This document shows, in pieces, positions 1 to 64,000 of a stretch of DNA of 64,000 nt. The notes beneath the pieces were generated by a model that made no database searches, was not told where the DNA came from, and saw only the letters and a list, made by a program, of their open reading frames with translations. Position 1 is the first letter of the stretch. Every line of letters begins with the position of its first letter. The stretch covers positions 27,451 to 91,450 of the forward strand of contig JACPJE010000012.1 in the NCBI GenBank assembly GCA_016187725.1, in the 5' to 3' direction. Position numbers and translations under genes: made by a program. This DNA is from Candidatus Latescibacterota bacterium. GTDB taxonomy: Bacteria > Latescibacterota > UBA2968 > UBA8231.

Positions 1-471
1 CGGGTGGAGAAACCCGCTGGGGTGCGGTTTTCAAAGGTGGGAATAGCCCCGTACCCGGCCCGGCACAAAAACAGGCCGGCGGCCAGTGACCAGGCGATCA
101 GGGGGCAATGGGGCAGCGCGATTTTCACTTCTCCATTCCTTCGGCAGCGCTGGACCGCCGCTTCGTGCGGCAGCAGGGCAACTGCCTTTGAGCAACTTCA
201 ATGCCACCCCCCCTTTGCCGCCTTGCAACTCCTTGGAAATGCTCTGCCTATTCCCCCTTTAGGCACCCTGTTCAACCCCGCACTCATCCAAAGGCGAGAA
301 ATAATTTCCCCCATCCTGGAGCATCTTTCCGCCCCTGCCCTCGTTTCCTCACTAGAAGGGACCTCCGGAAACTCTTGCCGCAGAGAGAAGAAGGGCACAG
401 ATGTCTGCTCGGAGCCCTTTGGCATAGGATTTGCCCTCTCTGGCAAGGTCTTTTTCCAGGGAGGGCTGCTC

Positions 472-3354
472 ATGGCACGAAGCTCAGGATGGCTGGGATT
501 ACTGGGGCTGATGTTTTTCATCTACATGGTGCCCGAAGCACTGCTGGCTGCCAAGCTGGAATTGCGCCAGGCCGGCACCGGCGACACCGATATTTCCGTG
601 GAGGTGGGGGACGAGTTCGAGGTGGAACTGTGGGTGGATGCCGAGAACCGGTCCATCTCTGGGGCCGCCATCTTCCTCAGCTTCGACGACCAGGTCCTGG
701 AACTGGTCGACCACGACCGTCCTGGCTACCTGCCTTTCAGGCCCGGGGCCTTCCTCCGCAACGGCGAGATCTACCGCAACACCCTGCTGGCTGCCGACGA
801 CCCGGCCGCTGCCGCTGCCGGCACCCAGGTGGACTACAGCGTGGTGCGCGCCAGCGACCAGGGGGCCGGCAGCGCCGCCACCTTCAGGCTGCGGACCAAG
901 GCCCCCTCTCCCCGCACAACCATCCGCATCGACGAGAGCGGCGGCCGGGAAACCCGCTTCTTCACGCCCGACGGGGCCCACCAGCCCTTCCAGTTCATCG
1001 CCCCCCTGCAGATCCAGGTCAAAGGCATCGAACTGGCCGGCATCCCCCAGCGCCTGGTGCTGGCCAGGGGCCAGGCCGACACTACCTCCCTGCAACTGGA
1101 CCATTTCCTCTTCGACCCGCTCTACGGTCCCCAGGACATCCAGTGGTTCGTCTCCCCCAGCCCCGCCCTCTCCCTCGAATTCGATGCCCAGACCCGCCTG
1201 GTGCGCCTGCAGGCGCCTGCGGGGGCCTCGCTGTGGGAGCAGCTGCGGCTCACCGCCACCAACCCGGACGGGCAGTCCGCTTCCGCCATTGTGGAAGTCT
1301 ACGTCGACGCCCCGCCCCAGCTGGCCGACGACCTGGGGCCGGTGGCCTTTGCCGAGGACCAGCCCTTCGAGTGGCCCCTGGAAAACCTGGTCAGTGATCC
1401 CGACTCCGGCCCCGACCGGCTGCAGTGGCAGTTCGAGGCGCCCCAGGAACTGGGCGCCTCGCTGGGGGTTTCTCCCCGCACCCTGCGCTTCTCCCCCCTC
1501 CCGGACTGGAACGGCGAGGGCGCGCTCACCCTGATGGTGGCCGACGAATTCGGTTTTGCCGACACCGCCCGGGTCTCCTTTGCGGTCGCTCCGGTGGCGG
1601 ATGCGCCCCGGTTCCGCATGGCGCCCAATATCCGCCTGATCCGCGGCCGGCAGGACAGCAGCCTGACCCGTCAGGCCCTGCTCAGCGACGCGGAGGAATC
1701 CCCTGATCAACTCGAACTCTCCTGGGAAGGCGCCGAGCACGTCGCCGTGCAGGAACGCGAAGGCCGGCTGGTGCTGGGGGCCTCCCTGGACTGGACCGGC
1801 ACCGAGGAGATCCGCCTGCGGGTGAGCGATGGGAGTGGCCTGAGCGCCCAGACCCCGCTGACCGTCAGCGTGGTGCCCTCCCTGCCCCCCGCCCTGCAGG
1901 AGGTGCCCCGCCGCAGAGGCATCGCCCCGGGCACGTATTTCGTCCTGGTCCTCGACTCCCTGGTGGTGGACCCCGACGACGAGGCCGGCAATCTGCGCTG
2001 GCAGGTGAGCGGCCAGCAGCAATTGAGCGCTGATCTGAGCGGCAACCGGGCCGTGCGCATCGAGGCCTCCGACTCCTTTGCCGGCACCGAATTGCTCCAC
2101 TTTGCCGTGGTCGATCCCAGCGGCGAAAGCGCCGGCTTCGACCTGCTGGTCTTTGCCGCCTCGGCCGACGGGGCGCCCACCATCGCCCCCCTGCCCGAAC
2201 TCTCGGTGCCCCTAGGCGGGGTGGACACCTCCCTGGATCTGGACGAATACCTCTTTGACCTGGACCAGGAGCCCTCGCAGATGGAGTGGTCTGCAGAGGC
2301 CATGGAGGGCGTGGAGCTGCGCATCGACCCCGACACCCACATGCTGGTGGTAAACCCTGCCATCGATACCCAATCCGGACTGCGCCAGGCCCAGCTGCGA
2401 GCGCGCGATCCGGACGGCCACGAAGCCCTGCAGACCCCCCTCCCTCACCTGATCGGGACCAGCGGCCCTGGCGACCCCGGTCCGGACAGCTCGCCGGCCC
2501 CCACAGTGCCGGTCCTGGCCTCCCTGCCCTCCCTCTCCATCCGGGCCGGCCAGTTCGACCAGAGCCTGGACCTGGACGATTTTGTCAGCCAGGCTGACCC
2601 TGCCACCCTCACCTGGGAGGTGCAGGCCCCCGAGCATCTGAGCGGATTGGTGGATGCCCAGAGCCACCGGCTGCTGGTATTGGCGGAAGCGGGATGGGAA
2701 GGCGAGGCTTTGCTGATCCTCAGGGCCAGGGATGCCCTGGGCAAGAGCGTGGAAGCAGTCCTGCGGGTCCTGGTGGTGCCGGCGGAACCGGCGCTGATCC
2801 TGCGGGAAACCCTGCAGGTGGACCTGCTGGAGGGCGATACCGAGATCCGCCTGCCCCTGAGCGATCTCTTCGAGGGACGGGAAATCCCAGAGGGCCTCAT
2901 TTGGGAGGCCAGCGGCAGCCAGCCCATCCAGATCAGCCAGGATGCCGGCGTGCTGATTCTCAAGAGCGGGCAGCCCTGGCAAGGGAACGAAACCATCACC
3001 CTGCAGGCGCGCGATACCCAGAACCACCTGGCCAGCGGCCAGCTGACCCTGCAGGTCTATCCCGCCGACGGCAGCGCCGGCCAGGAGGTGTCCGAATTCC
3101 GCCTGGCCCTGCTGCCCAATCCCCTCCAGCCCGAATACCTGGATCTCTTCGTGCTCAGCGACCGCCCTCTCTCCCAGACCCCGCGACTGCGCCTGCAGTC
3201 CGGATCAAACCTGGAGGTGATCCAGGTGGCTCCGGGCATCTGGCAGGGCAGCCATGTGCTGCAGCCGGGCGAAGCTGAAACCCTGGGCTTTTTGGCCCTG
3301 GCCCTGGATCAGGACCGGCAACTGCTCAAGAGCAGCCTGTCCTTCAGCAAGTAG
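472..3354 (+). CDS. Secreted multidomain protein: signal peptide, cohesin-like N-terminal domain, repeated cadherin/Ig-like modules
   Basis: ORF 4..3354; likely start MARSSGWLGLLGLMFFIYMVPEALLAA (signal peptide) at 472. Recurrent modules such as LPELSVPLGGVDTSLDLDEYLFD and LPSLSIRAGQFDQSLDLDDFV. Confidence 0.75.
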   Translation: MARSSGWLGLLGLMFFIYMVPEALLAAKLELRQAGTGDTDISVEVGDEFEVELWVDAENRSISGAAIFLSFDDQVLELVDHDRPGYLPFRPGAFLRNGEIYRNTLLAADDPAAAAAGTQVDYSVVRASDQGAGSAATFRLRTKAPSPRTTIRIDESGGRETRFFTPDGAHQPFQFIAPLQIQVKGIELAGIPQRLVLARGQADTTSLQLDHFLFDPLYGPQDIQWFVSPSPALSLEFDAQTRLVRLQAPAGASLWEQLRLTATNPDGQSASAIVEVYVDAPPQLADDLGPVAFAEDQPFEWPLENLVSDPDSGPDRLQWQFEAPQELGASLGVSPRTLRFSPLPDWNGEGALTLMVADEFGFADTARVSFAVAPVADAPRFRMAPNIRLIRGRQDSSLTRQALLSDAEESPDQLELSWEGAEHVAVQEREGRLVLGASLDWTGTEEIRLRVSDGSGLSAQTPLTVSVVPSLPPALQEVPRRRGIAPGTYFVLVLDSLVVDPDDEAGNLRWQVSGQQQLSADLSGNRAVRIEASDSFAGTELLHFAVVDPSGESAGFDLLVFAASADGAPTIAPLPELSVPLGGVDTSLDLDEYLFDLDQEPSQMEWSAEAMEGVELRIDPDTHMLVVNPAIDTQSGLRQAQLRARDPDGHEALQTPLPHLIGTSGPGDPGPDSSPAPTVPVLASLPSLSIRAGQFDQSLDLDDFVSQADPATLTWEVQAPEHLSGLVDAQSHRLLVLAEAGWEGEALLILRARDALGKSVEAVLRVLVVPAEPALILRETLQVDLLEGDTEIRLPLSDLFEGREIPEGLIWEASGSQPIQISQDAGVLILKSGQPWQGNETITLQARDTQNHLASGQLTLQVYPADGSAGQEVSEFRLALLPNPLQPEYLDLFVLSDRPLSQTPRLRLQSGSNLEVIQVAPGIWQGSHVLQPGEAETLGFLALALDQDRQLLKSSLSFSK

Positions 3355-4921
3355 GGGGTAGGTACCCCGAAGCCAGGCGCGTGTACTCCTCCACCTGACC
3401 CTTCTCCCAGGCTTCGTCCCGCCCCAACTCACTCGCCAGCACCTGCGCCACTGCAGGCGCCGCCTCCACCGAGGCGCGCGCGTCCAGCAACAGACTGCGG
3501 GTGCGCCGGGCCAGCACGTCCTCCAGGGTGCGCGCCATCTCCGCCCGCGCCGCCCACACCACCTGCCCCATGAGGTAAGGCAAGCGCGGATGCAGCGGCT
3601 GGGCCCACACCGAGTCTGCAGCAATCAATTCCTCCACCCTCCCCCTTTCCGCCCCGTACGGATGCAGCGGGTCCTCCCATCCCGAACCCAACTCTTCCCT
3701 GGGCATCCAGCCCTGCAGGCGCAGTTCCTCGGTGGCGCAGGCACACACCGGTAACCCCCCCACCAAGGCCGCTGCATCCACCGTGTCCTGGGCCATCCGC
3801 CGGTAGGTGGTCCACTTGCCCCCGATGACGCTGACCAACCCGGCTGGCGAAACCAGCACCAGGTGCTCGCGGCCCACCGCCTTGGAGGCCCGCCCCGCCC
3901 GCTTGCCCTGCACCAGGGGCCGTTGTCCGGCGAAACAGCTGAGGATATCGGCGCGGCCCGGATCGCGCCGCAGATAACGGGCCGCGTTGCGCAGGATGAA
4001 GTCCACCTCCTCGGCCAGGGGCTTGGGCTCCAGCTCGGGCCAGGGCATGGCCGTGTCCGTGGTCCCCACCAGCACCCGCTGGTGCCAGGGGATCACAAAG
4101 AGCACCCGGCCGTCGTCGGTGTGGGGCACCATGATGGCTGCCTCGCCGGGCTGGAAGGCCGCGTCAAGCACCAGGTGTACGCCCTGGCTGGGCGCCAGCA
4201 GGGGTTTGCTGGAGGGCTCGTCCAGATGGCGCAGCTGGTCGGCGAAGACCCCGGTGGCATTGACCACCACCCGACCCTTCAACTCGTGGACCTGTCCCTT
4301 TTCCTCGTCCACCCCCCGCACCCCCTCCACCATCCCTTTGCCCTTGAGCAGCCCCTCCACCCGCAGGTAGTTCAGCAACACTGCCCCGTGGTCAGCGGCA
4401 GTGCGGGCCAGGGCCAGGGCCAGGCGCGCGTCGTCGAACTGGGCGTCGTGGTACACCACCCCGCCCAGCAGACGGTGGGTCTCCACGTTGGGGATCTGTT
4501 CCAGGGTCTGGCGCGGGTCCAGGAGCCGGGAGGGGGCCAGCTTCAACTCCCCGGCCAACCGGTCGTAGAGCTTGAGCCCAACTCCGTAGAAGGGCCCTTC
4601 CCACCACCGGTACCGGGGCACCACAAAGGCCAGGTCGCGCACCAGGTGGGGCGCGTTGCGGAAGATCAGCCCCCGTTCCCGCAGGGCCTCCACCACCAGC
4701 GAGACATTGCCTTGCTTGAGGTAGCGCACCCCCCCATGCACCAGCTTGGTGCTGCGGCTCGAAGTCCCCTGGGCAAAATCCCGCTGTTCAAGGAGTAGGG
4801 TCCGGTACCCGCGCGTCTGGGCATCCACCGCTACCCCTAATCCCGTGGCCCCCCCGCCCACCACGATCAGGTCCCAGACCTCGTCCCCCAGCCTGCCCAG
4901 CATTTGCTCCCGGTCCATCAT
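3344..4921 (-). CDS. glpD: Glycerol-3-phosphate dehydrogenase
   Basis: [71 protein letters not shown]-binding GxGxxG; ATGA overlap with glpK stop. Confidence 0.93.
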
Positions 4922-6408
4922 TGCCCTCCCCAGCCCAGGCTGCGCTCCAATGCCCGGTGCCAGCGCTCCTTGAGTGCCTCCCGAGCCCCAGCCGCCATGC
5001 CCGGCTCGAAGCGCCGTTCCAATCTCCACTGACCCGCCAGTGCCGCCACCTCCGGCCACAGCCCCACCCCCAGACCCGCCAGGTACGCCGCCCCCAGAGC
5101 CGTGGTCTCGGTCAGCGCTGGCCGCTCCACCGGGATGCCCAGCACGTCGGCCTGCATTTGCATCAGCAGATCGCTGGCCGACGCGCCGCCGTCTACCCGC
5201 AGGGCGCTCAACCCCACCCCGGCATCCGCCTCCATGGCCTCCAGCAGATCGGCCACCTGCAGGGCAATGCCCTCCAGGGTGGCCCGGGCCAGGTGGGCGG
5301 CGGTGGTCCCCCGAGTCAACCCGAAGATAGTCCCCCGCGCCTCCGGGTCCCAGTGCGGAGCGCCCAGGCCGGCAAAGGCCGGCACCACCACCACCCCACC
5401 GCTGTTTGGCACGCTGGCCGCCAGCTCGTTTACCTGGGGTGCCGAATCGATGATCCCCAATCCGTCGCGCAGCCACTGGATGGCGGCTCCCCCCACAAAG
5501 ACGCTCCCCTCCAGGGCGTATTCGGGGGGCTGGCCTTCCAGTTGCCAGGCTGCGGTGCTCAGCAGGCGGTGGTGGCTGATGATTGGCTCGGTGCCGGTGT
5601 GGCGCAGGAGGAAGCAGCCCGTGCCATAAGTATTCTTGGCCAGGCCGGGCCGGGTGCACTGCTGCCCAAAGAGGGCGGCCTGCTGATCCCCGGCCATCCC
5701 GGCGATGGGGATGGATGCCCCCAGAAGTGCGGGCAGGGTCCGGGCCACCACCCCGCTGCTGGGCGCGATGCGGGGCAGCAACTCGGGGGGGATGCCGAAG
5801 AGGTCCAGCAACTCCTGGTCCCAGGTGCCCCGGCGCAGGTCCAGCAGCAGGGTGCGGCTGGCGTTGGTAATATCGGTCAGATGCTCGCCGCCGCTCAGCT
5901 TCCAGACCAGCCACGAATCGACGGTGCCGGCGGCCAGTTCCCCTTTTTCGGCACGTCCCCGGGCGCCGGGCACGTGGTCCAGCAGCCAGGCGATCTTGGT
6001 GGCCGAGAAATAGGGATCCAGGAGCAGGCCGGTCTTCTCCCTGACCAGGTCCTCGCAGCCCTCTTCCCTCAGGCGGGCGCAGTGCCCTGCAGTGCGGCGG
6101 TCCTGCCAGACCAGGGCCCGGTGCAGGGGCGCCCCGCTGGCCCGCTCCCACAGCAGGGCGGTCTCCCGCTGGTTGGCGATGCCGATGGCCGCCACCTCCG
6201 CCGGGCCCACACCCGCCCTGGCCAGGACCTGCCTGGCCATATCCAACTGGGTCTGCCAGATCTCCTCGGGATCGTGCTCCACCCAGCCGGGCCGGGGATA
6301 GTGCTGGGTGAGGGGCTCCTGGGCCTGGGCCACCATCTCGCCGGTCTCGTCGAAAAGCAGGGCCCGCGAACTGCTGGTCCCCTGGTCCAGGGCCAGGATA
6401 TGGGGCAT
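4918..6408 (-). CDS. glpK: Glycerol kinase
   Basis: [58 protein letters not shown] family GlpK signature. Confidence 0.96.
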
Positions 6409-6496
6409 GAATCCCTCCTTTGGCGCGTTCCTGTTCCTGCCTATATTACTGCGTCGCCCACCCCCCTGCCAACCGGCCAGCCGAGGAGCCAGCCAG

Positions 6497-7222
6497 ATGA
6501 CCGAAACCGAGATCTACGAATTCGACCTGAACGGATACATCATCTTCCGCGACCTGATTCCCCCCGACCTGGTGCGCCGCATGAACGAGCGCATCGACGC
6601 CGACCAGGCCGGTGAGTTCCCCCACAGCTTCCAGTTCCTCCACCTCGACCCCTGCTTCATGGAATTGATGGCCCACCCGCGCACCCTGCATATCATGCGC
6701 ACCATCATCGGCGACTGGCTGCGCTTGGACCACACCTACGGCCTGCAGATGAACAAGGAGACCGAGGTGCGCGAGAACCTGCACGGCGGCCTGCGCGCCG
6801 ACCAGGGCGAGCACCAGTACCAGTGGGCTTACAACCGGATGTGGAACGGCCTGATCGTGGTGATGTACGCCCTCGAAGACGTCCCCCCCGGGGCCGGCGG
6901 TCTGATCGTGGTCCCCGGCAGCCACAAGGCGGCCCTCAACAGCTACAAACCCGAGGTCTACTCGCACCTGGTGGTCAATCCTTCGTTCAAGGCCGGCGAC
7001 CTGCTCATCTTCACCGAGGCCCTGGTCCACGGGACCCGCAAATGGATCGCCCCCGGGCGCCGGCGGGCCCTGCTCTACAAATACTCCCCCGGGTACTCCA
7101 CCTGGGGCGACGCCGCCAATCTCAAGAAGTACGAGGCCATGGCCACCACCCAGCTGCAGCGCGACCTCTTGCGACCGCCCTACGTGGGCAAACGCACCCC
7201 GCTCGACTTTCCAGAGGTCTGA
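6497..7222 (+). CDS. Phytanoyl-CoA dioxygenase (PhyH)-like Fe/2OG oxygenase with an apparent HxG instead of HxD motif
   Basis: [36 protein letters not shown]...ENLHGGLR...[12 protein letters not shown]...[10 protein letters not shown]. Confidence 0.8.
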
Positions 7223-7329
7223 GGCCATGCTCAAGCAAGGCGCCTGGGCCTGAAGCCCCCGGCGCACCGGGAACTGCCCCTTCGAGTATATTCTGAAGTA
7301 CCAGTCCTCCTCGCCCCCAGAGGTGTCCC

Positions 7330-9651
7330 ATGCCCACCTCAGTTCTCCTCCTCCTCGCCCTGCCCACCCTCCTGGGCGCCGATGAATTGCGCTTCGACAC
7401 CCCGCAGGAATGGCAGACCTGGAAGTTGCCCCTGGGCGCAGTGGAATTCACCTCGACCGGCGACCTCAAGCCCGTCCAGATCCGCAAGAACACCAATGCT
7501 TCCCTGGACGCCCTGCACTACGGGGGCGGCATCCGCAGCGCGGGGGGAGCTGATCAGCGCGCTGCCCTCTCGGTACTGGATGGCGATCTCAATACGGGCT
7601 GGTCCCCCGACCCGGAGGCGCCCCTGGAAGACCGCTTCATCGAAATCGACCTGGGCCGGGGGGTCTCGGCCTACCGGGTGACCCTGCTCTTCGCCGAGGA
7701 CGCCCCGCCCTTCGAACTCTTCGACCTGCTGCTCTCCACCGGGGAGCAGCAGCTCGACCAGATCGCCAATCCCATCCCCAACACCCTGGTCTACCGCATC
7801 AGCGAGCGCTTCAAGGAGAACACCAGACACCGGCTGGTCTACCAGCTGGACCGGCCGGAGCACACCCCCATCCAGTACCTGCGCATCGCGGTCCTCAAAA
7901 GCCCGCCAGGCGCCCGGCTGGCCGAGGTGGAGGTGGAGGGCATCGGCGACAACCTGCTGCTCGATCTGGGCCAGAAGGGCGGCGACATCCAGATCATCGT
8001 CGACACCAGCAAACCGGACGAAGCCGTGCAGACGGGCAATGCCCAGGCCCTCACCGACGGCGACCTGAACACCCGCTGGCAGCAGCGCAACGAGCCGCGC
8101 GCCCCCTACGACATCTGGGGCAATATCACCCTCGACCTGGGCGCCGTGTACTGGGTGGACTGGTTCCGCCTCATCGGCGGGGTGGTGGTGCGTTCCGGCT
8201 CGGGGGGCGGCATCACCACCGCCCACTACGTCTCCCGGCGCAGCTTCATCTACAAGTACTACGAAGTGCTCACCTCCGACGGCTCCCTGGCACCAGACGG
8301 CAGCCGGGTGTGGACCAAGCACTACGCCGACTATCCCACCCAGGAATCCTTCACCATGGGCATGGCCGACCACAAGTTCGACCCCCTCCCCACCCGCTAC
8401 GTCCGGTTCGTCTGGCGGGTATGGGACGCCGCCTGCGCCGTGGCCGTGGGCGGCACCCAGGGCAGGACCTCCCAGTTCTGCCTGGTGACCGGTGCCACCG
8501 AGGAACTACAAGTTTTCGGCGAGGGTTATCCGCAGTCCCTGGAGTTCTCCTCTCCCACCATCGACCTGAGTGCCGGCAAGAATCTGCAGCGCATCTCGTG
8601 GCAGGCCAACACCCCCCCAGGCACCCGCCTCGAGATCCGCAGCCGCACCGGCAACGAGGTGGTCCAGCAGCTGACCTTCCGCGACAAGGACGGCAAGGAG
8701 GTCACCCAGAAGAAATACGAGAAACTCATCCCCTCCTTCCGCGGCCCCGTCGACACCCTGCTGGTGGCCGGCGGCGACTGGAGCCCCTGGAGCAAGATCT
8801 ACGGCGCCTCCGGCGAGGCCTTCCACTCCCCCTCGCCCCGGCGCTACCTGGAACTCAACGCCCGCCTGACCAGCGACAACCCCGATCAGGGGGCCAGCCT
8901 GGACTGGCTGGCTCTCGAATACACCTCTCCCCTGGCCAGCCGGGCCATCGGCGAGATCTCCCCCCCGGAGGTGCGCCCTGGCGAACCCACCGAATTCTCC
9001 TACTTCCTGCGACCCGAGGGCGCCGCCCCCGGCCTGGACCAGCTGGCCATCGAAGCCACCGTGCCCCTGCGCTTCACCGCCGCCTATGTGGACCAGCAGC
9101 CGGTGGAGGCCGAGGCGGATTCCACTCCCGCCGGCTTCCAGGTCAAGTTCCCCCGCCCGCTGCGCTCCGATCAGCTGGTGGAGCTGCGCTTCTCCTCGGC
9201 GGTCTTCCTCCAGTCCACCCGCTTCGACCTGTTTCTGGAGGACAGCCGCTCCAAGGTGCGCCAGCCCGCCGAGCCGGGCGACGCCACCCAACTGGCCGAG
9301 AGCAACTCCAACGTCGTGCGCCTGCCGGTAGCCGACCATCTGCTGGCCAACCTCTCCCTGGCCGCGGTCTTCACCCCCAACGGGGACGGGATCAACGACC
9401 AGTTGCAGGTCTCCCTGGACCTGGTCAATGTGCTGGCCCCCCGGCCTCTGCGCCTGCGCCTCTACGACCTGGCCGGCAGGCTGGTCTACGCCGCAGAAAA
9501 GCAGGCCATGGCCGGCCGCCAGGAGTTTTCCTGGAACGGCCGGGGAGCCGGCGGCCAGCTGCTGCCTCCCGGCCTCTACCTGCTCGAACTGACCATCGAG
9601 GGCGATGCCCGCCAGGAAAACACCCGGCGCGTGGTGCAGGTGGTGTACTGA
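7330..9651 (+). CDS. Secreted protein with discoidin/F5-8C-like modules and FlgD-like C-terminal domain
   Basis: Signal peptide MPTSVLLLLALPTLLGA; ALTDGDLNTRW repeats; C-term FTPNGDGINDQLQVSLDLVN...LYDLAGRLVY...WNGRGAGGQLLPPGLYLLEL. Confidence 0.65.
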   Translation: MPTSVLLLLALPTLLGADELRFDTPQEWQTWKLPLGAVEFTSTGDLKPVQIRKNTNASLDALHYGGGIRSAGGADQRAALSVLDGDLNTGWSPDPEAPLEDRFIEIDLGRGVSAYRVTLLFAEDAPPFELFDLLLSTGEQQLDQIANPIPNTLVYRISERFKENTRHRLVYQLDRPEHTPIQYLRIAVLKSPPGARLAEVEVEGIGDNLLLDLGQKGGDIQIIVDTSKPDEAVQTGNAQALTDGDLNTRWQQRNEPRAPYDIWGNITLDLGAVYWVDWFRLIGGVVVRSGSGGGITTAHYVSRRSFIYKYYEVLTSDGSLAPDGSRVWTKHYADYPTQESFTMGMADHKFDPLPTRYVRFVWRVWDAACAVAVGGTQGRTSQFCLVTGATEELQVFGEGYPQSLEFSSPTIDLSAGKNLQRISWQANTPPGTRLEIRSRTGNEVVQQLTFRDKDGKEVTQKKYEKLIPSFRGPVDTLLVAGGDWSPWSKIYGASGEAFHSPSPRRYLELNARLTSDNPDQGASLDWLALEYTSPLASRAIGEISPPEVRPGEPTEFSYFLRPEGAAPGLDQLAIEATVPLRFTAAYVDQQPVEAEADSTPAGFQVKFPRPLRSDQLVELRFSSAVFLQSTRFDLFLEDSRSKVRQPAEPGDATQLAESNSNVVRLPVADHLLANLSLAAVFTPNGDGINDQLQVSLDLVNVLAPRPLRLRLYDLAGRLVYAAEKQAMAGRQEFSWNGRGAGGQLLPPGLYLLELTIEGDARQENTRRVVQVVY

Positions 9652-9712
9652 CCTTTGACAGGTCCCCTTCGCCCGGTTACATTCCTGCACCTTCTCTTTC
9701 TGCTGGCTGCCT

Positions 9713-11065
9713 ATGCGCTCCCAAATCGTCTTCGCCGCCCTGCTCCTGCTCTACGGCCTCTCCTTTTTCCTGCGGGGCGAAGACCCCAGGGCCGCGCTGG
9801 GAGACCGCGTCATGGAAGGAGTCTTCTTCCAGGGGGGATACGGCCTGCAGTGGGTCTACGACGCCGGCGAGGAATTCGAGCGGGCCCACCCCGACATCAC
9901 CGCCCATGTGTGGGGCAACCCCCGGGCCTGGGACCAGACCCGCCCCCGCTTCCTGGCCGGCAATCCGCCCGACGCCTTCTGGTGCATCCACAACATCAAT
10001 TTCTGGGTCAATCTCCAGGACGGCCTGGTCGCCGATCTGGACTCGCTGATGGAGTCCCCCGCCTACGGCCAGGAGAATGTCAGGTTCAAGGATACCTTCC
10101 TGCCCGGCACCCTGGAGCAGGGCCAGTACCAGGGCAAGCAGTACTTCCTTCCCCTCACCTACGCCGTCATCGGCCTGTGGTACAACAAGAAGATGTTCGA
10201 CGAACACGGCTGGGCCCTGCCTTCCACCTGGGACGAGTTTATGGCCCTCTGCGAAACGATCAAGACCACCACCTCCATCGCCCCCCTCACCCATCAGGGC
10301 AAGTACCCCTCTTATTTCGGGATGATCTACCGCGCCCTGCTCTACAAGCTGGGGGGCGAGGATCTCTTCGTCGCCATCGACAACCTGGAACCAGGGGCCT
10401 GGCAGCGCCCTGAGGTGATCCAGGCGGCCCAGCTGGCGCGCCAGGTAGTGGATAAGGGCTATATCCTCGAAGGCTCCTCCTCCTTCTCCCACACCGAAGG
10501 GCAGATGATCTGGCTGCAGGGCAAGGCCGCCATGATCCCCTGCGGCACCTGGCTCGAATCCGAGATGAAGAACGCCCTACCCCCCGGCTTCGAGATGCGC
10601 CTCATGCCCGTGCCCGGCTTTCCCGAGGGCCGAGGAGGGCTCAGGGCCGTGGAGGCGGACGCCGGCCCGGCTTTCTGGGTGCCCCGCCAGGCCGCCCACC
10701 CGGACTGGGGCATGGAGTACTTCCGCATCCTGCTCTCCAGGAAGATGGCCGCCCATTTCCTGGCCACTATCGGCTCGGTCGTGCCCATTGCGGGCAGCAC
10801 CGAGGGAGTGGCCATCCCCCCGGCCATGCAGAGCGCCCTGGACGCGGTCCAGGTAGCCGGCGGCGAGACCTTCAATCTGCGCTTCGCCTCCTGGTACCCC
10901 GAACTGCGCATCGAGTTCGAGAACGCCCTGGGCGGCCTGCTCAACGGGTACCTCTCTCCCGACCAGTTCGCCGCCCGGGTCGAGGAAAAAGCCCAAGGTC
11001 TGCGCCAGGACCCCGACCTGGTGCGCATGCGGCGCTCTCCCTCCAGGCCCCTGGCCAGCAACTGA
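9713..11065 (+). CDS. Sugar ABC transporter extracellular substrate-binding protein
   Basis: Family-1 extracellular solute-binding fold (YGLQWVYDAGEEFERAHPDI..., AAMIPCGTWLESEM); followed by two permeases. Confidence 0.87.
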   Translation: MRSQIVFAALLLLYGLSFFLRGEDPRAALGDRVMEGVFFQGGYGLQWVYDAGEEFERAHPDITAHVWGNPRAWDQTRPRFLAGNPPDAFWCIHNINFWVNLQDGLVADLDSLMESPAYGQENVRFKDTFLPGTLEQGQYQGKQYFLPLTYAVIGLWYNKKMFDEHGWALPSTWDEFMALCETIKTTTSIAPLTHQGKYPSYFGMIYRALLYKLGGEDLFVAIDNLEPGAWQRPEVIQAAQLARQVVDKGYILEGSSSFSHTEGQMIWLQGKAAMIPCGTWLESEMKNALPPGFEMRLMPVPGFPEGRGGLRAVEADAGPAFWVPRQAAHPDWGMEYFRILLSRKMAAHFLATIGSVVPIAGSTEGVAIPPAMQSALDAVQVAGGETFNLRFASWYPELRIEFENALGGLLNGYLSPDQFAARVEEKAQGLRQDPDLVRMRRSPSRPLASN

Positions 11066-11070
11066 GCCCC

Positions 11071-11946
11071 ATGCAGAAGAACTGGAAAGCCGGCCTGCTC
11101 TTCGTCCTGCCCGCCCTGGTCCTGTACCTGCTCTTCATGATCGTCCCCTATATGCTGGCCTTTGGGGTGAGCTTTGCCAAGTGGCGGGGAGTCTCCATGC
11201 AGCTCCACTTCAACGGGCTGGACAACTTCCACCAGATGTTCGGGGATCCCTATTTCTGGAAGGCCCTGCGCAATACGGTGTTTTTCACCGTCTTCACCGG
11301 AGCCCTAGTGCCGGCCCTGGCCCTGCACTTTGCCGTGGCCATCTCGCGCCGGCTGGTGCGGGGGCCGCGTTTCTTCCGGGTGGCCTTCTTCTTCCCCAAC
11401 CTCATCTCCCAGGTGGCCATCGCCGTGCTGTGGTGGTTCGCCCTCAACCCCGAGTTCGGCATCCTCAGCAATTTTTTGCGCCTCTTCGGCCTGGCTGACC
11501 TGCCCTCCTGGCTGGGCGACCCGGCCTGGGCTCCCTGGTGCGTGGTGGCGGTCAAGGTCTGGGCCGCCACCGGCTTCTACATGATCCTGTACCTGTCGGC
11601 CATCGAGGGCATCCCCACCGATTACTACGACGCCTGCCGCATCGACGGGGCCGGCGAATGGCAGTCCTTCTGGCACGTAACGCTGCCCCTGCTCTCCGAG
11701 ATGATGAAGGTCAGCGTGGTCTTCCTGCTTTTGAATGGGTTCGGCACCTTCGACGTGGTGCGGATCATGACCGATGGCGGGCCGGACCGGGCCACCGAGA
11801 CCCTGGCCACCTATATCTATGAGAACGCCTTCGAACTGGGCAAATTCGGCTACGCCACCACCCTGGCCATGACCCTCTTCCTCATCACCTTTGCCCTGGC
11901 GCTCTTCTCCCTGTGGCTGCAGCGCCGCGAGGTGGTCGAATACTGA
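11071..11946 (+). CDS. Sugar ABC transporter permease (MalF/UgpA type)
   Basis: Multi-TM; EAA-like loop IEGIPTDYYDACRIDGAGEWQSFWHVTLPLL. Confidence 0.92.
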   Translation: MQKNWKAGLLFVLPALVLYLLFMIVPYMLAFGVSFAKWRGVSMQLHFNGLDNFHQMFGDPYFWKALRNTVFFTVFTGALVPALALHFAVAISRRLVRGPRFFRVAFFFPNLISQVAIAVLWWFALNPEFGILSNFLRLFGLADLPSWLGDPAWAPWCVVAVKVWAATGFYMILYLSAIEGIPTDYYDACRIDGAGEWQSFWHVTLPLLSEMMKVSVVFLLLNGFGTFDVVRIMTDGGPDRATETLATYIYENAFELGKFGYATTLAMTLFLITFALALFSLWLQRREVVEY

Positions 11947-12773
11947 TGATCCTGCTGCGCAAGATCCTGGTCCAGACCACCTTTCTGCTCTACTCCCTGG
12001 TGGTGCTCTTCCCCATGGTCTGGCTGCTCTACACCGCCTTCAAGTCCACCGACGAACTCTTCGCCAGCGCCTGGTCCCTGCCCAGCGTCTGGGGGTTGGA
12101 CAATTTCGTCAAGGCCTGGAACGAGGCCCAGCTGGGAGAGTACTTCTGGAACAGCATCTTCGTCACCAGCACCACCCTCGTCCTCCAACTCCTGGTGGGG
12201 GCCATGGCCAGTTATTCCCTGGCCAAGTACCAGTTCCGCGGGAATTCCCTGCTCTACTACGCCTTCCTGGCCGGCCTGATGTTCCCCATCTTCCTGGGCC
12301 TGGTCCCCCTCTTCTTCCTACTCAAGGGCCTGCACCTGATCGACACCCACCTCGGCCTGATCCTGGTCTACGCCGCCTCGGGCATCCCCTTCACGGTCTT
12401 CGTGCTCACCGCCTTCTTCCGCACCATCCCCACCACCATCATGGAGGCCGGCATCATGGACGGCTGCTCCCACTTCACCCTCTTCTGGCGGGTGATGCTG
12501 CCCCTGGCCAAACCCGGCCTGACCACCGTGGGGATCTTCACCTTCATCGCCATCTGGAACGAATACATCCTGGCCCTGGTGCTGCTCTCCTCCTCCCATT
12601 TGCGCACCCTGCCCCTGGGCCTGGCGGTGCTGCAGTTCGTGCAATACTACAAGGTGGACTTCGGCGCCCTCTTCGCCGGATTGGTGATCGTCATGCTGCC
12701 CACCATCGCCTGCTACATCATCCTCCAGGAACAGATCACCAAGGGCATCACCGTCGGTGCGGTAAAGGGTTAG
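11946..12773 (+). CDS. Sugar ABC transporter permease (MalG/UgpE type)
   Basis: TGATG overlap with previous gene; EAA-like loop [29 protein letters not shown]. Confidence 0.92.
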
Positions 12774-12801
12774 TACCCCAGCTCTCACGGACAGGCCATT
12801 C

Positions 12802-14763
12802 ATGGGAATCGCCGCCGACATCGCCATCGTCGTGGTCGCCGCCTTGTTGGGCGGCCTGGTCGCCCAGCGGCTCGGGCAGCCGCTGATCCTGGGCTACATC
12901 CTGGCCGGGGTGCTGGTGGGCCCCCACACTGGGGGCATCACCGTCTCGGACGCCCACGGTATCGAGCTACTGGCCGAGATCGGCGTGGCCCTGCTGCTCT
13001 TCGCCATTGGCCTGGAGTTCTCCTTCAAGGAACTGCGGCCCGTGCGCCGCATCGCCCTGCTGGGCACCCCCATCCAGCTGGTCCTCACCATCGCCTACGG
13101 CTATGCCATCGGGCGCTGGTGGGGCTGGCCCTGGCTGCCCTCGGTGTGGCTGGGCGCCCTCATCTCCCTGTCTAGCACCATGGTCCTGCTCAAGACCCTC
13201 ATGGGCCAGGGCCGGCTGGGCAGCCTGTCCAGCCGGGTGATGATCGGCATGCTCATCGTCCAGGACCTGGCAGTGGTGCCGCTGATGATCGTCCTGCCCC
13301 AACTGAACCAGCCGGTATTCGATCTCTCCCGTCTGGCCTGGGCCACGGTGAAGGCGGCCTGCTTCCTGGCGCTGATGGTGCTGGCCGGCACCCGGCTCAT
13401 CCCTCACCTGATGGCGCGTATCGCCGACTGGAACTCGCGGGAACTCTTCCTGCTGGCCGTCACTGCCATCGGCTTGGGCGTAGGGTACGCCACCTATCTC
13501 TTCGGCCTCTCCTTTGCCTTTGGCGCCTTTGTGGCCGGCATGGTCCTGGGCGAATCTGACTACAGCCACCAGGCCCTCAGCGACGTGATCCCCCTGCGCG
13601 ATCTCTTCGGCCTGCTCTTCTTTGTCTCGGTGGGCATGTTGCTCGACCCCGCCTTTTTGCTGGCCAACTGGCCCGCGGTGCTGCTGCTGGTGGTGCTGGT
13701 CAGCCTGGGCAAAGGCCTGATCCTGGGCGGGCTGACCCGACTTTTCGGCTATGGAAACGTCGCCCCCCTGGCCGTGGGATTGGGGCTCTTTCAGATCGGC
13801 GAGTTCTCCTTCGTGCTGGCCCGGGTGGGCCTGAGCACCCAGTCCATCACCCCGGAAGCTTTTTCGCTGGTGCTCTGCGCCACCATCGCCACCATGCTCC
13901 TGACCCCCCTGGTCAGCGGCCTCACCGCCCCCCTGTACGTGCTGTTCCGGCGCTGGTCTCCCCGCGAGCCCATGCAGACCATCCAACTGCCCCGCACCGG
14001 CCTGCGCGACCACGTGATCATCGCCGGCAGCGGCCGGGTCGGCCGCCACGTGGCCCTGGTGCTCCAGCGCCTGGGGCAGGGCTTTGTGGTGGTGGAGCTG
14101 GACCCCAGGCGGGTCGAGCAGGCCAAGGCCGCCGGCTTTCCAGTGCTCTACGGGGACGCCTCCCAGGAGGTGGTGCTGCGCGCCGCCGGCCTGGAGCACG
14201 CCCGGCTGCTGCTGATCACCGCTCCGGTGGTCGCCAGCGCCCGGCTCATCGTGTACCAGGCGCGCCGGCTCAATCCCGCCCTGCCCATCGTCGCCCGCGC
14301 CGAGGGCCTGGAGCAGATGCGCTGGCTGCGGGACCACGGGGTGGACGAGGTGGTGCAGCCCGAGTTCGAGGCCGGCCTGGAGATCACCCGCCAGGCCCTG
14401 ATCCGCCTGCGCGTCCCCCTGGCCCAGATCCAGCGCTTCACCGATGCGGTCCGCCAGGAACTCTATGCCCCCCTCTACCAGACCCCAGGCGAGTACCATA
14501 CCCTGGCGCAGTTGCAGCACGCTGCCAGCCAACTGGAACTGACCTGGCTCGAGATTCCACCCCCCAGCCCCTGCGCCGGCAGGAGCATCCAGGAACTGGC
14601 CATCCGCACCCGCACCGGCGCCTCGGTGGTGGGCCTGATCCGCAGCGGCGTCCTCTACCCCAACCCCACCGCCGACCACCGCCTGGCCGCCGGCGATCTG
14701 GTGGGGGTACTGGGCACCGCTGAGCAACTGGTCGCCTTCCAGTCCTTGGCGCAAATCCCCTGA
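12802..14763 (+). CDS. CPA2 family cation:proton antiporter with TrkA-N and TrkA-C domains (Kef/YbaL type)
   Basis: Multi-[22 protein letters not shown]; Trk[25 protein letters not shown]; TrkA-C at C-terminus. Confidence 0.9.
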
Positions 14764-14774
14764 GAAAGACCCCC

Positions 14775-15467
14775 ATGCTCATACCCCTCGCCGAAAATCT
14801 CTGGGAAGTGTCCCGCCCCCTCAAAGCCCCCGGCCTGCGCATCGACCACCGCATGAGTGTGGTCCGGCTCTCCACCGGGGAGTTGCTGGTCCACTCCCCC
14901 GTCGAACTGGACGGCCAGCTCGACGGCGCCCTGGCATCCCTCGGCCCAGTGCGCCACCTCGTCGCCCCCAGCACCTTCCACGACCTGTACTGGCTGGCCT
15001 GGTTCGCCCGGTACCCACAGGCGACCTTCTGGGGCGTGCCCGGCCTGCGCGAGGCCCATCCGGAACTGCCCTTCCACCAGTTGCTCAACCCGGACCAGCC
15101 CACCCCCTGGGAGGCAGAACTGCCCAAGCTCCTCATCGCCGGCATGCCCAAACTCAACGAATACGTCTTCTTTCATTCCGCCACCCGCAGCCTGATCGTC
15201 GCCGACCTGGTCTTCAACTTCAGCACCGACCAGAATCTGTTGGGCAAACTCTTCCTCAAGGCCAATGCCTGCTACGGCAAGGTGGCCTGCTCGCGCCTCT
15301 TCCGGGCCTTCATCAAGGACCGGAACGCGTTCAGGCAGTCAGTGGAGAAACTGATGGAATGGGATTTCGAGAGAATTGTCGTGGGGCACGGCAAGATCGT
15401 GCCCACCGGGGGCAAGGAGGTGCTGGCTGAGGTCTTGCTAGCCAGCAGGCGAGTGGATAACCGCTGA
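14775..15467 (+). CDS. DUF4336 (metallo-hydrolase-like) protein
   Basis: MLIPLAENLWEVSRPLKAPGLRIDHRMSVVRLSTGELLVHSPVEL...IVGHGKIV matches DUF4336 style. Confidence 0.7.
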   Translation: MLIPLAENLWEVSRPLKAPGLRIDHRMSVVRLSTGELLVHSPVELDGQLDGALASLGPVRHLVAPSTFHDLYWLAWFARYPQATFWGVPGLREAHPELPFHQLLNPDQPTPWEAELPKLLIAGMPKLNEYVFFHSATRSLIVADLVFNFSTDQNLLGKLFLKANACYGKVACSRLFRAFIKDRNAFRQSVEKLMEWDFERIVVGHGKIVPTGGKEVLAEVLLASRRVDNR

Positions 15468-15479
15468 CTTCCTTTGGGG

Positions 15480-15508
15480 TTGCTTGTGTTTGGAGAGCCG
15501 GGTATATT
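15480..15508 (+). promoter_or_regulatory. Putative sigma70 promoter
   Basis: TTGCTT (15480-15485) - 17 nt - TATATT (15503-15508). Confidence 0.45.
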
Positions 15509-15664
15509 GAAGGTAAACCGCATCCGTAAGACCTGGACCAGGCTGCTCTTGCGTAAGCAGGTGATACTCCGTCCTCGAACGGTGAGAATCGGCCCCCAGG
15601 GTGGAGCGGTTTTCTTTTTGGCTCCTACAGGATTATCTCGCGCACCTTCTCCAGGAGGGGGGTT

Positions 15665-15886
15665 ATGGTCGAGTTCGGAAGGATCACCTTCGACAAGGAG
15701 ATCATGGGTGGAAGGGCCTGTATCCGTGGCATGAGGATACCGGTGTCGGTGGTAGTGAGCCAGATCGCCCACGGAGCGACTATTGAGGAGGTACTCGCAG
15801 AGTACCCAGACCTGGAAGAAGCGGATATCAGGGAAGCATTGGCCTATGCCGGCTGGTTGGCGCAAGAGCAGTTGGCAGTTTCATAG
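15665..15886 (+). CDS. DUF433 domain protein (putative antitoxin)
   Basis: MVEFGRITFDKEIMGGRACIRGMRIPVSVVVSQIAHGATIEEVLAEYPDLEEADIREALAYAGWLAQEQ is typical DUF433. Confidence 0.88.
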   Translation: MVEFGRITFDKEIMGGRACIRGMRIPVSVVVSQIAHGATIEEVLAEYPDLEEADIREALAYAGWLAQEQLAVS

Positions 15887-15894
15887 AGGATGCC

Positions 15895-15945
15895 ATGCGG
15901 TTTCTGGCCGACATGGGGGTTTCTCGCAGGGAATTACCCCGGTAA
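15895..15945 (+). pseudogene. 5' remnant of a DUF5615 PIN-like toxin gene
   Basis: ATG right after the DUF433 gene gives [16 protein letters not shown], like the DUF5615 start, then stops. Confidence 0.55.
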
Positions 15946-16789
15946 GAATCGCCTCTCGTAGAGTTCCTCTGCCAGCCGCAGTATCAGCTCGGCCTGTGCC
16001 AGGCACTCGCGCCATGCCAATGGAATACCATCGACACCATAATAGGCTCCTGCCAGTTGCCCGTAGACCGCCCCGGTGGTGTCAGCATCATCCCCCAGAT
16101 TCACCGCCAGCAAACAGCCCTCCTGAAACGACGGTGATCTGGCAAAGGCCCACAGCACTGCTTCGAGCGATTGCACGACATAGCCAGTGCCGGCAATTTC
16201 AGGAGGGTTTCTCCGTTTGAAGGAACCGCAGGCAATCTCGTCGATCTCGGGGCATAGGGGCGTGCGCTCCCAAAAGTGTTCAATGGGAGCATAGCGCCGA
16301 GAGAGCAATTCCTCCTTTGAAATCCCCTGCACTGCGCCGACCAGCAGTCCTCCAAAGTAGCGACAGGCATCCAAACAGGTGCGCGCCCCGTGGGTCGTTT
16401 TTGAACTCTCTGCGCTCAGGCGGATGGCCTTTTCCGGGTCAGCGGCAAAAAAGAGAGGGACTGGCGCCAGGCGCATCAAGCTGCCATTGCCGGCGGCCCG
16501 GGGATCGGGAGAGCCGGCAAGAGGTTCACCAGTGCGGGCGAAGCGGTCCAGAGCAGCGGCTACGGTATTGCCGATGTCAAAACAGCGACCCGTGCTGCTG
16601 AGGTACCCTTCCCGCCACCAATTTGAACTCCACCGTCGTCCCCAAGGCATCCCCCGCAGCCAGTCCCAACAAGTACCCCTTGTAGCGCGACTGGATGGCT
16701 ATCACCCTGTCCCTTTCGTGGCGCCTACTCTTGTACCTCTCCCCTCCCCTATTCTGAGTGCTTCGCCAACGGTACAGTTGGAAAGCCAC
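15934..16789 (-). pseudogene. ADP-ribosylglycohydrolase (DraG-like), internal deletion plus frameshift
   Basis: N-term [22 protein letters not shown] (ORF 16577..16789) and C-term [20 protein letters not shown]...[22 protein letters not shown] (ORF 15934..16650) are in different frames; the WTDDT metal-motif segment is missing. Confidence 0.8.
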
Positions 16790-16828
16790 AAATCTCGCCT
16801 ATGTGCTCCTCATAGGCACCCACACCCC

Positions 16829-17695
16829 TCACCACCGATAGAACTTGTACCCCTTCCCCCGCTCCAACCCCTCGACCCACAGCCTACACCACTCCTGGTG
16901 ATCCGTGAGCACACTCTGCGGATTGGCGCGGCTGCGGCTGACAAAGGAAGGATAGACCTCCCGGCCCGAAGGCGTGCCCGTCGGCTGGTAGCGCAGGTCC
17001 ATGCTCCAGCGTATCGAATCGCTGAGATTGGGGGTGGAACTGTGGGGGGTCTCCTTGTGCATCAGCAGCACGTCGCCCTTCTGCATCGGCAGCGGCACCA
17101 CCGGTTCGGCGGGCAGTTCCCCTTCTTCCATGACCGCGCTCTTGGTGTGCAGCATCCCCCTGCCCACCACGCGCGGGATCACCTGCATGCAGCCGTTCTC
17201 CACCGTGGCCTCGGTCATCGGAATCCACACCGTCAGCACAAAGTGGGGGTCAGCCTCCTCCCGCATCACTGCCGCGTCCTGGTGCCAGCCGGCCACGTGG
17301 GTGTTGGGGGTCTTGGCGGTCCTGGCGGGCATCTTGGGGCGCAGGTGCTGGATGGGATTGCAGCTGATCTCCGGCCCCACCAGCCCCTCCACCAGGTCCA
17401 TCAGATGCTCGTTGCGCAGAAAATCAAAAAGCGCCCGGCCCCGGAAGTGCATGATGTCGAGTTCGTTGTAGATGGTCCCGTCCTCTTCGCAGATCCGCGT
17501 CAGCCGCCGCCCGAAGGGCTCGTGCTCGTGCAACTGGCTGATCTTGCCCTCGGCCTTCAGCTCCCGCGCCCTTTGGTCGATGTACTCTTCATACTCGCCG
17601 ATCACCGGGTCCAGGTCGCTGTCTTGTAATCCGCCCCGGACGACCACGTACCCTTCGCGCTTGAAATGTTCCAGATACTCGTTGTTCAGTTGCAT
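16829..17695 (-). CDS. Phytanoyl-CoA dioxygenase family protein
   Basis: MQLNNEYLEHFKREGYVVVRGGLQDSDLDPVIGEYE...GWHQDAAV...LMHKETPHSS; HxD and distal H present. Confidence 0.88.
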   Translation of the reverse strand: MQLNNEYLEHFKREGYVVVRGGLQDSDLDPVIGEYEEYIDQRARELKAEGKISQLHEHEPFGRRLTRICEEDGTIYNELDIMHFRGRALFDFLRNEHLMDLVEGLVGPEISCNPIQHLRPKMPARTAKTPNTHVAGWHQDAAVMREEADPHFVLTVWIPMTEATVENGCMQVIPRVVGRGMLHTKSAVMEEGELPAEPVVPLPMQKGDVLLMHKETPHSSTPNLSDSIRWSMDLRYQPTGTPSGREVYPSFVSRSRANPQSVLTDHQEWCRLWVEGLERGKGYKFYRW

Positions 17696-17705
17696 CTCTT
17701 TTCTC

Positions 17706-18593
17706 CTAGTTCCAGCGGTGGCCGCGCATGCCCCTGCCGCGCTCTAGGGCCTCGGCCCAGCGGCGCGACCATTCGGCGTGATCGGTGAGCACCCTCTGCG
17801 GATCGACGCGGCTGCGCACGGCGAATTCGGGGTGAAAGGGCCGGCCCGTGGGGGTGCCGGTCTGCTGGTAGCGCAGGTCCATGCTCCAGCGGATCTTGTC
17901 CGTGGTGTTGGCGGTGGAGCGGTGGGGGATCTCCTTGTGCATCAGCAACAGGTCCCCCTTGCTCATCGGCAGGGTGAGCGCCGCGCTCTGGGGCATCTCC
18001 TCGTCCATGATCACCGTGCCTACCCCTGGTTTGGTGTGGTGCTGCATCAGCCCCTTGCCGTGGGTGCGGGGGATGATCTGCAGGCAGCCGTTCTCCACCG
18101 TGGCCTCGCTCATCGGGATCCAGACCGTCAGGATGAAATAGGGATCAGCGTCCGCCCAGGTGACCCCGGCGTCCTGGTGCCAGGGCGCCACGTGGGGGTC
18201 GCCCCCCTCGGGGGTCAGGCCGGCGGGCAGTTTGGGGCGTATATGCTGGATTGGACTGCAGGTGATCTCCGGGCCGACAATGCCCTCGACAATGTCTAAC
18301 AGATTCTCATTGCCCAGGAATTCAAAGGACGCCTTGCCGCGCAGGTGCATGATGTCCAACTCCCGGTACAGGGCATTGTGCTCGCGGCAGATACAGGCCA
18401 GCCGGCGCTCGAAGGGTTCGCCCTCGTACAACTGGGCGATCTTGCCCTCGGCCTTCAGCTCCCGCGCCCGGCGGTCGATGTAGGCCTCGTATTCGCGGAT
18501 CACCGGGTCCAGGTCTCCATCTTCCAGACCGCCTCTGACCACCAGGAACCCTTCGTCCTTGAACTGCTCGATTTGTGCGGCATTCAGTGTCAT
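17706..18593 (-). CDS. Phytanoyl-CoA dioxygenase family protein, tandem paralog of preceding gene
   Basis: MTLNAAQIEQFKDEGFLVVRGGLEDGDLDPVIREYEAYIDRRARELKAEGKIAQL...PWHQDAGV...LMHKEIPHRS; colinear with 16829..17695. Confidence 0.88.
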   Translation of the reverse strand: MTLNAAQIEQFKDEGFLVVRGGLEDGDLDPVIREYEAYIDRRARELKAEGKIAQLYEGEPFERRLACICREHNALYRELDIMHLRGKASFEFLGNENLLDIVEGIVGPEITCSPIQHIRPKLPAGLTPEGGDPHVAPWHQDAGVTWADADPYFILTVWIPMSEATVENGCLQIIPRTHGKGLMQHHTKPGVGTVIMDEEMPQSAALTLPMSKGDLLLMHKEIPHRSTANTTDKIRWSMDLRYQQTGTPTGRPFHPEFAVRSRVDPQRVLTDHAEWSRRWAEALERGRGMRGHRWN

Positions 18594-18690
18594 GGGCGCT
18601 CTCCTGTGAGGGTCTGACGCTGGCAAATATAAACAGCCCCCCGGCATCGGCCAACTTGCGGTCAGCAGGGCCTGGTCCTAAGTTGAGCGC

Positions 18691-20079
18691 ATGACCCCGT
18701 ACCTGCTCGTCGACTTCGGCACCACCAGCACCAAATCCACCCTGGTGGACCTGGACACCGGCACCTTTGCGCACCAGCAGCGCTATCCGGCCATCCCCAG
18801 CGTGCCGGGCCCTCACGGACACTGCGAAATACCCCTGGAGGCCCTGCAGCGCCGCTTCCTGCAGATCTGCGCCGATGGCTATGCACACGCCCCCCTGCGC
18901 GGCATCTTGTTGTGCAGCGAGATGCACGGTTTTGCCCTGCTCGACCACGCCGGCCAGCCCCTGAGCAACTACCTCAGCTGGAAGGACGAGCGCTCCCTGG
19001 AAAAGGTGCAGGGCCAGGATACCTTCTCCCTGGTCGCCGGCCAGCTGGGCCCCGCCTTCAAACAGATCACCGGCATGCGCCCTCGCCCCGGCTTTCCGCT
19101 GATGAACCTGGCCCACCTGGGCCGTACCACCGCGCTGCCTGCCCAGGCCCGGCTCGTCTCCCTGCCCTGCTGGCTGGCCCGCTGCAGCGGCGAGGCCGAG
19201 GAAATGCTCCACCCCACCGTGCTGGCCGGCCTGGCTCTTTTCGACCTGTGCCAGGGCGCCGTGTCCGCCGAACTCCTCTCCCTGCTGCGCGAAGTCACCG
19301 GCTGCGCCTTTGCCCTGGGCGAGCCCGCCCCGGCGCACCAGGTGGCTGGGTACTGGCGCCAGGACGGGGCGCGGGTCCCCATCTACGCAGGGGTGGGCGA
19401 TCACCAGTGCGCAGTCCTGGGAGCCGGCAATCTCCCCCGCCAGAGCCTCTCCCTCAACCTGGGCACCGGCTCCCAGGCCTCGGTCATCGGCGGCGACAGC
19501 CCCTGCGAGGAATTGGAGACCCGTCCTTATTTCGATGCACACCTGCTGCAGACCATCACCCACATCCCGGCCGGCCGGGCCCTGGCCGCCCACCTCGATT
19601 TCCTGGCCCAGGTCCGGGGCGCGCCCAGCAGCCAGGAGTTCTGGTCTATGCTGGCTGCCCTCGACGAGACCCAGTTGGAACAGGCCACCATGCACTTTGG
19701 GCTGAGCGTGTTCAAGAGCGCCCGGGGCTATAGGGATGGGGGCAGCATCAGCCGCATCGAGGAGGGGGATTACACCCTGCCCAATTACCTCGCCTCGCTG
19801 CTCGGCTCCTTCCTCGGCCAATACCTCGAAGTCCGGGAACTCCTCGACCCCGGGCACTGCTTGACCCAGGCCATCCTCAGCGGCGGCCTGGCCCGCAACC
19901 TGCCCAGGTGGCACCAGCTCTTCGCCCGGCGCGCCGGCTGCCCGGCCTTGCCGGCCACCTCGCTCGACGAAACCCTGCTGGGCCTGCGCACCCTGGCCCT
20001 GGTCGCCGAGGGCCGGGCCCAGACTTGTCTGGAGGCACAGCGGATCTTCGGCAGGGAGTGCCAGGCTATCGGGGATTGA
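18691..20079 (+). CDS. FGGY-family carbohydrate kinase
   Basis: MTPYLLVDFGTTSTKSTLVDLDTG...LSWKDERSLE...GVGDHQCAVLGAGN...SGGLARNLPRW. Confidence 0.88.
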   Translation: MTPYLLVDFGTTSTKSTLVDLDTGTFAHQQRYPAIPSVPGPHGHCEIPLEALQRRFLQICADGYAHAPLRGILLCSEMHGFALLDHAGQPLSNYLSWKDERSLEKVQGQDTFSLVAGQLGPAFKQITGMRPRPGFPLMNLAHLGRTTALPAQARLVSLPCWLARCSGEAEEMLHPTVLAGLALFDLCQGAVSAELLSLLREVTGCAFALGEPAPAHQVAGYWRQDGARVPIYAGVGDHQCAVLGAGNLPRQSLSLNLGTGSQASVIGGDSPCEELETRPYFDAHLLQTITHIPAGRALAAHLDFLAQVRGAPSSQEFWSMLAALDETQLEQATMHFGLSVFKSARGYRDGGSISRIEEGDYTLPNYLASLLGSFLGQYLEVRELLDPGHCLTQAILSGGLARNLPRWHQLFARRAGCPALPATSLDETLLGLRTLALVAEGRAQTCLEAQRIFGRECQAIGD

Positions 20080-20133
20080 CGCCAAGAGCCCAAAAGGGTA
20101 TGTAGCTCTTAAGGAGACACTGAGGAGGGCCCC

Positions 20134-21471
20134 ATGATCACCCGCGAGCAGCTCGAAGAGGAAAGAGGAGACCCCGCCGGCCTGGAGCGGCTCTACCGCC
20201 AGGCCGTGGCCACCGCCGAGGAGCCGGCTTTCAGGGAGGCGATCGCCCGCGGCGCAGCAGCCCATCCCGAGGACGCCCTGCTGGCGGCCTGGGCCTACCG
20301 CCTGGACCTGCGCCCCCTTCCCGCCGCATCCACCCACCCGGCGCGCATCACCCAGAACTGGACCACCGCCATCGCCGGCAGTGTGCTCATGGGGCTGTTG
20401 GCCTTCCTCTGCGCCGGCAACCGGCCGCCGGTTCCCAACCCGCAGATCGCCAGTCCGCTTTTCTGGATCGCCTGGGGACCTTTGACCGGGCTCGGCCTGC
20501 TGGGTTTTCTGGCCCTGCGGGGCAGCGCCGGCCGCCCGGACCAGCGCCTGGGCTCTTGCGGCCTGCCGGCGCTGGTCATGGTGCTGATCGCCGGGTACGC
20601 GGCCCTTGCCTTCTGGGGCCGCACCGACCAGCTGGCCCAGCTCATCGCCCTGCACCTGCCCTTTGTGGCCTGGGCGGCTCTGGGGGCCGGCCTGTCCCTA
20701 GGGCATCCAGACGCTCCAGAACAAGGCCATGCCTTCATGGTCAAATCGGTAGAGATCGCGGTGACCGCCGGGCTCTACTTCGGCGCCTGGATGGTTTTTG
20801 TGGGCCTCACCGCCGGCATCTTTGCGGTGCTGGGTTTCCGGCCCACCGGCGAAACCCTTCACAGAGCGGCTGCCTGGGGCACCGGGGCCGTGCCCCTGCT
20901 GGCCCTGGCCACGGTCACCGACCCGGCCAGGCCCCCCGCCGGTCAGCGCTGGGACACCGGCCTGGCCCGCATCCTCCGCATCCTGACCAGGATCTTCCTG
21001 CCCCTGGCCCTGGCGGTGCTGGCAGTCTACGTCTGCTGGTTCATCCCCGCTTACTTCTGGCGTCCCTTCCAGGAGCGGGAGGTGCTGGCGGTGTACAACG
21101 CCACCATCATGGCCATCCTGGTGCTGATGACCGCGGCCCTGGCGGACCCGGGTGAGCAACGATCACCCGCCCAGGACACCAGCCTGCGCTACCAGCTGCT
21201 GGCCCTGGGAACCGCCACCTTCTCGCTCAACCTCTATGCCCTGGCAGCCATCCTCAGCCGCACCCTCAATTACGGCCTGACCCCCAACCGCTACGCGGTC
21301 CTGGGCTGGAACTCCGTCACCCTCTTCATGCTAGCCATGGCCTTGGCGGGCCAGTGGCGCGCCCCCAAAGAAAACTGGGACAGTGCCTTTCGCACTGCCC
21401 TGGCCCGCGGCGCGGTGCTGGCGGCCCTGTGGGCCCTGTGGGTGCTCGTCGGCCTGCCCTGGTCGTTTTAG
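20134..21471 (+). CDS. Multi-spanning membrane protein of unknown function
   Basis: 445-aa ORF with many hydrophobic segments; no family recognised. Confidence 0.7.
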   Translation: MITREQLEEERGDPAGLERLYRQAVATAEEPAFREAIARGAAAHPEDALLAAWAYRLDLRPLPAASTHPARITQNWTTAIAGSVLMGLLAFLCAGNRPPVPNPQIASPLFWIAWGPLTGLGLLGFLALRGSAGRPDQRLGSCGLPALVMVLIAGYAALAFWGRTDQLAQLIALHLPFVAWAALGAGLSLGHPDAPEQGHAFMVKSVEIAVTAGLYFGAWMVFVGLTAGIFAVLGFRPTGETLHRAAAWGTGAVPLLALATVTDPARPPAGQRWDTGLARILRILTRIFLPLALAVLAVYVCWFIPAYFWRPFQEREVLAVYNATIMAILVLMTAALADPGEQRSPAQDTSLRYQLLALGTATFSLNLYALAAILSRTLNYGLTPNRYAVLGWNSVTLFMLAMALAGQWRAPKENWDSAFRTALARGAVLAALWALWVLVGLPWSF

Positions 21472-21474
21472 GTC

Positions 21475-22226
21475 TCAGCTCCCCGGCTTGACCGCCTGCA
21501 CCCGCACGCTGACGAAGGCCCCTACTGCCTCCTTGATCTCCGCCTCGCTCAATCCCTGAGTCTCGGCCCTGGCCGTGGGATCGGCGACGATACAGTCGGC
21601 GGAAAAGGTGTTCTCCCCCATGATGCTGACCTCAGTGAAGCCCGCTGCGCGGATGGCAGCCAGGTATTCCTCCCGGCGCGACGCCCCGGAGATGCAGCCG
21701 GTGTACGCCTCCACCGAGTTCTTGATGGTCGCGGGCAATTCGCCGGTCAGCACGATATCCGAGACCAGCAGCCGGCCGCCCGGCTTGAGCACCCTGAAGG
21801 CCTCGCGGAAGGCCCGGCCTTTGTCAGGTACGAGATTTATGACGCAGTTGGACATGATCACGTCCACTTCGGCCTCCGCCACCGGCAGTCGTTCGATCTC
21901 GCCCAGGCGGAACTCCACGTTTTCGTACCCGCCCTTGCGGGCATTTTCGCGGGCCTTGGCCACCATCTGCGGGGTCATATCCACCCCGATCACCCGCCCC
22001 GCCGCGCCCACCTGTGCCGCCGCCAGAAAGCAGTCGAAACCCCCCCCCCCCCCCCACCCCCCCCCCGGCCCGCCCGCCCCCCTGAATACCCCAACTGACC
22101 GCTGATCCGCTCCGCAGTCCCCCCGGAACAACCACAACTGCCCTCCGTGGCGCAGCACGCCCCCTCCTTTTCGGCGATGGACCCATAGCGCGAGCGCACC
22201 GCCTGCTTTGCTTGTTCGGCGTTCAT
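21475..22226 (-). pseudogene. ArsM-like SAM methyltransferase disrupted at a poly-G/C tract
   Basis: N-term [48 protein letters not shown] and C-term [35 protein letters not shown]... lie in different frames around low-complexity 22039-22080. Confidence 0.8.
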
Positions 22227-22507
22227 CACTGCTTTCCTCCTGTAGTGGGGTTGAAGATCTCCTCCATCATCGGGCCCAGCACCTGCCGCACCATGCCGGT
22301 GAGTTGCCCGGTCTTCACCAGCGACATGCAGCACACCTCCCCGTCCTGCTCCCAGACCACCACCGCCAGCTTGTCGCCGGCGCGGATGCCGGCCCGGTCC
22401 CGCAGTTCCTTGGGCAACACCATCTGCCCCCGTTCGTCGACGCTGACCAGCGCCTCCACCCTGCAACTGCAGGTGGCGGCGCAGCAGTTGTCCTTCTTCT
22501 TGGCCAT
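22226..22507 (-). CDS. AbrB/SpoVT-fold small protein resembling HgcAB-associated protein (HgcC-like)
   Basis: [90 protein letters not shown] coupling to the arsM-like gene. Confidence 0.7.
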
Positions 22508-22520
22508 ATCTTCTCCTTTT

Positions 22521-22560
22521 CAGTTTAATCAGAATATACTGATTTTACTGATACTGTCAA
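22521..22560 (-). promoter_or_regulatory. Sigma70 promoter with 30-bp inverted-repeat operator over the -10
   Basis: Minus strand TTGACA (22560-22555) - 16 nt - TATATT (22538-22533); CAGTAAAATCAG-TATATT-CTGATTAAACTG at 22521-22550. Confidence 0.75.
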
Positions 22561-22592
22561 GGGGCGAGCAAAAAAAATTACGCGGTGAGGTT

Positions 22593-22763
22593 GCAGCGGG
22601 GAGATGACCCTGAAGACCTTTTCCGGGGAGCGGTCGGGTAGGGAAGTCCGCGTGGCCGGGGGTCGGGTAGCGGAGTTATGCGAGCGAGGGGAATGCAACG
22701 CCCCAACGTATGGGGCGTTGCCCAGCGCCTTGGAAAAGGTCGGAATGGGTCGCTCTCCGCTGC
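22593..22763. repeat. Dispersed intergenic structured element, copy A
   Basis: Long inverted ends GCAGCGGGGAGATGACCC..ACCTTTTCC / GGAAAAGGT..GGGTCGCTCTCCGCTGC; shares GGGAAGTCCGCGTGG..GGGGGTCGGGTAGCGGAG with copy B. Confidence 0.75.
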
Positions 22764-22772
22764 CCCAGTGAA

Positions 22773-25700
22773 CTAGGCCGCCATCTGCTCCCGCAGCCGG
22801 CGCGAGAGGATGCGCATCATGGTGAAGGCGATAGAGGAGTAACGCCGCAGGATGCGCTCCAGGTCACGGCGCTGCAGCGAGAGCAGATGCACCTCGGAGA
22901 CCGCCACCACCGAAGCCGAGCGCGGCTCGTCGTCCAGCAGTGCCATGTCCCCGAACACCTGTTTTTCGGCCAGCACCGCGATGGGCGGGCCCTGGGGGCC
23001 GGCGGCGGCCTTGCGCACCTCCAGGCTGCCGCTTACCACGATGTACATCTTGTCCCCCCGGGTGCCCTCTTTGATCACCACTGCCCCCTGATGCACGCTC
23101 TCCTCCTGCATGGACAGGGCGATGTGGTAGAGTTCCTCCAGGGGCAGGGCCGCAAACAAGGAAGAGCCCTTGAGGAAGGCGATCTTGTCCATGGTGGTCA
23201 GGGGCTGATCTGCGCCGCTCATCGCACTTTCTCCTCTCTGCACAAACAATTGTTCCACCAGTTCCCCGGCCTGGGGCGCCAGGGCCTTGCCCGATTCGTT
23301 CAACTGGTCCAGGAGCCGGCTCCGATCCAGGGAAGCCGCCGTCCACACCGCCGCCATCTGGGTCCACGGGTCCGGCGCCACCAGCAGTTCCGCCAGCACC
23401 TCCTCCAGCACCACCCCTCCTTCAGGCGGCTGGTACTCCTCCTGGTCGGCCTCGACCAGGGGCAGCAGCAGCTTGAGCAGTGCTGGGTCACCGATGTTCT
23501 CCAGCAGTTCGACGGCCTGGTCCCGGCCCTCCTGGTCGCTGCCGCCCAGCCGCTCCAGCAGGTCGCTGACTACCCCGGTGTCGCTGAGGACGCCCAGCAG
23601 GCGGATCACCCCGTTCTGCACCAGTTGAATCTGCAGCCGCAGCTGGTCGACCATCAACCCCACCGCCGGCACCTCAGCCCGGGGCTGGAGCAGTTGGATG
23701 GCCGCCAACTGGCGATTGGCCTCCATCAGGCGCGCCCGGCACGAAGCCATCAGCCCGGGCTCCAGCGCCGGGTCGTCCATGCTGATCAGGGCCGCCAGCA
23801 AGCCCTCCCAGGCCTTCAACTGCAGGCCGGGCAGCGCCGCCACCAACTCCTGGCGCTGGCGATCTCCGGCGATGCGCCCCAGAGCCTCGACCGCCGCCTC
23901 CACCACGTCCGGGTCCGGGTCGGCCAGCACCGCGATGAACTCCTCTGGGGTACCTCCCCGCTCCGCCAGGCTGCGGATGGCAGCCTCGCGCACGGCCGGA
24001 TGCGGGTGGCGCAGGTGGGCCCGCACCTGGGGATAACTCTGTGGCATCTGCTGGGCCGCCCTGATCCCGGCGTCGATCTGGTTCACGTCCTCGCTGTCCA
24101 GCAGCTGCTGCACCAGCTGCCGCCGCCGCACTGCCGAGCCCTCGTCCTCCAGACCTTCCAGGACCACGCAGAGTTCGGCCTGCACCGCCGCGTTGTCGGC
24201 CTCCTGATCCAGGCGCGGCGAGACCGCACCGATCACCTCCTGCCGGCGCAGCACCAGGGCAGTGGTGCCCACGCGCAGGGCCAGGGCCCTGGCCGCGCTC
24301 TGCCGCACCTCGGCGTCCTCGTCCCCCAGCCGCGGCAGGATGCGATTCAGGCCCTCTTCCTCGGCGCCGCTGGGACCCAGGGCTTCCAGGGCGGCGCGGC
24401 GGATGCGGGGGTTCTCGTGGTCGATCAGGGGCAGACAGGCCGCCGCCGCCGCCGGCCCGGGACTTTTCTTTATGATTTCGATGCCCAGCTGGCGCACGTG
24501 GTCGTCGCGGTGCTGCAACAGGCTGCGGGCGAACTCCCCCGAGCCGGCGATCAGCTGGCGCATGGACTCCAGGGCATTGGCGTCGTCCACGGCGATGTCC
24601 TGCTCGCGCACCGCCCGGATCAGCACCTCGGTGTAGCCGCGCTTGAGGTACCAGCCCCCAACGACCATCGCCGCGCTCAGCGCCGCCAGGGCCAGGAACA
24701 TCTGCTCCAGGGTGAGGATCTGCTGGGCGTGGAGGGCGCTCAGGCCGGCGCCCACCAGCCCGCCCACCAGCATGAACCCCCCTTCCATGATCATGCGCGC
24801 CCCGTCGCTGTGCCGCTGGGGCACCAACTTGATCAGCACTTGATAGGTGGGCGCCACCACGCTGTCCAGCAAGAGGAAATTGACCAGGTTGAAGGCGAAG
24901 ATGGTCCACAGTTCAGGAAAGAGCCCCCGCCCCCCAAAGGTGGCGCTCAGCGCCAGGGCCACCAGCAAGTACCCCCCGCAGACCCAGGTATAGACGTTGC
25001 CGGCCCCCACCCAGCGCAACACCAGGCGCAAGAGGAAGGTGGTGACCACCAGGGTGCCGATGCCAGTGGCCCCGTAGAAGAGTCCGAAGAAACCGGTGGT
25101 CTGGGCTTCGGTGGGGTAATGGGCCGCGGCGGCCACATTGAAGGCGTAGTGGATGGCCGTGTACAGGGCCAGGATGGCGATGGACAGCACAAAGAGCGCC
25201 TTGAGGTACCTGGAGCGCCCGAAGTAGCGCAGGTTCTCCCCCAGGGTCGCCCCCTCCCCGCCCTCCTCCCCCTGGCGGGAGAACACGAAGTAGCGCCTGA
25301 CCAAGGGGCCCATCAGGGCGACGATCACCCCCAGGTCCAGGGCCGCCAGCGCGTAGAGCTGCCACGACTGCAGGAGCGGCCCCAGCAGGCGGACCAGGAA
25401 CCCGCCGCTGATATCGCCGATGGTGGCGCTGGCCGCAAAGAGGGGGAAGAATACCTTGGCGCGGGAGGTGTAGCAGATGCCCCCGGCCATGACCCAGACC
25501 TGGAAGCCGGCCAGGCTGCGGACCAGTTCGGAGGAGATGAAGAGCCAGGGATAGAAGGCTTCGCCCAACGGGCTCTGCCCCTGCTGGAACTCGCGCCAGA
25601 GCATCCAGACATTGAAGACCAGCACTGCCGCCAGGCCGGCCATCAAGCCGAAGAGCAGGCGCTGGCGGGAGACCCTGGCGCTCAGCACCGACAAGAGCAC

Positions 25701-25901
25701 CATGTTCAGGGAGAAGAACAGGGCGATGGCGGTGTACATCAGCGGCAGCTGGTCCACCCCAGCGCGGCTGTTGAAGACCGCGGCGGCGACGCTCTTGACG
25801 ATGCCGTCGGCGACGTTGGCCAGCAGGAAAACGGCCGCGGCGTGCAGCAGGCGCGGCACCTCGTGGCGCCGCAGGTTGAGCAGTTTGAGCAGGTGATTCA
25901 T
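22773..25901 (-). CDS. Transporter-like membrane protein (ATP/ADP-translocase/MFS-like) fused to HEAT repeats and C-terminal cyclic-nucleotide-binding domain
   Basis: 1042 aa: ~12 TM N-term, HEAT-like repeats (DDHVRQLGIEIIKKSPG.., NPRIRRAALEALG..), C-term KGSSLFAALPLEELYHIALSMQEESVHQGAVVIKEGTRGDKMYIVVSGSLEV. Confidence 0.75.
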   Translation of the reverse strand: MNHLLKLLNLRRHEVPRLLHAAAVFLLANVADGIVKSVAAAVFNSRAGVDQLPLMYTAIALFFSLNMVLLSVLSARVSRQRLLFGLMAGLAAVLVFNVWMLWREFQQGQSPLGEAFYPWLFISSELVRSLAGFQVWVMAGGICYTSRAKVFFPLFAASATIGDISGGFLVRLLGPLLQSWQLYALAALDLGVIVALMGPLVRRYFVFSRQGEEGGEGATLGENLRYFGRSRYLKALFVLSIAILALYTAIHYAFNVAAAAHYPTEAQTTGFFGLFYGATGIGTLVVTTFLLRLVLRWVGAGNVYTWVCGGYLLVALALSATFGGRGLFPELWTIFAFNLVNFLLLDSVVAPTYQVLIKLVPQRHSDGARMIMEGGFMLVGGLVGAGLSALHAQQILTLEQMFLALAALSAAMVVGGWYLKRGYTEVLIRAVREQDIAVDDANALESMRQLIAGSGEFARSLLQHRDDHVRQLGIEIIKKSPGPAAAAACLPLIDHENPRIRRAALEALGPSGAEEEGLNRILPRLGDEDAEVRQSAARALALRVGTTALVLRRQEVIGAVSPRLDQEADNAAVQAELCVVLEGLEDEGSAVRRRQLVQQLLDSEDVNQIDAGIRAAQQMPQSYPQVRAHLRHPHPAVREAAIRSLAERGGTPEEFIAVLADPDPDVVEAAVEALGRIAGDRQRQELVAALPGLQLKAWEGLLAALISMDDPALEPGLMASCRARLMEANRQLAAIQLLQPRAEVPAVGLMVDQLRLQIQLVQNGVIRLLGVLSDTGVVSDLLERLGGSDQEGRDQAVELLENIGDPALLKLLLPLVEADQEEYQPPEGGVVLEEVLAELLVAPDPWTQMAAVWTAASLDRSRLLDQLNESGKALAPQAGELVEQLFVQRGESAMSGADQPLTTMDKIAFLKGSSLFAALPLEELYHIALSMQEESVHQGAVVIKEGTRGDKMYIVVSGSLEVRKAAAGPQGPPIAVLAEKQVFGDMALLDDEPRSASVVAVSEVHLLSLQRRDLERILRRYSSIAFTMMRILSRRLREQMAA

Positions 25902-25935
25902 CGGCGCGGCGCGGATGGAATGCGGCCCTCTCCCC

Positions 25936-26973
25936 TCACTTGGCCTGCTGGTCCTGCCACACGTCGATCATCTTGGGCCCGTCGGCGATGTACTCCTCGG
26001 CCTTGAGTTCGGTCATGGTCCTCAGCCTTTCGGTCACCGCCGCGATCCGCTTGACCTGGGCTTCGATGGTGTGCAGCTTGGCGGCGATCTTCTCGTCGAA
26101 TTCCGGATGGAGCAGGCGCAGGGACTGGGCGCTGTTGGCGATGATGCCCAGCGGATTGTTGATCTCGTGGTTCATCGCCACCACCATCTGCCCGACCACC
26201 GCCAGCCGCTCCATGCGCAGCAGTTCCTGTTCGAGCCGGGCCTGGACGGTCAGGTTCTCGCACACCAGAATGGCGCCCACCACCTCCCCCCGGTGGTCGC
26301 GCAGGGCCGTGGCCGATGCCCCCAGCACCAGCTCCCCGGCCTGGGTGGGGTAGTGCTGTCTGAGCTGGGCGTTGTCCTGCTCCTGGCGGACCACCGGCAG
26401 GCACAGGGACTGCCACTGGACCCCAGGTCCCGCAGGCAGCAGCGCTTCCAGGGTGGCGCCGATGGCCTCGGTCATGCCCAGGCGCACCCCCAGCTTTTCA
26501 AAATAGCCCAGCTGCTGGCGGTTGATGAAGGTGATCTTCAGGTCCTGGTTCAACACCGCCACGCCCAGAGAGATATTGGCCAGGATGTGTTCCAGGTAGT
26601 GGCGGGCGTCGAGCTGGATTTCCTCGGAGATGTGCTGGTGGGTCACGTCGGCAAAGAGCACCAGGAAGGCGCCCTCGGCAAAGGGCGCGCCCCAGACCCT
26701 CACCTCGTAACGGCGCTCGTCCCGCCGCCAGGAGAACATCTCCTCCGCCTCCGGACCGCCCAGGCGCGCCGTGGCCAGGGCCAGTTCGTCCCCCAGCTCC
26801 CGATCGGCGGCGAGGGCTTCGCTCAACCGCGCCTCCAGCCCGGCCCCCCGGGGCCGGCGTATATCGAAGAGGGCGGCGGCCCGCCGGCTGCAGGCCACCA
26901 CCTCCAAGGCCCCGTCCACCATCATCAGCGGGCTGGGAAACTGGTGCAGCAGTTGCTGGATGGCCGTCTCCAT
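25936..26973 (-). CDS. PAS-domain sensor protein with HisKA-like H-box, no HATPase domain
   Basis: PAS segments (YLEHILANISLGVAVLNQDLKITFINRQ), MNHEINNPLGIIANSAQSLRLL H-box; ends ~75 aa later without N/G boxes. Confidence 0.7.
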   Translation of the reverse strand: METAIQQLLHQFPSPLMMVDGALEVVACSRRAAALFDIRRPRGAGLEARLSEALAADRELGDELALATARLGGPEAEEMFSWRRDERRYEVRVWGAPFAEGAFLVLFADVTHQHISEEIQLDARHYLEHILANISLGVAVLNQDLKITFINRQQLGYFEKLGVRLGMTEAIGATLEALLPAGPGVQWQSLCLPVVRQEQDNAQLRQHYPTQAGELVLGASATALRDHRGEVVGAILVCENLTVQARLEQELLRMERLAVVGQMVVAMNHEINNPLGIIANSAQSLRLLHPEFDEKIAAKLHTIEAQVKRIAAVTERLRTMTELKAEEYIADGPKMIDVWQDQQAK

Positions 26974-26981
26974 CGCCCTAC

Positions 26982-27818
26982 CTACATGCGGGGGATGTCG
27001 TCCAGTTCCGCATCCATCCGCTCCATGATCTTGCGTATATCCTCCATGCCCAGGTCCAGCAGCCTCACCGCCGAGGGCTGAAGCGGGGGGATCTTGCGGT
27101 CCCCGCCGCTGCCCAGGGCCTCGGCGCGGCACAGCACGTCGGCCAGGTGCACCACCGCGGTCCATTCGGCGTGGCTGCGCTGCGGGCGGAAATCGTGGTG
27201 GTCGCTGACCGGGGCCACTAGTTTGGCCGGCAGGGCCCACCTCTCCAAAAGCCAGCCGCCCACCAGGCCGTGGTGCGCCCCCAGCACCTCCTCCTCCGCC
27301 TCGCAAAAGAGCAGGTCGCGGGTCTCGACCAGGGCCCGCACCTGGTGGAATTCCTCCTCGAATCCCTGGAAGAGCACCACCTTGCCCAGGTCGTGCAGCA
27401 GGCCGGTCACGCTGAGTTCCTCGACCTCGCCTATCCCCAGTTGTTCGGCGATGAACCCGCAGGTGCGGGCGCAGGCCAGCGAGTGCTCCCACAGCCCGGG
27501 CAGGGCCTCCTCCATGTCTTCGAGCGCCGAGCAGCTGAGCACCAGGCCCTTGACCGCGTCGAAACCCAGCATGGTCACCGCGTGGGTGATGGTGGAGATG
27601 GGCCGGGAGAACCCGTAGAATCCCGAATTGACCAGTTTGAGCACCCTGGCGGTGAGCACCTGGTCCTTGGCGATCTCGTCGCCCAGCTGGCGGCTGGAGG
27701 TCTGGGGGCTGTCCACCATGCCGATGACGCGCGCGATGACCACCGGCAGGGTGGGCAGGTTGTTGGCCCGCTCCAGGTGCTGGCGCACCCGCTCCTTTTT
27801 TTCCTCTAACCCGTCCAC
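26982..27818 (-). CDS. HDOD domain protein
   Basis: NNLPTLPVVIARVIGMVDSPQTSSRQLGDEIAKDQVLTARVLKLVNSGFYG...TGLLHDLGKVVL. Confidence 0.9.
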   Translation of the reverse strand: MDGLEEKKERVRQHLERANNLPTLPVVIARVIGMVDSPQTSSRQLGDEIAKDQVLTARVLKLVNSGFYGFSRPISTITHAVTMLGFDAVKGLVLSCSALEDMEEALPGLWEHSLACARTCGFIAEQLGIGEVEELSVTGLLHDLGKVVLFQGFEEEFHQVRALVETRDLLFCEAEEEVLGAHHGLVGGWLLERWALPAKLVAPVSDHHDFRPQRSHAEWTAVVHLADVLCRAEALGSGGDRKIPPLQPSAVRLLDLGMEDIRKIMERMDAELDDIPRM

Positions 27819-27824
27819 GATCTC

Positions 27825-28121
27825 TCAGCGCCGGCGCAGATGTCGGCGGGCTATTTCCTCGATCTGCCTCATCAGGGGCTGGTCCTGCCAATCGGCAAAG
27901 CGGTGCTCCAGGTCGGCCAGCAACCGGGCGGTGCTTTTTTTTGAGGTCCAGGCTCCCTGCCCCTCGACGCTCAACTCGAAAACCCCCCAGCCCTGCAGGC
28001 GCGAGAGCACTGCCGGCGAGAGCCTGGCGCCCTTGGGCAGCAGGGTCCGGCCCTGCCGGTCAGTCACCGGGGCGGCCAGCAGATCGCCCACCTTGGCCTC
28101 CTGAACGCGGATGCGGCGCAT
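27825..28121 (-). CDS. Small protein resembling N-terminal segments of HD-GYP proteins
   Basis: MRRIRVQEAKVGDLLAAPVTDRQGRTLLPKGARLSPAVLSRLQGWGVFELSVEG. Confidence 0.6.
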   Translation of the reverse strand: MRRIRVQEAKVGDLLAAPVTDRQGRTLLPKGARLSPAVLSRLQGWGVFELSVEGQGAWTSKKSTARLLADLEHRFADWQDQPLMRQIEEIARRHLRRR

Positions 28122-28132
28122 CGGGGACTCCC

Positions 28133-28855
28133 TCAGACAGCGTCCATCAGCTCGGCTTTTTTCCAGTAGCCCTTGAAATGCTCGCGCATCCACTCCAGGG
28201 GCGCCGCGCAGAGGGCGTTGAACCCGCCCCAGGTCCAGTTGAGCGGCCAGTCCCGCCGGCCCGTGAGTTTGAACAGGAGTTCCCGCCTTTCCGGGTCGGC
28301 CAGTTCCAGGCCCCCGTGCAGCCGGCGCAGGGCCCGTTCGTAGAAGGTGGTGATCAGGTTGTAGATGTGCTGCTCCAGCTTTTCCGGCTGCATCACCCGC
28401 ACCCGCGGGCAGAGCATGCCGCCCTCCCGCCGGGCAAAGCCCTTGAGCCAGGGCTCTGGCAACAGCTCTCGGTAGCGCTCCAGTGCCTGGGCGATGCGCT
28501 GGGGGTCCATCACCGCGTAGGTGCGGCAGATCAGCGGGCGCACCGGGTAGATGGTGCAGCGGCGATCCTCGCCCAGGAAGGGGCAGCGGCGGGGCCGTTC
28601 CTCGGTGAAGCTGAAGAGTTCCTGCTGGCGCTGGGGCGAAAAATGGGTGCGCACATGCTCGGCGATGTGCAGGTACTCGGCGCTGTACAGGGGGAACATG
28701 GTGGCCCAACCCTGGTCGAACTCCGCATCGGTCAGGGCGCAGCACTCCCCCGAATTGGCGCAGCAGGTGGAGGGCACCTGGTCGTAGAGGATTTTCAGCT
28801 GGCTGGAGAGGTCTTCGGCGAGGAGCGGGCTGGCTTCCATGTCCAAAAGATGCAC
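28133..28855 (-). CDS. YkgJ-family cysteine cluster protein
   Basis: CCANSGECCALTDAE...RRCPFLGEDRRCTIYPVRPLICRTY. Confidence 0.85.
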   Translation of the reverse strand: MHLLDMEASPLLAEDLSSQLKILYDQVPSTCCANSGECCALTDAEFDQGWATMFPLYSAEYLHIAEHVRTHFSPQRQQELFSFTEERPRRCPFLGEDRRCTIYPVRPLICRTYAVMDPQRIAQALERYRELLPEPWLKGFARREGGMLCPRVRVMQPEKLEQHIYNLITTFYERALRRLHGGLELADPERRELLFKLTGRRDWPLNWTWGGFNALCAAPLEWMREHFKGYWKKAELMDAV

Positions 28856-28884
28856 AACCTCTTTGCCCGGCGCAACCGCCCTGC

Positions 28885-28914
28885 TTGACAGGTTGCAAAA
28901 GCCGCTTCTATAAT
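28885..28914 (+). promoter_or_regulatory. Sigma70 promoter
   Basis: TTGACA (28885-28890) - 18 nt - TATAAT (28909-28914), just upstream of the ORF at 28933. Confidence 0.75.
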
Positions 28915-28932
28915 TCGGGAAAGAGGAAGACG

Positions 28933-29109
28933 ATGGAACAGAAGCGCAAATTCCTCGGGGTGCACTTCCAGTGCTGCAACGTGTACGCCCGCATCTATGT
29001 CAACCCCGAAGGCACGGCGTACAAGGGGAGCTGTCCGCGCTGCGGCAAGCGGGTGGAAGTCAAGGTCGGCCCCGGCGGCACGGACAACCGCTTCTTCACC
29101 GCCCGCTAG
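28933..29109 (+). CDS. 58-aa zinc-ribbon-like protein
   Basis: MEQKRKFLGVHFQCCNVYARIYVNPEGTAYKGSCPRCGKRVEVKVGPGGTDNRFFTAR; strong upstream promoter. Confidence 0.75.
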   Translation: MEQKRKFLGVHFQCCNVYARIYVNPEGTAYKGSCPRCGKRVEVKVGPGGTDNRFFTAR

Positions 29110-30418
29110 CCAATTCCTCCAGCAACCTCGCCGCCGCTGCCTTGATCATCCCCTCGGATTCGGGCCCGATCATCTGCACGCTGGGATAGACCTTGTATGC
29201 CTCGTCCACCTCGTACCCGCCCCGCGGGTACTCCTCGGCAGTGGGCACGTACCCGATGCAGCCGTTGGCATAGCCGCAGAGCAGGGCCGGCTGCAGGGGC
29301 GCCGCCGGCTCCAGATCCAGCTGGTAGCGGACAAAGATCTCCCCCTCCATCCCCAGCAGCACCGCCCCGCCCAGCTGCAGCGCCTGGATCTCAAAAGGTT
29401 GGACCTGCCCGCTCACCCCCTGGCGGGCCAGGCCCCGCATGGCCTCGGCCCATTCGAGGCGGGCCCGCGGCACCCGCTGCGCCCACAGGTCTCCGCCGTC
29501 CTCGGCGATCCGGTGGATCTCCGCCTTCAGCTGCAAGCCCAGTTTCTCCACCTCTGCCAAGAGGCGCGGGGGCGGGTCCATCAGCGGCAAGGGCACCCGT
29601 GCGCTGCGGCAGGCCAGCCTTCCCCCCTCCAGTTCCCGCGCTGAATCCAACCCCTGCAGCACGGCCTCGGCCAGTTCTGCCCCTGCCTGGTCCACCTGAT
29701 CGAAGCCGCCGTGGGCCAGGCGCGGATTGATATCGCCGCAGGCCCCATTGACAAAGAGGGCCGGCCGGCCCGTGCGCGCTTCCAGCAGGCGGGTGGCGGC
29801 CCCGGGAAATTCGGCGCTGAGCTGGTGGTTGCCCTTGCCCAGGATCACCGGGTGGCAGGCATGGCTGAACAAGGTGGCCACCTGGCCGACCCGCAGCACA
29901 TGGGCGTAGTCGGCCACCGGCCCCTCCGGATTGCTGCCGATCACCATCCGCCCTTCCCGCTTTTGCCTGCGGTTGATCCCCAGGTGAGCGGGCACCCGGC
30001 AGTAGGACAGCCGCGCCGGCTGCAACCGGTCGGTGGCGCGCACCGCCGCTCCCACCACCGCCTCCTGCACCCTGGCCAGGTAGGCGCTGTCCAGGTCTCC
30101 CATGCCGCGGAAAGGCAGGGTCAGGGGACCGGCATGGGTGTGGGAGCAGCAGACCATCACCCCGGCAGCCGGGATACCGACGCGCCCTTCCATGCCGGCT
30201 CTGAACTGCTGGACGGCTGCGGCCTCCAGCCCCACCAGGTCGAGGGCGGCCAGGGCCACCCGTTCTTCGCCCTGGGCAATGACCAGCACCTTGGCCATCA
30301 GGGGGTCGCGGATGCCTATTGCCCCGGATCTGCGGCCCCAGTACCCGCCCATGTGGATCCCGGCGGGCGGGGTGATATCGGCGCTGGCGCAGCCGGCCCG
30401 CAATTGGTCTTCAGCCAT
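29096..30418 (-). CDS. Neutral/alkaline ceramidase-like hydrolase
   Basis: LRAGCASADITPPAGIHMGGYWGRRSGAIGIRDPLMAKVLVI...SHTHAGPLT...NGACGDINPR. Confidence 0.83.
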   Translation of the reverse strand: MAEDQLRAGCASADITPPAGIHMGGYWGRRSGAIGIRDPLMAKVLVIAQGEERVALAALDLVGLEAAAVQQFRAGMEGRVGIPAAGVMVCCSHTHAGPLTLPFRGMGDLDSAYLARVQEAVVGAAVRATDRLQPARLSYCRVPAHLGINRRQKREGRMVIGSNPEGPVADYAHVLRVGQVATLFSHACHPVILGKGNHQLSAEFPGAATRLLEARTGRPALFVNGACGDINPRLAHGGFDQVDQAGAELAEAVLQGLDSARELEGGRLACRSARVPLPLMDPPPRLLAEVEKLGLQLKAEIHRIAEDGGDLWAQRVPRARLEWAEAMRGLARQGVSGQVQPFEIQALQLGGAVLLGMEGEIFVRYQLDLEPAAPLQPALLCGYANGCIGYVPTAEEYPRGGYEVDEAYKVYPSVQMIGPESEGMIKAAAARLLEELASGR

Positions 30419-30707
30419 CTTTTTCTTCGGCGGGTTTCTGCCTGGGCCGCTTGGCGGGCGCCTGCTGCTGTATTTTCTTGGCTTCCTGCTCGAGCTGGGT
30501 CAGTTCCTCCCGCAGGGGGGAAAGCTGGCCCCGCTGCTCGTCCAGGGCGCCCTTGGAATTGCGGATCTCGGACTGCAGCTTTTCCTTGGCCTGCTCGAGG
30601 CGCTGGAGCTTGGGTTCCAGTTCCTGCCGGCGCTTGAAGTAATCCGACACCATGTGCAGGATGAAAACCAGGCACCCCAGGGCCAGAACCACGACTACCC
30701 ATTCCAT
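30411..30707 (-). CDS. Small membrane-anchored coiled-coil protein
   Basis: N-terminal TM (MEWVVVVLALGCLVFILHMVSDYF) then charged coiled coil. Confidence 0.6.
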   Translation of the reverse strand: MEWVVVVLALGCLVFILHMVSDYFKRRQELEPKLQRLEQAKEKLQSEIRNSKGALDEQRGQLSPLREELTQLEQEAKKIQQQAPAKRPRQKPAEEKDG

Positions 30708-30735
30708 AGCTGTCCCCAGCTAGCCAGCTGCCCGT

Positions 30736-30942
30736 TCAATACCGCAGGTCCTCCTCTTCGGGATCTCCGTAGTCATCGTCTTCCTCGCCGGGCACCTCGT
30801 AGATCCAGCCGCAGGAGGAGCACAGGGGCTGGCCGGCCTCCCTGGGCGCGGTGCACTGCGGACAGCTTTCGCCCCTGGGCCACAGGTATTTGAGCGCCAC
30901 CACCACCACCAGGAGACCGGCGAAGAGCAGGGGCCAGAGCAT
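30736..30942 (-). CDS. Small membrane protein with C-terminal zinc ribbon
   Basis: MLWPLLFAGLLVVVVALKYLWPRGESCPQCTAPREAGQPLCSSCGWIY. Confidence 0.65.
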   Translation of the reverse strand: MLWPLLFAGLLVVVVALKYLWPRGESCPQCTAPREAGQPLCSSCGWIYEVPGEEDDDYGDPEEEDLRY

Positions 30943-30963
30943 CAGGCAGGGTCTGAGCGCCGC

Positions 30964-31376
30964 TCAAGAGGAAGAGGTGATGGAACTCAGCATCACGTTG
31001 GAATGGCGCAGACGCTGGGCCAGGACCTTGGCCAGGTTGCGCAGGACCGTCACCTGGGTGTCTTTGTGGCGGCCTGGACCGTGGCCGAGCGGGGTCCGTG
31101 GTCCACCAGCGACACTTCGCCGAAGAAGGTGCCCGGTACGTCGAGGGTGGCCAGGGCGACGGCGCGGCCCTTTTCCCCTTCGGCGCTGACCTGCAAGGCC
31201 CCTTCGCAGAGCAGGAAGAGCGAGTCGCCCACGCTGCCCTGGGCGACGATGGTCTCCCCTGACCTGAAGCGCTGCAACTGGGACAAGTCGACGAGCCTGC
31301 GGACCTCCTTTTCCTCGAGGCCGGCAAAGAGCGGCGACTGCCTGAGCAGCACAGCGACGTGATCCATCTTATCCAC
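30964..31376 (-). pseudogene. Cyclic-nucleotide-binding protein, frameshifted with internal deletion
   Basis: MDKMDHVAVLLRQSPLFAGLEEKEVRRLV...VQAATKTPR* then, in another frame, DTQVTVLRNLAKVLAQRLRHSNVMLSSITSSS*; the intact paralog 31369..31854 has an extra segment here. Confidence 0.65.
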
Positions 31377-31854
31377 CCTGTCCCTTGGCTCCGGTCCTGA
31401 GCATCCCGCTGAGTTCGACGATCCTGTCGTCGGCCTCCCGCAGGCGCAGCGAGAGGCTGCGGGCGATGTTGAGGATCAGGGTCACCTGCAGCCGCGGCCA
31501 GCGGGCGAAGATCTCCGCCAGCTTTCTCTTGGGAAAGGCCAGCAGGCGGACTGGCCCCTCAGCGCGCACGTCGGCGGAGCGCGGCAGGATATCGATCAGC
31601 GACATCTCCCCGAAGAAATCCCCGGGTTCTCCCATGCTGGCGATCAGCACCACCCCCACCGAACTGGCCTTCTCCACCCGCACCGCCCCTTCTTCGAGGA
31701 TGAATAGACAATCGCTGGGCGTGCCCTCGACGACGATGCGGTCGGAGGCCGCATGGGTGCGTGTTTCAGCGACAGCCAGCAGATCCCCCAGTTCCTGCTC
31801 GGTCATCCCCATGCACAGCCCCGAAGCGCGCAAAGTCTCTATCCCGCTGCTCAT
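31369..31854 (-). CDS. Cyclic-nucleotide-binding domain protein
   Basis: RIVVEGTPSDCLFILEEGAVRVEKASSVGVVLIASMGEPGDFFGEMSLIDILPRSADVRA. Confidence 0.85.
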   Translation of the reverse strand: MSSGIETLRASGLCMGMTEQELGDLLAVAETRTHAASDRIVVEGTPSDCLFILEEGAVRVEKASSVGVVLIASMGEPGDFFGEMSLIDILPRSADVRAEGPVRLLAFPKRKLAEIFARWPRLQVTLILNIARSLSLRLREADDRIVELSGMLRTGAKGQGG

Positions 31855-31903
31855 GTCTCACCTATCTCGATAAGAGAAAAGGAGATACGGCCCTACCGCC
31901 CAA

Positions 31904-31931
31904 TATAAGCACCAAGGGGGGAGCGTCAAGC
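31904..31931 (-). promoter_or_regulatory. Putative sigma70 promoter for the cNMP-binding gene pair
   Basis: Minus strand TTGACG (31931-31926) - 16 nt - TATATT (31909-31904), ~50 bp upstream of the start at 31854. Confidence 0.5.
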
Positions 31932-32444
31932 GGTTTTTGAGGGGGGAGCGCCAAGTGGTTTCAGGCGCCGCTGCAGGGCGGCGGCCAAGGGCAGGCCGCA
32001 GACCAGGCTCGCCGCCCCCTGCAAGGTATTGCCCCACAGGCTGAGCAGGGCTGGCCCTGGCCCATAGAGGTAGAACTCCACCACCAAATAGCCCAGCACC
32101 ATCCAGACCATGCCCGCCGCGGCGATCCCCGCCCTGAGCACCCAGGCCCGGTCTGCACCCGGCCGGGTGCCCAGCCAGCCGATCAGCAGGCCCTCGCATC
32201 CCTTGATGACCAGGGTGAAGGGCGCCCAGTGGGTATACCCGCCGTACAGGTCGGCGAGGGCCGACCCCAGGCCGCCGGCCAATCCCCCCACGCGGCCTCC
32301 GCTCAACAGCGCGCCGGCGATGATCAGGGCGTCCCCCAGGTTGATGTACCCTTCGGTGGCGGGCATGGGGATACGCAGGGCCAGGGTGGCGGCGGCCACC
32401 AGCGCAATCAGCAGGGCGAGGCGGGCGAGCTTGCTGACCTTCAT
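31926..32444 (-). CDS. ECF transporter S component
   Basis: 172-aa membrane protein; INLGDALIIAGALLSGGRVGGLAGGLGSALADLYGGYTHWAPFTLVIKGCEGLLIGWL. Confidence 0.82.
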   Translation of the reverse strand: MKVSKLARLALLIALVAAATLALRIPMPATEGYINLGDALIIAGALLSGGRVGGLAGGLGSALADLYGGYTHWAPFTLVIKGCEGLLIGWLGTRPGADRAWVLRAGIAAAGMVWMVLGYLVVEFYLYGPGPALLSLWGNTLQGAASLVCGLPLAAALQRRLKPLGAPPSKTA

Positions 32445-32445
32445 C

Positions 32446-33306
32446 TCAGGAATCGGACTCGGCGGCGCGGCGGCGCAGTTTCTTCAGCTGCCGCCGGCGG
32501 CCCCAGCGGCTCTGCGCCCGCCGGCGGCGCCTGCCCAGGGGGGTCTGGATGCCGCCCTCCCCCTCCAGGTCCTGGAGCACCTGGTTGAGGCGGTCGGGGT
32601 AGTTGGTGATCAGGCCCTGCACCCCCATCAGCGCCAGGTCGCGCATGACGATCTCGTCGTCCACGGTCCAGGCCCACACCCCGATGCTGCGCTGGCGCAT
32701 CTCCTCCAGCAGGGCCGGGGTGAGGGCGGTGTGCCAGATGCCCACCGCATTGGCTCCCGCCTCCAGCACTTCCTTGGCCAGCCGGCGGACCCGAATGCGC
32801 GCCGGGGTGGTGGGCAGGGAACTGACCAGCAGGGCAGCGGGCAAGGCCGGGGCCAGGAGCTTGAGCCGGCGCACCGTCTGCGGGGCAAAGGACTGGACCA
32901 CCACCTGGTCCTCGGCCCCCATCTCCTCGACGACCTGGAGGACCCGCTCGGCGATGTGCCTGCCCTTGATCTCCACCAGGGTCAGCACCCGCCGCCTGGC
33001 CAGGTCGAACACCTCTTCCAGGAGCGGCACCCGCTCGCCGCGGAAGGAGGGGGAAAACCACGAACCGGCATCCCCCCTGCGGATCTCGGCCAGGGACTTC
33101 TCGGCTACCGGGCCGCTCAGGTCCGTGGTCCGGTCCAGGGTGGCGTCGTGGATCACCACCAACCGCCCGTCGCCGCTCTGCTGCACGTCCAGCTCGATGA
33201 GGTCCACCCCCAGCTGGATGGCCTGCTCAAAGGCCGCCAGGGTGTTCTCGGGCGCCAGGCCTGCCCCCGAAGCCCCGCGATGGGCGATGCGCACCGGGTG
33301 GATCAT
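32446..33306 (-). CDS. Glycerophosphodiester phosphodiesterase
   Basis: RIAHRGASGAGLAPENTLAAFEQAIQLGVDLIELDVQQSGDGRLVVIHD. Confidence 0.95.
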   Translation of the reverse strand: MIHPVRIAHRGASGAGLAPENTLAAFEQAIQLGVDLIELDVQQSGDGRLVVIHDATLDRTTDLSGPVAEKSLAEIRRGDAGSWFSPSFRGERVPLLEEVFDLARRRVLTLVEIKGRHIAERVLQVVEEMGAEDQVVVQSFAPQTVRRLKLLAPALPAALLVSSLPTTPARIRVRRLAKEVLEAGANAVGIWHTALTPALLEEMRQRSIGVWAWTVDDEIVMRDLALMGVQGLITNYPDRLNQVLQDLEGEGGIQTPLGRRRRRAQSRWGRRRQLKKLRRRAAESDS

Positions 33307-33325
33307 CGCTGTTCCAGATAGCCGC

Positions 33326-34534
33326 TCATGCGCCGAACTTCTCCAGCCGGCGGGCGTGGGCCAGGGCCAGGGCCATCACCGCCGTGGAGGGCAGCATCCC
33401 CAGGCTGCCGGCGCGGCAGTGGCGCTCCGCAAAGCCGGGCAGACCATCGGCCATGGCCCAGGGGCTCTGCAGCACCAGGGGCACCGGATGCCAGCTGTGG
33501 CTGCGCATGACCGAGGGGGTGGAGTGGTCTCCGGTGAGGATGAACACCTCGGGCTTTAGCTCCAGGAAGCGGGGGACGAACTGGTCCACCTCCTCGAGCA
33601 ATTCCACCTTTCTGGCAAAATCCCCGTCCTCGCCGGCGCTGTCGGTCTTCTTGACGTGCAGGTAGACAAAATCGTACTCGGCCCAGCGGGTCCGCAGCAC
33701 GGCGAGTTCCTGATCCAGGTGCCAGTCGGTCTCCACCGTGTCCATGCCCACCGCCGAGGCCACGCCCCGGTACATAGGGTACCCGGCGACGGCCAGGGCC
33801 TTGAGTCCGTAGATCTCGCCCATCTGCGGCAGCACCGGATAACGCCCGAAGCCGCGGATCAGCACCATGTTGGCGGGCTCTTCCCCGCGCAGCACCTGGC
33901 GGGCCTGGGTCAGAAAGGCGTCGGCCACCTCCACCGTGCGCGCAGATCCCTGGCGGCGCGCCTCCAGGGGATGGGGGGGCACTCCGGTCACCTGGGGGTC
34001 CGAGTCGCTCACCTCGTCCTCCAGGCCTTCGCCCCTGAAGACTACCGCGGCCCGGTACTCCATCTCCGGGGCGATGGACACCTCGATGCCGGGGATGCGG
34101 ATGGCGGCCAGCTTTTCGCACAGCTGCCGGCCTTTCTCGGTGGGGATGCGGCCGGCGCGGCGGTCCCTCACCCGGCCCTGGTCGTCCACGGTGCAGAAAT
34201 TGAGCCGGGCCGCCACGTCGCCGGCCCGGAAATCCAGGCCCAGGCCCATGGCGGAGAGGGCGCCCCGGCCGATCTGGTGTTTCCACGGATCGTACCCGAA
34301 GAGAGCCAGATGGGCCGGCCCGCTGCCCGGGGTGAAGCCCGGACCCAGGGGCCAGATCAGGCCGCAGCTGCCCGAGGCGGCCAGGGCGTCCAGATTGGGC
34401 AGACGGGCGGTGTCCAACTCCGATTTGCCGCTGCGCGGATCGGGCAGGCCGCCCAGGCCGTCGACGACCACTAATAAGATTTTGGTGTCCCGGCCTTCAG
34501 CCAGCAGTTCTCGGGTGTACTCTGAGCTTATCAT
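33326..34534 (-). CDS. apgM: 2,3-bisphosphoglycerate-independent phosphoglycerate mutase, archaeal (ApgM) type
   Basis: ILLVVVDGLGGLPDPRSGKSELDTARLPNLDALAASGSCGLIWPLGPGFTPGSGPAHLALFGYDP. Confidence 0.9.
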   Translation of the reverse strand: MISSEYTRELLAEGRDTKILLVVVDGLGGLPDPRSGKSELDTARLPNLDALAASGSCGLIWPLGPGFTPGSGPAHLALFGYDPWKHQIGRGALSAMGLGLDFRAGDVAARLNFCTVDDQGRVRDRRAGRIPTEKGRQLCEKLAAIRIPGIEVSIAPEMEYRAAVVFRGEGLEDEVSDSDPQVTGVPPHPLEARRQGSARTVEVADAFLTQARQVLRGEEPANMVLIRGFGRYPVLPQMGEIYGLKALAVAGYPMYRGVASAVGMDTVETDWHLDQELAVLRTRWAEYDFVYLHVKKTDSAGEDGDFARKVELLEEVDQFVPRFLELKPEVFILTGDHSTPSVMRSHSWHPVPLVLQSPWAMADGLPGFAERHCRAGSLGMLPSTAVMALALAHARRLEKFGA

Positions 34535-34549
34535 CTAGGCGCTCGGTGT

Positions 34550-36226
34550 TCAGATGGGTGATGGGGACAGATCCTTGAGCACCAACTGCACGCCGCCCCT
34601 GCCCGCGTAGGTGTCCTCCTCCAGCTCGAAGGCCGCAGCCAGGGGTTGTCCCACGCCCAGTTGCGCGGCCACCTCTCCCTGGTTCCACCACACCGCGGTG
34701 CAGGACTGGCCCCCGACTTCGAGTCCCAGCTTGAGGTGGGCCCCTTCCTTGCCGATGCGGTCGCAGCGCTTGAGCCGGCAGTCGCGCAGGGCGAAGACCG
34801 GGGCCTGGTTGCCGTTGCCGAAGGGTTCGAGCCGGCTCAGCGCCTCCAAAGTCTGCAGCCCCAGGTCGCGGGGCTGGATGACCAGGTCCACCTGCAGGCG
34901 GGCCTGCAGATCCTCGGCGGAGAGGTGGGCCTGGGCGTGGTCGATGAGGGCGGCCCTGAAGGACTCGAAGGCCGCCGGCGCCAGGGAGAAGCCCGCGGCC
35001 CCGCTGTGGCCCCCGTAGGTGGTCAGGTGGGTGGCGCAGGCGCTGACAGCCGCGCCGATATCGTAGCCGGGAATGCTACGCGCCGAGCCCACATACAGCC
35101 CCTGCTCGCCCGCCTCGGTGCAGACCACGGCCGGCCGGGCGAAACGCTCGGCCAGCTTGCCGGCGATCAGCCCGATGACCCCCAACTCCCAGGTCTCGCC
35201 CAGCACCACCAAGATGCGCTCGGCGTCCAGCTCCTCGGGACTGACCAGCCCCTCGGCCTCGCGGAAAGCCGCCCGCTGCAACTGCTGGCGCCGGCTGTTG
35301 AGGCTGTTGAGTTCTCCAGCCAGCACCATGGCCTCGCTGTCGCTTTTGGCCCGCAGGAGGCGCAACGCCAGTTCCGGAGAAGCTAGGCGGCCGGCCACGT
35401 TCAGGCGCGGGGCCAGCTGAAAACCCACCACCGAGGTGGTCAGAGGCCGGTCGCCACAGCCGGCGGCGACCTTGAGCTGGCGCAGCCCGGGCCTGGTAGT
35501 CTGGGCCATGGCCTTGAGGCCACGGTGGATGAGCACCCGGTTCTCCCCCAGCACCGGCATCACGTCGGCCACCGTGCCCAGGGCCACCAGATCCAGCAGC
35601 CCGTTGAGGTAGCGCCGCCGCTGGTCCCCCTCCATGAAGCCCTGGCTGAGAGCCTGCACCACCTTGAAGGTGACCCCCACCCCGGCCAGCCCTTTGAAGG
35701 GATAGGCGCAGTCGCGGCGGTTGGGGTTGATCAGGCTGTGAGCCGGGGGCAATTGCTCCTGGGGCTGGTGGTGGTCGATGACCACCACGTCGATGCCCAG
35801 GCTGCGGGCCAGTTCCAGGGCCTCGAAAGCCGAAACCCCGTTGTCCACGGTGGCGATCACTCCGGCTCCCTGGGCGGCCACCTGCTGGACCGCCGCGGGC
35901 CTGATCCCGTACCCGTCGCGATGCCGGTCGGGCAGCAGATAGCTGCAATCCGCCCCGGCCTGCTCCAGAAAATCCAGCAGCAGGGCGGTGCTGGTGATCC
36001 CGTCGGCGTCGTAGTCGCCGAAGACCGCGATCCGCTCGCCTTTGCGGATGGCCGCTTCGAGGCGGGCCACCCCCCGCTCCAGGTCGGTCAGCAATTCGGG
36101 CGGATGCAGGTTCTCCGGATCGATGGCCAGGTCGGCCCAACTCAGACCGCGGCTGGCCAGCAGGGCCTCCAGCAGCGAGTCGTAGGGCTGGGAGTGACGG
36201 ATGTCCCACACTGGATAGCGGCGCAT
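34550..36226 (-). CDS. recJ: Single-stranded-DNA-specific exonuclease RecJ
   Basis: RIAVFGDYDADGITSTALLLDFLEQAGADCSYLLPDRHRDGYG...VVIDHHQPQE...AGRLASPELALRLL...YGGHSGAAGFSL. Confidence 0.94.
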   Translation of the reverse strand: MRRYPVWDIRHSQPYDSLLEALLASRGLSWADLAIDPENLHPPELLTDLERGVARLEAAIRKGERIAVFGDYDADGITSTALLLDFLEQAGADCSYLLPDRHRDGYGIRPAAVQQVAAQGAGVIATVDNGVSAFEALELARSLGIDVVVIDHHQPQEQLPPAHSLINPNRRDCAYPFKGLAGVGVTFKVVQALSQGFMEGDQRRRYLNGLLDLVALGTVADVMPVLGENRVLIHRGLKAMAQTTRPGLRQLKVAAGCGDRPLTTSVVGFQLAPRLNVAGRLASPELALRLLRAKSDSEAMVLAGELNSLNSRRQQLQRAAFREAEGLVSPEELDAERILVVLGETWELGVIGLIAGKLAERFARPAVVCTEAGEQGLYVGSARSIPGYDIGAAVSACATHLTTYGGHSGAAGFSLAPAAFESFRAALIDHAQAHLSAEDLQARLQVDLVIQPRDLGLQTLEALSRLEPFGNGNQAPVFALRDCRLKRCDRIGKEGAHLKLGLEVGGQSCTAVWWNQGEVAAQLGVGQPLAAAFELEEDTYAGRGGVQLVLKDLSPSPI

Positions 36227-36281
36227 GGACGGGTGCTCTGCAGATCGGCAGGTACAGGACAGGGGAGGGGATGGTTGCACA

Positions 36282-36310
36282 AGTATAGGCCCCCCCTCCG
36301 GACCCGTCAA
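36282..36310 (-). promoter_or_regulatory. Putative recJ promoter
   Basis: Minus strand TTGACG (36310-36305) - 17 nt - TATACT (36287-36282). Confidence 0.55.
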
Positions 36311-36379
36311 GACAGCCCCGCCCTTGCTCGGCACCCGCTGAGGGCCCTACATTATGGCCCAGCCCTCATCCTCCTGTCT

Positions 36380-37687
36380 ATGAAATTCAGCGATCCCGCC
36401 CGGGCCCTGGCCCTGCGCCTGCTCTGCGACTTCGAAGCCACCGGCGCCCCCCTCGACCAATTTCTCGAAGGCCTCGAAGAGCGGCTGCCCATCGCGCGCG
36501 ACCGCCGCTTTGCGCGCCACCTGGTGCTGGGGGTGACGCGCTGGCAGGCGCAGCTGGACTGGATCCTGGGCCGCTTCACGCGCCGCCCTCTGGAGAGCTG
36601 TTCGCCCGCTGCCCGCCAGATCCTGCGCCTGGGCGCCTATCAGCTCCTCCACCTGGACAAGGTCCCTTCCCGGGCGGCGGTCCACACGGCCGTCGAACTG
36701 GCTAAACGCCACGCCACGCGGGGAGTGCCCAAATTGGTCAATGCCGTGCTGCGCCGGGTGGCCGCCACCGCCGCCTGCCCGCCCCTGCCCGAGCGCGGGG
36801 AGGACCTGGCCGGCCATCTCTCCGTGTGCCACTCCCACCCCCGCTGGCTGGTGGAGCGCTGGCTGGTCCGCTGGGGAGCGGCCCCGGCCGAGGCCCTCTT
36901 GCAGGCCGACAACCAGCAGCCCCCCCTCTATGTGCGCCTCAACCCCCTGCGCAACGCCAGCCCCCCGGAAACGGCCCGGCCCGCCGGGTTCCTGCCTGGT
37001 TTCTTCGCCCTCGAAGACAGCGAATCCTTCTTCCAGTCCGCCTCCTTCCGCGAGGGCCACTGCCAGGTGCAGGACATCAACGCCGGACTGCCCGCCGCCC
37101 TGCTGCAACCCCAACCCGGTGAACGGGTGCTGGACGCCTGCAGTGCCCCCGGGGGCAAGGCCACCCAACTGGCCGTCCAGATGCAGGACCAGGGCCTGGT
37201 GGTGGCCGCCGACCTGTCGGCCCGGCGCCTGGGCCGCCTGCGCGAGAACCAGCAGCGGCTAGGGCTGCGCAGCCTCCGCCTCCTGGTCGAGGACGCCCGC
37301 AGCGGTCAGAGCGGCCCCTTCGACCGGGTGCTGGTCGATGCCCCCTGCAGCGCCACCGGCACCCTGGCCCGCCACCCCGACGTGCGCTGGCGCAAGCACC
37401 CCGAGCAGTTGCCGGCCCTCAGCGCCGCCCAGTACGCCATGCTCTGCCGTGCCTTTGCCCGACTGCGCCCGGGAGGGGTGCTGGTCTACAGCACCTGCAG
37501 CCTCGAAACAGAGGAAAATGACGGGGTGGTGGAGCGCTTTCTGGGCGCCACCCCCGCTGCCCGGCTGGAACCGGCGGCACCCTTCTTCCCCGACCAACCC
37601 TGGGCCGGCGCCTACGTGCAGACCCTGCCCGGCCGCGAACCAGGCGATGGCTGCTTTGCCGCCCGCATCCGCCGGGGTATCCAGTGA
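36380..37687 (+). CDS. rsmB: 16S rRNA (cytosine-967-C5)-methyltransferase
   Basis: NusB-like N-term then ERVLDACSAPGGKATQLAVQM...VLVDAPCSATGTLARHPDVRWR...VYSTCSLETEEND. Confidence 0.94.
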   Translation: MKFSDPARALALRLLCDFEATGAPLDQFLEGLEERLPIARDRRFARHLVLGVTRWQAQLDWILGRFTRRPLESCSPAARQILRLGAYQLLHLDKVPSRAAVHTAVELAKRHATRGVPKLVNAVLRRVAATAACPPLPERGEDLAGHLSVCHSHPRWLVERWLVRWGAAPAEALLQADNQQPPLYVRLNPLRNASPPETARPAGFLPGFFALEDSESFFQSASFREGHCQVQDINAGLPAALLQPQPGERVLDACSAPGGKATQLAVQMQDQGLVVAADLSARRLGRLRENQQRLGLRSLRLLVEDARSGQSGPFDRVLVDAPCSATGTLARHPDVRWRKHPEQLPALSAAQYAMLCRAFARLRPGGVLVYSTCSLETEENDGVVERFLGATPAARLEPAAPFFPDQPWAGAYVQTLPGREPGDGCFAARIRRGIQ

Positions 37688-38469
37688 GCGGTCCGCTGCG
37701 CTCCGCCGCCATCCTCGGGGGGGTGATCCTGGCCACCCTGGCGGTCTACCTGCTGGTCTTCGACCAGGTGCTCATGCCCTACGTGGTCGACGTGGGCAAG
37801 GTCCACGTGCCCAAGCTCGAAGGCCTCACCGTCGAACAGGCCCGCCGGCAGTTGCGCCAACGGGAACTGCGCCTGGGCATCCGCGACAGCGTGAACCACG
37901 CCACCCTCGCCGCCGGCTTGATCGTCGACCAGACCCCCGCCGAAAAGCAACTGGTGAAAAAGGGCCGGCGGGTCTCGGTGGACATCAGCCTGGGTTCCCG
38001 CCTCTACTCCGTGCCCGCAGTCACTGGCGGCAGCCCGCGCGACGCCCGCCTCAAGTTGGAGAGCAGCCACCTGCGCCTGGGCGATCTGGCCTACCTCTCC
38101 TCCGACCGCTTCCCCGAGGGCGCCGTCATCCTCCAGCAGCCCAAGGCCGGCACCCGCCTGCCCCTGGGCGGCAGGGTGGACCTCAAGATCAGCAGCGGGC
38201 CGGCCTCCCAGCCCAAACGGGTGCCCGATCTGCGCGGGCTGCGCATCGACGCGGTCGAGGATTCGCTCAGGAAGTACGAAATGGTCATGGGCCAGATCCA
38301 GGAGCAGGTGGACAACGGCGTGCCGGCCGGCACCGTGCTCTCCCAGAGCGTCGCCCCACCCCGCCGGGCCCTGCGCGGCACCCCCATCGACCTGGTGCTG
38401 AGCGTGCAACAGGCCGCTGCCGATAGCAGTGCCCAGCCCGAGGGCTCGGCTTCTCCCACGGAGGAATGA
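37684..38469 (+). CDS. PASTA domain protein without kinase domain
   Basis: GTG start overlapping rsmB stop; one N-terminal TM and PASTA repeats (VPKLEGLTVEQARRQLRQRELRLGI). Confidence 0.85.
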   Translation: MSGPLRSAAILGGVILATLAVYLLVFDQVLMPYVVDVGKVHVPKLEGLTVEQARRQLRQRELRLGIRDSVNHATLAAGLIVDQTPAEKQLVKKGRRVSVDISLGSRLYSVPAVTGGSPRDARLKLESSHLRLGDLAYLSSDRFPEGAVILQQPKAGTRLPLGGRVDLKISSGPASQPKRVPDLRGLRIDAVEDSLRKYEMVMGQIQEQVDNGVPAGTVLSQSVAPPRRALRGTPIDLVLSVQQAAADSSAQPEGSASPTEE

Positions 38470-38472
38470 GCC

Positions 38473-39126
38473 ATGCCCACTGCCCTGGTCGCCCCTTCCC
38501 TGCTGGCCGCTGACTTCGCCCGGCTGGCCGAGGAAATCGCCCGCGTGGAAGAGGCCGGCGCCGACCTGCTCCACCTCGACGTCATGGACGGCCATTTCGT
38601 GCCCAACCTCAGTTTCGGCCTCCCGGTGATCGAGTCGGTGCGCAAGGTGACACGACTAAAGCTCGACACCCATCTCATGATATCCGCTCCAGCCAGGTAC
38701 CTGCAGGCCTTCAAGGAGGCCGGCGCCGATTCGCTCACCGTCCACCTCGAGGTCTGCCCCGATCCCCTCCCCGTCCTCGCCCAGATCCGCGGCCTGGGAC
38801 TGGAATGCGGCCTGACTATCAACCCGGCCACCCCGGTGGAAGGGCTGTTCCCCTTCCTCGCCCACACCGACCTGATCCTGATCATGTCGGTGCAGCCCGG
38901 ATTCGGCGGCCAGCCTTTCTTGCCCGCCTCCCTGGACAAGGTCCGCGCCCTGCGCACCCGCCTGGACCAGGATCATCTGCAGGTGCCCATCCAGATCGAC
39001 GGGGGCATCAATCCCCAGAACGCCCTCTCCTGCCGCCAGGCCGGGGTGGGGATCATCGTGGCCGGCTCGGCGGTGTTCGGGGCCGCAGATCCGGCAGCGG
39101 CCATCCGCAGCCTGGCCGGCCGCTGA
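38473..39126 (+). CDS. rpe: Ribulose-phosphate 3-epimerase
   Basis: VAPSLLAADFARLAEEIARVEEAGADLLHLDVMDGHFVPNLSFG...MSVQPGFGGQ. Confidence 0.97.
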   Translation: MPTALVAPSLLAADFARLAEEIARVEEAGADLLHLDVMDGHFVPNLSFGLPVIESVRKVTRLKLDTHLMISAPARYLQAFKEAGADSLTVHLEVCPDPLPVLAQIRGLGLECGLTINPATPVEGLFPFLAHTDLILIMSVQPGFGGQPFLPASLDKVRALRTRLDQDHLQVPIQIDGGINPQNALSCRQAGVGIIVAGSAVFGAADPAAAIRSLAGR

Positions 39127-39197
39127 CCGGCGGGGCTATTGCCGGATTCCCCTTTAAAATCTATATTGATATTTTTCGATTTAACCGGTGTTGTATC

Positions 39198-40520
39198 ATG
39201 TTCGATCGCCTTTCCGAGCGCTTCGAGGAGGTCTTCCGGAAACTGCGGGGCCAGGGCAGGCTCACCGAGAAGGACATCGACGAGGCCCTGCGCGAGGTCC
39301 GGCGCACCCAGCTCGACGCCGATGTCAACTTCAAGGTCGCCAGAGATTTCCTCCAGCGGATCAAAGAACGCGCCAACGGCCAGGACGTCCTGAAGAGCCT
39401 GACGCCCGGCCAGCAGGTCATCAAGGTGGTCTACGAGGAGTTGGTGACCCTGTTGGGAGGGGTCGCCAGCCCGCTCAAACTCTCGGACCATCCGCCCACG
39501 GTGATCATGATGGTGGGCCTGCAGGGCTGCGGCAAGACCACCGCCGCCGGCAAGCTGGCCCTCCGCTTCAAGAGCCAGGGCCGGCCTCCCCTGCTGGTGG
39601 CCGCCGACATCTACCGCCCTGCCGCGGTGGAGCAGTTGCAGACCCTGGGCCGGTCCATCGGCGTGCCGGTCTACACCCAGCCGGCCGGCGCCGATCCGGT
39701 GGCCATCTGCAGGCAGGGGGTGGAGGAAGGGCGGCGCACCAACCGCAGCGCGGTCATCTTCGACACCGCCGGGCGGCTGAGCATCGACGAGGAGATGATG
39801 GAGGAGCTGGCCCAGATCCAGCGCCAGACCTCTCCCCACGAGATCCTCTTCGTGGCCGACAGCATGCTGGGCCAGGACGCGGTGGAGACGGCCAGCCGTT
39901 TCTACCAGTACCTCTCCTTCACCGGCTGCCTGCTGACCAAGATGGACAGCGACGCCCGGGGCGGGGCGGCCCTCTCCATCCGCCAGGTCACCGGCCAGCC
40001 CATCAAGTTCGTCAGCACCGGCGAGAAGCTGGAGGCCCTGGAGCCTTTTCACCCGGACCGGATGGCCTCGCGCATCCTGGGGATGGGCGACATCCTCTCG
40101 CTGGTCGAGAAGGCCGAGCAGGCCTTCGAGCGCGAGCAGGCCCAGAAGCTGGAGGCCCGGCTGCGCAAGGAGGCCTTCACCTTCGAGGATTTTTTCGAGC
40201 AGCTCCAGGCCATCAAGAAGATGGGGCCCCTCGACCAGTTGCTGGGCATGATCCCCGGGGTCGGCAAGGCCGTCCAGGGCGTGGACGACCGGGCCTTTGT
40301 GCAGGTGGAGGCCATCATCAATTCGATGACCCCCATCGAGCGCCGCAACCCCCAGGTCCTCAACGGCAGCCGGCGCCGGCGCATCGCCAGGGGCAGCGGC
40401 ACCACCATCCAGGACGTCAACCGGCTGGTCAAGCAGTTCGAAGCCATGCAGAAGATGATGAAGCAGATGAACCGTTTCAGACCCGGCAGGACCAAACTCA
40501 GACTACCTTTTCCCCAGTGA
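39198..40520 (+). CDS. ffh: Signal recognition particle protein Ffh
   Basis: MFDRLSERFEEVFRKLRGQGRLTEKDI...MVGLQGCGKTTAAGKLA...DTAGRLSIDEEMMEELAQI; C-terminal M domain. Confidence 0.97.
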   Translation: MFDRLSERFEEVFRKLRGQGRLTEKDIDEALREVRRTQLDADVNFKVARDFLQRIKERANGQDVLKSLTPGQQVIKVVYEELVTLLGGVASPLKLSDHPPTVIMMVGLQGCGKTTAAGKLALRFKSQGRPPLLVAADIYRPAAVEQLQTLGRSIGVPVYTQPAGADPVAICRQGVEEGRRTNRSAVIFDTAGRLSIDEEMMEELAQIQRQTSPHEILFVADSMLGQDAVETASRFYQYLSFTGCLLTKMDSDARGGAALSIRQVTGQPIKFVSTGEKLEALEPFHPDRMASRILGMGDILSLVEKAEQAFEREQAQKLEARLRKEAFTFEDFFEQLQAIKKMGPLDQLLGMIPGVGKAVQGVDDRAFVQVEAIINSMTPIERRNPQVLNGSRRRRIARGSGTTIQDVNRLVKQFEAMQKMMKQMNRFRPGRTKLRLPFPQ

Positions 40521-40542
40521 AACTCCAGAAAGGAGTGCGTCA

Positions 40543-40893
40543 GTGATCAAGTTGCGTCTGAAGAGAATGGGGCGCACCAAACGGCCCTTCTACCGGCTGG
40601 TGGCGGTCAAGGCCGACGCCCCGCGCGACGGCCAGACCCTCGCCCAGATGGGCACCTATGACCCGCTCTACGCCAAGGTCAACATCGACGAGGCCGCCGC
40701 CCTGCTCTGGCTCAAGCGCGGCGCCCAGATGACCGCCACGGTCCAGACCCTGTTCAAGAGCCAGGGCATCCTGGCGCGTCTGCAGGGACTGGAGGGCAAG
40801 GTGCGCGAACATGCCCTGACCCGCGAGAAGCCCGCCAGACGGCGCAAGCTCAAGGGACAGCCGCCCCCGCCTGAAGGCGAGACCCAGGTCTGA
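40543..40893 (+). CDS. rpsP: 30S ribosomal protein S16
   Basis: IKLRLKRMGRTKRPFYRLVAVKADAPRDGQTLAQMGTYDPL; GTG start. Confidence 0.97.
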   Translation: MIKLRLKRMGRTKRPFYRLVAVKADAPRDGQTLAQMGTYDPLYAKVNIDEAAALLWLKRGAQMTATVQTLFKSQGILARLQGLEGKVREHALTREKPARRRKLKGQPPPPEGETQV

Positions 40894-40914
40894 GCCGCCT
40901 GAATTGGCCCGGCC

Positions 40915-41445
40915 ATGGAGGCCCGCCCCACCGAGCGCATCGCCGTCGGCTACGTCACCCGCGCCAAAGGGGTGAAAGGCCAGGTGAAGGTAGAGCCCCT
41001 GACCCGCGATCCGCAGCGCTTTGCCCGGCTCTCCGAGGTGGTCCTAGCCAAGGAGGGGCACCAGGAGCGCCGGCTGCGCCTGGAAAACTGGCGGGTCGAA
41101 GGCCGCGCCCTGGTCCTCAAGTTCGCCGGGATCGACACCTGCGAGGAGGCCAGGGAATTGCTGGTCAAGGGCTATCTGACCATCGCTCCCGAGGAGGCGG
41201 CCCCGCTCCCGCCCGACACCTTCTACGTGGCCGACCTGATCGGCTGCCGGGTAGAGACCGAAGCCGGGGCGCTCCTGGGGCAGATCGCCGAGGTCCTGCC
41301 ACTGCCCACCACCGACGCCTACGTGGTGCGCCCCGCCGGGGGTGGGGGGGAATTCCTGATCCCCGCGGTGGGGGATTTCGTGGTGGAGGTCTCTCCGGCC
41401 CAGAGGCGGGTGGTGGTCCGGGGCGTCGAGGAACTGCTGGCATGA
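40915..41445 (+). CDS. rimM: Ribosome maturation factor RimM
   Basis: IAVGYVTRAKGVKGQVKVEPLTRDPQRF...FYVADLIGCRVETEAGALLGQI. Confidence 0.94.
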   Translation: MEARPTERIAVGYVTRAKGVKGQVKVEPLTRDPQRFARLSEVVLAKEGHQERRLRLENWRVEGRALVLKFAGIDTCEEARELLVKGYLTIAPEEAAPLPPDTFYVADLIGCRVETEAGALLGQIAEVLPLPTTDAYVVRPAGGGGEFLIPAVGDFVVEVSPAQRRVVVRGVEELLA

Positions 41446-42200
41446 AGATCGAACTGGTCACCCTCTTCCCCGAATTCTTCCGCTCGCCGCTGGCCACCAG
41501 CATGGTGGCCAGGGCCTGCAGCCAGGGCTCAGTCCAGATTGCCGTCCACGACCTGCGGGACTTTGCCGGCGATCGCCACCGCACCGTGGACGACACGCCC
41601 TATGGCGGGGGCGGGGGCATGGTGATCAAGCCCGAACCGGTGGCGCGGGCCTGGGAGGCCCTCCAATTGGCCAGGGGCCGCTGCATCCTGCTGAGCGCCG
41701 ACGGCGTGCCTTTTGACCAGCGCCTGGCCGTCGAACTCTCGCTGGAGCCCCACCTGGTCCTGCTGTGCGGCCACTACAAGGGCGTGGATGAACGCATCCG
41801 CCGGCGGCACATCGACCAGGAGATCTCCACCGGCGACTATGTCCTCACCGGCGGCGAACCGGCCGCCCTGGTGGTCCTCGACGCAGTGGTGCGGCTCATC
41901 CCGGGCGTGCTGGGCAATTTCTCCTCCGCCCTCGAGGACTCCTTCCAGGAGGACCTGCTGGACTGCCCCTGGTACACCCGGCCTGCCGTCTTTGCCGGCG
42001 AGGCCGTGCCCCAGGTGCTGCTCAGCGGCGATCACCAGCAGGTGCGCGCCTGGCGCCGCCGCCAGGCGCTGCGCCGCACCTTTGAACGGCGGCCCGACCT
42101 GCTGGCCAGGGCGGAACTGGACGAGGAGGAGCAGCGTCTCGTCGAGGAGTGGACCCGGGCCCTGCCAGCGGCAGCGAACAAATCCCAAGCAGCGTGCTGA
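41442..42200 (+). CDS. trmD: tRNA (guanine-N1)-methyltransferase
   Basis: MKIELVTLFPEFFRSPLATSMVARA...DDTPYGGGGGMVIKPEP...EISTGDYVLTGGEPAALVVLDAVVRLIPGVLG. Confidence 0.97.
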   Translation: MKIELVTLFPEFFRSPLATSMVARACSQGSVQIAVHDLRDFAGDRHRTVDDTPYGGGGGMVIKPEPVARAWEALQLARGRCILLSADGVPFDQRLAVELSLEPHLVLLCGHYKGVDERIRRRHIDQEISTGDYVLTGGEPAALVVLDAVVRLIPGVLGNFSSALEDSFQEDLLDCPWYTRPAVFAGEAVPQVLLSGDHQQVRAWRRRQALRRTFERRPDLLARAELDEEEQRLVEEWTRALPAAANKSQAAC

Positions 42201-42231
42201 TACCAGCCCAACCAACACAGAGAGGTAGATC

Positions 42232-42579
42232 ATGGACGCCCGTATCCTCCGCGAAGTCACTTCGCACCAGCTCAAGACCGACATCCCCGAGTTCCGCTCC
42301 GGCGACACCCTGCGCATCCACGTGCGGGTGATCGAGGGCGAAAAGGAGCGCATCCAGGTGTTTGAAGGCGACGTCATCCAGCGCAAGGGCAGCGGTATCC
42401 AGGAGACCTTCACCGTGCGCAAGGTCACCCAGGGCGTGGCAGTGGAACGCATCTTCCCCCTGCACTCGCCCCGCATCGCCCGCATCGAGAACATCCGCCG
42501 CGGCAAGGTGCGCCGCGCCCGGCTCTTCTATCTGCGCACCCGCAAGGGCAAGGCCGCCCGCATCAAGGAAAAGAGGTAA
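42232..42579 (+). CDS. rplS: 50S ribosomal protein L19
   Basis: [62 protein letters not shown]. Confidence 0.97.
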
Positions 42580-42585
42580 CCGGTC

Positions 42586-42822
42586 ATGGCCCTGCTGCGC
42601 GAGCTGCCCTTCACCCGCAAGAACTGGACCCTCCTCGCCATCGGCCTGGCCACCATCGCCCTGGGCTATCTGGCCCTGAGCATCCCGCCAGCTGATGGCT
42701 TTCTCTCCCTGACCCTGGCGCCCTTGCTGCTGGTCGCCGGGTACTGTGTCCTGATCCCTCTGGCCATCCTGGCCAGGGAGGATGGGGACCAGGGATCGCC
42801 AGAGCGGCGCCCCTCCCGATAA
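42586..42822 (+). CDS. Small membrane protein (DUF3098-like)
   Basis: LPFTRKNWTLLAIGLATIALGYLALSIPPADGFLSLTLAPLLLVAGYCVLIPLAI; two TM segments. Confidence 0.6.
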   Translation: MALLRELPFTRKNWTLLAIGLATIALGYLALSIPPADGFLSLTLAPLLLVAGYCVLIPLAILAREDGDQGSPERRPSR

Positions 42823-43128
42823 GGCCCCGCCAGCGCCGGAGGACGTCTGCCTGGCTTCAGCCCACCGGGTCGACAGCGGTCTCGATCGCCTGATCGACCA
42901 CCTGGCCGGGTGCATCGCCCGTCACCTGGCCAGTCCCTGACGCTCGGGCTTCTCCTCTTTACACCTGGAATTTTGAGCAGCTGCTCTGCTCTTTGCAAAC
43001 TACAATTACTTGTAGTCCCGAATACCCACCAGACCACAATAGCTTGTATGGAGACGAGGCCGTCCAGGTGAACCTATTTGTGATAATCTATTATTTTAAT
43101 TACACTTACTTTGTTTTTTAATTTTTTC

Positions 43129-43156
43129 TTGACATTTGGGTGAAAAATTCTATAAT
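43129..43156 (+). promoter_or_regulatory. Near-consensus sigma70 promoter in an AT-rich island
   Basis: TTGACA (43129-43134) - 16 nt - TATAAT (43151-43156). Confidence 0.82.
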
Positions 43157-43409
43157 TAACAAAAGTTCTGTGATTGCAACGAGGCGCCCCCCCCTGCTGG
43201 TGCTACAAGACGCGGAGGATATGCATCCTCCAGGGATGTGAGAAGGGATGTCGGAGGGACAACAATCGCGTCCCCTGCCTGCAAATACGCGCACGATCGG
43301 GTTTTCATCCGCTCCCTGCACTGCTGTTGACGACCGCGCTGGTCAGCCCGTCCTCTCCCCCGCCCAACTGCGGTCTTTTCGCTTCGCTTTCACTGCGAGG
43401 AGTCAGCCT

Positions 43410-43484
43410 ATGTCCACTCTGTGTTTCTTCCCCGCACACCGCCACAGGTACACTCTTCATTTTCTTTCCTATGGAGGGCTCTAG
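43410..43484 (+). CDS. Possible 24-aa leader peptide upstream of the ATP-grasp cluster
   Basis: ATG...TAG encoding MSTLCFFPAHRHRYTLHFLSYGGL; stop is adjacent to the TTG/ATG start of the next gene. Confidence 0.3.
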   Translation: MSTLCFFPAHRHRYTLHFLSYGGL

Positions 43485-44774
43485 TTGCCGATGGACGACC
43501 TGAATAGTTCTTCAGCCCCCCCCAAGCTGCTGTTCATCCACAGCGGTTCGCCCAAAAAGCGGCTCACCTTCGATGCCGCTTCGGCCCTTGGTCTCGATAT
43601 CTTTCTCTTCAATCCCGAACAGAACTGGGCGGTGGCCTATGCCCGCCAGACCCTGATCACTGCCGGGCTGTCGCTGCCCCGCATCCTCGATCTGGCCGGC
43701 GATCTGCACGCCCAGGCGAGCCTGGACGGGGTGGTCACCTTCTGGGAAGAGGACGTGCCCACCTGCGCGCTGGTGGCCCAGCGCCTGGGGCTGCGCGGCA
43801 ACAGCCCCGCCTCGGCCCTGCGTTCGCGCAGCAAGTTCCGCATGCGCCAGGCCTTCCTCAAGGCCGGCATCCCGGTGCCCCCCTTTGCGCGGGTCTCCAG
43901 TCCGGCGACCCTGCTGAAGGCCTGCGAAGAGATCGGCCTGCCCGCGGTGCTCAAGCCCGAGTGGGGCTCTGACAGCGAGTGGGTCACCCGGGTGGATTCG
44001 ACCCAGGAAGCCCTGGAGGTTTTCCGCGAGGTGCGCCGCCGGGTCCGGGTACAGGACTGCATCTACTCTTATCCCAACGGCAACTTTGTCCTCGAAGGTT
44101 ATCTCACCGGCCCCGAAGTCAGCATCGAAGGGGTGGTTCAGCACGGCCGGGTGACCTTCTATGCCATCATCGACAAGGCCAAGATGCTGGAGCCCTCCTT
44201 CATCGAGCGGGGGGAGTGCACCCCCTCCCGTCTGCCCCTGGCAATCCAGCAGGACATCCGCCAGATGGTGGCCCGCGGGGTGCGGGCCCTGGCACTCGAA
44301 AACTCGGGGATCCACGCCGAGGTCAAGATCACCCCGGAAGGACCGCGCATCGTCGAGATCGGCGCGCGCATGGGCGGCGACTGCATCCACGCCCTGGTGA
44401 AACGGGTCTACGACATCGACCTGGCCGAGGAAAACATCCGCGTCTCCCTGGACCTGCCGGTGCATCCCGAAATGCCGGCCCATGGCTGCGCCATCTCCCG
44501 CACCCTGGTCCCAGACCGCCCCGGGCGGGTGGTGCTGCAGTCCACCCGCGCCCTGCGCCGCAGCCGCAACCTGATCGAGGTGGTGCTCACCAAGCACCCC
44601 GGCGACCAGGTGCAGATCCCGCCCGAAGGCTACGACAACCTGGCCTGGATCAGTGTCTGGGGGCGGAACTACCGCGAGGCCCAGCGCCGGCTCGAAACCC
44701 GTTCCAGCCGCCTGGAAAATGCCTTCCTGATCCAGCCGGAAGAGGCCCTGCAGGAATACGTCCATGGCGGCTGA
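43485..44774 (+). CDS. ATP-grasp ligase 1 (carboxylate-amine ligase-like)
   Basis: Start TTG 43485 or ATG 43491. SRSKFRMRQAFLKAGIPVPPFARV...LPAVLKPEWGSDSEWV...EGYLTGPEVSIEGVV...IHAEVKITPEGPRIVEIGARMGGDCI. Confidence 0.88.
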   Translation: MPMDDLNSSSAPPKLLFIHSGSPKKRLTFDAASALGLDIFLFNPEQNWAVAYARQTLITAGLSLPRILDLAGDLHAQASLDGVVTFWEEDVPTCALVAQRLGLRGNSPASALRSRSKFRMRQAFLKAGIPVPPFARVSSPATLLKACEEIGLPAVLKPEWGSDSEWVTRVDSTQEALEVFREVRRRVRVQDCIYSYPNGNFVLEGYLTGPEVSIEGVVQHGRVTFYAIIDKAKMLEPSFIERGECTPSRLPLAIQQDIRQMVARGVRALALENSGIHAEVKITPEGPRIVEIGARMGGDCIHALVKRVYDIDLAEENIRVSLDLPVHPEMPAHGCAISRTLVPDRPGRVVLQSTRALRRSRNLIEVVLTKHPGDQVQIPPEGYDNLAWISVWGRNYREAQRRLETRSSRLENAFLIQPEEALQEYVHGG

Positions 44775-46104
44775 GGTTCCGCACCTGCTCCTCATCCACA
44801 CTGCCGGAGATCCGCGCCCCTACCTGGCCCGCCTGCGGCAGCGGGGTTTCCGCTTCTCGTTGATCAAAAAGCGGCCCACCACCGCCGATCGCCTCTGCTT
44901 CGACCAGGTGGTGGACTGGGATTACCAGGAAGACCTGCATCAGACCCTGGCCATCGCCGCCAGCCTCCACCGCGACCATCCCCTTTCCGGGGTGCTGAGC
45001 TTTTCGGAGAGCGGGGTGATCGCCGCCAGCCTGGTCGCCCGCCACCTGGGCCTGCCCGGCAATCCGCCGCGGGCCGCCCTGCGCGCCCGCAACAAGTATC
45101 TGATGAGGCAGACCCTCCAGCAGGCGGGCCTGCCCACCCCGCCCTTCCACCTGGTGCGCTCGGCAGACCAGATCCACGCTTTGCTGCAGCAAGCCGGCCG
45201 GCCCATGGTGCTCAAACCCATCAGCGGCTCTTCCAGCTACGGGGTCACCCGGCTGACCCCGGGCCACACCCAAGTGCAGATCGCCGCCCGGCTGGAGGAC
45301 GTGCGGGCCTATATCCGCGACTACCCCCAGCACAACCCCCAGTACCCTTTTGAATTCTGGCTGCCCCCCCAGGGTCTGGGCATTCCACCGGAGGAGATCT
45401 TCTCGCCCGAGGACGATTTCCTCCTCGAAGGGTTCATCCCCGGCCAGCAGTTCAGCCTCGATGGCCTGGCCTGCGGCGAAGCGATCACCTGCCTGGGGGT
45501 GATCGAGATCGAGCGGATCAAGGGCTCCGATTACTTCCTGGAGTACGAGGAGTGGATGCCCACCCGCCTGGGTCCCGAGCGGGAGGAAGAGATCGAGCAG
45601 GTGGTGACCCGGGCCGTGCGCGCCCTGGGCCTGCAGCGCTCCTGTTTCCACTGCGAGGTCAAGGTCAACCCCGAGGGCGTCTTTGTGCTGGAGGTGGCGG
45701 CGCGGCGGGGAGCCGACAATATCGCCGATTTCCTGCAGCAGGTCATGGGGATCGACATCTACGAGGAAGGCCTGCGCCTGGCCTGCGGCCAGACCCGCTT
45801 CTACCCCGACCTCCGCCCCCGCTGCTGCATGAGGATGCGCTACTTCCTGCCCCCGGCCTCGGGTACCCTCGAAGCCATCGAGGGCATCGAGGCGGTGAGC
45901 CGCGACCCGCGCGTCAGCGAACTCGAGTTCGAGGTCTCCCCCGGCGACTCGGTCCTCACCCCTCCCGAGGGCTTCGAGTTCCTGGGTTATCTCAGTGTGC
46001 GCGGCGCCACTCCGGAGGAGGCCGAAGCCGCCCTGGAGGAACTCTACACCCGGATCCACTTCCACATCGCCCCCGCTGCTGTTCCTGCCCTGGCGCTGCA
46101 GTGA
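44764..46104 (+). CDS. ATP-grasp ligase 2
   Basis: ARNKYLMRQTLQQAGLPTPPFHLV...PMVLKPISGSSSYGVTRL...EGFIPGQQFSLDGLACG...FHCEVKVNPEGVFVLEVAARRGADNI. Confidence 0.88.
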   Translation: MAAEVPHLLLIHTAGDPRPYLARLRQRGFRFSLIKKRPTTADRLCFDQVVDWDYQEDLHQTLAIAASLHRDHPLSGVLSFSESGVIAASLVARHLGLPGNPPRAALRARNKYLMRQTLQQAGLPTPPFHLVRSADQIHALLQQAGRPMVLKPISGSSSYGVTRLTPGHTQVQIAARLEDVRAYIRDYPQHNPQYPFEFWLPPQGLGIPPEEIFSPEDDFLLEGFIPGQQFSLDGLACGEAITCLGVIEIERIKGSDYFLEYEEWMPTRLGPEREEEIEQVVTRAVRALGLQRSCFHCEVKVNPEGVFVLEVAARRGADNIADFLQQVMGIDIYEEGLRLACGQTRFYPDLRPRCCMRMRYFLPPASGTLEAIEGIEAVSRDPRVSELEFEVSPGDSVLTPPEGFEFLGYLSVRGATPEEAEAALEELYTRIHFHIAPAAVPALALQ

Positions 46105-47318
46105 GCCTGGTCGTCATCCAGCCCAGCGCTGACTACGCCGCGCGGGTGCGCCGCCATTGTCCCGCCGCCCTCTTCCTCGCCACTCCTGAGCGCGCTGCCT
46201 TGCTCGCCGATCATCCCCGGGTGGTGGCCGCCGACCTCGGCGATCCCCAGGCCGCTCGCCGAGCGCTCGACAGGTACGCCGGGGCACGGCAACTGCGCTA
46301 CCGCGGCCTGACCTGCTTCATCTGCGAGTACCTGCCCCTGGCCGCCGCGCTCGCCCCGCTCCTGGGAGTGCCTTTTCACTCTCCGGCGGCCATTGGCCTG
46401 AGCCGCGACAAGGGCCGCGCCGCCCTGGCGTGGATGCGGGCGGGCGTCTCCACCCCGCCCACCTGCCTGGTCCACAGCGAGGAGGAGCTGCGGGAATTCG
46501 CCGCCCAGCACCCCGGCCCTTGGATCCTCAAGCCCACTGACCGCAGCGGCAGCGAGTGGGTGCTCAAGGTGGAGCAGCCCGGGGAACTGGGTGCAGCGCA
46601 CCACCGCCTGGAGCAAGGCTTGGAAGGAGCCCCCTATCTGGCCCAGGGTTTTGTCCGGGGCCGCGAGTTCAGCGCCGATTTCTATCTGGAAGAGGGCCGG
46701 GCCAGGCTGTTGCGTTTGACCGAGAAATACCTGCTGCCCCAGGAGAGCCTGGCCGGCCTGGTGGGCGCCTACTTCCCCGCCCGGGTGCCGGCGGCCCTGC
46801 GGGAAAAACTATTGGACACCTACCAGCGCGGGGCCCTGGCCCTGGGCGTGGAGCGGGGCATCGTCATGGTGGACTCCATCCTCAACCGGGGCACCCCGTA
46901 TCTGTTAGAGATGGCCCTGCGCCCGGGGGGCGACTGCCTGCCCGACCTCTGCCTCCACACCACCGGGTACGATCCCATCCGCGCCGCCTGCCAGGTGGCC
47001 TTGGGTCAGCCGCCCGACTTCCCCGATCTGTCCCAACCAGCGTCTCTGGCGGCCCTCCACCTGATGACCACCCGCAGCGGCCTGATCCGCGCCGTGGATT
47101 TCAGCGCCCTTGAGGCCCACCCAGCAGTGGTCCAGGTCGAACCCTACCACCTGCCCGGCGAGGAATTGCGCTGCTGGGAAGGCAGCTACGACGACCGCAT
47201 CCTGGCCGCCTGCCTAGTGCGCTGCCAGGGAGAGGAGCAGTTGCCCCCCCTGATCGAAGAGCTGAACGACCTCATCGCCCTGGAACTGGAAGCAGATCCC
47301 CTCCCTGTAGAGAGATGA
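46101..47318 (+). CDS. ATP-grasp ligase 3
   Basis: GTG start overlapping the previous stop; SRDKGRAALAWMRAGVSTPPTCLV...PWILKPTDRSGSEWVLKV...QGFVRGREFSADFYLEEG...YLLEMALRPGGDCLPDL. Confidence 0.85.
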   Translation: MSLVVIQPSADYAARVRRHCPAALFLATPERAALLADHPRVVAADLGDPQAARRALDRYAGARQLRYRGLTCFICEYLPLAAALAPLLGVPFHSPAAIGLSRDKGRAALAWMRAGVSTPPTCLVHSEEELREFAAQHPGPWILKPTDRSGSEWVLKVEQPGELGAAHHRLEQGLEGAPYLAQGFVRGREFSADFYLEEGRARLLRLTEKYLLPQESLAGLVGAYFPARVPAALREKLLDTYQRGALALGVERGIVMVDSILNRGTPYLLEMALRPGGDCLPDLCLHTTGYDPIRAACQVALGQPPDFPDLSQPASLAALHLMTTRSGLIRAVDFSALEAHPAVVQVEPYHLPGEELRCWEGSYDDRILAACLVRCQGEEQLPPLIEELNDLIALELEADPLPVER

Positions 47319-48694
47319 AACCCATCGACCCTGCCCTCCTCGCCGCCCTCCAACAACTGCTCGCCCAGGACGACCACCCCCTGTACCGCGGCGAACTGAC
47401 CGGCCTGGTCGAACAGGTGCTGGAAAATCGCCCGCGGTACCTGGAGGCGGCCCGCCGTTTCGGCACCCCCCAGTATCTCTTCGAGGAGCCTGCCCTGCAA
47501 GCCCAGATCCAGCGCTTCACCGTGGCCTTTGCCCGCCAGGGCCTGGTAGCCCGCCCCCACTACGCCTTCAAGGCCAACCCCACCCTCTGCCTGGTGCAGG
47601 CCATCCAGCGGGCCGGCCTGGCCGCCGACGCCTCCTCGGGGCTGGAGCTGGAACTGGCCCTGCGCTGCGGCTTTGAGCGCATCGTGCTCAGCGGCCCGGC
47701 CAAGACCGACGAAGAGCTGGAGCTGGCCCTGCGCCATGCCCAGCGGGTGACCGTGCACCTGGACAGTTTCCTGGAGCTGGAACGCCTCGGAGCCCTGGCC
47801 GCCCGCAGCCAGACCACCATCCGCGCCGGAGTCCGTCTCAACACCCAGGGCCACGGCCTGTGGACCAAGTTCGGCATCCCCTTCACCGCCCTGCCCGAGT
47901 TCACTGCCCAGGCCGGCCTCCAGCCCCACGTGCACCTGGAGGGAGTGCAGTTCCACCTCAGCTGGAACCGCCAGGCTGGCGGGTACCTGCGCACCCTAAC
48001 GGAACTGGGCCCGGCGCTGGGCCAGTGCGCCCCGCCCTCGGGCTGGAGGTTCGCCGATATCGGCGGGGGGTACTATCCCGAGGGCGACGAAGCCGCCTAC
48101 CCCTGGCTGACCCGCCGTGGCCGCCTGCTCAGCCTCCTGGGCCTGGCTCCCGCCGAGGGTCCGCCGCCCGACTGGAATCTGGAATACCTGCTCCACCCGG
48201 TCCAGCCCATCGAGGCCATGGCCCGCCAGATCATGGACGCCTTCCAGGACCATCTGCCCGGGGGACTGGAGATGTGGCTGGAGCCGGGCCGGTACCTGGC
48301 CAATCAGGCTGTACACTTGTTATTGCGGGTGGCGGATGTCAAGACTCCCCAGCTGGCCATCACCGACGGGGGCACCAATCTCCTGGGGTGGGAGCGCCTC
48401 GAAGGCGAGCACACGCCGCTCATCAACCTCTCGCAGCCGGCCCTGGTCCAAAAGCCCTGCCGGGTCTACGGCAGCCTCTGTACCCCCCACGATCTATGGG
48501 GCTACGCCTGCTACGGGGAGGGGCTGCGCCCCGGGGATGTCCTCATGCTGCCGGCCCAGGGCGCCTATGTGCAGACCCTGGCCCAGCGCTTCATCAAACC
48601 CCTCTGCCAGACCGTGGCCATCGACCTACAGGGGGAGCTGCGCCAGGCCGCCCCCACCGAAACCCTGGCTGACCGCTATCCGCAACTCCGATAA
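47315..48694 (+). CDS. PLP-dependent decarboxylase (diaminopimelate/ornithine decarboxylase, LysA-like fold)
   Basis: ATGA overlap with previous gene; PHYAFKANPTLCLVQAIQRAGLAADASSGLELELAL...DIGGGYYPEGD...LEPGRYLANQAVHLLLRV...SLCTPHDLWGY. Confidence 0.88.
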   Translation: MKPIDPALLAALQQLLAQDDHPLYRGELTGLVEQVLENRPRYLEAARRFGTPQYLFEEPALQAQIQRFTVAFARQGLVARPHYAFKANPTLCLVQAIQRAGLAADASSGLELELALRCGFERIVLSGPAKTDEELELALRHAQRVTVHLDSFLELERLGALAARSQTTIRAGVRLNTQGHGLWTKFGIPFTALPEFTAQAGLQPHVHLEGVQFHLSWNRQAGGYLRTLTELGPALGQCAPPSGWRFADIGGGYYPEGDEAAYPWLTRRGRLLSLLGLAPAEGPPPDWNLEYLLHPVQPIEAMARQIMDAFQDHLPGGLEMWLEPGRYLANQAVHLLLRVADVKTPQLAITDGGTNLLGWERLEGEHTPLINLSQPALVQKPCRVYGSLCTPHDLWGYACYGEGLRPGDVLMLPAQGAYVQTLAQRFIKPLCQTVAIDLQGELRQAAPTETLADRYPQLR

Positions 48695-48699
48695 CCATA

Positions 48700-48844
48700 G
48701 CGATACGGGAGATGCCCCGGCGGCCTTTCCCGGGGAGTGGCCGGGACGGGAAGTCCGCGTGGTAGGGGGTTGGGTAGCGGAGCGAAGCGCGCGAGGGAGA
48801 AGGACGCGCCTGGGGAAAGGCCAGAGAGGGCATACCCGTGTCGC
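48700..48844. repeat. Dispersed intergenic structured element, copy B
   Basis: Inverted ends GCGATACGGGAGATGCCC..GGCCTTTCCC / GGGGAAAGGCC..GGGCATACCCGTGTCGC; conserved core GGGAAGTCCGCGTGGTAGGGGGTTGGGTAGCGGAG. Confidence 0.75.
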
Positions 48845-48859
48845 TGAGGAGCACAACCC

Positions 48860-49861
<1,002 letters not shown>

Positions 49862-49927
49862 GGCCGCGGCGGTTTCGCAGACCCAGCCCCTGCCCTATAT
49901 TTACCCCCTAGAAGGAGGATTTACGCC

Positions 49928-50155
49928 ATGGCCAAGGAAATCCGCATCCAGTACTGCACCTCCTGAAACTATCTCCCCAAAGCCGCCAGTTTGGCGGAAA
50001 GCGTTCTCAAGGAATACAAGCAGCACATCGCCGGCCTCACCCTGGTCCCAGGTTCGGGAGGCTGCTTCGAGGTGAGCGTGGACGGCGTGCTGGTCTTCTC
50101 CAAGCTCCGCGAAGGCCGTTTCCCCGAATACGAGGAAATAAAAACGCATCTGTGA
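49928..50155 (+). CDS. SelW/Rdx-family selenoprotein, in-frame TGA (Sec) at codon 13
   Basis: MAKEIRIQYCTSUNYLPKAASLAESVLKEYKQHIAGLTLVPGSGGCFEVSVDGVLVFSKLREGRFPEYEEIKTHL*; CxxU motif, TGA at 49964-49966. Confidence 0.88.
49983..49997 (+). promoter_or_regulatory. Bacterial SECIS-like hairpin
   Basis: CCGCCA-GTT-TGGCGG; loop G is 23 nt after the UGA, within the usual bSECIS distance. Confidence 0.6.
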
Positions 50156-50349
50156 GCGACCGCCGCATCTGCCGCGCCTGCAGCGAAGCCTACGAGTACC
50201 CGGGCCACCAGAGCCTGGCCACCCGCTCCCACTGCGAGCACTGCGCCCCCCTTCCCGAGCCAGTGCGCCGGGCCTTTGAGCGCCTGCGCCGCCGGGTGGA
50301 CCGGCTGCAGCGCGAGGTGGCACAACTGCGGGCTGGTCAGGCCAAATGA
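50152..50349 (+). CDS. Small zinc-ribbon-like protein
   Basis: GTG start overlapping the preceding TGA; SDRRICRACSEAYEYPGHQSLATRSHCEHCAPLPEPVRRAFERL. Confidence 0.7.
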   Translation: MSDRRICRACSEAYEYPGHQSLATRSHCEHCAPLPEPVRRAFERLRRRVDRLQREVAQLRAGQAK

Positions 50350-50351
50350 AA

Positions 50352-50379
50352 GAGCCCCGGAGGGTGGCCCCCGGGGCTC
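50352..50379. terminator. Hairpin between convergent genes
   Basis: GAGCCCCGG-10 nt-CCGGGGCTC between genes ending at 50349 (+) and 50399 (-); no strong U-tract. Confidence 0.5.
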
Positions 50380-50398
50380 GCCTCGTTCCTGGCTGGAC

Positions 50399-51571
50399 TC
50401 AGGCCAGCTTCTGGGCTGCCTCGCGCATCAGCGCCCCGATGGGCAGCCGGTGCGGACAGGCCGCCTCGGCCGCGCTGAAATCCACCCCCTCGATCCTTCT
50501 GGCTTCGGCGGGCAGGGCCGCGTACAGGGCCCGGCCCCGCTCCGGCTCGCCGTAGTTCTCGCTGTACATCCGGTAGCGCAGGGTGTCGGCCACCTGCAGG
50601 GGCGCCTGCAGCTGGCTCTCGCACAGTTGGCCGCAACCCCGGCAGTAGAGGTGGTCAGTGGCCGCCGCGTACTCCAGCAGCAGTTCCCGCTCCTCCATGC
50701 CCATCTCGCTGTTGCGCGCTGCCTGGGCGTTCTCCTGCACCTGGCGCAGGTTCTTCATCGCCGACACCAGGCCGTGGATGCGCCCGTCGGCCCACACCGA
50801 CTTGAGCGCGGCCTGGAAGGGGTTGAAGCCCTTGGCCTTGAACTTGTCCACCCCCTCCTGGAAGGAGACCGCCCCGCCCTGGGTCTTCATGGCGATCAAG
50901 CCGATACCCGCCGCGGCGCACAGATCCATGGCCTGGTTGAGGGCGGCATTGTCGTAGTCGCGGAAATTGTACTTGAACATGATCGCGTCCACGAAGCCCA
51001 CCTGGGCCGCCTTTTCCAGGGTGGGCACCAGATTGCCGTGGTGCGAGGAGAAACCAAAAAACCGGATCTTTTTTCCCTTCTTGAGCCGCTCGGTGGTCTC
51101 CTTCATCTCCTGGTCCAGCCGGCCCGGGTCTCCCAGATCGTGGAGGAAGTAGAGATCCACGTACTCGGTGCGCAGGCTCTCCAGGCTGCCGGCCAGCCGG
51201 GCGCCGAAGCTGGCTGCATCGTGGTGCTCGCACTTGGTGACGATGAAGCAGTCCTGACGCCGGCCGTTTTTCTCCAGAAACTGGCCGATGTTCTTTTCGC
51301 TCTGGCCCTCCATATAACCTTGGGCGGTGTCGAGGTAGGTGATGCCCTCGGCCAGGACCGCGTTGAGCAGCACCGGCGTCACCGACAGGGCCGAACCCAT
51401 GCCCAGGATGGGCACCTTCACCCCGGTCTTGCCCAGGGTGGCAATGGGCATGGCCGCTGCCCTGGATTCCTCGGCGGAGGCCAGGCCCGCGGCGCCGGCC
51501 AGCACCGCGCCAGCACCCAGGGCCCCCGAGGTAGCCAGAAACTCCCTTCGCGTGATCTTCCCTTTGCGCAT
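50399..51571 (-). CDS. Aldo/keto reductase with TAT-type signal
   Basis: MRKGKITRREFLATSGALGAGAVLAG; GMGSALSVTPVLLNAVLAEGITYLDTAQGYMEGQSEKNIGQFLEK; C-terminal Cys cluster. Confidence 0.87.
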   Translation of the reverse strand: MRKGKITRREFLATSGALGAGAVLAGAAGLASAEESRAAAMPIATLGKTGVKVPILGMGSALSVTPVLLNAVLAEGITYLDTAQGYMEGQSEKNIGQFLEKNGRRQDCFIVTKCEHHDAASFGARLAGSLESLRTEYVDLYFLHDLGDPGRLDQEMKETTERLKKGKKIRFFGFSSHHGNLVPTLEKAAQVGFVDAIMFKYNFRDYDNAALNQAMDLCAAAGIGLIAMKTQGGAVSFQEGVDKFKAKGFNPFQAALKSVWADGRIHGLVSAMKNLRQVQENAQAARNSEMGMEERELLLEYAAATDHLYCRGCGQLCESQLQAPLQVADTLRYRMYSENYGEPERGRALYAALPAEARRIEGVDFSAAEAACPHRLPIGALMREAAQKLA

Positions 51572-51586
51572 CTAACTCTCCTTTCT

Positions 51587-54106
<2,520 letters not shown>

Positions 54107-54107
54107 T

Positions 54108-55214
54108 TTAGTCTCCCGCGCTTCGCAGCACTTCGGCAGCCAGGCGTCCGGCCTGTTCCCGGTCCTCGGCCTGGCTCACCCCGCCCACATGCACTCCCGT
54201 CCGGAACACCACGTCGAAGAACCCCCCCAGTTCGGCGGTGTACATCGTCAGGTCTCCCTCTGCCACCTTGATAGCGACGATCCTCCCGTACTCTCCCACA
54301 TAGTCGCTGTACTTGTCCATCACCTGGTTCGCCTTCTCCGGCGATTCCTGCCGCGACAGGAAGGCGATCAACTCCTTCCCCCCTTTGCGGTACCGGGCCA
54401 CAAAGGTCTCGCCGAGGAAATCGAGGCTGAGGGCGTCGCGCATGAAGTACTGCAGGCTGCCGGGCACCTGGCCCGCGGCCGGCAGGGCGCTCTCCCCCCA
54501 CAAGGCCTCTCCCTGGTTCTCCAGCCGGCCGGCCACCTGGCGGGCGATCTGCAGGCCGGCCCGCTCCAGCTCCTCCCCCTCCCCGCCGGCCACCACCTGC
54601 ACGTAGTGCCGGCCTTTCCAGAAGAAATAGCTGGCCCCCGACTGGTATCCGTGCCGACCCAGTTCCAGGGCCGCAGCCTCTGGTGGTCTCTCCACCGAGA
54701 AGATCCCAAAGGCGCGGATGGGCTCGCCCATATCATAGACGAATATATCGATGAAGCGCCCTTTGTCATCGGCCAGGCCCGCGCATTTCAGGTCCACCAC
54801 CGCATAGGCCAGGTACTGCTCGGCCCGGCCATTGATCTTCACGTAGAGGTCGTCCGCCGAAAACCGCTCGATCCCGCCCTGGGGACGCCATCCCGCCGGG
54901 GCCAGGTCTGCAAGCAGTTCCTTCCTCCGACCAGGAACCGACGCGGTTGCGGGTTTGACCTCAGAGACCGCCGGCGCCCGGCCGGCCGCATCCTCGCCCT
55001 CCTCGCCGGCCAGAGGGACGGGCAGGCGCGCCGCTTTGCCGCTGGCCAGCAGTGCGGGGTCCAGGGAGAAGAGGGCCGGATCGAAGCGCCGGCCCTTCAG
55101 GTACACCCCGGCCCCGATCCCCGCCAGCAAGAGCAGGATGCCCCCGCCGATGAGCCTTTCCCGCACCGAGATCCGCGTGCGTTCAAAGGCGCGTTTGCCG
55201 CTGCCGCCGAACAT
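54108..55214 (-). CDS. DUF6599-like protein
   Basis: [34 protein letters not shown]...[22 protein letters not shown]; adjacent to DUF362/Fe-S gene. Confidence 0.7.
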
Positions 55215-55270
55215 AGGTCATCCCTCGTTTCTGCGGACCTTCCTCGCCTAATATACTGGCGAAAAAGGCT

Positions 55271-55299
55271 TTGACAAAGCGCTGCCGCCATTCTACATT
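55271..55299 (+). promoter_or_regulatory. Sigma70 promoter of putative ncRNA
   Basis: TTGACA (55271-55276) - 17 nt - TACATT (55294-55299). Confidence 0.7.
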
Positions 55300-55305
55300 T
55301 ACCCA

Positions 55306-55553
55306 TGTAATTTGCGGCGAGGTTCAGTGGCTTCTCACCTTTGCCAAAAGGGAGGTAAATATGCCACCGGACTACAAAAGGCGGCTGGGGTGACAGACAC
55401 CTTCAAGCCGCCTTCCCTCGACCTACCCGCTAGCTCGGCGCCGATCCACGGCCTGCCCGATCGGCGCCGAACACAGAGTCTGCCGCAGACTCTTCTATCA
55501 GTTCTCTGATAGGAAATCCCTGCTCCCCAAGTTCGAGCAGGGATTTTTTATTT
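55306..55553 (+). ncRNA. Candidate structured noncoding RNA or attenuator leader, family unrecognised
   Basis: Consecutive helices 55318-22/55416-20, 55327-31/55363-67, 55378-86/55406-14, 55435-46/55459-70 (12 bp perfect), 55475-82/55486-93, 55495-501/55506-12, then an intrinsic terminator. Confidence 0.65.
55514..55553 (+). terminator. Rho-independent terminator
   Basis: AAATCCCTGCTC-CCCAAGTTC-GAGCAGGGATTT followed by TTTTATTT. Confidence 0.85.
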
Positions 55554-55620
55554 CCCTTGCCGGTGTTCACCTGCGCTTTTATATTTCGGTTCGCTATCGC
55601 GAACCTCCCTTCCCCCCTGA

Positions 55621-56610
55621 TTGCCCATGCCCTGCATCCTCGCCGAGAACCTGGTCAAAACCTACCGCATCTCCCAGCGCCAGCCCGGGGTGTGGGGCGC
55701 GGTCCGGGGCCTACTGCACCGCCAGCACCGCACCCTGCGCGCCCTGGACGGGGTCTCCTTTGCCATTGAGCCGGGCGAACTGGTCGGCTATATCGGTCCC
55801 AACGGGGCCGGCAAGTCCACCACCGTCAAGGTGCTCTCCGGCATCCTGGTGCCCGATGCGGGCCGCTGCCTGGTGCTGGGCCGGATCCCCTGGCAAGACC
55901 GCATCGCCCACGTGGGGCGCATCGGGGTAGTCTTCGGCCAGCGCACCCAACTGTGGTGGGATCTGCCGGTGGTCGAGTCCTTCGAACTCTTGCGCGACAT
56001 CTACCGGGTGCCGGCCAGGGACTACATCCTCCGCCGCGATGAACTGGTCGCCATCCTCGAACTGGAGCCCCTGCTGGACGTGCCGGTGCGCCAATTGAGC
56101 CTGGGCCAGCGCATGCGCTGCGATCTGGCCGCCTCCCTGCTCCACGCCCCGGCACTGCTCTTCCTCGACGAGCCCACCATCGGCCTGGACGCCCTCTCCA
56201 AACTGGCGGTGCGCGACTTCATCCGCCGCCTCAACCGGGAGCGCGGCACCACGGTGATCCTCACCACCCACGACATGGACGACATCGAAGCCCTGTGCAG
56301 CCGGGTGCTGCTCATCGACGGGGGGCGGATCCTGTTGGACGACACCCTGGAGGGCCTGCGTGCCCAGGTCTCCTCCGAGCGCCGCCTGATCCTCGACCTG
56401 GTCGAAGACGGGCAACCCTTCAGCGATCTCCAGGTCCGCCTCCTCCGGCGCGAAGGCCGCCGGGTCGAGCTGGCCTTCGACCCCGAGGAGATCCCGGCCG
56501 CCGCCCTCATCAGCCGGCTCACCGCCCTGCACGCGGTGCGCGACCTCTTTGTGGAGAATCCCCCCATCGAGGAGGTCATCGCCCACCTCTACCGCCAAAA
56601 CCAGGGATGA
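55621..56610 (+). CDS. ABC-2 type transporter ATP-binding protein
   Basis: GYIGPNGAGKSTTVKVLSGILVPDAG...QLSLGQRMRCDLAASLLHAPALLFLDEPTIGLD; start may be the internal ATG 55627 or 55633. Confidence 0.93.
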   Translation: MPMPCILAENLVKTYRISQRQPGVWGAVRGLLHRQHRTLRALDGVSFAIEPGELVGYIGPNGAGKSTTVKVLSGILVPDAGRCLVLGRIPWQDRIAHVGRIGVVFGQRTQLWWDLPVVESFELLRDIYRVPARDYILRRDELVAILELEPLLDVPVRQLSLGQRMRCDLAASLLHAPALLFLDEPTIGLDALSKLAVRDFIRRLNRERGTTVILTTHDMDDIEALCSRVLLIDGGRILLDDTLEGLRAQVSSERRLILDLVEDGQPFSDLQVRLLRREGRRVELAFDPEEIPAAALISRLTALHAVRDLFVENPPIEEVIAHLYRQNQG

Positions 56611-57398
56611 GGAGCTATCTGGCGGTCTTCAGCGCCCGGCTGCGCATGCTGCTCCAGTACCGGGCCGCTGCCTTTGCCGGCCTGGCCACTCAGCTCTTCT
56701 GGGGCCTGATCCGCGTCATGATCTTCGAGGCTTTCTACCGCACCACCACCAGCCCCCAGCCCATGAACTACGCCCAGGTCGTCGACTATGTCTGGCTGGG
56801 CCAGGCCCTCCTCGCCCTGCTGCCGATCTGGATGGATACGGAGGTCCGTGCCATGATGCGCAACGGCACGGTGGTCTACGAGCTGGTGCGTCCCCTGGAC
56901 CTCTACAATTTCTGGTACGCCCGGGCCCTGGCCTCCCGGCTGGCGCCCACGCTCTTGCGCGCCCTGCCGCTCGGTGGCCTGGCCCTCCTCTTCTTTGGGC
57001 TCGCCCCGCCCGTCTCCCCTGCCGCCGGCCTGGCCTGGCTGCTGACCGTCCTGGGCGCCCTGCTCCTGGGCGGGGCCATCTCCACCCTGCTGAACATCTC
57101 GCTGATGTGGACCATCGCCGGGGAGGGCATCTTCCAGATCGTCGCCGCCTGCGTCGTCCTCCTATCCGGCATGATCGTGCCCCTCCCCTTCTTCCCCGAC
57201 TGGATGCAGGTGGCTTTGAAGTCGCTGCCCTTTGCTGGCCTGGTGGACCTGCCCTTCCGCCTCTACACGGGTCATATTCCCGCCGCTGAGGCGCCGGCCA
57301 TCTTCGCCGGCCAGCTGGCCTGGACCGCAGCGCTGGTCGGCCTCGGCCGTCTGGTCCTGCGCCGGGGCATCCGCCGCCTGGTGGTGCAGGGAGGCTGA
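56607..57398 (+). CDS. ABC-2 family transporter permease
   Basis: ATGA overlap with ATPase; six-TM protein MRSYLAVFSARLRMLLQYRAAAFAGLATQLFWGLIRVMIFEAFY. Confidence 0.85.
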   Translation: MRSYLAVFSARLRMLLQYRAAAFAGLATQLFWGLIRVMIFEAFYRTTTSPQPMNYAQVVDYVWLGQALLALLPIWMDTEVRAMMRNGTVVYELVRPLDLYNFWYARALASRLAPTLLRALPLGGLALLFFGLAPPVSPAAGLAWLLTVLGALLLGGAISTLLNISLMWTIAGEGIFQIVAACVVLLSGMIVPLPFFPDWMQVALKSLPFAGLVDLPFRLYTGHIPAAEAPAIFAGQLAWTAALVGLGRLVLRRGIRRLVVQGG

Positions 57399-57413
57399 AA
57401 AGATGTGGAACAA

Positions 57414-57546
57414 GCGCGGCGGGGAGATGACCCCGAAGGCCTTTACTGGGGGAGTGGAGGCCGGGAAAGGGCCTGGGGGCAGAGTGGGGCGTCGGTGGCA
57501 GGCCCGGGCATCGGGAAAGGCCGGAGCGGGTCACTCACCGTCGCGC
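57414..57546. repeat. Dispersed intergenic structured element, copy C (diverged)
   Basis: Inverted ends GCGCGGCGGGGAGATGACCCCGAAGGCCTTT / GGGAAAGGCCGGAGCGGGTCACTCACCGTCGCGC; core diverged from A and B. Confidence 0.65.
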
Positions 57547-57572
57547 CGGAATCTCTGTGGTAAACCACTACC

Positions 57573-58373
57573 ATGAACGCCCTCCGCCTCTACCTGCGCT
57601 ACCTGGGGGTCTCCTGCCGGGGCCAGATGCAGTACCGCGCCTCCTTCCTCATGCTCACCCTGGGTCACTTCCTCATGACCGGCCTGGAGTTCGCCGGCGT
57701 CTGGGTGATCTTCTCGCGCTTCGGCAACCTCCAGGGTTGGTCCCTGCCCGAGGTCGCCCTCTTCTACGGCATCATCAACATGGCCTTTGCCCTCAGCGAC
57801 GCCACCTCGCGCGGCTTCGACATCCTGCCCACCCTGGTCAAAAACGGCGAGTTCGACCGCATCCTGCTGCGCCCGCGCAGCACCGTGCTGCAGCTGGCCG
57901 GCCAGGAGTTGACCCTGCGCCGCGTCGGCCGCTTCTCCCAGGGCCTGCTGGTGTTCCTCTGGGCCGCCCACACCCTGGAACTGAGCTGGTCGCTGGCCAA
58001 AATCGCCCTGCTCTTAACCACCCTCCTCGGCGGGGCCTGCCTCTTCTACGGCCTCTTCGTGCTCCAGGCCACCATGGCCTTCTGGACCACCGAGACCCTG
58101 GAGATCATGAACACCCTCACCTACGGTGGGGTGGAAACCGCCCAGTATCCGCTGGTCATCTACCGCGCGTGGTTCCGCCGCTTCTTTACCTTGGTGGTGC
58201 CCCTGGCCTGCGTCAGCTACTACCCGGCCCTGGCCCTGCTGGGGCGCGCCGACCCGCTGGGCTCGGCGATTGTCCTGCACTGGCTGGCGCCCCTGGTGGG
58301 CCTCCTCTTCCTGGTCCTGTGCCTGCAGGTCTGGCGCTGGGGCGTGCGCCACTACCGCTCCACCGGCAGTTGA
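57573..58373 (+). CDS. ABC-2 family transporter permease
   Basis: MNALRLYLRYLGVSCRGQMQYRASFLMLTLGHFLMTGLEFAGVWVIFSRFGNLQGW; ABC-2 permease fold. Confidence 0.85.
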   Translation: MNALRLYLRYLGVSCRGQMQYRASFLMLTLGHFLMTGLEFAGVWVIFSRFGNLQGWSLPEVALFYGIINMAFALSDATSRGFDILPTLVKNGEFDRILLRPRSTVLQLAGQELTLRRVGRFSQGLLVFLWAAHTLELSWSLAKIALLLTTLLGGACLFYGLFVLQATMAFWTTETLEIMNTLTYGGVETAQYPLVIYRAWFRRFFTLVVPLACVSYYPALALLGRADPLGSAIVLHWLAPLVGLLFLVLCLQVWRWGVRHYRSTGS

Positions 58374-58406
58374 ACCCCCGCCACCCCACACCTATTTTTC
58401 CTGACT

Positions 58407-59507
58407 ATGCCTTTCCTCCTGCTCTTCTCCCTGTGCCTGCTGTGGGCCTGCGGCGACCATCCCACCGGACCTGACGGAGGTTCGACCCGGCTCGTCGCCG
58501 GGGTGGACTTCGACCGCCTCTTCGCCCTGCCCACCCGGGAAGAACTCGCCGCCATCAGCGCCGAATGGGCAGGCCGACCCGCTCCCTCCGCAGCGCACAC
58601 CGAAGTGTTCAGCACCGCCGTGCCCCTGGGCGCCAAGAACGCCACCCTGCGCATCCTCGCCTATACCGTCGCCGGCGCGCGCCTTTACGGCGCCCTCCTC
58701 GCCCCCCGCGGCGCCTCCCCCGGCAGCCTGCCGCTGATCGTCTACGCCCACGGCGGGGACCAGGGGGTCAGCGTCGAGGAATTCCTGCTGATGAGCCTGG
58801 GCCTGGGCGAAGCCCGCGGCCAGTACGCCTATGCCCTGCCCTCCTTCCGCGCCGAAGCGCTCAGCTACGGCCAGGAATTCTTTGTGTCCGCGGGGGAACC
58901 CGCCCCCTGGGACGGCGACGTGGACGACGGCCTGGCCCTGGTCGAGGTGGCCCTGGCGGCCGAGCCGGCCCTCGACCCGCAGCGCCTCGGCGCGGTGGGG
59001 GTCAGCCGGGGCGGAACCGTGGCCATGCTGATGGCCGTGCGCGACCCGCGCCTCGCCAGGGTGGTGAACTTCTTCGGGACTACCGATCTGCTGGATGTCT
59101 TCGGGCAGGAAGTGGCAGAGGAAGCGCTGCTGGGCAACCCGCGCCAGTTGCCCGGCCTGGATTATCTGAACCGGACGCTCTTGCAGCCCCTGAAGGAGGG
59201 CTCCCTCGGGATCGGGGAGGCGCGGCTGGAACTCATCCGCCGTTCCCCGGTGTATTTCGCCGACCGCCTGCCCGCGGTGCAGGTGCACCACGGGACCGCC
59301 GACCCGCTGGTGCCGGTGAGTCAGGCCCAGCGCCTGATCGAGGTCATGCTGGGGCTGGGGCGCGGCGCCCCGGAATTCGCGTACTATCTCTACGCAGGGG
59401 GCGGCCACCACCCTCTGTCCCTGCCAGGCAGCCTGGAGCGGACCCAGCTCTTCCTGGCCCCCCTGCTCCAGCCGGCGCCGGCCTTCACTGCGGCATTCGC
59501 CTACTGA
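58407..59507 (+). CDS. Alpha/beta hydrolase, dienelactone/prolyl-oligopeptidase-like, lipoprotein-like N-terminus
   Basis: LLFSLCLLWACGDHPTGP; LPLIVYAHGGDQGVSVEEF...GAVGVSRGGTVAMLMAVRDPR...VQVHHGTADPLVPVSQ. Confidence 0.82.
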   Translation: MPFLLLFSLCLLWACGDHPTGPDGGSTRLVAGVDFDRLFALPTREELAAISAEWAGRPAPSAAHTEVFSTAVPLGAKNATLRILAYTVAGARLYGALLAPRGASPGSLPLIVYAHGGDQGVSVEEFLLMSLGLGEARGQYAYALPSFRAEALSYGQEFFVSAGEPAPWDGDVDDGLALVEVALAAEPALDPQRLGAVGVSRGGTVAMLMAVRDPRLARVVNFFGTTDLLDVFGQEVAEEALLGNPRQLPGLDYLNRTLLQPLKEGSLGIGEARLELIRRSPVYFADRLPAVQVHHGTADPLVPVSQAQRLIEVMLGLGRGAPEFAYYLYAGGGHHPLSLPGSLERTQLFLAPLLQPAPAFTAAFAY

Positions 59508-60985
59508 TCGCGGCCCAACAGCGAGAGCTGGACCGTGGCGACCTTGGGCATGATGTACTCGTCGCAGCCGGCAAAGGGATGCCGGCCGCCGATGCAGTAG
59601 GTGCACAGGTTGTCTTCGGGCATGCCCGACTTTTCGTACGCCTCCAGCATCCCCGCCACCGAGATATAGGCCACCGGCATGCCCATCTGGCGGCCGATCT
59701 CCTCCTCGTCGCGGCCCCGGGCGATGAATTCGTCCCCCGGCGGCGGATCAGGGGGCATGTCCACCCCGAAGTGGCAGCCGCGGGGCACCCCGTCCTCGCC
59801 GATGATGCCGATGGGCGGGGTGTAGCTGACCAGGTAGGCCTTCTTCACCCTGGCCTCCTTGTAGAGCAGGTCCCGCGCCCGCCTGGAGTTGTTGCCCCGC
59901 ACGATGCTGTCGTCGATCATCACCACGGTCCTGCCCTCCAGGGTCCGCTCCACTCCTGGCATCAGGTGGAGATTCTCGCCGATGGACTGCTTGCGGTCGC
60001 TGGCCGTGGTCCCCTGGAAGGAGCGCTCGCCCCGCATCTTGTAGAACACCGGCAGAAAGGGCAGCCGCGCTTTGTTGGCGTAGGCCCGGGCCGCCACCTC
60101 CGGGCAGCGGGGCAGGAAGGTCACCAACTCGGCGTCGGCCGGCCTGAATTCCCCGGCCAGCACCTCGCCCAGGGATTCGCGGATGCGGCGCACGCTCACC
60201 GCGTTGAGGATGGAGTCCACGTCGGCGATGTAGTTCCACTCGAAAAAGCAGTGGGCCAGCCGCGGGTCGAAGAGGGTCTCCTTGGTGTAGTTCCCCTCGG
60301 CGGTGAGGTGGTAGATGGAACCGGGCTCCAGGTCCTCGACGTAGTCCCCGCCGTTCTTGCGGTAGGCGATGTCCTCGGAGGCCACCCCGTACTTGCCGTC
60401 CTTCCAGCTGAGCACCCCCGGCTTGATCCCGGTGCGGTCGCGCAGCACCATGACGTCGTGCTTGCGCTTGTCGGCGATGGCCATGGTGTAGGCGCCGGGG
60501 ATGCGGCGCAGGAAATTGTACTCCCCGTGCATCCGGTACACGTGGAGCAGGGCCTCGGTGTCGCAGGTGGTCTTGAGCTGGTCCAGGGGCACTTCCTTGT
60601 AGTACTCGCGGTCCACCTGGCCGTTGTGCACGGCGGCCATATCGCAGTCCCAGAGCAGGATGTGGTTGCCCCGGTGCTCGGGCCGGCCGCCCACCACGTG
60701 GGGATGGGCGTCTTCGAGGATGCGGTCCTTGCGCCCCCGGGTGGCGTAGCGCACGTGGGCCATGTAGGTGTGGTAGTTGGGGCTGGGGAGGATCTTGTGC
60801 AGGTCGGTGATGTCGAAGCGCTCCACCCCGCCGGCCCATTTGATCACATCGATGCGGTTGTCGCCCACCGCGGCGACGCCGGCCGCCTCCCGGCCCCGGT
60901 GCTGCAGGGAGCGGATGAAACGGTGGGCGTCGTGCAGGGTGTGGGCAACGCTGAATCCGCAGTTGTGGCGGACCTGTTCTTCCAT
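59501..60985 (-). CDS. Amidophosphoribosyltransferase-like (PurF family)
   Basis: HNCGFSVAHTLHDAHRFIRSLQHRGREAAGVAA...MAHVRYATRG...GRTVVMIDDSIVRGNNSRRARDLLYKEARVKKAYL. Confidence 0.85.
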   Translation of the reverse strand: MEEQVRHNCGFSVAHTLHDAHRFIRSLQHRGREAAGVAAVGDNRIDVIKWAGGVERFDITDLHKILPSPNYHTYMAHVRYATRGRKDRILEDAHPHVVGGRPEHRGNHILLWDCDMAAVHNGQVDREYYKEVPLDQLKTTCDTEALLHVYRMHGEYNFLRRIPGAYTMAIADKRKHDVMVLRDRTGIKPGVLSWKDGKYGVASEDIAYRKNGGDYVEDLEPGSIYHLTAEGNYTKETLFDPRLAHCFFEWNYIADVDSILNAVSVRRIRESLGEVLAGEFRPADAELVTFLPRCPEVAARAYANKARLPFLPVFYKMRGERSFQGTTASDRKQSIGENLHLMPGVERTLEGRTVVMIDDSIVRGNNSRRARDLLYKEARVKKAYLVSYTPPIGIIGEDGVPRGCHFGVDMPPDPPPGDEFIARGRDEEEIGRQMGMPVAYISVAGMLEAYEKSGMPEDNLCTYCIGGRHPFAGCDEYIMPKVATVQLSLLGRDQ

Positions 60986-61035
60986 CGGGTTACCCCTGGG
61001 TAAGATGGTGGGTGGGGTTCAGCATAAATGGGAGT

Positions 61036-61815
61036 TCAACGCACGCAACCGGGAAAGGTGCGGCCCTGGATGTGGTAGTACTCGGGCGCCTCACCCTCGC
61101 CGGCAAAACGGGAATGGGAGGACATGTAGGAAAGGGCGATGGCCCGCCGCCACTGGCCGGAATTGTTGGGCGCCGTGTAGTGGGGCAGCAGCGAGTGGAA
61201 GAAGAGCCCGCTGCCGGCCTTCATCGGCACCAGCCGCATCTCGGCGAAGGAATACTGGTCCTCGGCGATCACAAAGTCGTCCGGCACCCGCTGATGGGGC
61301 AACGGCCCGCGCAAGTGACCGCTGGGCAGCACTCCCATACAGCCGTTTTCGGGGGTGGCCTCGTCGAAGGGAAACCAGCAGGAGCACAGCGCCATGGGCT
61401 GGATGGGCCAGTAGGGGGAATCCTGGTGCATGCCCTTCTGCGAGCCCACCTTTGGGGGCTTGAGCAATAGGGAATTGCGGAACATCTTCAGGTCCGGGCC
61501 CAGGATCTGGGCGATGATGCCGACGATGTTGTCATCCAGGCCCAGGCGGTTAAACAGCTCGTCCCCCTCCACCAGGCCGTCGATCTTGCGTATCCCATCG
61601 CCCCAGGCCGCTACCTGTAATTCCCCCCGCTGCACCCGGGGTTCCACCTGGATCTTGAGTTTGTCGGCGGACCGGCCTCCGTGGGTGTACTCCCGCAGGC
61701 GCTCGCCCAGGGCGCAGACCTGTTCTGGGGGGATCAGGTTCTCCACCACGGCGAAACCTTCGCGGTGGTACGACGCCAACTGCCCTTCGCTCAGCCGGAT
61801 GGGGGCAGTGCTCAT
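61036..61815 (-). CDS. Phytanoyl-CoA dioxygenase family protein
   Basis: LASYHREGFAVVENLIPPEQVCALGERLREYT...KGMHQDSPYWPIQP...ENGCMGVLPSGHL...FFHSLLPHYTAPN. Confidence 0.87.
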   Translation of the reverse strand: MSTAPIRLSEGQLASYHREGFAVVENLIPPEQVCALGERLREYTHGGRSADKLKIQVEPRVQRGELQVAAWGDGIRKIDGLVEGDELFNRLGLDDNIVGIIAQILGPDLKMFRNSLLLKPPKVGSQKGMHQDSPYWPIQPMALCSCWFPFDEATPENGCMGVLPSGHLRGPLPHQRVPDDFVIAEDQYSFAEMRLVPMKAGSGLFFHSLLPHYTAPNNSGQWRRAIALSYMSSHSRFAGEGEAPEYYHIQGRTFPGCVR

Positions 61816-61922
61816 CGCTCACCTCCTTGTGCGTACACCTAGAAAGAAGGCCCCCCGCCTTTTTTCAGCAACTGCCCGGTCAACCAGAACTGGCCGGACG
61901 GGGCGCTCACCCCTCAGATCTT

Positions 61923-63992
61923 TCACTTCAGCAGCAGCAGCTTGCGCAGCCCGATCCGCCCTCCTGCCTGCAGCCGGTAGAGGTACACGCCGCTGGCCAG
62001 GGCGCGGCCCCGATCGTCGCGGCCGTCCCAGCGCAAGGCATAGCTCCCCGCCTCACGGCTGCCCGCTGTCAGGAGGGCCACCTGGTGTCCGGCCAGATTG
62101 TAGATGGCCAGCTTCACCTCAGCCCGGGCCGGCAGGGTGAAGCGGATCAGGGTCTCGCTGTTGAAGGGGTTGGGGTAGTTCGGTGCCAGGGAGAAGGCCG
62201 ATGGCAGGACGTCTTCCTCCAGCACTGCCGTGGACGGCGGGACCAGGGGCTGGGGCGCCACCAGACGCAGATCGTCGAGGTAGAAGGTCCCCGTCAGATT
62301 GCCGGAGAAGCGGACCGCCTCGATCAGGTCTCCCGCACCGAGGCCCTCCAGGGGGATCTCTATCACCTGCCATTCCCGCTTCTCCAGATCCACGCGCAGG
62401 GCTTCGCTGCCCCGCTGCAGATCTGCCACCTTCCGATTGGACCCTTCCAGGCTCACCACCAGAGCCTTGACCAGGGGACCTTCCAGGTCGCCGGGGTGAA
62501 AGGCGAAGCGCAGGGCGGAAAAGCCGAAGGGGGAGACCGGTTCGGCGGCCCGCAACTCCACCTCCCAGTTGACCACCGACCTCTCCGGCCTCACCTGGAT
62601 GGCGCCGGCCCGCCCCCCGCTGTACACCGGCCCGGCCGCGCCAAAGACCGGGGCCTGGCCCCCGGCCTTCCCCGCTGCCTGCCAGCCCGTGGCCAGGGCG
62701 TCGTCCAGGATCAGCACGTCGCCGGCCGGCACCACGGTGATGGTTTTGGTGAGCGTCACACTGTATCCCGGGCGCAGCGAGTCCTGGGAGACCCGCACCG
62801 AGATGCTCCTCAGCCCGGTCTGCCCCAACACCGGCAAGGTGGCCTCCAGCCGGAAGGTGCTGTCCCCCAGGGCTGCCAGGGGCTGCTCGGTCGGCCCGCC
62901 GAAATCGCCCAGGTCCACCGTGACCCTGGGGTCCTGGCCGTCTGGGGCCAGGCGCAGGAGCCGCACCAGGGCGTCCACTTTGAGGGTGGCACCCGCTGCG
63001 ATGGAATCGGGTAGATTGTGCTGCCATTCACCTTGCGCGTAGCTGTGACTGATCTTCAGCACCATATAATTGCGGGCATTGCTGGTCACATAGAGATTGC
63101 CCAGGCTGTCTGCGGTGATGCCCACCGGCATCCCCCACACGTCGCTGTACTCGGTGCCGGTGACGAAACCGGTGATGAAATCCCCGATGCGCGCCTCGGA
63201 CCCGTCCGGCTGGCTGAACAGGGCCACCACCTTGTGCCCGGACACCGCTGCCAGGCTGCCCTTGATCTTGCCGTTGTGGAGGGCGACGAAGGCCGCGTTG
63301 CGAAAGCGGGGAGGGAACAACTCGCGGGTGTAGAAATACAGCCCCAGCGGCGCCAGATGCGCCGGCACCAGGCCGACCGGTCGCTTCTGCCTGGCGATGC
63401 GCACACTGTCCGCCTGGGTCAGGGGCAGCACCCCCACCTTCAGGTAGAGGTTCTCCACCTTGTCGAGGTGCTGCGAGCGGACGGAAGCCAGGTGGTCGGG
63501 ATCGGTGTTGAAGGCGTCGAAGCTGGTGAAGTCGATGGGCACCTGGTACCCGTGGACAAAGGGATAGCCCATGAAGTCGTCCTGGCGGATGACGTCGATC
63601 CACTCCGGCGGCGCGTGCGGCCCCCCCAGGTCGTAGCCATTGTGATCCCCCCACAGCTCATTGGTGAGCGGGTGGATATCTATGCCCACCACGTTGCGCA
63701 TGCCAGTGGCAAAGATGCGCCGGCCCGTGCCGTCCAGCTCAAATTCCAGGATCGCCCCCCACTCGGGATTGGGGGGCAAGGGTTCCAGGGTGTCGGCGTT
63801 GAAGGGCTTTTCGGAGCGACACAGATCGCAGGGCGCGCCGATGCCCACGTAGAGCTTCTCGCGGACCCGGTCGATGGCGATGGTGCGCGTCGTGTGCCAG
63901 CCCTTTTCGCAGCAGGGCCCCGGCGAGGGCCATTCGGCCAGCACCTGCCGCTCCTCGTAGACCAGGTCGCCATCGGCGTCCCTCAGGCGCAC
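61923..63992 (-). CDS. PQQ-dependent/sorbosone-type sugar dehydrogenase-like secreted protein with FlgD/T9SS-like C-terminus, 5' truncated by window edge
   Basis: YVGIGAPCDLC...EWGAILEFELDGTGRRIFATGMRNVVGIDIHPLTNELWGDHNGYD; C-term LAPNYPNPFNSETLIRFTLPARAEVKLAIYNLAGHQV...ASGVYLYRLQAG. Confidence 0.85.
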   Translation of the reverse strand: MRLRDADGDLVYEERQVLAEWPSPGPCCEKGWHTTRTIAIDRVREKLYVGIGAPCDLCRSEKPFNADTLEPLPPNPEWGAILEFELDGTGRRIFATGMRNVVGIDIHPLTNELWGDHNGYDLGGPHAPPEWIDVIRQDDFMGYPFVHGYQVPIDFTSFDAFNTDPDHLASVRSQHLDKVENLYLKVGVLPLTQADSVRIARQKRPVGLVPAHLAPLGLYFYTRELFPPRFRNAAFVALHNGKIKGSLAAVSGHKVVALFSQPDGSEARIGDFITGFVTGTEYSDVWGMPVGITADSLGNLYVTSNARNYMVLKISHSYAQGEWQHNLPDSIAAGATLKVDALVRLLRLAPDGQDPRVTVDLGDFGGPTEQPLAALGDSTFRLEATLPVLGQTGLRSISVRVSQDSLRPGYSVTLTKTITVVPAGDVLILDDALATGWQAAGKAGGQAPVFGAAGPVYSGGRAGAIQVRPERSVVNWEVELRAAEPVSPFGFSALRFAFHPGDLEGPLVKALVVSLEGSNRKVADLQRGSEALRVDLEKREWQVIEIPLEGLGAGDLIEAVRFSGNLTGTFYLDDLRLVAPQPLVPPSTAVLEEDVLPSAFSLAPNYPNPFNSETLIRFTLPARAEVKLAIYNLAGHQVALLTAGSREAGSYALRWDGRDDRGRALASGVYLYRLQAGGRIGLRKLLLLK

Positions 63993-64000
63993 TAGCTGGT

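Follow-up and report, generated by a model that had tools for sequence, protein, structure and literature searches.

A candidate translated small-RNA gene upstream of an ABC-2 exporter in Latescibacterota and its relation to a family of Met-Pro-Pro mini-ORF hairpin elements

The window analyzed here is a 64,000-nt stretch of a Candidatus Latescibacterota genome (G000:C286:27451-91450, where G000 denotes the host genome), and it contains a predicted RNA unit directly upstream of a three-gene ABC-2 exporter operon on the forward strand. The unit begins with a promoter, P1 (TTGACA-N17-TACATT, 55271–55299), and the predicted transcript of ~248 nt (55306–55553) runs from the inferred transcription start through a terminator U-tract, as judged from folding and conservation. 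The exporter consists of a DrrA-like ATPase gene (55627–56610, PF00005), whose best NCBIfam match was drrA, below the cut-off, and two ABC2_membrane_6 (PF06182) permease genes (56607–57398 and 57573–58373). On the reverse strand, positions 51587–54106 encode a large fusion protein of 839 aa with DUF362, membrane and multiple 4Fe-4S domains. The sole above-threshold Rfam match in the window was a DUF3800-III RNA (RF02962, 70.1 bits) at 15515–15612 on the forward strand.

In a DNA search, the RNA locus was recovered from each of the five genomes of its own genus (g1), always directly upstream of the exporter ATPase gene, and nowhere outside the genus among 60 relatives. The −35 hexamer of P1 was invariant in the five genomes and the −10 hexamer followed TA[CG]ATT, while the spacer diverged in sequence and was 17 nt long (18 nt in G004). 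Scanning a 2-kb stretch yielded four sigma-70-like sites, compared with 0.2 expected from shuffles. A 250-nt transcript folded with −114.5 kcal/mol, compared with −76.7 ± 4.8 kcal/mol for shuffled sequences (z = −7.9). A first-pass annotation of this DNA had proposed a promoter-to-terminator RNA unit starting at P1; all of the elements that it named were in place, and the unit was conserved in five of five genomes, including both P1 hexamers. It had also seen no resemblance to tmRNA, RNase P, SRP or common riboswitch motifs, and no Rfam 15 family matched the locus at the gathering threshold. The best sub-threshold match was NsiR1 (23.2 bits vs. 39), and the matches obtained at relaxed thresholds were discarded as chance-level and terminator-driven. 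Seven relative loci likewise gave no RNA-family match except a tRNA.

The 3' part of the RNA contains three perfect hairpins and an intrinsic terminator, all of which had been noticed before and were confirmed. The first is a 12-bp hairpin (55435–55470) with a nearly invariant apical loop, YACGRCCTGCC, and three of its pairs showed compensatory changes among the five genomes. The second, AGAGTCTG-CCG-CAGACTCT (55475–55493), carries no covariation information because it was (nearly) invariant in all five, and the third, CTATCAG-TTCT-CTGATAG (55495–55512), was kept in three genomes and lost in G001 and G004. The terminator, AAATCCCTGCTC...GAGCAGGGATTTTTTATTT (55514–55553), was conserved in five of five genomes, as were the first two hairpins; it was missed by our terminator scan because its loop is 9 nt long. 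In folding calculations the terminator formed with a probability of 0.93–1.00 whether the RNA was free, a ribosome was placed at Pro-Pro, or a ribosome was placed at the stop codon, and the folds of four genomes contained no ribosome-dependent antiterminator at this locus.

The 5' domain was less well supported as a structured RNA. The first-pass annotation had suggested a three-way junction, and its closing stem CGAGG/CCTCG does occur in the reference fold; however, one of the four complete relatives has a broken stem, and covariation over the whole 5' fold did not exceed that of shuffles. We therefore rejected a three-way junction or 5' aptamer, and, with no Rfam match either, the locus lacks the covariation-backed aptamer fold in cis that would mark a riboswitch. 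One helix of the domain (17-26/58-67), which includes the Pro-Pro codons described below, was invariant in four complete genomes. In G004 the 5' domain was duplicated in tandem.

The locus had been called noncoding, which is wrong or at least incomplete, since the 5' domain contains a conserved and well-initiated 10-codon open reading frame that the first reading had overlooked. A Shine-Dalgarno sequence GGAGG (55351–55355) lies 5 nt before the ATG and was invariant in all g1 copies, so that GGAGGTAAATATG at 55351–55363 forms a textbook start site. The ORF (55361–55393, forward strand) encodes MPPDYKRRLG and was conserved in the five genomes, with MPPDCFRRLG, MPPDCEGRLE and MPPDYTRRLR in three relatives and MPPDCNRRLG and MPPDCIQRLE in the two tandem copies of G004. 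The genus-wide pattern was MPPD[YC]xx[RQG]RLx, accompanied by synonymous changes. Codons 6–11 provide the 5' arm of a hairpin, AAGGCGGCTGGGG... / ...AAGCCGCCTT (55378–55414), whose base lies ~18–20 nt after the start codon and which has no U-tract, the true terminator being ~120 nt downstream. An apparently noncoding multi-hairpin locus may thus hide a translated mini-ORF.

Downstream of the terminator, we found a second promoter, P2 (TTGCCG-N17-TATATT, 55557–55585), which had also been overlooked and which would serve the exporter. Its hexamers (TTGC[CT][GA] and [TG]ATAT[TC]) and 17-nt spacing were kept in all five genomes while the spacer sequence diverged. Just after the P2 −10 hexamer lies GGTTCGC-TATC-GCGAACC (55588–55605), previously listed as a last RNA hairpin. 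The element is present, and TTCGCTATCGCGAAC was invariant in five of five genomes; a DNA palindrome beside the −10 hexamer, and probably an operator, is the more plausible reading, because GTTCGCN4GCGAAC recurs just once in each of three genomes (G000, G002 and G004), ahead of a small HTH-like gene whose promoter, TTGCCN-N17-TATATT, matches that of the exporter. The palindrome resembles only superficially a Geobacter-type LexA motif, and since its sole other copy precedes the HTH-like gene, an autoregulated small HTH protein appears to be a better lead than LexA. The small HTH-like proteins (~66 aa, MEKVDxSRVERAARLYVSNKEAGQALGIAAGSFGRLCRQYGI...; loci L089 at G000:C101:32621, L093 and L091) reach nine copies in a single genome of the host family and have weak Pfam similarity to RWP-RK and HTH_50; the copy that shares the promoter and palindrome of the exporter is a candidate regulator. 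Other genera of the family share the three-gene exporter operon, with no such RNA upstream of it. A mini-ORF element 2.3 kb upstream of the exporter orthologue in G015 was dismissed as a leader, with an opposite-strand gene between them.

Related elements were detected well beyond the genus. A covariance model, R1, built from g1 only, gave weak matches in other genera, all of which had GGAGG-N(5-7)-ATGCCACC followed by a hairpin; the Shine-Dalgarno GGAGG anchors the phylum-wide family as well, and window positions 55351–55414 share its full layout (GGAGG, ~5 nt, ATG, two Pro codons and a hairpin base at nt 18–21). A strict sequence pattern matched 17 of 64 genomes of the phylum, and a looser one matched 27 of 64, several of these matches lying inside genes, while the reversed pattern gave no match. 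Pattern matches L139, L140, L141 and L150 and the low-scoring R2 matches L132–L136 were set aside as lying in genes or lacking the ORF-hairpin layout. In a scan of one genome per species across 85,462 species, real elements were found solely in Latescibacterota-type records; three of these are labelled Gemmatimonadota or Gemmatimonas and correspond to genomes or sequences of the Latescibacterota group. Matches in Noviherbaspirillum, Burkholderiales, Fimadaptatus, Acidimicrobiia, Thermoflexaceae and Sphingomonas had no hairpin or lay inside apparent genes, and the search of viral contigs returned 0. At the sensitivity used, the family is confined to Latescibacterota.

Across the family, the stem always begins 18–21 nt from the A of the ATG, while its sequence beyond GCG[AG] differs between genera with compensation. 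Six of the nine pairs were changed on both sides, giving a covariation score of 0.61 compared with 0.25 for shuffles (0/500) and at most 0.15 for slid-alignment controls, for a hand-fitted core alignment with trimmed loops and two bulges taken out, which inflates the percentage paired, and with the 5' arm fixed by its distance to the ATG. Codon 2 was CCA or CCG, and codon 3 was CCA, CCC, CCG or CCT; because both vary synonymously, codon usage indicates that Pro-Pro, and not the nucleotide sequence, is under selection. The ORFs are 6–32 codons long, and residues after Met-Pro-Pro vary freely. As Pro-Pro formed part of the search patterns, so that its universality arises partly by selection, we also ran an unbiased terminator scan over 0.8 Mb of two Latescibacterota genomes on both strands. 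Among 101 terminator-like sites, three were closely preceded by a Shine-Dalgarno sequence and start codon; two of them, the two positives on which the scan rests, encode MPP peptides. In the literature searched we found no description of a GGAGG-ATG-Pro-Pro-hairpin element, and the family is apparently undescribed.

The elements occur in several genetic contexts. In terminator-type members, found at eight loci in five genera (g4, g7, g11, g13 and g15), the hairpin doubles as an intrinsic terminator ahead of a gene. Such elements precede a CBS-domain gene in g13 (MPPGCY) and g15 (MPPGYFWRSLRT), an NAD-epimerase gene in g7 (MPPVNFERL) and g4 (MPPYRCKRL), and a TlpA-like thioredoxin gene at a second copy in g15 (MPPMCFERS). 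In g11, MPPGCL precedes a short ORF that begins (MTIQDILGA) much like the CBS-domain gene, and a second copy (MPPVCR) is also of the terminator type. In a sixth genus, g10, the ORF stop codon TGA overlaps the ATG of the same CBS-domain gene that follows the terminator in g13 and g15, an arrangement of the translational-coupling type. The hairpin has no U-tract in the exporter RNA of the window, at a second g1 locus, in the G015 element (g7) and in the g9 elements. The last are free-standing and occur once in each of 11 genomes; the loci examined have no nearby downstream gene on the sense strand. They encode an 18-residue peptide, MPPICIQRSG.... The majority of the family lies away from any exporter.

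The geometry of the terminator-type members suggests how they may work. In silico, a ribosome with Pro3 in its P site left ~8–10 hairpin pairs in the eight elements, and a ribosome at the stop codon left 0–1 pairs; the ORF thus appears to be placed so that passing Pro-Pro decides whether the terminator forms. Efficient Pro-Pro passage would melt the hairpin and permit read-through, while stalling or lack of translation would lead to termination. The overlap of ORF and terminator, with the ribosome predicted to prevent the latter in g4, g7, g11, g13 and g15, makes these members most likely ribosome-coupled, pyrL-like attenuators. The g10 layout, which also requires translation of the ORF, supports the same sign, translation being ON. 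We infer that the sensed variable is EF-P or general translation capacity.

Parallels for such a design exist. In Escherichia coli pyrL/pyrBI, close coupling of ribosome and RNA polymerase prevents an intrinsic terminator and no antiterminator is needed, and when Elgamal et al. put polyproline ahead of the pyrL terminator, read-through came to depend on EF-P, with 26- to 32-fold effects (PMC5021804). The MPP family similarly ties a leader ORF to an intrinsic terminator. Unlike in the pyrL reporter, its Pro-Pro is natural and sits at codons 2–3, the ORF is short, and the hairpin start is fixed; nothing in the family, which belongs to a different phylum and accompanies different genes, suggests UTP sensing. 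The window's member departs further from pyrL, since its ORF hairpin is not a terminator and its terminator is unaffected by ribosome position. In Salmonella mgtL/mgtP, the translation speed of a proline leader ORF and EF-P set transcription into the next gene (PMC6460261). The short proline-containing leader ORF is shared, but the sign is opposite, stalling there turning mgtA ON through alternative stem-loops while stalling in the MPP family is predicted to cause termination, and no Mg2+ transporter accompanies the family. Translation of the Bordetella CruR (DUF2946) uORF, which has an RAPP arrest motif, also controls transcription of the next gene (PMC9426467); unlike the MPP ORFs, CruR is a full-length protein and involves a copper ligand, Rho-dependent termination and no EF-P. 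Antibiotic-responsive leader peptides such as that for msrD (PMC10314930) likewise combine a short leader ORF with a terminator before a resistance or transport gene, whereas MPP members have no conserved arrest peptide beyond Met-Pro-Pro and are mostly unlinked to resistance genes. With only two Pro codons, an exporter downstream and no antiterminator in the folds, the locus does not resemble a his/trp-type attenuator.

The family may, at somewhat less than an even chance, represent a new phylum-wide class of elements in which a Met-Pro-Pro mini-ORF at a fixed distance from a hairpin would act as a ribosome gate reporting Pro-Pro passage (EF-P activity or translation capacity), fitted to termination, translational coupling or free-standing RNA outputs. 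An EF-P-dependent switch based on polyproline stalling before a terminator is known from an engineered reporter and a few predicted E. coli genes; if our reading is right, a natural family with start-proximal Pro-Pro at a fixed distance from a terminator, attached to genes as diverse as those for a CBS protein, an NAD-epimerase and a thioredoxin-like protein, would be a dedicated cellular use of this principle. To our knowledge, there is little genetics in Latescibacterota.

At the window locus, we slightly favor, over all other readings taken together, a self-contained translated small-RNA gene with a 5' translation-sensing domain and 3' hairpins as its probable trans output. P1 would drive the ~248-nt transcript, whose 5' domain carries the strong ribosome-binding site and the Met-Pro-Pro ORF. 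A ribosome slowed at Pro-Pro would abut the ORF hairpin, and one past Pro-Pro would open it; the three further hairpins and the strong terminator would end the unit just before P2, and the 3' hairpins, with the YACGRCCTGCC loop, would carry the output, probably in trans. Conservation, the ORF, its spacing, the hairpin covariation, the terminators, and P2 with its palindrome can all be read in the DNA, and from them we infer transcription, translation, Pro-Pro/EF-P sensing and action in trans. Judged by sequence, the unit has its own promoter, its own terminator and a downstream gene that would be transcribed separately, as expected of a free-standing sRNA.

The first-pass annotation had left the choice between a free sRNA and a terminator-controlled leader. 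Our analysis leans toward the former because the terminator is independent of the ribosome in silico, P2, with its constant 17-nt spacing, gives the exporter a conserved promoter of its own, and orthologous exporters lack the RNA; the free-standing g9 relatives also count for it. The latter remains the main rival, though an unlikely one. It would make the RNA the 5' end of the exporter mRNA, with regulated read-through at 55514–55553 and the MPP ORF as sensor, and it gains from the strict synteny with the exporter in five of five genomes, from the fixed order of terminator, P2 and ATPase gene, and from family members in five other genera that look like cis attenuators. Cis regulation by read-through could likewise explain the exporter link and the terminator-P2 spacing; it would have to overcome a terminator that forms in silico at all ribosome positions with no antiterminator.

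Improbable, in our view, is an RNA-only aptamer or sRNA whose ORF is a by-product of structure and whose ribosome-binding site simply happens to be there. The very stable fold and the invariant helix 17-26/58-67 would suit such an RNA, but the invariance of GGAGG-N5-ATG, the use of all four Pro codons at codon 3, the retention of ORF length and hairpin spacing in unrelated sequence contexts, and the 5' fold's lack of covariation excess argue against it. A functional micropeptide gene, with MPPDYKRRLG as a signal or exporter substrate, is more improbable still: a conserved peptide does adjoin the exporter, and the g9 members make their own 18-residue peptide, but family peptides vary freely beyond Met-Pro-Pro, range from 6 to 32 residues and mostly lie away from exporters.

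Several minor observations were made alongside the translated small-RNA gene and its relatives. The second g1 MPP locus (G000:C30:28987-29022, L148; G002:C221, L095), with a 32-codon ORF and a downstream terminator, precedes a sigma-70 factor gene of the RpoS/RpoD type. A conserved block, ~RCCGCGRGYGTGAGTTGnnGGGYCGYAAC, occurs upstream of the ribosome-binding site in genera g4, g7, g9 and g15 (upstream of the ORF at L052, L051 and L034; also at L146, L147, L149 and L049) and forms no convincing helix. At the g9 loci (L052, L051 and others), the RNA terminator is immediately preceded by another mini-ORF (MTCST or similar), which has a GGAGG of its own, and the stem again starts at ~nt 19.
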